Assembly (NCBI GenBank): GCA_900546775.1 | Contig: UREM01000024.1 | Coordinates: 1-30,094, forward strand | From: an uncultured Collinsella sp. | GTDB lineage: Bacteria; Actinomycetota; Coriobacteriia; Coriobacteriales; Coriobacteriaceae | Direction: 5' to 3' | Length of the DNA: 30,094 bases | Made by a program: the position numbers and the translations under genes | The notes under the pieces: generated by a model | What the model was told of the DNA's origin: nothing | What the model saw: only the letters and a program-made list of their open reading frames with translations | Database searches by the model: none | In this document: positions 1 through 30,094 of the stretch, one piece after another | Layout: every line of letters starts with the position of its first letter | Position numbering within the stretch: position 1 is the stretch's first letter

Positions 1-38
1 GGTTGGGGTCGCGGGTTCGAGCCCCGTTGTCCGCTCCA
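1..38 (+). tRNA. tRNA-Gly, 3' part only (cut by window edge)
   Basis: The first 38 bases match the 3' half of the complete tRNA-Gly(GCC) at 2437-2512: the end of the anticodon arm, the T-arm with GGTTCGA, the acceptor strand TGTCCGC, discriminator T and encoded CCA (36-38). The 5' half lies outside the window, so the anticodon is not seen here. Glycine identity is inferred from base identity with the later copy. Confidence 0.85.
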
Positions 39-46
39 AACTCAGC

Positions 47-77
47 AGCCCGACTACTACGGTAGCCGGGCTTTTTC
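47..77 (+). terminator. Rho-independent terminator after tRNA-Gly
   Basis: A stem formed by AGCCCG-CTAC and GTAG-CCGGGCT with a four-base loop is followed by TTTTT. It lies 9 bases after the tRNA CCA and is the expected terminator for that transcript. Confidence 0.85.
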
Positions 78-91
78 GTACCCATCGCATG

Positions 92-119
92 GGCTCGAAC
101 CCGAGAGGGAGCGAGCGTT
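92..119 (+). repeat. 28-bp direct repeat, copy 1
   Basis: The 28 bases starting GGCTCGAACCCGAGAGGG are repeated exactly at 437-464. The core GGCTCGAACCC resembles a tRNA T-arm (GGTTCGAACCC). Both copies are intergenic. Confidence 0.8.
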
Positions 120-205
120 AAGCAAACGCGGAGCGTTTGTAGCGAGCTGGCGAGGTCGCCGGCAGGCGGCCGAAGCCGGTGCGGATCCGCGAAGCGGATA
201 CGCAG
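120..205 (+). repeat. Run of short hairpins between two tRNA-Gly 3' ends
   Basis: Successive small inverted repeats can be read here: AAACGC/GCGTTT with loop GGA, GGCGA/TCGCC, GGCCG/(G)CCGG with loop AA, and GGATCCGC/GCGGAT with loop GAA. No open reading frame of note covers them. The stretch sits between the tRNA-Gly terminator and a detached tRNA 3'-end fragment, so it may be the core of a small intergenic element. Function unknown. Confidence 0.5.
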
Positions 206-208
206 ACG

Positions 209-226
209 CCCCGTTGTCCGCTCCAA
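209..226 (+). repeat. Detached copy of the tRNA-Gly 3' end
   Basis: The 18 bases CCCCGTTGTCCGCTCCA plus one flanking base repeat the 3' end of the tRNA-Gly genes at 1-38 and 2437-2512. No D-arm or anticodon arm precedes it, so it cannot encode a tRNA. It may be an attachment-site duplication left by a tRNA-targeting element, or a decayed tRNA. Confidence 0.7.
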
Positions 227-233
227 CTATGTT

Positions 234-260
234 ACGCGGTTCTAACGAACCGCGTTTTTT
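234..260 (+). terminator. Rho-independent terminator after the tRNA fragment
   Basis: ACGCGGTTC and GAACCGCGT form a perfect 9-bp stem with loop TAAC, followed by TTTTT(T). It sits 8 bases after the detached tRNA 3' end, in the position a tRNA terminator would occupy. This suggests that a whole tRNA transcription unit once ended here. Confidence 0.85.
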
Positions 261-561
261 GTTGACGCTGCGCGAGCCCCGGGAACCCCATCTTGCCCCT
301 CAATCGTCGGTCGCGTACATAAAGTACGCTTCCCTCCTCTTTCGCGGCAACCTGGGGCACCCGGAGCCCGCTCGCTGTCGTTGCCGGGGGCGTGTGTCTT
401 CCATTCTTTTCGCTAATCGGTCGATTCGTCCCAGGAGGCTCGAACCCGAGAGGGAGCGAGCGTTTTGGGGCGTGGCTGCGGCGTTGTTTGCCGTGAATGT
501 CAGCTTTGGGCGTATCATCGTGGGCATCTCGCAAAACCTCGTTGCAAGGGAGATTCATCCC
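261..561. other. Gene-poor stretch before the alpha-glucosidase gene
   Basis: Apart from repeat copy 2, I see no gene here. The long open frame that could extend the alpha-glucosidase upstream begins inside the tRNA fragment and terminator, and its translation has no similarity to the enzyme family. No clear promoter could be picked out. Confidence 0.6.
437..464 (+). repeat. 28-bp direct repeat, copy 2
   Basis: Exact second copy of the repeat at 92-119, located about 100 bases before the start of the alpha-glucosidase gene. The spacing between copies is 345 bases. Confidence 0.8.
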
Positions 562-2295
562 ATGGCTACAGAAAAGTCCTCTTCGCGCTCATGGATGTCC
601 GATGCCGCGATTTATCAGATCTACCCGCGCTCGTTTAAGGATTCGACTGGTTCGGGTCTGGGCGATATCGCGGGCATTACCCAGCAGATGGACTATCTTG
701 AGCGGCTGGGTATCGAGGCCATCTGGCTGAGCCCGTTTTACCCATCGCCTCTTGTCGATGGCGGCTATGATGTGGCGGACTACTGCGATGTCGACCAACG
801 TCTCGGCTCGCTTGACGACTTCGATGACATGATCGCCGCGGCTCACACGCGCGGCATCAAGGTCATCGTCGACATCGTGCCCAACCATTCGTCCAACCAG
901 CACCCCTGGTTCAAAGCCGCTCTTGCCGCCGGCCCCGGATCGCCCGAGCGCGCCCGCTATATCTTCCGCGATGGTCGCGGCGAGCATGGCGAGCTGCCTC
1001 CCACCAATTGGAATGCCAACTTTGGCGGCCCCGCCTGGACGCGTGTCGCGGACGGTCAGTGGTATCTGCACATGTTTACGCCCGAGCAGCCGGACTTTGA
1101 CTGGTCATGCCCCGAGGTTCGCGCGTTCTTTTGCGATGTTCTGGCGTTTTGGAGCGATCGAGGCGTCGACGGCTTTCGCATTGATGTGGCACACGGTCTC
1201 GCCAAGGATCTCGACCGCGATGATCTCGACCAGTGGCATCTCGCCGAGGGCGATGACATGGTTGACGACGGCACCCATCCGCTGTGGGATCGCAACGAGG
1301 TTCACGAGATCTATCGCGAGTGGCGCCGCGTGTTCGACCGCTATAATCCGCCGCGCAGCGCTGTTGCCGAGGCGTGGGTGCTGCCCGAGCGCCAGTATCT
1401 CTACGCGCGCCCCAGCGAGCTTGGCCAGACATTTAACTTTGAGTTCGCCAAGGCCACTTGGACCTATGATGACATGCACGCTGCAATCGAGGAGGGCTTG
1501 AAGGCGGCCATCGAATCCGATTCCGCCTCGACCTGGGTACTCTCCAACCACGACGTGCCGCGCGTGGCGACGCGCTATGCCCTGCCGCAAATCAAGGCGA
1601 CGCGCTACCACCAGATTGCGCTTGACTGGCTCTTACGCGACGGGTCGTCTTATGACGAGGACCGTGAACTCGGCGAGCGCCGTGCGCGGGCGGCCCTTTT
1701 GCTCGAGCTGGCGCTTCCGGGCTCGGCATACGTGTATCAGGGTGAGGAGCTCGGCCTTTTTGAGGTGGCTGACATCCCGTGGGCCGCACTCGAAGATCCT
1801 ACTGCGACCAATACGCACGGACCGAAGCGCGAGAAGGGGCGCGACGGCTGTCGTGTGCCCCTGCCGTGGGTGGCGACGGACGATCCCGCGCAGGGCGGAT
1901 CGTTTGGGTTTTCACCGGTGGACGCCGATACGGCGCCCCATCTGCCGCAGCCTGCATGGTTTTCCGATTACGCTGCCGATAGGGAAGAAGCGGACCCGAC
2001 ATCGATGCTTGCGCTCTATCGTGACGCCCTCTGGCTGCGGCGCAAGCTGCGCGGGTGCGCCAACGATCTTGCGTGGCTCGATCTTGACGGGCGCACCGGT
2101 CTTGCGGATGGTGCCGAGGGCGCTAAGGGCGGCGTCATCGCCTATCGTCGCGACAACGGCTGGGCGTGTGTGACGAACTTCGGTGCAGCACCCGTGGAAC
2201 TGCCGGCGGGTAGGGTCCTGCTCACTTCATCACCACTTGTAGACGGTAGACTCGCGCAGGACAGCTCCGTCTGGATCATGCTCGCTGAGTTGTAG
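562..2295 (+). CDS. GH13 alpha-glucosidase (oligo-1,6-glucosidase type)
   Basis: Encodes 577 residues of a glycoside hydrolase family 13 enzyme, which cleaves alpha-glucosidic bonds in short malto- or isomalto-oligosaccharides. The four conserved regions are visible: DIVPNH at 104-109, GFRIDVAH with the nucleophile Asp208, the acid/base Glu270 in VAEAW, and NHD with Asp331. The N-terminal AIYQIYPRSFKDS and the TNWNANFGG segment are typical of alpha-glucosidases rather than alpha-amylases, and the length fits. There is no signal peptide, so it should act on imported sugars in the cytoplasm. The ATG at 562 is chosen because AAGGGAGA lies 9 bases upstream and the family homology begins just after it; an in-frame TTG at 214 lies in tRNA-derived DNA. 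The exact substrate cannot be told. No transporter or regulator gene is adjacent. Confidence 0.9.
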   Translation: MATEKSSSRSWMSDAAIYQIYPRSFKDSTGSGLGDIAGITQQMDYLERLGIEAIWLSPFYPSPLVDGGYDVADYCDVDQRLGSLDDFDDMIAAAHTRGIKVIVDIVPNHSSNQHPWFKAALAAGPGSPERARYIFRDGRGEHGELPPTNWNANFGGPAWTRVADGQWYLHMFTPEQPDFDWSCPEVRAFFCDVLAFWSDRGVDGFRIDVAHGLAKDLDRDDLDQWHLAEGDDMVDDGTHPLWDRNEVHEIYREWRRVFDRYNPPRSAVAEAWVLPERQYLYARPSELGQTFNFEFAKATWTYDDMHAAIEEGLKAAIESDSASTWVLSNHDVPRVATRYALPQIKATRYHQIALDWLLRDGSSYDEDRELGERRARAALLLELALPGSAYVYQGEELGLFEVADIPWAALEDPTATNTHGPKREKGRDGCRVPLPWVATDDPAQGGSFGFSPVDADTAPHLPQPAWFSDYAADREEADPTSMLALYRDALWLRRKLRGCANDLAWLDLDGRTGLADGAEGAKGGVIAYRRDNGWACVTNFGAAPVELPAGRVLLTSSPLVDGRLAQDSSVWIMLAEL

Positions 2296-2395
2296 GGGCC
2301 TCTTGCGGCGAGTTAGCGTTTGCCCGCGCCTTCCGTGGTGGCTGATGTCTTTGCGAGGTTCGCGAGGGCGTCGCAAAACTTTTCAAAAAAAGTTC

Positions 2396-2424
2396 TTGCA
2401 TAGGATGCGGGCATCACGTAAGAT
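2396..2424 (+). promoter_or_regulatory. Promoter of the tRNA-Gly/tRNA-Val unit
   Basis: TTGCAT (2396-2401) and TAAGAT (2419-2424) are separated by exactly 17 bp, and the tRNA begins 13 bases after the -10. An A-run precedes the -35. The -35 matches the consensus only in its first three bases. Confidence 0.65.
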
Positions 2425-2436
2425 TAATCCTCGTAA

Positions 2437-2512
2437 GCGGACATGGCTCAGTTGGTAGAGCACAACCTTGCCAAGGTTGGGGTCGCGGGTTCGAGCCCCG
2501 TTGTCCGCTCCA
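2437..2512 (+). tRNA. tRNA-Gly (GCC)
   Basis: Full cloverleaf: acceptor GCGGACA/TGTCCGC, D-arm GCTC-AGTTGGTA-GAGC, anticodon stem CAACC/GGTTG with anticodon GCC at 2470-2472, T-arm with GGTTCGA, discriminator T and encoded CCA. It reads GGC and GGT codons. It is the intact relative of the partial copy at 1-38. Confidence 0.95.
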
Positions 2513-2515
2513 TTT

Positions 2516-2590
2516 GGGCGTTTAGCTCAGGGGGAGAGCGCTTCCCTGACACGGAAGAGGTCAGAAGTTCAAATCTTCTAACGCCCACCA
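2516..2590 (+). tRNA. tRNA-Val (GAC)
   Basis: Acceptor GGGCGTT/AACGCCC, D-arm GCTC/GAGC, anticodon stem CTTCC/GGAAG with anticodon GAC at 2548-2550, T-arm AGAAG-TTCAAAT-CTTCT, discriminator A and encoded CCA. It lies 3 bases after tRNA-Gly and must be cotranscribed with it. Confidence 0.95.
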
Positions 2591-2599
2591 AATGTTCGC

Positions 2600-2635
2600 A
2601 GCCCAGAGGCTTAGCCTCTGGGCTGTTTTGTTTTT
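2600..2635 (+). terminator. Rho-independent terminator of the tRNA pair
   Basis: AGCCCAGAGGC and GCCTCTGGGCT form a perfect 11-bp stem with loop TTA, followed by GTTTTGTTTTT. Confidence 0.95.
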
Positions 2636-2981
2636 GGTAGCCAAATAGGTTATCAAATTTCAATATCAGCGCCCTTTTACGTTGCCCCACAAGAATCATG
2701 CGAGACGTTTTAAACTTCTCCTTATGCATATTACGATCCTTGCACGGATCAATGGGATGAGCGGTCACGGCAACAAGCGACCGCAACATGTTGGTCAAGC
2801 ATAATCTTTTGGATTCTTTTGGCGTGAGCGGCTTGGTTTTGGTAGGATTTGTCAGCGGCTTGACTAAGGGGGTTTTATAACTGCCATGCAGGTAGCCGTG
2901 TTGGTAACGTTTTACCGACTTGTCCAATGCCCCTCATTTTTAATGCGTCTGCAAAATGACCAATTGCTTTGACCTGCTGAA
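2636..2981. other. AT-richer intergenic stretch, no supported gene
   Basis: This part is clearly more AT-rich than the surrounding genes. A minus-strand open frame crosses it (its start is at 2927), but that frame runs on through the terminator and both tRNA genes, so it is not credible as a whole. Its first 90 or so codons could be the remnant of an old gene; I do not recognise a family in them. Confidence 0.5.
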
Positions 2982-3029
2982 ACACTATATGTTGTGTTTG
3001 ACCTAAAAAAAGAATACAGGATATAGATG
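2982..3029 (+). promoter_or_regulatory. nrdD promoter with NrdR operator
   Basis: ACACTATATGTTGTGT at 2982-2997 closely matches the 16-bp NrdR box (ACACWATATATWGTGT). A second, weaker match (10 of 16 positions) lies at 3014-3029, exactly 32 bp further on; NrdR boxes normally occur in pairs about three helical turns apart. Between and within them lie a -35 TTGACC (2998-3003) and a -10 TATAGA (3022-3027) with 18 bp spacing. NrdR bound to both boxes would flank the -35 and cover the -10, which fits repression of the ribonucleotide reductase when dATP is plentiful. The nrdR gene itself is not in the window. Confidence 0.8.
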
Positions 3030-3033
3030 CGTC

Positions 3034-3254
3034 TTTGTCGTATGATAGATGGCGGACAGAGAACGAAGACCTTAACTGCCTCTTTTGAACGTGTCCCTGA
3101 GCCGCTTGATCGGCTCCTGGGCATGTCCGCATGGAGGCTTATGGTTTATCGAGAACACAGATTGCGCGACGGCGCCGCAAGACAGGGGCAAGCCCTGCCG
3201 GGCATCGTTTGGCTCTGAAGCGCAATGAGGCTACGACGTGAAAGAGGCAAGAGG
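3034..3254 (+). promoter_or_regulatory. Long structured 5' leader of nrdD
   Basis: About 220 bases separate the predicted transcription start from the nrdD start codon. Nested pairings are visible: GAGCCG/CGGCTC (3099-3104 with 3111-3116), extended by CCC/GGG (3095-3097 with 3119-3121), and GCCTC/GAGGC (3078-3082 with 3134-3138). A longer-range GCGGACA/TGTCCGC pairing is an alternative. I found no match to a known riboswitch such as the B12 class. No terminator-like U-run follows the stems. Confidence 0.45.
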
Positions 3255-5477
3255 ATGAAGATCATCAAGCGCAGCGGCACCGAGGTTGTCTTTGACATCG
3301 ATAAGATCGTCAATGCCATCCGCGCCGCCAACTTGGAGGTCGAGGAGAGCTCTCGTCTAACCGACCGCCAGGTGGTTTATGCGGCGCAAAACGTCGCCGA
3401 GGCATGCGAGAACGCGGGCCACACCGTTTCGGTCGAGGAGATCCAGGATTTGGTCGAGGACGAGATCATGCGTCTCGACTGCTACGAGGTTGCCCGCCAC
3501 TACATCATCTATCGCTATGTTCAGAGCCTGAAGCGCCAAAAGAACACGACCGATGACAAGATCCTGTCGTTGATCGAGTGCAACAACGAAGAGGTCAAGC
3601 AGGAGAACTCCAACAAGAACCCGACCGTCAACTCCGTTCAGCGCGACTACATGGCCGGCGAGATTTCCAAGGACCTGACCCAGCGCGTGCTGCTGCCCCA
3701 GGAGATCGTGGATGCCCACAATGAGGGTCTGATCCACTTCCACGATTCGGATTACTTTGCCCAGCACATGCACAACTGCGATCTGGTGAACCTGGAGGAC
3801 ATGCTCCAGAACGGTACTGTTATCTCGGGTACGCTGATTGAGAAGCCGCACAGCTTCTCGACGGCCTGCAACATCGCGACACAGATCATCGCCCAGGTTG
3901 CATCCTCCCAGTACGGCGGCCAGTCCATCTCGCTGACCCATCTCGCCCCCTTTGTTGAGGTGAGCCGTCAAAAGATTCGCGGCGAGGTCGCCCGCGAGCT
4001 CGAGGAGCTCGGTGTTTCCGCATCCCCCGAAAAGGTCCGCGAGGTTGTTGAGGACCGTCTGCGTGACGAGATCCGTCGCGGCGTCCAGACGATTCAGTAT
4101 CAGGTCGTGACCCTTATGACCACCAATGGCCAGGCGCCGTTCGTGACGGTCTTTATGTATCTTAATGAGGCCCGTACGCCTCAGGAGAAGCACGACCTTG
4201 CCATGATCGTGGAGGAGACGCTTCGCCAGCGCTACGAGGGTGTTAAGAACGAGGCCGGCGTGTGGATCACTCCGGCATTCCCCAAGCTTATCTATGTACT
4301 CGAGGACGATAACGTTCACGAGAATTCCCCGTACTTCTACCTGACCCAGCTGGCTGCCAAGTGCACCGCCAAGCGCATGGTGCCCGATTACATCTCCGAG
4401 AAGAAGATGCGCGAGCTCAAGCTGTCGAAGGGCGAGACCGCCGGCAACGGCGACTGCTATACCTGCATGGGTTGCCGCAGCTTCCTGACGCCCGATCGTT
4501 CGGGCAACGGCTTTAACAATGTTGCCAACGCACTGAACTATGACCCGACCAAGCCCAAGTACTATGGTCGCTTTAACCAGGGTGTTGTGACCATCAACCT
4601 GCCCGATGTCGCGCTGAGCTCGCATCAGGACATGGACAAGTTCTGGAAGATCTTCGACGAACGCCTTGAGCTGTGCCATCGTGCCCTGCTGTGCCGTCAT
4701 GAGCGCCTGATGGGCACGCTTTCGGATGCCGCACCGATTCTTTGGCAGTACGGCGCCCTGGCGCGTCTGAAGAAGGGCGAGACGATCGACAAACTGCTCG
4801 TGGGCGGATACTCCACCATCAGCCTGGGCTATGCCGGTCTGTATGAGTGCGTCAAGTACATGACGGGCCACAGCCACACCGAGAAGGAGGGCACGCCCTT
4901 TGCCATGGCCGTCATGCAGCGCATGAACGACAAGTGCGCCGAGTGGAAGGCCGAAAGCGATATTGACTTCTCGCTGTACGGTACCCCGCTTGAGTCGACG
5001 ACCTACAAGTTCGCCAAGTGCCTGCAGCGTCGTTTTGGCATCATCCCGGGCGTGACGGACAAGGGCTACATCACCAACAGCTATCACGTCCACGTGTCCG
5101 AGGAGATCGACGCATTCGACAAGCTCAAGTTCGAGGGTATGTTCCAGCAGCTTTCGCCGGGCGGTGCCATCTCCTACGTCGAGGTTCCCAACATGCAGGA
5201 CAACCTCAAGGCTGTCATTCGCGTGATGCAGTACATCTACGACAACATCATGTATGCCGAGCTCAACACCAAGAGCGATTATTGCCAGGTGTGTGGCTAC
5301 GACGGCGAGATCAAGATTGTCGAGGATGACGGCAAGCTGGTGTGGGAGTGCCCCAACTGCGGCAACCGCGACCAGGAGAAGATGAATGTCGCCCGTCGTA
5401 CGTGCGGCTACATCGGTACCCAGTTCTGGAACCAGGGTCGAACCGAGGAGATCCGCGACCGCGTGCTGCATCTCTAA
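3255..5477 (+). CDS. nrdD: Anaerobic (class III) ribonucleoside-triphosphate reductase
   Basis: 740 residues. It reduces ribonucleoside triphosphates to deoxynucleotides without oxygen, using a glycyl radical and usually formate. Residues 1-95 form an ATP-cone (starting MKIIKRSGTEVVFDIDKI), the allosteric site that senses ATP and dATP. The central 10-stranded barrel follows, with the CYTCMGC cluster at 401-407. The C-terminus has the zinc site C677xxC680...C699xxC702 and the glycyl radical motif RTCGY with Gly718. The ATG at 3255 is preferred to one 30 bases upstream because AGAGG lies 7 bases before it and the ATP-cone begins there. The activase nrdG follows after 426 bases of palindromic DNA, so the two may not share all regulation. 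A 704-codon antisense frame lies opposite; it is a by-product of the codon bias. Confidence 0.97.
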   Translation: MKIIKRSGTEVVFDIDKIVNAIRAANLEVEESSRLTDRQVVYAAQNVAEACENAGHTVSVEEIQDLVEDEIMRLDCYEVARHYIIYRYVQSLKRQKNTTDDKILSLIECNNEEVKQENSNKNPTVNSVQRDYMAGEISKDLTQRVLLPQEIVDAHNEGLIHFHDSDYFAQHMHNCDLVNLEDMLQNGTVISGTLIEKPHSFSTACNIATQIIAQVASSQYGGQSISLTHLAPFVEVSRQKIRGEVARELEELGVSASPEKVREVVEDRLRDEIRRGVQTIQYQVVTLMTTNGQAPFVTVFMYLNEARTPQEKHDLAMIVEETLRQRYEGVKNEAGVWITPAFPKLIYVLEDDNVHENSPYFYLTQLAAKCTAKRMVPDYISEKKMRELKLSKGETAGNGDCYTCMGCRSFLTPDRSGNGFNNVANALNYDPTKPKYYGRFNQGVVTINLPDVALSSHQDMDKFWKIFDERLELCHRALLCRHERLMGTLSDAAPILWQYGALARLKKGETIDKLLVGGYSTISLGYAGLYECVKYMTGHSHTEKEGTPFAMAVMQRMNDKCAEWKAESDIDFSLYGTPLESTTYKFAKCLQRRFGIIPGVTDKGYITNSYHVHVSEEIDAFDKLKFEGMFQQLSPGGAISYVEVPNMQDNLKAVIRVMQYIYDNIMYAELNTKSDYCQVCGYDGEIKIVEDDGKLVWECPNCGNRDQEKMNVARRTCGYIGTQFWNQGRTEEIRDRVLHL

Positions 5478-5488
5478 TAGTCATCCCA

Positions 5489-5626
5489 GGCCGTCCCGTA
5501 GCGAGGCCCCGGACCTTTACTCGCTATTTCGGACAGTCCTGGCTCACGACGGAGACGCCACTGGCGCCTCCTGTTCGTGCGGAACTCATATCGAGTAAAG
5601 GTCCGGGGCCTCGCTACGGGGCGGCC
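5489..5626. repeat. Large palindromic element between nrdD and nrdG
   Basis: The arms 5495-5523 and 5592-5620 are perfect 29-bp inverted repeats (beginning CCCGTAGCGAGGCCCCGG). One T/G wobble then extends the pairing by five more pairs to 5489 and 5626, giving a 35-bp stem. The 68-base interior contains a further hairpin (CGCC/GGCG flanked by GGAG/CTCC). There is no U-run, so it is not an ordinary terminator. It starts 11 bases after the nrdD stop. It looks like a miniature mobile or repetitive intergenic element; transposase genes are absent. Confidence 0.85.
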
Positions 5627-5804
5627 AAGTTGATGTAGCTGAGATGCAGCATGCGGTCTGCTCACTACTCGAAGTTCTTAGCGGAAATAATTCGAGCTGC
5701 AGCTGCGATTTACTTGCGATGGCGGTTGAGCCACAACCCAGTTTTTATTGGACCTCGAACCCTATACTCGATGTTCGCTTCGTTCATTGAGTTACCCTTT
5801 GCAT

Positions 5805-5888
5805 GAGGCCGGGACATATCGTCCCGCCCGCAGTTTCGCAGGCCGCAGGCCGAGAATGTTTGAGGACGGGATGATATGCCCCGGCCTC
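5805..5888 (+). repeat. 21-bp imperfect inverted repeat in front of nrdG
   Basis: GAGGCCGGGACATATCGTCCC (5805-5825, written here as two parts: GAGGCCGGGACA and TATCGTCCC) pairs with 5868-5888 with one mismatch and one G/T wobble. The right arm ends 2 bases before the GGGAGAG ribosome binding site of nrdG, and the 42-base loop has smaller repeats. It could shape translation or mRNA stability of nrdG, or be another intergenic repeat. Confidence 0.75.
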
Positions 5889-5903
5889 CCGGGAGAGTTA
5901 CCT

Positions 5904-6485
5904 ATGAACTACGCGAACATTAAGTATTTCGACATTGCTGATGGAGAAGGCGTCCGCACTTCTCTGTTTGTGAGCGGGTGCCGTCGTGGCTGCAAGAATT
6001 GCTTTAACTCCGTCGCGTGGGACTTTGCCGCGGGCGAGCCGTTTGATCGTGCCGTCGAGGACAAGATTATCGAGAGCCTCGATCATCCCTTTATTGACGG
6101 CCTGACGATTCTGGGCGGCGAGCCTATGGAGCCCGAGAATCAAGCGGGACTCGTTGATTTTGTCGAGCGTGTTCGCGCGGCCTATCCAGCGGGGTCGGGG
6201 AAGACTATTTGGTGCTTCACCGGTGATGTGCTCGAGGAGCTTATGCCGGGAGGCCGCCACCATACCGAGGTCACGGACCGTATCCTTGCCTGTCTCGACA
6301 TGTTGGTGGATGGCCCGTTTGTTCAGGATCTGTATGATATCTCATTGCGTTTTAGGGGCTCGAGTAACCAGCGCGTGATCGATATGAACGCTACGCGCGC
6401 CCGTGCTGAGCGTGAGGGCGTTGCGCTTTGTGATGCGGTTGAACTTTGGCGTGATGATCCGGTCTATTCGACCCATACTATGTAG
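5904..6485 (+). CDS. nrdG: Anaerobic ribonucleotide reductase activating protein
   Basis: 193 residues. This radical SAM enzyme makes the glycyl radical on NrdD. The iron-sulphur cysteines are C26, C30 and C33 in SGCRRGCKNCFN, the CxxxCxxC pattern of the NrdG family (general radical SAM CxxxCxxC). The segment LTILGGEP is the usual GGEP motif that binds SAM. Length fits the family. GGGAGAG (5891-5897) lies 6 bases before the ATG at 5904; in-frame starts further upstream fall in the inverted repeat and add no homology. It belongs functionally with nrdD, but 426 bases of structured intergenic DNA lie between them. The C-terminus (from about residue 175) is less conserved. Confidence 0.95.
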   Translation: MNYANIKYFDIADGEGVRTSLFVSGCRRGCKNCFNSVAWDFAAGEPFDRAVEDKIIESLDHPFIDGLTILGGEPMEPENQAGLVDFVERVRAAYPAGSGKTIWCFTGDVLEELMPGGRHHTEVTDRILACLDMLVDGPFVQDLYDISLRFRGSSNQRVIDMNATRARAEREGVALCDAVELWRDDPVYSTHTM

Positions 6486-6551
6486 CTTGTGGTCGATGCC
6501 GGAGGGCGTGGTACCATAGCGCGAACGTGAAATCGGAAAAGTGAGGCCCAG

Positions 6552-7109
6552 ATGGTCGATCAGGAAAAAGTCGAGGCCGCCATTGAGCTGTTGCTTGAGG
6601 GCATAGGCGAGGATCCAGCTCGTGAGGGCCTGCTGGAGACCCCGGCGCGCGTTGCCCGTATGTATGGTGAGATTGCCGGCGGTATGGACCAGAGTGCCGA
6701 GGAACACCTGTCCAAAACCTTTGCCGTCGCTTCGAACGATTTGGTTATCGAGCGCGACATCACGTTCTACTCGCTGTGCGAACATCATCTGCTGCCGTTT
6801 TATGGCAAGGCCGCCATTGGTTATATCCCTAACGGTCGGGTGGCTGGGCTTTCCAAGCTCGCCCGCACGGTTGAGGTTTATGCCCGCCGTCTTCAGCTGC
6901 AGGAGCAACTGTGCGCACAGGTTGCCGATGCCCTCATGGATTATCTCGCTCCCCAGGGAGCGATTGTGTTGATGGAGGCCGAGCATATGTGCATGACGAT
7001 GCGTGGCGTGCAAAAGCCCGGCACCAAGACCGTGACGCTTGCTCGCCGCGGCGTCTTTGAGACCGATCCCGCGCTCGAGGAGCGTTTCTTTAGGATGCTG
7101 GGCCGCTAA
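6552..7109 (+). CDS. folE: GTP cyclohydrolase I
   Basis: 185 residues, a normal size. It converts GTP to 7,8-dihydroneopterin triphosphate, the first step of folate (tetrahydropterin) synthesis. The zinc site is seen as C76 and His78/His79 in LCEHHLLPF, with the downstream [18 protein letters not shown] loop and [12 protein letters not shown], all family signatures. The start at 6552 is preceded by GTGAGG. The next gene begins 2 bases after the stop, so the two are cotranscribed. The spacing to nrdG is 66 bases with a weak promoter-like TTGTGG/TACCAT pair, so the folate block may have its own promoter. FolE and FolB (next but one) bracket the HD protein. Confidence 0.96.
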
Positions 7110-7111
7110 CC

Positions 7112-7693
7112 ATGAGAGTCGTCAACGACTTTACATCGAAGACCGATGAGGGGACGTCGCGTCGCGGTTTTAAGGCTTCGGGCCTGGCGCCTTTTGGCGT
7201 CATGCCTCGCATTGATTACATTTGTGCCAACGGGCTGTTCCGGCGGCACCTGGGCAACATCGTACAGTTGGAATCGGGGCGCATCTTCTGCCGCCACGGT
7301 ATTGACCATCTGCTCGATGTCGCTCGCATTATGTGGATCAAGAATCTCGAGGAGCAGCTCGAATTTGACCGCGAGGTCATCTACGCCACGGCACTTCTTC
7401 ACGATATCGGCAAAGATGAACAGTATGAATCGGGTATATCCCATGATGTTGCAAGCGAACGCGTCGCTGATGCGATTCTCGGCGGCATGCCCGATGACGT
7501 GGCGTTTGAGCCGGCCGATGCCGCAGCCATTAAGACGGCCATTCTGGGCCATCGAAAGCTGCGCGTGAACAGCCAACCGCTTGAGCGTCTGCTCTATGCA
7601 GCCGACAAAGCGTCGCGTGCCTGCTTTGCATGCCCCGCGCGCAACGCTTGCAACTGGAGCGATGATAAAAAGAACCTGTCGATTCGCGTGTAG
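7112..7693 (+). CDS. HD-domain hydrolase in the folate block
   Basis: 193 residues. An HD-superfamily metal-dependent phosphohydrolase fold is shown by H62 (CRHGIDH), the H97-D98 doublet (LLHDIGKDE), a later ILGHR histidine and YAADK with the last aspartate. The C-terminus has three cysteines in CFACPARNACNW followed by DDKKN, probably a small metal-binding or structural site. Similar HD proteins with this cysteine tail are, as far as I recall, common next to folE in anaerobic Firmicutes. The start is 2 bases after the folE stop, which implies translational coupling. Substrate unknown. Since no dedicated dihydroneopterin triphosphate phosphatase gene is seen, removal of phosphates from the FolE product is a reasonable guess, but only a guess. 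Confidence 0.85.
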   Translation: MRVVNDFTSKTDEGTSRRGFKASGLAPFGVMPRIDYICANGLFRRHLGNIVQLESGRIFCRHGIDHLLDVARIMWIKNLEEQLEFDREVIYATALLHDIGKDEQYESGISHDVASERVADAILGGMPDDVAFEPADAAAIKTAILGHRKLRVNSQPLERLLYAADKASRACFACPARNACNWSDDKKNLSIRV

Positions 7694-7736
7694 TTAGTTT
7701 GCGCGGTCGGGGTTCTAAACGAAGGAGACGATCGCG

Positions 7737-8222
7737 TTGAGTAACAAGAAACTGCCCGAGAATGCAACCAAGACTGAAGGTGCTGAGCTCGCCCGCCGTG
7801 GAAGGGGCGAAATATCCACCGCAACGGCGGTGCCTCACGTGAGCTATGACGATCTGCGCCATGCCGATCGCATTGTCATTGACGGCCTTGAGGTTTTTGC
7901 CAACCATGGCGTGTATCCCGAGGAGAATGCGCTGGGTCAGAAGTTCATCGTTTCTCTGGTGCTCTATGCCGACCTGCGCGCGGCGGGGGAGCACGATAAC
8001 CTGGATGCCTCGATTGACTACGGCTCGGTGTGCCACGATGTCGATGGCTATCTGCGCGAGCATACGTTTAAGCTCATCGAGGCGGCAGCCGAGGGGACAG
8101 CCCAGATGCTGCTGCGCCGTTATCCCTCGCTGCTTGGTGTGCGCATAAAGCTCGATAAGCCGTGGGCTCCTGTTGGCCTGCCCCTGGCAAGCTGCGGCGT
8201 CGAGATCGAGCGCGTGCGCTAA
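7737..8222 (+). CDS. folB: Dihydroneopterin aldolase with N-terminal extension
   Basis: 161 residues. FolB cleaves 7,8-dihydroneopterin to 6-hydroxymethyl-dihydropterin and glycolaldehyde. The family motifs are IVIDGLEVFANHGVYPEE, LIEAAAEG and the end segment VRIKLDKPWAPVG. About 43 residues precede the domain, longer than usual, and are rich in charged residues with no recognised motif. The TTG at 7737 is chosen because AAGGAGA (7722-7728) lies 8 bases upstream; no better start lies closer to the domain. The 43-base gap to the HD gene has no terminator, so it probably belongs to the same transcript. FolK and FolP are not found in the window. Confidence 0.92.
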   Translation: MSNKKLPENATKTEGAELARRGRGEISTATAVPHVSYDDLRHADRIVIDGLEVFANHGVYPEENALGQKFIVSLVLYADLRAAGEHDNLDASIDYGSVCHDVDGYLREHTFKLIEAAAEGTAQMLLRRYPSLLGVRIKLDKPWAPVGLPLASCGVEIERVR

Positions 8223-8228
8223 CCGGTT

Positions 8229-9005
8229 CTAATACGACTCTATGGGTGGCTGCTTGAGCCGCTGCGACAGAGCTTTATTGTTGGGACAGTACGTGTCGAG
8301 CAGGGCGTGGAATCGCTGATTGTGGCTTGGCTCGAGCAAGTGGACGAGCTCGTGGGCGACAACCATGTCGAGGCATTCGATGGGATAGGCGGCAAGTTCG
8401 CGTGCGATGCGAATGGCGCCGGTCTTGGGCGTGCATGATCCCCAGCGCGTTTTCATGCTGCGCACGGAGACGCGGGCCACGGTGACGCCCATTGCGATTT
8501 CGTACGCGTGCACCATATCGTACAGCGCCGTGGTGACCTCGGTTGCACAGAGCTGGTCGATATGGGCTTGGAGCTCATCGGACGTTAGGCCGTCGAGGAT
8601 TGCGTGCCGCTTGGCCTGTGGGCCTTCGTCCGATTCATCGGTACCCATAAAACTTGCGAAGGTGGCCTGTTTGGGTCGCGGTGCGGGTGATGCAAAGTTG
8701 TGATCGAGTGCATCCTGTACCGTGATGGGCTTGCCCCAAAGTGCAATGATGGACGAGGGGCTGAGCGGCTCTCGTGCCGTCGCCTGACGCTGCTCGCGCT
8801 GGGCAAGTCGGCTGGTAATCCAGGCGCTGTTGCGCTTCACAAACGCTTCGATACGCTCGCGGCTGGCGCCGAGCGGTGCGCTGGCGTGGACCTCACCGCT
8901 CGATGTGACGCGTAGGTTGAAGTTCTTGACGCGCTTTTTGGTAACGACGACGGGGATGGGCGTCCCATCCGGTCGGGATGCGGAAATCGTAAACTGCTGC
9001 GTCAA
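8229..9005 (-). CDS. YgjP-type zinc metallopeptidase (M48/SprT-like)
   Basis: 258 residues with the start used here. The zinc motif HELVHLLEPSHNQRFH gives HExxH plus a third His, as in the YgjP/DUF45 family of putative metal-dependent hydrolases. The preceding MKTRWGSCTPKTGAIRIA block is also a hallmark of that family. The N-terminal part (FNLRVTSSGEVHASAPLGAS) is the beta-rich domain. A TTG at 9005 with AAAGGA 6 bases upstream fits better than the upstream TTG or ATG (9068, 9038), which lack a ribosome binding site and lie in a hairpin. It ends 6 bases from the end of folB, which reads toward it. Cellular role unknown. Confidence 0.82.
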   Translation of the reverse strand: MTQQFTISASRPDGTPIPVVVTKKRVKNFNLRVTSSGEVHASAPLGASRERIEAFVKRNSAWITSRLAQREQRQATAREPLSPSSIIALWGKPITVQDALDHNFASPAPRPKQATFASFMGTDESDEGPQAKRHAILDGLTSDELQAHIDQLCATEVTTALYDMVHAYEIAMGVTVARVSVRSMKTRWGSCTPKTGAIRIARELAAYPIECLDMVVAHELVHLLEPSHNQRFHALLDTYCPNNKALSQRLKQPPIESY

Positions 9006-9028
9006 AAGCGGTCCTTTGGATTGGGGAC

Positions 9029-9062
9029 GGGCCGGCATGTCGACCGTTCGGCATGCCGGCCC
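9029..9062. repeat. Hairpin between dipeptidase and YgjP-type genes
   Basis: GGGCCGGCATG and CATGCCGGCCC form a perfect 11-bp stem around a 12-base loop. No T-run follows on either strand. It may slow polymerase or protect the mRNA end of the dipeptidase transcript (minus strand). Confidence 0.7.
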
Positions 9063-9079
9063 GCTCAAGGGATGTGAAA

Positions 9080-10093
9080 TTAATAACGCTCGAAGAAGGC
9101 AAGCGCGTTGTCGCTGCAGAGCTTTTGCATCACGGTCTTGCCAAAGTGCTTGGAGAGCATGTTCTGGAACTCGGGCATCTTGCTGGCATCGGAGAGGAAA
9201 GCGGGCACCGTGGCGCCGTCCCAGTCGCCGCCGAGCGCGATGACGTCCTCGCCGCCCAGGTCGAGCCAGTGCTCGATATGCGCCGCCAGCTGGTCGAAGG
9301 TGACATCTGCGGCGGTCTCGTCGGTTGCCTCGTTAGATAGGAACTCGCTGCAGTAGTTGAGGCCGACGATGCCACCCATGTCGCGAATGGTGCGGAACTG
9401 GTCGTCGGTAAGGTTGCGTTTGGCGCCGCAAACCGCACGGGAGTTGGAGTGGCTGGCGACGAAGGGACGCGTGGCGCGGGCGGCGACCTCGTCAAAGCAC
9501 TCATCGTTGAGGTGGGAGACGTCGAGCACCATGCCGGCGTGCTCCATCTGCGTAAGCGCCTCGATGCCGGCGGCGGTGAGGCCGGCGTGGGTGTCGTGGC
9601 CGCTCGCGAGCGGTCCCTGCGCGTTCCAGCTGAGTGACGACATAAGCACGCCCAGGCTCTTGAGCACCTCGATCAGCGCGGGGTCCTCGGCAAAGAACGT
9701 GGCGTTTTCGATGGTGTGGATGCAAGCGACCTTGCCGTCCTTGAGCGCGGGGCGAATGTCTGCGGCGCTGCGCACGTTGACCATACGGTCGTGGTTGAGC
9801 ATTGCCTGGCCGCTCATATGCGCCATGATCTGCGCCTGGAAGCGCGCGGCGTGGGCGGTGGGAATCTCGTCGGGGACAAACGTGGCGAAGCACTGTGCCC
9901 ACGGCGTGTTGTCGATCTTTGCGAGCGAGATGGCACAGGCATTACCCTCGATGAGGTCGAAATCTTGCGGATGCGTTTCGTCGCCGGGGAAATAACCGTC
10001 GGTGCCGGCGGTAAAGCGCAGGTCGAGATCGAGCGTGGCCCAGCCGATGCGGTCGGCGGTGTCGCAGTGTAGGTCAAATACGGGATATGCCAT
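9080..10093 (-). CDS. Membrane-dipeptidase family (M19) dipeptidase
   Basis: 337 residues. Members hydrolyse dipeptides with two zinc ions in a barrel fold. The N-terminal FDLHCDTADRIG carries the HxD metal ligands; ASHSNSRAVCGAKRNLTD near the middle is the next signature (His-Ser-Asn), and GGDWDGA is the usual GSDFDG-like region. There is no signal peptide, so it is probably cytoplasmic. The ATG at 10093 has GGAGG about 5 bases upstream; an in-frame start at 10123 adds only ten residues with no support. The gene reads toward the YgjP-type gene, and its start faces slyD across a 120-base divergent region. Confidence 0.9.
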   Translation of the reverse strand: MAYPVFDLHCDTADRIGWATLDLDLRFTAGTDGYFPGDETHPQDFDLIEGNACAISLAKIDNTPWAQCFATFVPDEIPTAHAARFQAQIMAHMSGQAMLNHDRMVNVRSAADIRPALKDGKVACIHTIENATFFAEDPALIEVLKSLGVLMSSLSWNAQGPLASGHDTHAGLTAAGIEALTQMEHAGMVLDVSHLNDECFDEVAARATRPFVASHSNSRAVCGAKRNLTDDQFRTIRDMGGIVGLNYCSEFLSNEATDETAADVTFDQLAAHIEHWLDLGGEDVIALGGDWDGATVPAFLSDASKMPEFQNMLSKHFGKTVMQKLCSDNALAFFERY

Positions 10094-10213
10094 GGTTCCT
10101 CCGGTTGCAGCGTTTCTTTGCAAACTGTCTTTGAATTGTATGACTAGGGTATAGTTAGCGCCATATGTTCATGGCGGCCCGCGTTGTGCGCCGCCCTTAT
10201 CACGGAGGTTTCC

Positions 10214-10642
10214 ATGTCCAACCAGGGCAAGAAGGTCAAGACTCATTATCGCGGCACGCTCGACGACGGCACGCAGTTCGATAGCTCCTACGATCGCGGC
10301 GAGCCGCTGGAGTTCACCTGCGGCGCCGGTCAGATGATCAAGGGCTTCGATGCCGCTGTTGTCGACATGCAGGTGGGCGAGAAGAAGACCGTGCACATTC
10401 CTGCTGCCGATGCCTACGGCGAGCACAACCCCGAGATGGTCCTGACCTTCCCGGCCGAACAGGTTCCCAACATCGAGCAGGTCGAGAAGGGCATGAAGCT
10501 CTTCCTGTCCACGCCGAGCGGTATGCCCGTCCCCGCCGTGGTCATCGACGTAACGCCCGAGGCCGTGACGCTCGACGCCAACCACGAGCTGGCCGGCAAG
10601 GACCTCAACTTTGATATCGAGCTCGTCGAGGTCGAGGGCTAG
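10214..10642 (+). CDS. slyD: SlyD-type FKBP peptidyl-prolyl isomerase
   Basis: 142 residues. The FKBP half (HYRGTLDDGTQFDSS, GAGQMIKGFD) is split by the insert-in-flap domain typical of SlyD (roughly 70-120), and the C-terminal DANHELAGKDLNFDIELVEV is a SlyD signature. It catalyses proline isomerisation and acts as a chaperone. E. coli SlyD also has a metal-rich C-terminal tail for nickel; that tail is absent here. The ATG at 10214 has GGAGG 5 bases upstream. The next gene starts 3 bases after its stop and encodes a UreE-like protein, so the pair forms an operon. That pairing hints at a nickel-related role. Confidence 0.93.
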   Translation: MSNQGKKVKTHYRGTLDDGTQFDSSYDRGEPLEFTCGAGQMIKGFDAAVVDMQVGEKKTVHIPAADAYGEHNPEMVLTFPAEQVPNIEQVEKGMKLFLSTPSGMPVPAVVIDVTPEAVTLDANHELAGKDLNFDIELVEVEG

Positions 10643-10645
10643 AGT

Positions 10646-11224
10646 ATGCCTGAACGCTTGGTTTCGACGACATGCTTGGGAAATCTCAACGATCCGTCCT
10701 ATGAACTCCTACTTCGCCGGGAGCTGGGCGGTGTCTTTGAAGTTGACGAGCTCCTGCTCGATTGGGACCAGGCTGATGCGCGCACGTTTGTGGGCGTGAC
10801 GGAGCTGGGACGCACGATCGATGTTCGGCTGGATACTGCCGACGGCGGTCGTCTTGCCGATGGCGACGTGCTCGCCATTGACCGTTCGGGCATGGTGCCC
10901 GTGGCGGTTGTCGTGCGCCTGCGCAGCGCCGAGGTCTATTTGGTCGAAGTCGACCGCATGGATCCGATTGCACTCGCGCATGCGTGCTGGGAGATCGGCA
11001 ACATGCATGCGCCGCTCTTCCTGGGCGACTCGGACGAGCATACCGTGCGCATGTATACGCCGGTGCAGCCTGTTTTGGGCCGCATGCTTCGGGGTGTCGA
11101 GGGTGTTCAGCTCTCGGTGGTTACCCGTGAACTCGATGCGGACCGGCGCTTTGCGTCGAGTGCGGCGGAGGTCGTCGTGAGCATAGCTCCCGACTTTGCC
11201 ATCGTAAAAAAGACGCGCGGCTAA
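10646..11224 (+). CDS. UreE-like nickel-chaperone family protein
   Basis: 192 residues. The C-terminal half, HACWEIGNMHAPLFLG followed by MYTPVQPVLGRMLRGVEGV, matches the UreE metal-binding domain, in which the GN(R/M)H histidine is the key nickel ligand. The N-terminal half (VFEVDELLLDWDQADART, DVRLDTADGGRLADGDVLA) resembles the UreE N-domain. UreE delivers nickel to urease, but no urease gene is seen anywhere in this window. No histidine-rich tail is present. It is placed 3 bases after slyD, so the two are likely cotranslated. A role in nickel supply to another enzyme, such as a hydrogenase, is an inference. The gene ends at 11224 with an inverted repeat beyond it. Confidence 0.75.
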   Translation: MPERLVSTTCLGNLNDPSYELLLRRELGGVFEVDELLLDWDQADARTFVGVTELGRTIDVRLDTADGGRLADGDVLAIDRSGMVPVAVVVRLRSAEVYLVEVDRMDPIALAHACWEIGNMHAPLFLGDSDEHTVRMYTPVQPVLGRMLRGVEGVQLSVVTRELDADRRFASSAAEVVVSIAPDFAIVKKTRG

Positions 11225-11238
11225 GTGCGCGCATGCGC

Positions 11239-11277
11239 AAGACGGGCTTTGAGGGGCGACCAATCAAAGTCCGTCTT
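11239..11277 (+). terminator. Hairpin after the UreE-like gene, no U-run
   Basis: AAGACGGGCTTTGA (11239-11252) pairs with TCAAAGTCCGTCTT (11264-11277) with one G/T wobble, a 14-bp stem with an 11-base loop. The downstream bases GCTGTTGAT are not a clear U-run, so it may be a weak terminator or an mRNA-end protector between this gene and the HAD gene. Confidence 0.55.
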
Positions 11278-11308
11278 GCTGTTGATAAGAGGCTTTGGGG
11301 GAAAGCAT

Positions 11309-12106
11309 ATGGGTCTTGAGGGAATCAAGCTGATTGCATGCGATTTGGACGGCACGTTGCTGCATCCGGGGGAGCGCGAGCCGCGTTCCGAGGCCTTTGA
11401 GCTTATCGATGAGCTGCATCGTCGCGGTATCGTGTTTATGCCGGCGAGCGGCCGTCAATATGCGAGCTTGCGCTACCTGTTTGCCCCGGTGGCCGATGAG
11501 CTCGCCTACGTATGCGAAAACGGAGCCCTGGTGATGAGCGGGGGGCGTGCCGTTGTCAAGCGTTCCATGGAGCGTTGCCTTGCTATGGATATCGCGAATG
11601 CCGTGGTTGCGTATCCCCATGCCGACGTGACCCTTTCGTGCGAGGGGCACCTCTACACCATGAGCAGCAACGATGCGTTTGTTGACCACCTGCGTTATGA
11701 GGTCCATTGTGATGTGGCGGTAGTCGACCGTCCCGAAGACATTGACGAGGATGTCATTAAGATTGCCTTCCAGACGCCCGAGGTGAATCAGCCGACGGCG
11801 CTGGAGTATTTTGTGCGTCGCTTTAGCGATCGGGTTGATGTGATGACGTCGGGAACCGAATGGACGGACTTTATCGGCTTTGATTCGGGTAAGGGTTCCG
11901 CGCTTGCCGATTACGGTCGTGCCCTGGGTATTTCGCCCGATGAGATGATGGCGTTTGGCGATAACGAAAACGACCGCGACATGCTCAACGTAGTGGGCCA
12001 TCCCTATCTGATGGAGAGCTGCAATCCCTCTATGCGTGGCATCAACGACCGCGTCCGTTACGTGCACACGGTCGAAGAAGAACTGCGTCGCCTGCTTGCC
12101 GAGTAG
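11309..12106 (+). CDS. HAD-superfamily phosphatase (Cof type)
   Basis: 265 residues. The HAD motifs are ACDLDGTL (motif I, nucleophile Asp and acid Asp), PASGRQ (motif II), the SGKGSALADYG lysine (motif III) and FGDNENDRDM (motif IV). The large C2-type cap between motifs II and III places it in the Cof/HAD-IIB group, cytosolic phosphatases acting mostly on sugar phosphates or pyridoxal phosphate. The exact substrate is not evident. The ATG at 11309 with GGGGGAA upstream begins the motif I region; an in-frame start at 11225 adds a tail with no homology. It reads toward the PerR-type gene. It probably has its own promoter. Confidence 0.92.
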   Translation: MGLEGIKLIACDLDGTLLHPGEREPRSEAFELIDELHRRGIVFMPASGRQYASLRYLFAPVADELAYVCENGALVMSGGRAVVKRSMERCLAMDIANAVVAYPHADVTLSCEGHLYTMSSNDAFVDHLRYEVHCDVAVVDRPEDIDEDVIKIAFQTPEVNQPTALEYFVRRFSDRVDVMTSGTEWTDFIGFDSGKGSALADYGRALGISPDEMMAFGDNENDRDMLNVVGHPYLMESCNPSMRGINDRVRYVHTVEEELRRLLAE

Positions 12107-12183
12107 ATATATGTGGCATGCCTAGAAATGTACTGTTTGCTGTAGCGGATGGGCAAGTAGATTTGCAGGCATGTCCCAAACAT

Positions 12184-12564
12184 CTACCGGCAGTCGGGGC
12201 AGAGACCCTCGAAGATGGTGTAGTGCGACGTGACGTGCCAGCCGATTTGCTCGGATGCCTTGGCGTCGAGCTGGGCATCGAAGGGGAGCGGTACGTCGAT
12301 GACGCGGCTGCATGAGGTGCAGATGATATGCGCATGCGGCTCGATCGTGCGATCGAAGCGGCTGCCGCCCGGCGTCTTAATAGAGAGAATCTCCCCGGCA
12401 TCGGCCAGGAGATTGAGGTTGCGGTAGACCGTGCCGCGGCTGATCTTGTCATCCTGTGCGCGTACGGCGTTGTAGATTTCGTCGGCGGTGGGATGGTTAT
12501 AGCTTTGGCGCACAGCGTCAAGAACCAGCTTTCGCTGCTTGGTATTCCTTCTTTGCACCGCCAT
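12184..12564 (-). CDS. perR: Fur-family repressor of PerR type
   Basis: 126 residues, a winged-helix metalloregulator. The structural zinc site is C82xxC85 and C122xxC125. The regulatory metal ligands match the PerR set at their spacing: His24, Asp71, His77, His79 and Asp90 (in SRFDRTIEPHAHII and VIDV). Asp at the last position favours PerR, the peroxide sensor, over Fur. The DNA-binding helix is SRGTVYRNLNLL. As a family, it represses peroxide-defence genes until oxidised by H2O2. No target genes (such as rubrerythrin or katalase) occur nearby. It is separate from the acylphosphatase upstream by 61 bases. It converges on the HAD gene with 77 bases between them; I see no clear terminator there. 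Confidence 0.85.
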   Translation of the reverse strand: MAVQRRNTKQRKLVLDAVRQSYNHPTADEIYNAVRAQDDKISRGTVYRNLNLLADAGEILSIKTPGGSRFDRTIEPHAHIICTSCSRVIDVPLPFDAQLDAKASEQIGWHVTSHYTIFEGLCPDCR

Positions 12565-12625
12565 GCGCCTCGCCTCTTTTCTATCAACGGTCGTAGGTAA
12601 ATGATACCGTATTTAGCACACAATA

Positions 12626-13036
12626 CTAATAACGAGGAATGAAACTGTCTTCATTGGCAAGTGGGGCTTGGGTCTGGGCTTCTACGAGGCGAAAACGCGT
12701 TCCCATGCGCTCGTAGGAAGCATGAAGCGCCTCGAGATGAGATAGGACGTTTGCCGAAGCTCCCTGTATCTCCATCTCGACCGAGCCGTCTTCCATGTTG
12801 CGCACCCAGCCGGTGAGCGTGCGTGCCTGCGCGAGGTTGGTGTTGGTAAAGCGAAAACCAACGCCTTGGACTTGTCCCGCCCAGCGCAGGAAATAGCGCA
12901 GGGGAGTGTCTTGAGTGGCCTCGTCGCTTGCGAGCACAGTAAGCCTGCGGCGCAACTCGAGCTCGATGTTTGATGGTTTTTGAGGCTCTCGACTGCCGCC
13001 GGTGACGCTGGAGAAGAACGTATCGAAGAAGCCCAT
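12626..13036 (-). CDS. acyP: Acylphosphatase with N-terminal extension
   Basis: 136 residues. Acylphosphatase hydrolyses carboxyl-phosphate anhydrides such as acetyl phosphate. The catalytic Arg lies in GQVQGVGFRF and the Asn in TGWVRNMEDGSVEMEIQG. About 45 residues precede the domain (starting MGFFDTFFSS); the usual length is about 90, so this is an extension of unknown role. The ATG at 13036 begins 2 bases after the stop of the oxidoreductase gene (13039), so translation is probably coupled. The upstream in-frame start lies inside that neighbouring gene and is rejected. Confidence 0.88.
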   Translation of the reverse strand: MGFFDTFFSSVTGGSREPQKPSNIELELRRRLTVLASDEATQDTPLRYFLRWAGQVQGVGFRFTNTNLAQARTLTGWVRNMEDGSVEMEIQGASANVLSHLEALHASYERMGTRFRLVEAQTQAPLANEDSFIPRY

Positions 13037-13038
13037 CG

Positions 13039-14145
13039 CTAGGCCTGCTTGCCTGCGTCGGACGGGAAGGTAATGCCGGCCTGCTGGCGCACGGCATCCA
13101 TGATGCGCAGTGAGACGAGCGTGACATCGCGGTAGTGGCCAAGCTCGTGGCGTCCCGCCGGGGTCTCCCAAATCTCTTCCTTAACGTTATCGATGCCGCC
13201 GATGGCGGTGATAAAGTCTGTCAGTTCGTATTCCATAGTGTTACTCGATTTGGGCAGGTCGAGCGCACGGCCGTTGTCGCCCTGTTCGCGCGGTGCCTCG
13301 GTCGCCGAGCCGCGTACGACGTCGCCGCGATAGTCGATGCGGACGTTGCGGGGCGTGGACAGATGGTCGATCTGGATAGTGCCACGCTCGCCTTCGATCT
13401 GCGAGGGCAGCAGGTCATTTGTTATTTTGGAGTGCGCGAGCTCGACGGAGATACGGCCACCGCCGTAGCTGGCGAGGATGGAACCGCAGCCGTCGATGGG
13501 GCCATGCGTGAGCTGTCGCGTGGCGGGGTCGAGCAGAGTAGTCATGCTCGTAAGGCCAGAGGGCATGCCGAAAATCTCGACCATGGGCTCGACGGTGTAG
13601 ACGCCAATGTCCATGAGGGAACCCGATGCCATATTGCAGTCGAAGATATTGGTGGCGCGTCCCGCGAGAATCTCGTTGTAGCGCGAGGAATACTTGCCAA
13701 AGCGCAATGAGGCGCGGCGGATGGGGGCGATCTCGCCCAGGGCGTCCTCGATGGCGTGGAAGGCGGGATCGTGGAGGGGACGCATGGCCTCGAGGGCCAC
13801 GACACCTGCTGCCTCGGCAGCGCGGAAGACTTCCAGCGCCTGCGCGTCGGTGGCGCAGAAGGGCTTTTCGACGATGACGTGCTTGCCACCGGCGATGCAG
13901 GCAAGGGCCTGCTCGTAGTGGAGCGCATTGGGGCTGCCGATGTAGACGGCGTCGACGTCGTCGGCGGACGCAAGCTCGTCAAGTGCGGTGAAGTTACGCT
14001 CGCCGCCGTGTTCGGCGGTAAAGGCAGCGCCGCGCTCGGCATCGCGCGAGAGCGTGCCCACAAACGCGGCTTGGTCGTTGGCGTTGACGACCTGGATAAA
14101 GTCGTCGGTAATCATGGATGTGCCGATGGTCGCTATACGCAGCAT
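13039..14145 (-). CDS. Gfo/Idh/MocA family oxidoreductase
   Basis: 368 residues. NAD(P)-dependent oxidoreductase of the glucose-fructose oxidoreductase / inositol dehydrogenase superfamily. The N-terminal Rossmann fold (RIATIGTSMITDDF) is atypical in lacking a clean GxGxxG. The EKP motif (HVIVEKPFCATD) that contributes the catalytic lysine is present, as is the C-terminal alpha/beta domain (MDIGVYTVEPM). Substrate unknown; sugars or polyols are typical. The ATG at 14145 has GAGGGGGA upstream. A second, distant family member lies at 22135-23153. Confidence 0.88.
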   Translation of the reverse strand: MLRIATIGTSMITDDFIQVVNANDQAAFVGTLSRDAERGAAFTAEHGGERNFTALDELASADDVDAVYIGSPNALHYEQALACIAGGKHVIVEKPFCATDAQALEVFRAAEAAGVVALEAMRPLHDPAFHAIEDALGEIAPIRRASLRFGKYSSRYNEILAGRATNIFDCNMASGSLMDIGVYTVEPMVEIFGMPSGLTSMTTLLDPATRQLTHGPIDGCGSILASYGGGRISVELAHSKITNDLLPSQIEGERGTIQIDHLSTPRNVRIDYRGDVVRGSATEAPREQGDNGRALDLPKSSNTMEYELTDFITAIGGIDNVKEEIWETPAGRHELGHYRDVTLVSLRIMDAVRQQAGITFPSDAGKQA

Positions 14146-14220
14146 GTATCCCCCTCGTGCCGTTCGGTTTACAGGATGAGTGTAGCGCGAGGGGGCAGGA
14201 AATAGCGTGCGAAAACGCCG

Positions 14221-14706
14221 TTACAGGTCGCTCTCGTTAAAGCCGGCGTCGATATCGAGGTTGCTGCCGTCGGCCGCCGTGGTGGCGAGCTCATCGCAGC
14301 GCTCGTTGAGCTCGTGACCGGCGTGACCCTTAACCCAGATGAAATCAACCTTGTGCTTGCTTTTGGCGGTGAGTAGGCGCTCCCACAGGTCGCGGTTCTT
14401 GACGGGTCGCTTGTTGGCGGTTTTCCATCCGCGCTTTTTCCAGCCGTCGATCCAGTGCTTGTTAAAGGCGTTGACGACATACTGCGAATCGGAATGGACT
14501 TCGGCCTCGCAAGGGCGGTTGAGCGCCTCGAGCGCCACGATGACCGCCATGAGTTCCATGCGGTTGTTGGTGGTCTTGGCGTAGCCGCGCGAAAGCTCGG
14601 AGGTGAAGGTCTTGCCGGCGGGGTTGGTGTATTTGAGCACGGCGCCGTAGCCGCCGCGTCCCGGATTTGATCGGGCCGAGCCGTCGGTATAGATGATGAC
14701 CTTCAC
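14221..14706 (-). CDS. rnhA: Ribonuclease HI
   Basis: 161 residues. It cuts the RNA strand of RNA-DNA hybrids. The active-site carboxylates are seen in [11 protein letters not shown] (Asp), [10 protein letters not shown] (Glu), [10 protein letters not shown] (Asp) and ERCDELA (Asp), with VKGHAG before it. The GTG at 14706 with AAGGAAG upstream gives the standard N-terminus [10 protein letters not shown]; the in-frame ATG at 14757 adds 17 residues with no homology. It lies between the oxidoreductase gene and the LysR gene, all on the minus strand, with gaps of 75 and 99 bases, so it may be transcribed independently. Confidence 0.95.
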
Positions 14707-14805
14707 GGGCTTCCTTTCGTTGGGTACGTTTCGTGTGAGTGACCATTGTAGCGCCATGCCCGCCGGGGGCCAGCAATCTACGATTTCTACCCCGTCTTCC
14801 GACTG

Positions 14806-15708
14806 TTAGTTGGCATGGATGATGCGGTTGAGCTCGTCGAGGTATTGCTGCAAGAGGAGAGAGGGCTTGCGCTCGTCGTGCATGATGTAGCCAACGTGCA
14901 TCGTTGGGGCGTCTGCTAGCGGGATCGATGCCATGCCCCATTGCATTTCATTGGAGAGGACACCGGTCGACAGGGTGTAACCGTTCGACGTGATAAGTAA
15001 GTTAGTAAGTGTTCCGCGGTCCGAGATTCGTATGTTGCGGTCGCAAGGGATATAGCTAAAAGGTTCCTCGGCGTAATAGAAGGAGTTTGAGGTTCCCTGC
15101 TCAAAGCTGTAGCGCGTATAGGGCGTGAGGTCGGCAAGGGACAGCTGCGGGCGGCGTGCGAGCGGGTGGCGCTCGCTAACGAAGACGTGGACCGTCGCGT
15201 CGAATAGGGGATGGAAGCTTGCGCGGGCATCGGCGAAGGCCTTCTGCAGAACGCGGGCGTTAAAGTCATCCAGATACAGAATGCCGATATCGCTGCGAAA
15301 CGCACGGACGTCATCGATGATCTGCGATGTGGTGGTCTCGCGCATGATGAACTCGAACTTGCTGTCGCGGCAGCGCTCGACTACATTGACAAAGGCCTCG
15401 ACCGAAAAGGCGTAGTGCTGGGCGGAAATGGCGAGGCGGGCTTGCGGGGTGCCACCGTCCTCGTAGCGTGCCTCGAGCATGTCGGCCTGCTCTACGACCT
15501 GGCGCGCATAGCCCAAAAGCTCGGTGCCGTCGTTGGTGAGCGTGACGCCGCGGCTGGAGCGCGTAAAGATCTCCAGATGGAGCTCTTGTTCTAGGCTTTT
15601 GACGGCGTTTGAGATGTTGGACTGAGCGGTATAGAGGCGCTGAGCTGCGGCGTTGATTGAGCCGGACTCTGCCACGGCGATAAGAAAACGAAGCTGCTGG
15701 AGGGTCAT
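14806..15708 (-). CDS. LysR-family transcriptional regulator
   Basis: 300 residues. The N-terminal winged helix-turn-helix (MTLQQLRFLIAVAESGSINAAAQRLYTAQSNISNAVKSLEQELHLEIFTRS) is typical LysR; residues 90-300 are the effector-binding domain (ARLAISAQHYAF to the end). The start is supported by AAAGGACGGG upstream. It is divergent from metY across 275 bases, the normal arrangement for a LysR regulator and its target, so it probably controls metY in response to a sulphur-metabolism intermediate. That is inference from position. A GATAGCTATC palindrome (15725-15734) near its own start and a repeated TCGATA are candidate binding sites. Confidence 0.9.
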   Translation of the reverse strand: MTLQQLRFLIAVAESGSINAAAQRLYTAQSNISNAVKSLEQELHLEIFTRSSRGVTLTNDGTELLGYARQVVEQADMLEARYEDGGTPQARLAISAQHYAFSVEAFVNVVERCRDSKFEFIMRETTTSQIIDDVRAFRSDIGILYLDDFNARVLQKAFADARASFHPLFDATVHVFVSERHPLARRPQLSLADLTPYTRYSFEQGTSNSFYYAEEPFSYIPCDRNIRISDRGTLTNLLITSNGYTLSTGVLSNEMQWGMASIPLADAPTMHVGYIMHDERKPSLLLQQYLDELNRIIHAN

Positions 15709-15724
15709 CGGTGCCCGTCCTTTC

Positions 15725-15747
15725 GATAGCTATCTAAAAAATCGATA
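15725..15747. promoter_or_regulatory. Candidate LysR operator
   Basis: The perfect palindrome GATAGCTATC (15725-15734) and two TCGATA units (15723-15728 and 15742-15747) lie 17-39 bases in front of the LysR start, and 23 bases before the -35 of the metY promoter. LysR proteins usually bind imperfect dyads in this kind of position. The assignment is tentative. Confidence 0.35.
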
Positions 15748-15769
15748 ACAGGTTAGCGCTTTTAAGTGA

Positions 15770-15798
15770 TTGACCGAGCGAAACAATGCTCGTACTAT
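15770..15798 (+). promoter_or_regulatory. Promoter of metY
   Basis: TTGACC (15770-15775) and TACTAT (15793-15798) are separated by exactly 17 bp, with five of six consensus matches each. Transcription should start near 15805, leaving about 180 bases of leader that includes the short ORF at 15868. Confidence 0.75.
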
Positions 15799-15867
15799 TC
15801 AAAACACACAAAGGCGGTAGGTAATTAAGCCGACCACGGAACCGGGATGTCAAAAGGAGGACCGCAT

Positions 15868-15921
15868 ATGAACTGCTTACCAAGACGAATGCCGGGCTCC
15901 TGTTTGCGCCCGTCGGCGTGA
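15868..15921 (+). CDS. 17-codon leader peptide upstream of metY
   Basis: The peptide MNCLPRRMPGSCLRPSA is preceded by AAAAGGAGG with 7 bases of spacing, one of the strongest ribosome binding sites in the window. It has cysteines at positions 3 and 12 and a rare TTA leucine codon at 4. CTCCTG (15897-15902) in the ORF can pair with CAGGAG (15923-15928) just past its stop. Its stop TGA overlaps an in-frame GTG of the metY frame (GTGA). Cysteine-containing leader ORFs ahead of sulphur genes are known in Actinobacteria, so translation of the cysteine codons may sense cysteine supply. No downstream terminator is visible, so any control would have to act on translation or RNA stability. Whether it is translated is not shown. 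Confidence 0.55.
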   Translation: MNCLPRRMPGSCLRPSA

Positions 15922-15983
15922 TCAGGAGACAGCGACTTACTTCTCTCTTATTTATTTACTTTCGTTCGATCAAGGAGATCATC

Positions 15984-17294
15984 ATGAGCCAGTTCATCAA
16001 CAACCCCGAGCACACCTTTGGTTTCGATACCCTGCAGCTTCATGTTGGCCAGGAGAGCGCCGACCCCGCATCCGACTCCCGCGCCGTGCCTATCTACCAG
16101 ACCACGAGCTATGTGTTCCGCAACTCCCAGCACGCCGCCGATCGCTTTGGTCTTGCCGACGCCGGTAACATCTACGGCCGTCTGACCAACTCCACCCAGG
16201 GCGTCTTTGAGGACCGTATCGCCGCGCTCGAGGGTGGCGTGGCCGGTCTTGCCGTCGCCTCCGGTGCCGCTGCCATCACCTATACCCTGCAGGCTCTTGC
16301 CCAGGCCGGTGACCACGTGGTGGCTCAGAAGACCATCTACGGCGGTTCCTACAACCTGCTCGAGCATACGCTCTCCCAGTTTGGCGTCGGGACCACGTTT
16401 GTCGATGCTCATAACCTGGAAGAGGTTGAGGGTGCCATCAAGGACAACACCACGGTCATCTATCTCGAGACGCTCGGCAACCCCAACTCTGACATCCCCA
16501 ACATCGACGCCATCTCCGAGATCGCCAAGAAGCACGGTCTGCCGGTTGTCGTCGACAACACTTTCGGCACCCCGTATCTGTTCCGTCCGCTGGAGCATGG
16601 CGCCAACATCGTTGTCCACTCCGCAACCAAGTTCATCGGCGGCCACGGCACCTCGCTGGGCGGTGTGATCGTCGACGGCGGTAACTTCGATTGGAAGGCG
16701 AGCGGAAAGTACGCCCAGATCGCTGAGCCCAACCCCTCCTACCATGGTGTTTCGTTTGCCGAGGCTGCCGGTCCCGCCGCCTTCGCAACCTATGTCCGCG
16801 TCATCCTGCTGCGTGACGAGGGTGCCTGCATCAGCCCGTTCAACGCCTGGGTCCTGCTCCAGGGCACCGAGACCCTGTCGCTGCGCGTCGACCGCCATGT
16901 CGAGAACACCAAGAAGGTCGTTGAGTTCCTGGCTGGTGACAGCCATGTCGCCAAGGTGAACCACCCGAGCCTGCCTGAGCACCCCGATCACGAGCTCTAT
17001 CAGAAGTACTTCCCCAACGGCGGCGCTTCGATCTTCACCTTTGAGATTAAGGGCGGCCAGGAGGCAGCTTGGAAGTTCATCGATCATCTGCAGGTGTTCT
17101 CGCTGCTCGCCAACGTGGCCGACGTCAAGTCGCTCGTCGTGCACCCGGCTACCACCACGCACTCCCAGCTCTCTGCCGAGGAGCTCGCCGAGCAGAACAT
17201 CACGCCCTCCACGATCCGTCTTTCCATCGGTACCGAGAACGCCGAGGACATCATTTGGGATCTGAAGCAGGCCTTCGCCGCGCTGGACGAGTAA
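15984..17294 (+). CDS. metY: O-acetylhomoserine sulfhydrylase
   Basis: 436 residues of the Cys/Met metabolism PLP-enzyme family. It makes homocysteine (and methionine or cysteine precursors) from O-acetylhomoserine and sulphide. The PLP lysine is K216 in HSATKFIGGHGTS; FDTLQLHVGQESADPASDSRAVPIYQTTSY at the N-terminus and the GRLTNSTQG cofactor loop are typical of MetY rather than MetB or MetC, and the length (about 430) fits. ATG at 15984 has AAGGAG 6 bases before it and starts the conserved region; an in-frame GTG at 15918 would add 22 codons and overlaps the leader ORF stop. The divergent LysR gene probably regulates it. Codon bias is strongly GCC/GTC, suggesting high expression. Confidence 0.93.
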   Translation: MSQFINNPEHTFGFDTLQLHVGQESADPASDSRAVPIYQTTSYVFRNSQHAADRFGLADAGNIYGRLTNSTQGVFEDRIAALEGGVAGLAVASGAAAITYTLQALAQAGDHVVAQKTIYGGSYNLLEHTLSQFGVGTTFVDAHNLEEVEGAIKDNTTVIYLETLGNPNSDIPNIDAISEIAKKHGLPVVVDNTFGTPYLFRPLEHGANIVVHSATKFIGGHGTSLGGVIVDGGNFDWKASGKYAQIAEPNPSYHGVSFAEAAGPAAFATYVRVILLRDEGACISPFNAWVLLQGTETLSLRVDRHVENTKKVVEFLAGDSHVAKVNHPSLPEHPDHELYQKYFPNGGASIFTFEIKGGQEAAWKFIDHLQVFSLLANVADVKSLVVHPATTTHSQLSAEELAEQNITPSTIRLSIGTENAEDIIWDLKQAFAALDE

Positions 17295-17357
17295 GGCGAC
17301 TTGTGCAAGGACCCCTTGCGACTCGATAGGTATAACTGCATAAATGCCTGCTCAAGG

Positions 17358-17393
17358 CGCCTGCGCAAGCAATGGTTGCGCAGGCGTCTTTTC
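17358..17393 (+). terminator. Rho-independent terminator of metY
   Basis: CGCCTGCGCAA and TTGCGCAGGCG make a perfect 11-bp stem with a 7-base loop, followed by TCTTTTC. Confidence 0.92.
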
Positions 17394-17605
17394 TGCATAG
17401 GAAGGGCGCTATTACAGGGTTTTTGGCATGCTTTATGCATTCGAGTTGTGGAAAACTCCTGTTGAGAGGATGTGAGTTTTACGCAATTGACGTGCGCCTT
17501 TTGAGTAAAACCGCAGGTCGCGATTTGCTCGAGGTACTATGCAGCGCGATCGAATCACACGCAGCTCAAACGCAGCAAAAACGCACTACGGAGGTTTCCA
17601 GCTAC
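17394..17605 (+). other. Intergenic region before the secreted protein gene
   Basis: No gene is supported here. A long open frame continues upstream from the secreted protein gene into this stretch, but its signal peptide starts only at 17606. TACTAT at 17535-17540 could be a -10 element but lacks a convincing -35. A pair GTTTTAC/GTAAAAC can form a loose hairpin. Confidence 0.4.
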
Positions 17606-18382
17606 ATGAGGATCGATTCACGAAAACCGAAAGCCGCTGCCCTTTCCGCCGCTCTGACCGTGGCACTTTTGGCGGGCGCCGGCGCAACTGATGCCCACGC
17701 GGCAACACTGTCCGATACGGTTGGATCTACGCCGTCCGAGGCGACGCTGGTGCAGCCCGTCGACTACCGCGGCGATGGTTATGGTTCCATGCAGGAGTGG
17801 AACGCCTCGATGGAGGCCAAGCGCGATTCCCTTGAGATGCGCGCTCAGATCATTATGAATATGTATGGCGACTATGCTACCGATGACGAGCGCGCTGTGC
17901 TGCAGGGTTGTATCGACGGTGCGGGTAGTCTGTTGACGATGGGGGAGGTCGACGCGAAGTCGACCGAGCTCGATGAGCTGCGCACTGCGCTTGAGAATGC
18001 CAAGCGCGAAGCGCTCGAGGCCGCTGCCGCCGAGGCGGAGGCTGCCGAGGCCGCCCAGGCTTCGTATTACAACGCCGGCTCCGGCTCGTCTTACACGTCT
18101 GCTGCGTATTACGCGAACGGCTCGGGTCTGACGCGCTCGAGCGGCGTCAATAACTATAACGGCCGCCGCGAGACTTATTACAGCAGCAACGTGTTGTATC
18201 ACCACCGCACGGGCGAATGGACTCAGGATTCTGAGGGCTTCTGGCGCGATTCCGACGGCTATTACGTTGTTGCCGCGGGCGATATGGCCCAGGGCTCGAC
18301 CTTTACGGGCTCCAAGGGTGATTGCAAGGTCTATGACTCCGGCTGCGCCGCCGGAACCACCGACTACTACACCGGTTGGTAA
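17606..18382 (+). CDS. Secreted protein of unknown function
   Basis: 258 residues. The first 37 form a signal peptide (MRIDSRKPKAAALS, hydrophobic core LTVALLAGAGA, cleavage near AHA-ATL). Residues about 60-140 are charged and probably helical, ending in an alanine/glutamate-rich coiled-coil-like run (LENAKREALEAAAAEAEAAE). A serine/tyrosine/glycine-rich linker follows. The end (from YYSSNVLYHHRTGEWTQD to DYYTGW) has two tryptophan-rich repeats and a VYDSGCAAGTTDYYTGW tail that, from memory, ends many cell-wall proteins of gut Coriobacteria and Firmicutes. The two cysteines there may form a disulphide. Start ATG with ACGGAGG about 11 bases upstream. I recognise no enzyme. Confidence 0.85.
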   Translation: MRIDSRKPKAAALSAALTVALLAGAGATDAHAATLSDTVGSTPSEATLVQPVDYRGDGYGSMQEWNASMEAKRDSLEMRAQIIMNMYGDYATDDERAVLQGCIDGAGSLLTMGEVDAKSTELDELRTALENAKREALEAAAAEAEAAEAAQASYYNAGSGSSYTSAAYYANGSGLTRSSGVNNYNGRRETYYSSNVLYHHRTGEWTQDSEGFWRDSDGYYVVAAGDMAQGSTFTGSKGDCKVYDSGCAAGTTDYYTGW

Positions 18383-18410
18383 TCTGCCATAGGCAAAATA
18401 CGCACATGAT

Positions 18411-18462
18411 GGGCGGGCGTCTTTACTGAGCTTTTAGGCAACGTAAAGCCGCCCTTTCTTTA
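18411..18462 (+). terminator. Terminator after the secreted protein gene
   Basis: GGGCGG pairs with CCGCCC and CTTTAC with GTAAAG around a 16-base loop; the left arm has a 4-base bulge (GCGT). TTTCTTTAT follows. Confidence 0.75.
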
Positions 18463-18571
18463 TGTGCGCTTGAGTTAACAGAGCCCTTACCGTGGCGGTA
18501 CGCTGGGCGTATGGATGCGGGGCACACTAGTTCATGAGAAATAGGGTCTTTCTCTTGGAGGAAGTGATCTT

Positions 18572-18778
18572 GTGAATGCTCGAGATATTGCCATTGCCGC
18601 CGTCGCGTTGATGCTTGGCTGCCTTGGTCCCACGGCCGCGCTCGTCGCGGGCATGCAGGGGACATGCGGGGCTGCTCCTATCGTGATCGGCGCGTTGATC
18701 GCGGCCACACTGCTGGGAAGCGCCGGTGTTGTCCTTTGTCGCGACGATGAGGACGAGGTTCCGGAGTCGCATCTCTAA
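18572..18778 (+). CDS. Small membrane protein, two transmembrane segments
   Basis: 68 residues. Two hydrophobic stretches (IAIAAVALMLGCLGPTAALVAG and IVIGALIAATLLGSAGVVLC) are joined by a short hydrophilic loop GMQGTCGAA; the C-terminus RDDEDEVPESHL is acidic. Starts at GTG 18572 with GGAGGAA 8 bases upstream. No family recognised. It lies alone between two terminators, so it is its own transcription unit. Confidence 0.75.
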   Translation: MNARDIAIAAVALMLGCLGPTAALVAGMQGTCGAAPIVIGALIAATLLGSAGVVLCRDDEDEVPESHL

Positions 18779-18815
18779 CTGTTGCGAAAGTGACTGTTGG
18801 CCATGGCTGAATATG

Positions 18816-18857
18816 AAAACCGCCACAAGGGGAGTGCCCTTTGCGGCGGTTTTTGAT
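18816..18857. terminator. Bidirectional rho-independent terminator
   Basis: AAAACCGCC pairs perfectly with GGCGGTTTT, with inner pairing by ACAAGGG and CCCTTTG. Both flanks are A/T-rich in the right places (TTTTTG after the right arm, T-run on the other strand), so it can end both the small membrane gene and the minus-strand gene that ends at 18888. Confidence 0.85.
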
Positions 18858-18887
18858 ATTGAGACTGTTGAATGCGGTGCGGCGGCG

Positions 18888-19802
18888 TTACCAGCTTGCC
18901 TCGATATCACGGATGCGCTGATAGAGCCATTCGTTCTGCGGCGCCTGGATATCGTGCTTGGCCGCGAGGCGGCGGACGGTGCCCGCGAACTCCTCGACCT
19001 CTGTTTTGCGCTGCGCGACGCGGTCCTGCGCCATCGAGGGCATGCCGGCGGGGTCGAGCCCCTCGATGAGATGCACCATTTGCGTTAGGTCTGCCTCGGT
19101 GAGCTCGATACCCTCGGCGTTGGCGACCGCAAGCGTCTCGCGCATGGCGGAGACAAAGCAACGACGCTGCTCGGAGCCCTGTTCCGTGGCGCTTCCGTAC
19201 GTACCGCCGTAGGCCATGCAGGTCTGGTTGATGCCGTCGTTGAGCATAAGCTTGGCCCACATGCGGTGCGCGATGTCTGCCTCGACGGTGTGTGCGATGC
19301 CGCAGCGCGTGTAGAGCCCGTCGATGGCGGCGACGGTCGCGGGGTCGGTGCCGGCGGCCGCACCAAAGCGGATCTCGCCCGCATTGGTAAAGGTGAGCGC
19401 GCCGTTGAGAAACACGGCGTCCATGCCTTGGCATATTCCGAGGACGGTGTGCTCCCAGCCAAAGCGCTCGGCAATCTTCTGCTCGCTCGTGATGCCGTTG
19501 CACAGCGACGCGATCAGCGTGTCGGGTCCCACGACGCTTTCCAGGGTTTTGAGCGCCACATCGAGCCCGGTTGTCTTGACCGTGAGGATGACCAGGTCGA
19601 CGGGCGTCGCCTCGCTCGCGCGGACGGACTTGAGCGCGCAGGGCTTGCCGTTGACGGTGAGCGCATCACCCGCGTGGCGCTCAAAGCGCGCGTCGTCCAT
19701 AACGTATTCGACGGCGTCGTTGCCGAGCGCTTGGGCGATCATGCTGCCGTAGAGCAGGCCCACGCCGCCCTTGCCGATGAAGGCGACCTTGTTGATCTGC
19801 AT
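18888..19802 (-). CDS. Ketopantoate reductase family protein
   Basis: 304 residues. 2-dehydropantoate 2-reductases reduce ketopantoate to pantoate with NADPH in pantothenate synthesis. The glycine-rich motif is KVAFIGKGGVG near the start; VKTTGLDVAL, the RMWAKLMLNDGINQTCMA segment (lysine of the active site in WAKL) and the C-terminal DAAGMPSMAQDRVAQRKTEVEEFAG are family signatures. No other pantothenate gene is near, so the substrate may be a related 2-keto acid. Start chosen at ATG 19802 with GGGGAG 9 bases upstream; another ATG at 19811 sits directly on that site. It lies downstream of a terminator that ends the cyclase gene, so it needs its own promoter or readthrough. Confidence 0.82.
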   Translation of the reverse strand: MQINKVAFIGKGGVGLLYGSMIAQALGNDAVEYVMDDARFERHAGDALTVNGKPCALKSVRASEATPVDLVILTVKTTGLDVALKTLESVVGPDTLIASLCNGITSEQKIAERFGWEHTVLGICQGMDAVFLNGALTFTNAGEIRFGAAAGTDPATVAAIDGLYTRCGIAHTVEADIAHRMWAKLMLNDGINQTCMAYGGTYGSATEQGSEQRRCFVSAMRETLAVANAEGIELTEADLTQMVHLIEGLDPAGMPSMAQDRVAQRKTEVEEFAGTVRRLAAKHDIQAPQNEWLYQRIRDIEASW

Positions 19803-19816
19803 GTGAATCATCTCCC

Positions 19817-19846
19817 CATAAAAAGGCGCCCGCGTATGGGGCGCCT
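19817..19846 (-). terminator. Terminator downstream of the cyclase-family gene
   Basis: On the minus strand, AGGCGCCC and GGGCGCCT form an 8-bp stem, followed by TTTTTATG. It lies between the cyclase-family gene and the ketopantoate reductase gene, very close to the latter's ribosome binding site, so it may act as an attenuator for it. Confidence 0.75.
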
Positions 19847-19919
19847 GATGGATTGTATGCCGCCGGGCCATGTCGCGTGCACCGGATGGCCGTATTTAGA
19901 AGAACAAACGCATGGGAAC

Positions 19920-20690
19920 TTATGACGCGGGGCAGACCGCAAAAACGCGTGCGGGATATCCAACGCCATCGCGCACCTTGGGGAAGGTGCAGAAGATGAC
20001 GGCGCCCGTGGCGGGAAGCTCGTCCAGATGGTCCATGACCTCGATCTGGTAACGGTCGACCGAGAGGATGTATTGCTCGCCGGGATAGGGGTAGGCATCC
20101 TCGCGCGTGGTCACGGATGCGGGGTCGGTGTCTGCCGGTTCGTGACCGATGGCGCCGATGTTGCGCTCTTCTACAAGCCATTTGATGGCGTCGAGGTCCC
20201 AGCCGGGGTAGTGGGGCTGGCCGTCCTCGTCCTTGTTTTCGAGGTCGGTGAGCTTGGACCAGTCGGAGCGGAAGGCGACGAAAGCGTCTTTGGGAATGCG
20301 ACCGTGCTCATCCTCCCATGCTTTGAGGTCCTCGACGGTCAGGACGTAGTCGGGATTTGTGGCGCACTCCTCGTGTTTGTCGATCACACAGAGCGGATGC
20401 ATAAACTCGATGGGTTCAATCTCTCCAAGGGAACGGCCGTCAACATGGAAGTGGCGCGGTGCGTCGACATGCGTGCCGTACTGCGAAGCAACCGAATACT
20501 GGAAGCAGCGCATGGGCGCGAGCATGTCTTCGGGCGTGTCGGGCAGGTAGTCGAAGAGTTTGGTGGACTCAAAGGGCTTAAAGCCGAACCAGTGCGGAGT
20601 GTCGCACGAGAGCGTGTGGGTGAGGTCTACCCAGCGATAATCGGTGCTTTTGAGCTGGGATGCGAGATTCCAAAGGTCGAGCGTGGGCAT
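19920..20690 (-). CDS. Cyclase-family metal-dependent hydrolase (KynB-like)
   Basis: 256 residues. Members of the cyclase/KynB family are zinc or manganese hydrolases such as kynurenine formamidase. The conserved metal motif is QYGTHVDAPRHFH, and the preceding VDLTHTLS with a later HEPADTDPAS also fits. Catalytic substrate not evident; related genes are annotated as arylformamidases, but no tryptophan-degradation genes are seen here. ATG at 20690 has AAAGGAG 8 bases upstream. It shares a divergent region of 163 bases with the aldo/keto reductase gene. A terminator follows its stop at 19920. Confidence 0.85.
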   Translation of the reverse strand: MPTLDLWNLASQLKSTDYRWVDLTHTLSCDTPHWFGFKPFESTKLFDYLPDTPEDMLAPMRCFQYSVASQYGTHVDAPRHFHVDGRSLGEIEPIEFMHPLCVIDKHEECATNPDYVLTVEDLKAWEDEHGRIPKDAFVAFRSDWSKLTDLENKDEDGQPHYPGWDLDAIKWLVEERNIGAIGHEPADTDPASVTTREDAYPYPGEQYILSVDRYQIEVMDHLDELPATGAVIFCTFPKVRDGVGYPARVFAVCPAS

Positions 20691-20853
20691 GGGTGGCTCC
20701 TTTCATCGGGCTTTTTGCTGATGTTAAAGCGGTGCCGTGACAGCTCGATTTCTGCTGCGTTACGATACGTTCTCGATTGCGATTCCACGATGTTTCGGCC
20801 GCGTGACCATTGTGTTTCGCCTTGCCGGGGCGCTGATGGCGAAAGGAGGGGCC

Positions 20854-22044
20854 GTGCAATACCGCGTTGACCCCAAAAGTGGTAACCGAATATCCGCTCT
20901 GGGTCTGGGCTGCATGAGATTTCCCGGTGCGCCGGGCCATCCGGATGCGAAGACAGCCGATGCCATCATTTCCCGTGCGGTGGAACAGGGGATTAATTAT
21001 CTGGATACCGCGTATCTCTATCCCGGTAACGAGGTGTGCGTGGGCGCCTCACTTGAGCGCTTGGGGCTACGCGACCGGGTGTTGCTGGCGACCAAACTGC
21101 CGCATGCTTCGTGTAAGTGTGCGGAGGATTTCGACCGGTTTTTCGACGAACAACTGCGCCGCCTGCGAACCGATCATATCGACTATTACCTCATGCACAA
21201 CATCACCTCGCCCGCCCAGTGGGAGCGCGTGGTGGCGTTGGGTATCGAGGACTGGATTGCGCGTCAAAAGGTGGCGGGGCGCATTCGCCAGATTGGTTTT
21301 TCGTACCACGGCAGCGCCGCGGACTTCCTCACGATGCTTGACGCGTATGACTGGGATTTTTGCCAGATCCAGTACAACTACGCTGGAGAGCGCTACCAAG
21401 CGGGAACGGCGGGACTCATGGCGGCTGCGGAGCGCGGGCTCGCGGTGTTTGTGATGGAGCCGCTGCTGGGCGGGCGTTTAGCGGGCAAGCTGTCGCCGCG
21501 GGTCCGGGCTGTGCTCGATGACGTACGCGATCCGTACCTGAAGTCGCCGGCTGCTTGGGGCCTTTCGTGGGTGTGGAACCATCCTCAAGTCACGATGCTG
21601 CTTTCGGGCATGACCGATACCGCGCAGGTGGACGAGAACGTGGCATTGGCGGATCGCGCACTGCCGAATTCGATGACGAGAGAGCAGCTCGATACCATCG
21701 CACGTGTGCTGGGAGAGTTTGAGAAATCGAATCGCGTGCCCTGTACGGGGTGCGGCTACTGCATGCCATGCCCCAAGGGCATCAATATTCCCGGCTGCTT
21801 TGGCGCCTACAACGCGAGCTATGCGCACAGCTGGTTTACGGGCCTGTCTCAATACTTTACGGCGAGCGCGGTGCGGACGAACGAGCCCAAGCTGGTGAGC
21901 AATTGCGTCAAGTGCGGCAAATGCGCACGTCACTGCCCGCAGCACATCGATATTCCCGAGCGTCTCGACGATGTGCGCCGACGTTTCCAGCCTGGCCCCG
22001 TAACGGCTGCGCTTAAAGCCTTTTGCAAAACGCGCTCCTCATGA
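20854..22044 (+). CDS. Aldo/keto reductase with ferredoxin-type C-terminus
   Basis: 396 residues. An (alpha/beta)8 barrel aldo/keto reductase, N-terminal, is shown by LGLGCMRFP, the LDTAYLYPG (catalytic Asp/Tyr), LLATKLP (catalytic Lys) and YYLMHN (catalytic His). Residues about 320-396 carry two 4Fe-4S cysteine clusters, CTGCGYCMPCPKGINIP and CVKCGKCARHCPQHIDIP. Such fusions occur in many anaerobes and may take electrons from ferredoxin rather than NADPH. Start GTG 20854 is preferred: AAAGGAGGG lies 4-5 bases upstream, and the family homology begins there; upstream in-frame starts add no homology. The stop is followed at once by a conserved palindrome. Confidence 0.92.
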   Translation: MQYRVDPKSGNRISALGLGCMRFPGAPGHPDAKTADAIISRAVEQGINYLDTAYLYPGNEVCVGASLERLGLRDRVLLATKLPHASCKCAEDFDRFFDEQLRRLRTDHIDYYLMHNITSPAQWERVVALGIEDWIARQKVAGRIRQIGFSYHGSAADFLTMLDAYDWDFCQIQYNYAGERYQAGTAGLMAAAERGLAVFVMEPLLGGRLAGKLSPRVRAVLDDVRDPYLKSPAAWGLSWVWNHPQVTMLLSGMTDTAQVDENVALADRALPNSMTREQLDTIARVLGEFEKSNRVPCTGCGYCMPCPKGINIPGCFGAYNASYAHSWFTGLSQYFTASAVRTNEPKLVSNCVKCGKCARHCPQHIDIPERLDDVRRRFQPGPVTAALKAFCKTRSS

Positions 22045-22127
22045 CCCTTTTATAACTTGCGGTGGAATAGTTCCTGTTTGCGGCAGAATGGGGCTTAAAC
22101 AGGAACTATTCCACCGCAACTGAAGGG
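22045..22127 (+). repeat. Conserved palindrome, copy 1, covering a Shine-Dalgarno site
   Basis: The arms 22057-22079 (begins TTGCGGTGGAATAG) and 22097-22119 form a perfect 23-bp stem with a 17-base loop. An outer stem CCCTT (22045-22049) pairs with AAGGG (22123-22127) across a small internal loop. AAGGG is part of the AAGGGGG that should be the ribosome binding site for the next gene's GTG at 22135. The outer stem begins right after the stop of the aldo/keto reductase gene. Copy 2 at 23202-23288 shares the stem ends but differs inside. Confidence 0.85.
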
Positions 22128-22134
22128 GGCTGTC

Positions 22135-23153
22135 GTGGGCCATCGGGATTCATGTGATGATTTGCGCGAGGTTCGTTGGGGCGTTTTGGGCGCTGGGCAC
22201 ATTTCGCATCGATTTGCATCGTCGCTCAAGAAGGTCGACGAGGCACGGCTGGTGGCTGCGGCCGGCCGCACTCCTGCACATGTCGAGGAATTTTGTCGAG
22301 CGTTTTCGATTGATGCCGCGCACAGTTATGCCACGGCTGACGATAGCGGCGATGCGGCTTATGATGCGTTGATTGCCGATCCCGATGTCGATGCAATCTA
22401 CTTGGCTTTTCCACATGGCATGCATGCGCATTGGGCTTGTCGGGCACTGCGCGCGGGAAAGGCCGTGCTGTGCGAAAAGCCGGCCGTTTTGAATGAAGAA
22501 GAGGCCCATGCGATCGCCTCTGTTTCCCGTGAGTGCGGTGTGCCGTTTATGGAGGCGATGAAAATCGGTTTTGTCCGATGCATACTCGCGTGAAGGGTTT
22601 GCTTGCGTCGGGCGAGCTCGGCTGTATCGTCTCGATCGAAAGCGTGCAAAAACTCGATTATGGTGAGTCCCCTTCGAGTTATCTGCTCGATCCGTTGCAG
22701 GGTGGCTGTCTATATGACATGGGCTGCTATGCGGTCGGGTGGTTTGAGGATCTGCTTGCGGGTGCGTGCGATGTTTCGTCTCGTGAAGTTCGCTGGCGTG
22801 ACGTATCGGGCGGCCGCGTGGATTGGGCCGATGAGATCCATATGAGTGTCGGCGGTATACCCATTCATATGGTGTACGACGGCAAAGCAGCATATGAAAG
22901 CCGCTTAACGATTGCCTGCGAGCGGGGCTCGTTGGAAATCGAGCGCCTCCATCGCCCCGAGCTCGCCCATGTGAAGTACTCCGACGGTCGAGTGCTCGAA
23001 ATCGACGCCCCGTTTGATGTCGATGATTTCTACGGCGAAATTCAGCATGCGACGCAGCTCGTCCAGACGGGAGAGCTTGAAAGCCCCGTTATGCCTCTTG
23101 CCGCCACGCAGCGCTGCGCGCAGATAATCGATGCGATTCGCTTGACGCTCTAG
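22135..23153 (+). pseudogene. Gfo/Idh/MocA oxidoreductase, split by a frameshift
   Basis: The first part (22135 onward, GTG) reads the Rossmann domain VRWGVLGAGHISHRF and the EKP motif AVLCEKPAVLNEEEAHA, then stops at about 22593. A second frame continues with the C-terminal domain (RFCPMHTRVKGLLASGELG to ...AIRLTL). The two parts join if one A is added to the AAAA at 22561-22564: EAMKNRFCPMHTRV then reads through. A full-length enzyme would have about 339 residues. So this is either a real single-base deletion, a slippage site or a sequencing error. A working-family member lies at 13039-14145. Substrate unknown; dihydrodiol-dehydrogenase-like in type. Confidence 0.8.
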
Positions 23154-23201
23154 GCTGCGGTGCTGGTGCTCAAGGGGGCTCGGCGGACCTTTCCCCTGAT
23201 G

Positions 23202-23288
23202 CCCCTTTTATATCTTGCGGTGGAATACGGTCTGTTTGCGCCAAAATAAGGCACCAATAGACCGTATTTCACCGCAACTGATGAGGGG
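23202..23288 (+). repeat. Conserved palindrome, copy 2, covering a Shine-Dalgarno site
   Basis: The arms 23215-23236 (TTGCGGTGGAATACGGTCTG start) and 23256-23277 form a 22-bp stem in which the only two departures are G/U wobbles. An outer stem CCCCT (23202-23206) pairs with AGGGG (23284-23288), which lies in the GAGGGGGAG ribosome binding site of nfo. Compared with copy 1, the first 13 stem bases are the same and the inner four base pairs differ in both arms, keeping the pairing. Confidence 0.85.
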
Positions 23289-23297
23289 GAGTTGGAG

Positions 23298-24164
23298 ATG
23301 CTGACGATCGGGTGTCACCTATCCACGACGAAGGGCTATCGGGCGATGGGGGAGACGGCGTTGTCCATTGGCGCCAATACCTTTGCGTTCTTTACGCGCA
23401 ACCCGCGCGGTGGCAAGGCAAAAGACCTTGACATGGATGACGTGGCGGCTCTGCGCGAGCTTATGGCGCAAAACGACTTTGGACCGCTGGTGGCGCATGC
23501 CCCGTATACCTATAACCCCTGCTCCGCTAAGGAGCGGGCGCGCGAGTTTGCCTTGGAGGCTATGGCGGAAGATTTGCAGCGTCTGGAAGCACTGCCCGGC
23601 AACTACTACAACTTCCATCCCGGTGCGCATGTGGGACAGGGGGCAGACACCGGCATTCAGATGATTGTCGACACGCTGTGCCAGGTGATGTTTGAGGGCC
23701 AGCAGACGACGGTATTGCTCGAGACCATGGCGGGTAAGGGCACTGAGGTGGGCCGTAGCTTTGAAGAGCTGGCGTGCATTATCGAGGGCGTTGCCGCCAA
23801 GTGTCCAGAGCTGTCCGATAAGCTGGGCGTTTGTTTGGACACCTGCCATGTGAGCGATGCCGGCTACGACATCATCCATGATCTGGACGGCGTACTCGAC
23901 GAGTTCGACCGCGTGGTGGGCATCGATCGCCTGCATGCCGTACACATCAACGATTCGAAGAACCCTTGTGGCGCCCATAAAGATCGTCACGAGTGCATCG
24001 GCAAGGGATACCTTGGCAGCGAGGAATTTGGCGGCGGTATGCAGGTTATGCAGAATATTGTATCGAATAGCCGCTTGCGCGCATTGCCATTTATTTTGGA
24101 GACGCCGAACGAACTTACAGGTTATGCAGCGGAAATTACGCTATTAAGGTCGTTACAGCAGTAA
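23298..24164 (+). CDS. nfo: Endonuclease IV (AP endonuclease)
   Basis: 288 residues. Cuts DNA at abasic sites and removes 3' blocking groups using three zinc ions. The signature segments are [41 protein letters not shown] and [25 protein letters not shown]. Length fits the family. ATG at 23298 with GAGGGGGAG about 7 bases upstream; that site is part of palindrome copy 2, so translation of nfo may be affected by the hairpin. No other repair gene is adjacent. Confidence 0.96.
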
Positions 24165-24225
24165 CAACTGTCACAAAGTGGAGTGTTCCATTCACGTTAT
24201 GGGATTGTTTCAATCAGTTTTCTCA

Positions 24226-24254
24226 TTGCAGATTCGTAATTCCGGGTGCATAAT
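24226..24254 (+). promoter_or_regulatory. Promoter of the amino acid ABC transporter
   Basis: TTGCAG (24226-24231) and CATAAT (24249-24254) are separated by 17 bp, with TG just before the -10. The substrate-binding protein gene begins 58 bases later. Confidence 0.65.
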
Positions 24255-24311
24255 AGCCAACAGTTTTTGCAGACCTCTGAATCAAACGGGGTCACTGGAA
24301 GGAGACTGATT

Positions 24312-25172
24312 ATGAAGCTCAAGAAGCTTGGCGCGTTTGCAGCCACGGGCGCCATGGCGCTCGCTCTTGCACTGACGGGCTGTGGTTCGTCCAACGCCAC
24401 CTCTGGTTCCGATGCCGGTTCCAGCAGCTCTGACAACGCGAAGGTCGAGAAGGTCGACGGCTCCAAGGAGTATGCACTCGTCAAGGACGGTACGCTCACC
24501 GTCGGCACCTCTGCCGAGTACGCTCCGTTTGAGTACAAGGATGACAACGGCGATTATCAGGGCTTTGACCTTGAGCTCATCAAGGCTATCGGCGACAAGC
24601 TGGGCCTGGATGTCGAGTATGTCAACAATGACTTTGACACGCTGGTTCCGGGCGTCGCTTCGGGCGCCAAGTATGACGTTTCCATCGCGGCTATCACCGA
24701 CACGCCCGAGCGTGAGAAGGAAGTCACTTTCTCTGATTCCTACTACATGGACGATCAGGCTATCGTGACCAAGGTCGATAACACCGACATTACGGCCGAC
24801 AACTACAGCGAGAAGCTCAACAACGCCGATGCTACCATCATCGTCCAGTCTGGCTCGACCGCCGAGGCCTTTGCCCAGGAGAACTTCCCCAAGGCCAAGA
24901 TTGTTCCCTACAAGGACGCCACCGAGTGCTTCAGCGCCCTGCAGTCCGATAAGGGTGACGCCGTGGTGACCAACCGCTCCGTCGCCAGCCAGCTGACCGC
25001 CGAGCAGTTCAACACCTGCCAGACCATCAAGCAGATCAGCACCGGCGAGGAGTACGCCATCGCCATCAACCAGGGCAACACCAAGCTCAAGGACGACATC
25101 AACCAGGCCATCAAGGACCTGACCGACGACGGTACCGTTGACGCCCTCATGGCTAAGTACAACATCAAGTAA
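24312..25172 (+). CDS. Polar amino acid ABC transporter, substrate-binding lipoprotein
   Basis: 286 residues. A lipoprotein signal peptide ends in ALTGCGSSN (lipobox LTGC), so it is anchored to the outer face of the membrane. A Ser/Asn/Asp-rich linker follows, then a family 3 solute-binding domain: LTVGTSAEYAPFEYKDDNGDYQGFDLELIKAIGDKLG and the VSIAAITDTPEREKEVTFSDSYY motif. Family members bind polar amino acids or cystine; the exact ligand is not evident. GGAAGGAG lies before the ATG at 24312. It is followed by two hairpins and then the permease and ATPase genes: one transport operon. Confidence 0.94.
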   Translation: MKLKKLGAFAATGAMALALALTGCGSSNATSGSDAGSSSSDNAKVEKVDGSKEYALVKDGTLTVGTSAEYAPFEYKDDNGDYQGFDLELIKAIGDKLGLDVEYVNNDFDTLVPGVASGAKYDVSIAAITDTPEREKEVTFSDSYYMDDQAIVTKVDNTDITADNYSEKLNNADATIIVQSGSTAEAFAQENFPKAKIVPYKDATECFSALQSDKGDAVVTNRSVASQLTAEQFNTCQTIKQISTGEEYAIAINQGNTKLKDDINQAIKDLTDDGTVDALMAKYNIK

Positions 25173-25192
25173 ATTAATGCTTGATTGCGCGC

Positions 25193-25257
25193 GGGCCCTT
25201 TCCGTTTTGCGGAGAGGGCCTTTGCGCCTCTCTTGACGGAGAGCGTTTCCGTCTCGT
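25193..25257 (+). terminator. Attenuator-like hairpins between binding protein and permease
   Basis: GGCCCTTTCCG and CGGAGAGGGCC form an 11-bp stem (one G/U) with a 5-base loop (25194-25220), followed by TTTGC. A second stem GACGGA/TCCGTC (25235-25253) is followed by TCGTTTT. They probably lower transcription of the permease and ATPase relative to the binding protein. Confidence 0.65.
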
Positions 25258-25288
25258 TTTGTCGGCAACTTCTACGATAGGAGCCACC

Positions 25289-26650
25289 TTGTCTCGACTG
25301 AACAAAGGGGCCACGGAGCAGCGTTTTTCACTGCCCGCCTTGCTCCAAAAGCTAGCCTGCGTCATGGCCGTGGCGCTCGCGCTGGTGTGCGCGGGGGCAT
25401 ATGCGCCCACGACCGCCCAGGCGCTTGAGACCGCAAAGATTACTGCCCGACCCAACACCGGTTCGGGTAGCGCTGTGGTCGGCGGCACCGAGACGCGCAT
25501 TACCTGGGAAGTTCAGGCCGATGCCGACGAGGAGCTGAGCGGTCTTTCGCTGACGTTTGTCGACGGCACGACGTTTGGTACCGATGACACGCGATTGACG
25601 ATGCTCTCGGGCGAGGACCTCATGGATCGTACGCCCATGAAGCCCACGTGCAAGGCTGACGGCCAGACGCTCAAGATCGACTTTGGCGAGACGGCGCCTG
25701 CCGGAGGCTTTTTCCGTGTCGAGGTTTACGGCGTGACGTTTCCCGTTGAGGGCGGCGATGAGGCCTTCAGCGGCACCTATACGCTCGCCGACGGTTCGAC
25801 CAAGAAGATTTCTAAGATTCCTTCCGTCGAGATTAAGGGCGTGACGGCATTCGATAACTTCCTGGCCGACCTTAAGGAGCAGCCGTGGGTCGAGGCATGG
25901 AATTCCAACATGTTCCTTCGCCTGTTCCTGAACCCGGTCATTTTGGTCCAGAGCCTGCCGATCGTCTTCAAAGGCTTCCTCATGTCGCTCTCGATCGTGC
26001 TTGTGGCGTTTCCGCTGGCAATTCCCTTTGGCTTTGCCTTGTCGCTCATGCGCATCTCCAAGTCGCGCATCCTGCGTTGCCTTGCCGGCATCTATGTGAA
26101 TATCATCCGCGGTACGCCGGCGTTCCTGCAGATATACATCGCGTTCTTCGGTCTGCCGCTGGCCGGCGTCAAGGTTGACGACTATGTGCTGGGCGTCATC
26201 GTCATGGCCATGAACTCGTCCGCCTACCTGTGCGAGATCTTCCGCGCCGGTATTCAGTCGATCCCCAAGGGCCAGAACGAGGCCGCGCGCTCGCTGGGCA
26301 TGAACGCCTTCCAGACGCTGCTCTACGTTATGATTCCGCAGACGTTCCGCAATGTCCTGCCTACGCTGACCAGTGAGTTCATCCTGCTTTACAAGGATAC
26401 GTCGCTGCTCGCGGCCGTGGGCGTGGTCGAGATCGTCATGAACGCCCGTACCATCGTGGCCACGACGGGTTCCATTACGCCGTATGTGGTTGCCGCGCTG
26501 TTCTACCTGGTCATCACCCTGCCGCTTGCTCGCTTGGTGAGCGGTCTTGAGGCGAGGCTTCTGGGGACGGCCGAAACCAAGAAGAAGCGTCCCGCCAAGA
26601 GCGCTGGACAGGTCGTCGCGACGCCCGCCGACCACATCGCCGGTCTGTAA
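25289..26650 (+). CDS. Amino acid ABC permease with extra secreted N-terminal domain
   Basis: 453 residues with the TTG start at 25289 (GGAG 5 bases upstream). The first 45 residues form a signal-like segment ([16 protein letters not shown]). Residues about 46-185 are hydrophilic and beta-rich, with repeated T/D/G patterns ([35 protein letters not shown]), and look like an Ig-like fold. This part is not in ordinary permeases. From about 208 comes the usual HEAT-type amino acid permease with several membrane spans and the EAA loop [22 protein letters not shown]. Normal members are about 220-230 residues, so this is about twice that. The domain should face the outside and might contact the binding protein. 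Confidence 0.88.
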
Positions 26651-26662
26651 GGAGGTCCTATC

Positions 26663-27424
26663 ATGAGCGAAACCAATAACTCGGACGAGGTCGTCGTCAG
26701 CATCAAGAACCTCCAGAAGGCCTTCGGCGATAACGTGGTCCTGCGCGATATCGATCTGGATGTGCACAAGGGCGAGGTCGTCGTAGTCCTGGGTCCTTCG
26801 GGCTCGGGCAAGTCGACGATGCTTCGCTGCATCAATCGTCTGGAGCATCCCACGAGCGGCTCGATCGTCGTTGAGGGCGTGGACGTTTGCGCCAAGGGCG
26901 TCGACCTTAACAAGGTACGTACGCATCTGGGTATGGTGTTCCAGCAGTTCAATTTGTTCCCGCACCTGTCAGTCAAAAAGAACGTCATGCTCGCACAGCA
27001 AAAGGTACTCAAGCGCAGCAAGGAAGAGGCCGAGAAAATCGCTATCGAGGAGCTGACCAAGGTCGGTCTTGCCGAGCGCATCGACTTTATGCCGAGCCAG
27101 CTCTCGGGTGGCCAGCAGCAGCGCGTTGCCATCGCCCGCGCCCTGTCGATGAACCCTCACGTCATGCTCTTTGACGAGGCCACGTCGGCGCTCGACCCCG
27201 AGCTGACCGGCGAGGTGCTGCGCGTTATCCGCTCGCTGGCCGATCAGCACACCACCATGATCATCGTCACCCACGAGATGGCGTTTGCCCGCGATGTGGC
27301 CGATCATGTCGTATTCATGGACGGCGGCACCATTGTTGAGGAGGGCACGCCGACAGAGGTATTTGAAAATGCGCATAACGAGCGAACCCGCGCATTTTTG
27401 AGCCGTTTTTCGCAAAACAGCTAA
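26663..27424 (+). CDS. Polar amino acid ABC transporter, ATP-binding protein
   Basis: 253 residues. Walker A is GPSGSGKS at 44-51, the ABC signature LSGGQQQR, Walker [13 protein letters not shown], and the switch histidine THEMAFA. The GlnQ/HisP-like amino acid family is suggested by the length and by [21 protein letters not shown] lies before the ATG at 26663, and the gene starts 12 bases after the permease stop. It provides the energy for the transport operon. A terminator follows after about 80 bases. Confidence 0.96.
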
Positions 27425-27503
27425 AGAACGGAAATTTATACAAAAACTTTTCGGTACTTTTCACCATTACCCCATTTACAAATCACAATAAATACGTTAA
27501 AAT

Positions 27504-27534
27504 AGTCCCGTAATAAGATTGCGGGACTTTTTAT
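27504..27534 (+). terminator. Terminator of the amino acid transport operon
   Basis: AGTCCCG and CGGGACT form a 7-bp stem with an 11-base loop, followed by TTTTTATTG. It sits in a strongly AT-rich stretch. Confidence 0.85.
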
Positions 27535-27591
27535 TGTCTTTTTGTACAGGTTTAGTTGGTCAATTTTTGATGAAATTATTGTTTGTTTATG

Positions 27592-27620
27592 TTGAAGTTT
27601 TGGCGCAAATTTGCTACAAT
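27592..27620 (+). promoter_or_regulatory. Extended -10 promoter of the 4-hydroxybutyrate genes
   Basis: TTGAAG (27592-27597) and TACAAT (27615-27620) are separated by 17 bp, with TGC immediately before the -10 (an extended -10, TGnTACAAT). This fits a strong Gram-positive sigma-A promoter. Confidence 0.8.
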
Positions 27621-27659
27621 AAGAACACAGGAAAAAACCACCCTGTAAAATCATGTAAT

Positions 27660-27690
27660 AAAAAGCCGCACGGCCTTTTATAAAATTTTT
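27660..27690 (+). terminator. Hairpin with U-rich tail in the leader of 4hbD
   Basis: AAAAGCCG pairs with CGGCCTTTT with one bulged base, and TATAAAATTTTT follows. It lies between the promoter and the start codon, so it may be a weak attenuator. Confidence 0.5.
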
Positions 27691-27709
27691 GATTGGAGAT
27701 GTTTCTACT

Positions 27710-28891
27710 ATGGCTATGGATGCTTTCAGCGCCTCCCTGATGAAGGACAAGAGAGAGATCGTCATTGCCCCGACTATTTACAAGTTTGACACCTTTGGTG
27801 CTTTCGCTGAGGAGTTCAAGCTGGGCGAGCGCGACGTCGTTCTGACCAACGAATTCATCTACAAGCCCTTCATGGAAGAGCTTGGCCTCAAGAGCAAGTT
27901 CGTATTCCAGGAGAAGTTCGGTGCAGGCGAGCCTTCCGAGGCTATGATCGAGACCATGTATGAGGCTATTCCGTACGATTCCTACGACCGCGTAATCGCA
28001 GTAGGCGGCGGTGCTATCATGGACCTTTGCAAGCTGCTCGGCTGCAAGCGCCCGACCTCCGTACATGAGCTGTACTTCAAGCGCGAGCCTGTTGTACATG
28101 AGAAGGAAGTTATCGCTATCCCGACCACCTGCGGTACCGGTTCTGAGGTTACCAACATTTCTGTTGCTATCGTTAAGGACGAGAAGGACGGCAAGCTGAC
28201 CGGCGGCGATACCAAGCTCGGCCTGGTTTCCGACGACATCATCCCGAACAAGGTTTGCCTGGTTCCGGATCTGCTTAAGACCCTGCCGTACAAGCCGTTC
28301 GCAGCATCCGCTATCGATGCTCTGATCCACGCTACCGAGTCTTTCCTGTCCCCGCACCGCAAGACCGTTACCTCCGAGATGTTCTCCGTTAAGGCTATGG
28401 AGATGATCCTCGAGGGCTTCCGCCGCATCGCTCTGGAAGGCCCGGACGCTCGTATGGATTACCTCGGCGAGTTCGTTCACGCTTCCCTGTTCGCAGGCAT
28501 CGCATTCCTGAAGGCCGGCTGTGCAACCGTACACGGCATGTCCTTCCCGCTCGGCGGCACCTACCATGTTCCGCACGGCGAGTCCAACTACGCTCTGTTC
28601 GGCAAGATCCTCGAGATGTACGACGAGTACGAGCCGGCTGGCGAGCTGGGCAAGTTCAAGGAAATCGTTGCTCGCTGCCTGGGCTGCACCAAGGAAGACG
28701 CTCTGCGCACCCTGAACGTAACCCTGGAGAAGGTTCTGCACCTGAAGCCGCTGCATGAGTACGGCTTCAAGGAAGAGGACGTTAAGGCATTTGCACTGTC
28801 TGTTGATGCAAACCAGCAGCGTCTGATCACCAACTCTTACCGTCCGTGGAGCATCGAGCTCAGCGAGCGCGTATACAAAGAGTGCTTCTAA
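27710..28891 (+). CDS. 4hbD: 4-hydroxybutyrate dehydrogenase (iron-containing ADH family)
   Basis: 393 residues. It reduces succinate semialdehyde to 4-hydroxybutyrate with NADH. It is collinear with the C. kluyveri enzyme: YKFDTFGAFAEEFKLG, LTNEFIYKPFMEE, VFQEKFGAGEPS, the NAD loop VIAVGGGAIMD, the PTTCGTGSEVTN segment, DALIHATESF, and the metal-binding VHGMSFPLGGTYHVPHGESNYA, with the usual end FALSVDANQQRLITNSYRPW. ATG at 27710; GGAG lies 11 bases upstream, a little far. Alanine is mostly GCT or GCA here, unlike GCC/GCG in the neighbouring genes, so it was probably acquired. Followed by a terminator and then abfD. Confidence 0.92.
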   Translation: MAMDAFSASLMKDKREIVIAPTIYKFDTFGAFAEEFKLGERDVVLTNEFIYKPFMEELGLKSKFVFQEKFGAGEPSEAMIETMYEAIPYDSYDRVIAVGGGAIMDLCKLLGCKRPTSVHELYFKREPVVHEKEVIAIPTTCGTGSEVTNISVAIVKDEKDGKLTGGDTKLGLVSDDIIPNKVCLVPDLLKTLPYKPFAASAIDALIHATESFLSPHRKTVTSEMFSVKAMEMILEGFRRIALEGPDARMDYLGEFVHASLFAGIAFLKAGCATVHGMSFPLGGTYHVPHGESNYALFGKILEMYDEYEPAGELGKFKEIVARCLGCTKEDALRTLNVTLEKVLHLKPLHEYGFKEEDVKAFALSVDANQQRLITNSYRPWSIELSERVYKECF

Positions 28892-28913
28892 TTTCCGTAT
28901 GTAACGCCTGAAT

Positions 28914-28950
28914 AGGGCGGGGAGTCCCGTCTCCCCGCCCTGTTTTCTTT
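28914..28950 (+). terminator. Rho-independent terminator between 4hbD and abfD
   Basis: AGGGCGGGGAG and CTCCCCGCCCT form an 11-bp stem with loop TCCCGT, followed by GTTTTCTTT. abfD therefore probably needs its own promoter or partial readthrough; no convincing promoter was seen in the following 50 bases. Confidence 0.9.
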
Positions 28951-29000
28951 ATTCATGTTATGTGCACCAAATTGTAATGAGAAAGGATACTTGATCACTT

Positions 29001-30094
29001 ATGATGACCAAAGACCAGTACATTGAATCCTTGCGCAAGCTGAACCTCAACCTGTATATGTTCGGCAAGAAGGTAGAGAACCCGGTTGACGACCCGGTTA
29101 TCCGTCCTTCCCTTAACTCCTTCGCCGCTACCTACGAGCTGGCTGAGGACCCGCAGTATCAGGATCTGATGACTGCTACCTCCCACATCTCCGGCAAGAA
29201 GATCAACCGCTTCACCCACATGCATCAGTCCACCGACGACCTGATCAAGAAGGTTAAGATGCAGCGTCTGCTCGGTCAGAAGACCGCAGCCTGCTTCCAG
29301 CGCTGCGTAGGCATGGACGCTATGAACGCTGTATTCTCCTCCACCTACGAGATCGACGAGGCTTGCGGCACCAAGTACCACGAGAACTTCCTCAAGTTCC
29401 TGACCCGCGTACAGGACGAGGATCTCGCAGTTGACGGCGCTATGACCGACGTTAAGGGCGACCGTTCCCTCGCTCCGTCCAAGCAGGCTGACCCGGATCT
29501 GTTCCTGCACGTTGTCGAGCGCACCGCTGACGGCGTATACGTTACCGGCGCTAAGGCTCACCAGACCGGCTTCGTAAACTCTCACGAGGTTCTGGTAATG
29601 CCGACCATCTCCATGCGTGAGGGCGACGAGGACTACGCGATCTCCTTCGCAGTTCCGACCGATTCCAAGGGCATCACCCTGATCTACGGCCGTCAGTCCT
29701 GCGACACCCGCAAGATGGAAGAGTACAACGACATCGACGTAGGCAACAAGGTATACGGCGGCCACGAAGTTCTCGTTATCTTCGACCGCGTATTCGTTCC
29801 GAACGACCGCATCTTCCTCAACGGCGAAGTTAAGTTTGCCGGCATGATCGTAGAGCGCTTCGCAGGCTATCACCGTCAGTCTTACGGCGGCTGCAAGGTC
29901 GGCGTAGGCGACGTTCTGATCGGCGCTACCGCTCTGGCTGGCGATATGGCTGGCTCCTCCAAGGCTTCCCACGTTAAGGACAAGCTGATCGAGATGACCC
30001 ACCTGAACGAGACCCTGTACTGCTGCGGCATTGCCTGCTCCAGCCAGGGCTTCCAGACCAAGGCGGGCAACTACCAGATCGACCTGCTGCTGGC
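29001..30094 (+). CDS. abfD: 4-hydroxybutyryl-CoA dehydratase / vinylacetyl-CoA isomerase (cut by window end)
   Basis: The first 364 residues are seen; the gene runs off the window. AbfD dehydrates 4-hydroxybutyryl-CoA to crotonyl-CoA with a [4Fe-4S] cluster and FAD. The protein is collinear with the Clostridium aminobutyricum enzyme: QYIESLRKLN, the CFQRCVGMDAMN cysteines (C98 and C102), GAKAHQTG, GRQSCDTRKMEE, and GYHRQSYGGCKVG with His292 and C299. These are the four cluster ligands. The family has about 490 residues, so roughly 125 are missing. The ATG at 29001 (or 29004) follows GAAAGGA at a longer than usual distance of about 13 bases. Codon usage is like that of 4hbD, unlike the rest of the window. 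Confidence 0.95.
   Translation, partial: MMTKDQYIESLRKLNLNLYMFGKKVENPVDDPVIRPSLNSFAATYELAEDPQYQDLMTATSHISGKKINRFTHMHQSTDDLIKKVKMQRLLGQKTAACFQRCVGMDAMNAVFSSTYEIDEACGTKYHENFLKFLTRVQDEDLAVDGAMTDVKGDRSLAPSKQADPDLFLHVVERTADGVYVTGAKAHQTGFVNSHEVLVMPTISMREGDEDYAISFAVPTDSKGITLIYGRQSCDTRKMEEYNDIDVGNKVYGGHEVLVIFDRVFVPNDRIFLNGEVKFAGMIVERFAGYHRQSYGGCKVGVGDVLIGATALAGDMAGSSKASHVKDKLIEMTHLNETLYCCGIACSSQGFQTKAGNYQIDLLL

Follow-up and report, generated by a model that had tools for sequence, protein, structure and literature searches.

A dispersed, REPIN-resembling palindrome family in the Collinsella aerofaciens group

Why should two palindromes with the same ends, and with different but still paired inner stems, stand in front of two successive genes? 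The question comes from a 30,094-nt stretch of DNA from an uncultured Collinsella sp. (the window), in which an earlier note described two such elements, each between a stop codon and the Shine-Dalgarno site of the next gene. The note offered two answers, a structured RNA or a mobile palindrome family, either of which would control translation of the following gene. Our analysis recovers both elements, with shared outer arms, compensated inner stems and cores of 63 nt, among the following features:

20737..22044, plus strand: aldo/keto reductase with a 4Fe-4S domain, the upstream gene; its stop lies 12 nt 5' of copy 1
22057..22119, no intrinsic strand (palindromic): hairpin copy 1, 63 nt, inner class GTTCC/GGAAC
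22120..22129, plus strand: CTGAAGGGGG, conserved CT edge and G-rich flank, doubling as the Shine-Dalgarno-like site of the oxidoreductase
22135..23153, plus strand: oxidoreductase (GFO/IDH/MocA) inside the block, its frame broken in the window
22120..23214, plus strand: inter-hairpin block of 1,095 bp, absent in genome G021, in which the outer flanks meet at a single hairpin
23215..23277, no intrinsic strand: hairpin copy 2, 63 nt, inner class CGGTC/GACCG in the window
23278..23289, plus strand: CTGATGAGGGGG, CT edge and G-rich flank, as at copy 1
23298..24164, plus strand: AP endonuclease 2/TIM barrel family, the downstream gene; start 20 nt past copy 2 according to our own gene caller

Two hairpins and the family to which they belong

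The stem of copy 1 is perfect, with 23 bp and arms separated by 17 nt. Copy 2 has 20 Watson-Crick pairs and the two wobbles described earlier (G.T at positions 9 and 20), but these are not its only irregularities, as there is also a true mismatch at position 23. Both copies fold strongly on either strand, with z-scores of -7.40 (plus) and -6.58 (minus) for copy 1 and of -7.74 (plus) and -7.53 (minus) for copy 2; none of 200 shuffles matches the native fold for either copy on either strand. With their flanks included, the copies repeat each other in direct orientation over 93 nt at 76% identity, and each is followed by CTGA and then a G-rich stretch, with no U-tract.

Both hairpins recur wherever the orthologous site can be read: copy 1 at 20 of 20 sites besides the window (L212 and L213 are unreadable for it) and copy 2 at 21 of 21 (L213 is unreadable). 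The oxidoreductase between them is split in the window into ORFs at 22135-22593 and 22533-23153; its orthologues have a single open frame of 343-370 aa in all 20 examined. Both motifs that we looked for occur in 19 of these 20, and L197 has the first only.

Two further repeats lie elsewhere in the window. The first, at 5489-5626, just past a gene ending at 5477, is an inverted repeat of a different family, with 39-nt arms that are 95% complementary and 60 nt apart; its arm was not found in the compared loci, which had been chosen for other regions. The second consists of identical 38-nt stretches at 1-38 and 2475-2512, the latter overlapping the 3' part of a tRNA (2437-2509), so that the window begins in a tRNA-like 3' end; it may reflect either a tandem tRNA gene or the duplication of an attachment site.

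The hairpins belong to a large family. In the nearest of the genomes compared, G001, the arm TTGCGGTGGAATA gives 51 forward and 53 reverse matches with at most two mismatches, compared to 13 and 27 for reversed-pattern controls. A covariance model built from 29 copies finds the family in 23 of the 43 genomes searched from the genus, abundantly in 22; the remaining one, G013, gives two rows that are one palindrome. Across 65 family genomes, the same 23 are positive, and none of the 22 from five other genera is. Among the matches listed, the 22 genomes carry roughly 18-48 copies each (37-96 rows) in searches that count every palindrome on both strands and whose stricter filters miss weak matches. 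The exact-arm pattern occurs in at least 120 stretches of a public species set, of which, among the matches listed, 119 carry the name Collinsella and one that of an uncultured Coriobacteriales bacterium; an exact pattern gives 18 copies in G003 and 36 in G024. We rejected a phage origin, given that there are no exact matches among viral contigs.

The build of the element is strikingly uniform in length: the length is 63 nt in 188 of the 196 distinct copies, 62 nt in seven and 61 nt in one. At its ends the family reads TMAG|TTGCGGTGRAATA and the complement of this. Stem positions 14-18 fall into the classes GTTCC, GGGAC, CGGAC, CGGTC and, more rarely, AGGAC; the centre varies freely. The flanks are C-rich for 8-12 nt before the hairpin and G-rich for 8-12 nt after it. 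Clustering along the genome is weak, with six hairpin pairs less than 4 kb apart in G024 where 2.17 are expected at random (P 0.015) and a single such pair in G003 (P 0.42). The lone hairpin of G013, outside the hairpin-rich group, is found at L071:1055-1690 between two apparent gene fragments, the 5' part of the FMN oxidoreductase gene and the 3' part of the one that follows; this arrangement suggests that a short piece was recently imported.

Fixed length, many copies and restriction to one group, as seen in the genome search and with the covariance model, bear out the idea of a mobile palindrome family as far as the family itself goes. It is non-random and has multiplied in the Collinsella aerofaciens group, to which the window, judging by similarity, probably belongs as well; none of the papers listed in our searches of open-licence literature deals with these repeats.

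Placement of the hairpins and their possible roles in RNA

If the hairpins masked ribosome binding sites, they should stand close to start codons. Among the 196 copies, a set that includes orthologues, and with approximate gene calls from our own hexamer caller, 72 are convergent, 89 co-directional, 12 divergent and one intragenic, and 22 lie near a record end. The median distance from a copy to a 3' end is 26 nt, with 152 of 248 measured ends within 40 nt; to a start it is 140 nt, with only 12 of 120 measured starts within 40 nt. Compared with expectations from intergenic length in the loci picked by exact arms, 111 hairpins are found in convergent gaps 41 times (13.7 expected), in co-directional gaps 61 times (68.0 expected) and in divergent gaps 9 times (29.3 expected). 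This placement is the opposite of what masking a ribosome binding site requires; the convergent enrichment counts against translation control because no start follows in convergent gaps.

Selection for an RNA made from the coding strand predicts G.U pairs there instead of A.C. At 55 co-directional sites, we counted 61 G.U and 72 A.C (P 0.39) and rejected such selection; leaving out position 9 gives 49 and 40, and, site by site, 21 have more G.U, 29 have fewer and 5 tie. Within single copies, the non-Watson-Crick pairs keep to one strand in 31 of the 57 representatives, where chance predicts 23.2; this hints, weakly, at folding of one strand at any given site.

The earlier note had also proposed an outer stem that covers the Shine-Dalgarno site. 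Single-sequence folds of both copies do form it, sequestering the G-rich stretch upstream of both starts, but the family shows no clear conservation of it. At 85 site representatives, Watson-Crick pairing of flank positions -3 to -12 exceeds composition at two of the ten (-7 and -10), where the margin is no more than about 0.05, and is at or below composition at the other eight; the expectation was computed for Watson-Crick pairs, and G.T pairs were listed without one. Because these positions pair about as composition predicts, the outer stem is best seen as a matter of composition and not as conserved pairing. Searches against Rfam returned nothing in the window but two tRNAs at gathering score, and at the hairpins only microRNA models below gathering score, the best being mir-633, which scores 40.1 bits where its gathering score is 90.

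These results bear on the translational reading. Viewed alone, the window sites invite it, as their folds hide the sequences upstream of both starts and their wobbles are mostly G.U on the coding strand. At the level of the family, however, a cis-acting riboregulator that masks the ribosome binding site is largely refuted: starts are rarely near a copy, many copies lie between convergent genes, the strand of the wobbles does not track the coding strand, flank pairing follows composition and no Rfam family reaches its gathering score. Indeed, the copies show no link to start codons and treat both strands alike, which is what the earlier note had said would speak against its proposal. We regard the riboregulator as very improbable, and these two hairpins probably do not act as a switch on the gene that follows. 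A local RNA role may still be played in the window, given that most wobbles of its two sites fall on the coding strand.

Placement just past stop codons, with a threefold enrichment in convergent gaps, fits with a hairpin that ends or protects mRNAs from both sides, as a bidirectional terminator or stabiliser, and that spread for this reason. Bacterial intrinsic terminators are stable stems that follow stop codons, often between convergent genes, and that are followed in turn by a U-tract. The family shares the stable, post-stop, often convergent stem but has no U-tract, and its sequence and length are strongly conserved. Stability on both strands and the somewhat one-stranded non-Watson-Crick pairs also favor a 3'-end role, as does the slow evolution of the copy 1 stem compared to its flank and loop: across 21 sequences, pi is 0.014 in the inner stem and 0.079 in the outer arms, but 0.195 in the loop and 0.184 in the left flank. 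In contrast, the U-tract is missing both at the window copies and in the family flank (CTTA, then G-rich), G.U has no coding-strand preference over A.C, and 13 fixed bases are not needed for termination alone. A terminator scan returned no hits; as the loops it accepts are limited to 3-8 nt, it is blind to hairpins with 17-nt loops. We consider a 3'-end RNA element a doubtful candidate; it is in part compatible with the REPIN-like explanation that we develop below.

Stem covariation and probable exchange between copies

What, then, keeps the inner stems paired while their sequences differ? In 29 copies, 46 inner-stem cells are changed on both sides, compared to a mean of 25.6 after shuffling; pairing is 85.3% against 81.2 and the covariation score 0.213 against 0.134. 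There is no excess of pairs changed on both sides (9 against a shuffled mean of 10.0) or of further pair types (29 against 31.6). In a larger set of 257 copies, a GTTCC arm never stands opposite one of the other four named classes, where about 115 such hairpins would be expected under random assortment; one GTTCC arm faces an unclassed arm, and differences of G and C at position 14 do mix.

Comparison of orthologous sites shows how a whole stem can change at once. At the copy 2 site, 7 of 22 sequences belong to the GTTCC class and have a copy-1-like centre, which accounts for an inner-stem pi of 0.294. From their sequence, these hairpins read as products of exchange or conversion between copies 1 and 2, an event that would explain part of what the earlier note called covariation. 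Another swap at a conserved site is seen between L039 and L073, with an identity of 0.88 in the flanks and 0.26 in the loop; loop identity falls below 0.5 in 14 of 256 within-site pairs. The loci for the swap, length and synteny comparisons were picked by exact arms, which inflates arm identity and biases these results.

It is possible, if not the likelier case, that the compensated changes are mutational and were never selected, with template switching or conversion copying one arm from the opposite arm or from another copy. This would be a rival for the covariation alone and is compatible with the REPIN-like explanation. The copy-1-like hairpins at copy 2 are what such copying would produce; so too is the L207 copy 1 site, where the left stem arm contains a short internal duplication that resembles replication slippage. 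At copy 1, however, stepwise wobbles and double changes (TTGTGATGG/TATTTCGTCGCAA) stay paired yet imperfect, and these sequences look like the outcome of selection for pairing. In the REPIN-like explanation, the covariation would come from exchange or conversion between copies together with keeping the hairpin intact, and not from regulation of a downstream start codon.

Bounded blocks, a RAYT-like gene and related systems

Hairpin pairs at most 10 kb apart in one record number 100, duplicate records included. Four distinct blocks bounded by hairpins have one-hairpin alleles, in which the outer flanks lie 55-64 nt apart by alignment; we call a block missing when it is absent in the compared genome, without implying loss or gain. 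The window block is one of them. Its 1,095 bp have equal size in 25 other records (some of which share a genome), and at the G021 junction (L213) a single 63-nt hairpin connects the left flank of copy 1 to the right flank of copy 2. With L207 as the query, no hairpin was scored at this junction; the stem of L207 itself is shifted by its duplication. Two hairpins enclose block 2, of about 798 bp, in L052, L068 and L167; L078 is without it. Block 3, of 3,499 bp, is found in L092 only and is missing in L081, L168 and G001. Block 4, of about 8.35 kb, is carried by G026, G034, G008 and G024; the genomes without it include at least G001, G002, G003, G005, G009 and G035. Pfam identifies KdpC, KdpA and a P-type ATPase domain in this block (the kdp potassium-pump operon), and gene order and reading of the sequence give putative KdpB, KdpD and KdpE.

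Some neighbouring observations concern single loci. The sole gene called in block 3 (L092:653-3637) is a TOTE-type archaeo-eukaryotic primase-helicase by Pfam. L072 keeps the gene of the 798-bp block but is missing the second hairpin and some flank, an unclean presence/absence allele of the element. In L298 (G012), a hairpin at about 1780-1830 is truncated within its right arm, beside a gene (1975-3213) that we take to be a putative IS110-type transposase from its looks; a similar gene also lies near a hairpin in L168.

One bounded gene is also found inverted. This 338-aa gene between hairpins has opposite orientations in L177 and L129 and in L104, L116 and L173; the inverted gene has 80.6-81.8% protein identity to that of L104, and the hairpins are of different class. 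Gene order also breaks on one side at hairpins. Such breaks occur 61 times in 387 comparisons, affect 28 of 117 hairpin junctions and leave the hairpin in place in 57 cases, compared to 23 of 601 at co-directional gaps, 21 of 269 at divergent and 7 of 79 at convergent ones, all of these counts being pooled from non-independent comparisons of hairpin-selected loci. Length comparisons at such loci revealed no clean empty site with a target duplication in 651 cases. The two sites have the same length in 601 of these (112 of which met no copy in the de-duplicated catalogue), and the shorter ones lack more than the hairpin; no insertion or movement of the element was therefore observed among them.

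Do these blocks mean that the palindromes are a dedicated cassette system, that is, genome-wide sites at which a putative recombinase excises, inverts, and inserts or swaps genes and operons without an integron array? The four blocks with one-hairpin alleles, the inverted gene, the frequent gene-order breaks at hairpins and the lack of mixed GTTCC hairpins in the set of 257 would all fit. If this were true, the cassettes would include the window oxidoreductase, the kdp operon, the TOTE-type primase-helicase and further genes. We think it unlikely. Deletion between two repeats yields identical one-hairpin alleles, the synteny data are pooled, non-independent and hairpin-selected, and no recombinase is linked to the sites in our search of the Y1 family. 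The idea that paired hairpins share a class was rejected, as 26 of 59 pairs match and 31.5 would by chance. A gap without a family hairpin is a hot spot too: at the D/E gap of L251, most of the 15 other genomes drawn have extra genes, and this could be a separate insertion hot spot, in which one extra gene reads like a putative phage-type integrase.

The attC sites of integrons invite the same comparison. They are folded palindromes behind genes, with a variable inner part in which pairing is conserved, and they bound cassettes that come and go; their boxes are GTTRRRY (R') and RYYYAAC (R''). The family hairpins are likewise folded, lie behind genes, keep their pairing in a variable inner part and bound genes that come and go. 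By eye, however, their edges (GTTGCGG/CCGCAAC) contain no GTTRRRY/RYYYAAC boxes, and the copies are dispersed, not arrayed.

We find a better candidate for a mobiliser in a RAYT-like protein composed of a Y1_Tnp domain and a C-terminal helix-turn-helix. An orthologue with at least 71% identity is encoded in 21 of the 22 hairpin-rich genomes (G031 has none), and in the other 43 of the 65 family genomes there is none above 53% identity among the matches listed; such co-distribution would also be expected, with no link at all, for any group-specific gene. The neighbouring genes look alike from locus to locus, and a family hairpin is near none of the 21 loci in fetched flanks of up to 1.5 kb. The catalytic tyrosine, the position of which we take by analogy with RAYTs, is kept in 4 of 21 and lost in 17; the HUH pair is kept in 10 and lost in 11. 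The frame is open in the 21 genomes (L303-L323) despite the lost catalytic residues. Judging from these residues, the protein is possibly a non-catalytic DNA-binding descendant; the gene may once have dispersed the family but can hardly mobilise it now in most of these genomes. Its role as mobiliser is unproven, though it is the best candidate. Separately, a copy lies near one (L223) of 29 Y1-transposase loci, which we attribute to chance.

Among known elements, the family most resembles REPINs. PMC3116915 (2011) describes these as REP doublets that form hairpins, with two invariant 16-bp ends, a set spacing and common compensatory changes. The likeness extends to two inverted conserved ends, a spacer, fixed spacing (188 of 196 copies at 63 nt) and a hairpin fold, and to being extragenic (1 of 196 copies inside a called gene), dispersed and present in many copies. 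The family differs in its foot, a TMAG consensus at -4 to -1 in place of GTAG/CGTC, in its RAYT-like loci, none of which (0 of 21, in fetched flanks of up to 1.5 kb) is flanked by a family copy and most of which lack the tyrosine, and in its arms, which by eye are generally not small palindromes themselves. The GTAG/CGTC-tagged REPs associated with RAYT/TIRYT (PMC3733652, PMC6006769, PMC8266576) are likewise short extragenic palindromes with CT beside the hairpin; again the family edge is TMAG. The RAYT-like protein resembles RAYT subclass 2.1 in bearing a helix-turn-helix, and PMC6006769 states that no REP-like sequences were found near that subclass. The main texts of PMC3733652 and PMC6006769 make no mention of Collinsella, Actinobacteria or Coriobacteria. 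Because the GTAG/CGTC tag, a flanking RAYT and insertion alleles were not found, we do not claim that the family belongs to the REPINs.

Taken together, the data are probably best explained by a REPIN-like dispersed palindrome family that was formerly spread by a RAYT/IS200 enzyme and whose copies now recombine, the stem covariation arising from exchange and upkeep of the hairpin. The element consists of two conserved inverted ends around a centre that varies while the total length stays constant, and it sits just behind genes. It would have spread as single-stranded hairpin DNA through a transposase of the RAYT/IS200 kind, and its copies may now recombine, either as ordinary repeats do or through template switching. 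Being palindromic, any two copies are direct and inverted repeats of each other at once, so that the DNA between them can be deleted or inverted. In transcripts, the hairpin would by default be a 3'-terminal stem. This explanation draws support from the fixed length, the 3'-end position and the confinement to one group, from the retained stems, the swaps and the one-hairpin alleles, and from the inverted gene and the RAYT-like orthologue of the hairpin-rich genomes; against it stand the absence of a hairpin near the RAYT-like gene in the fetched flanks, the mostly missing tyrosine, the TMAG edge, the lack of a clean empty site among the sites compared, the two of five stem measures that stay within the shuffles, the choice of loci by exact arms and the weak clustering.

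The palindromes described here form a family in a genus that is common in the human gut. They show that stem covariation and a position before a start codon are not sufficient to call a riboregulator. The RAYT-like protein is a case in which the reading frame is kept while a catalytic residue is lost, and the one-hairpin alleles, the inversion and the swaps provide concrete loci that bear on whether REPIN-like palindromes drive the gain and loss of genes.
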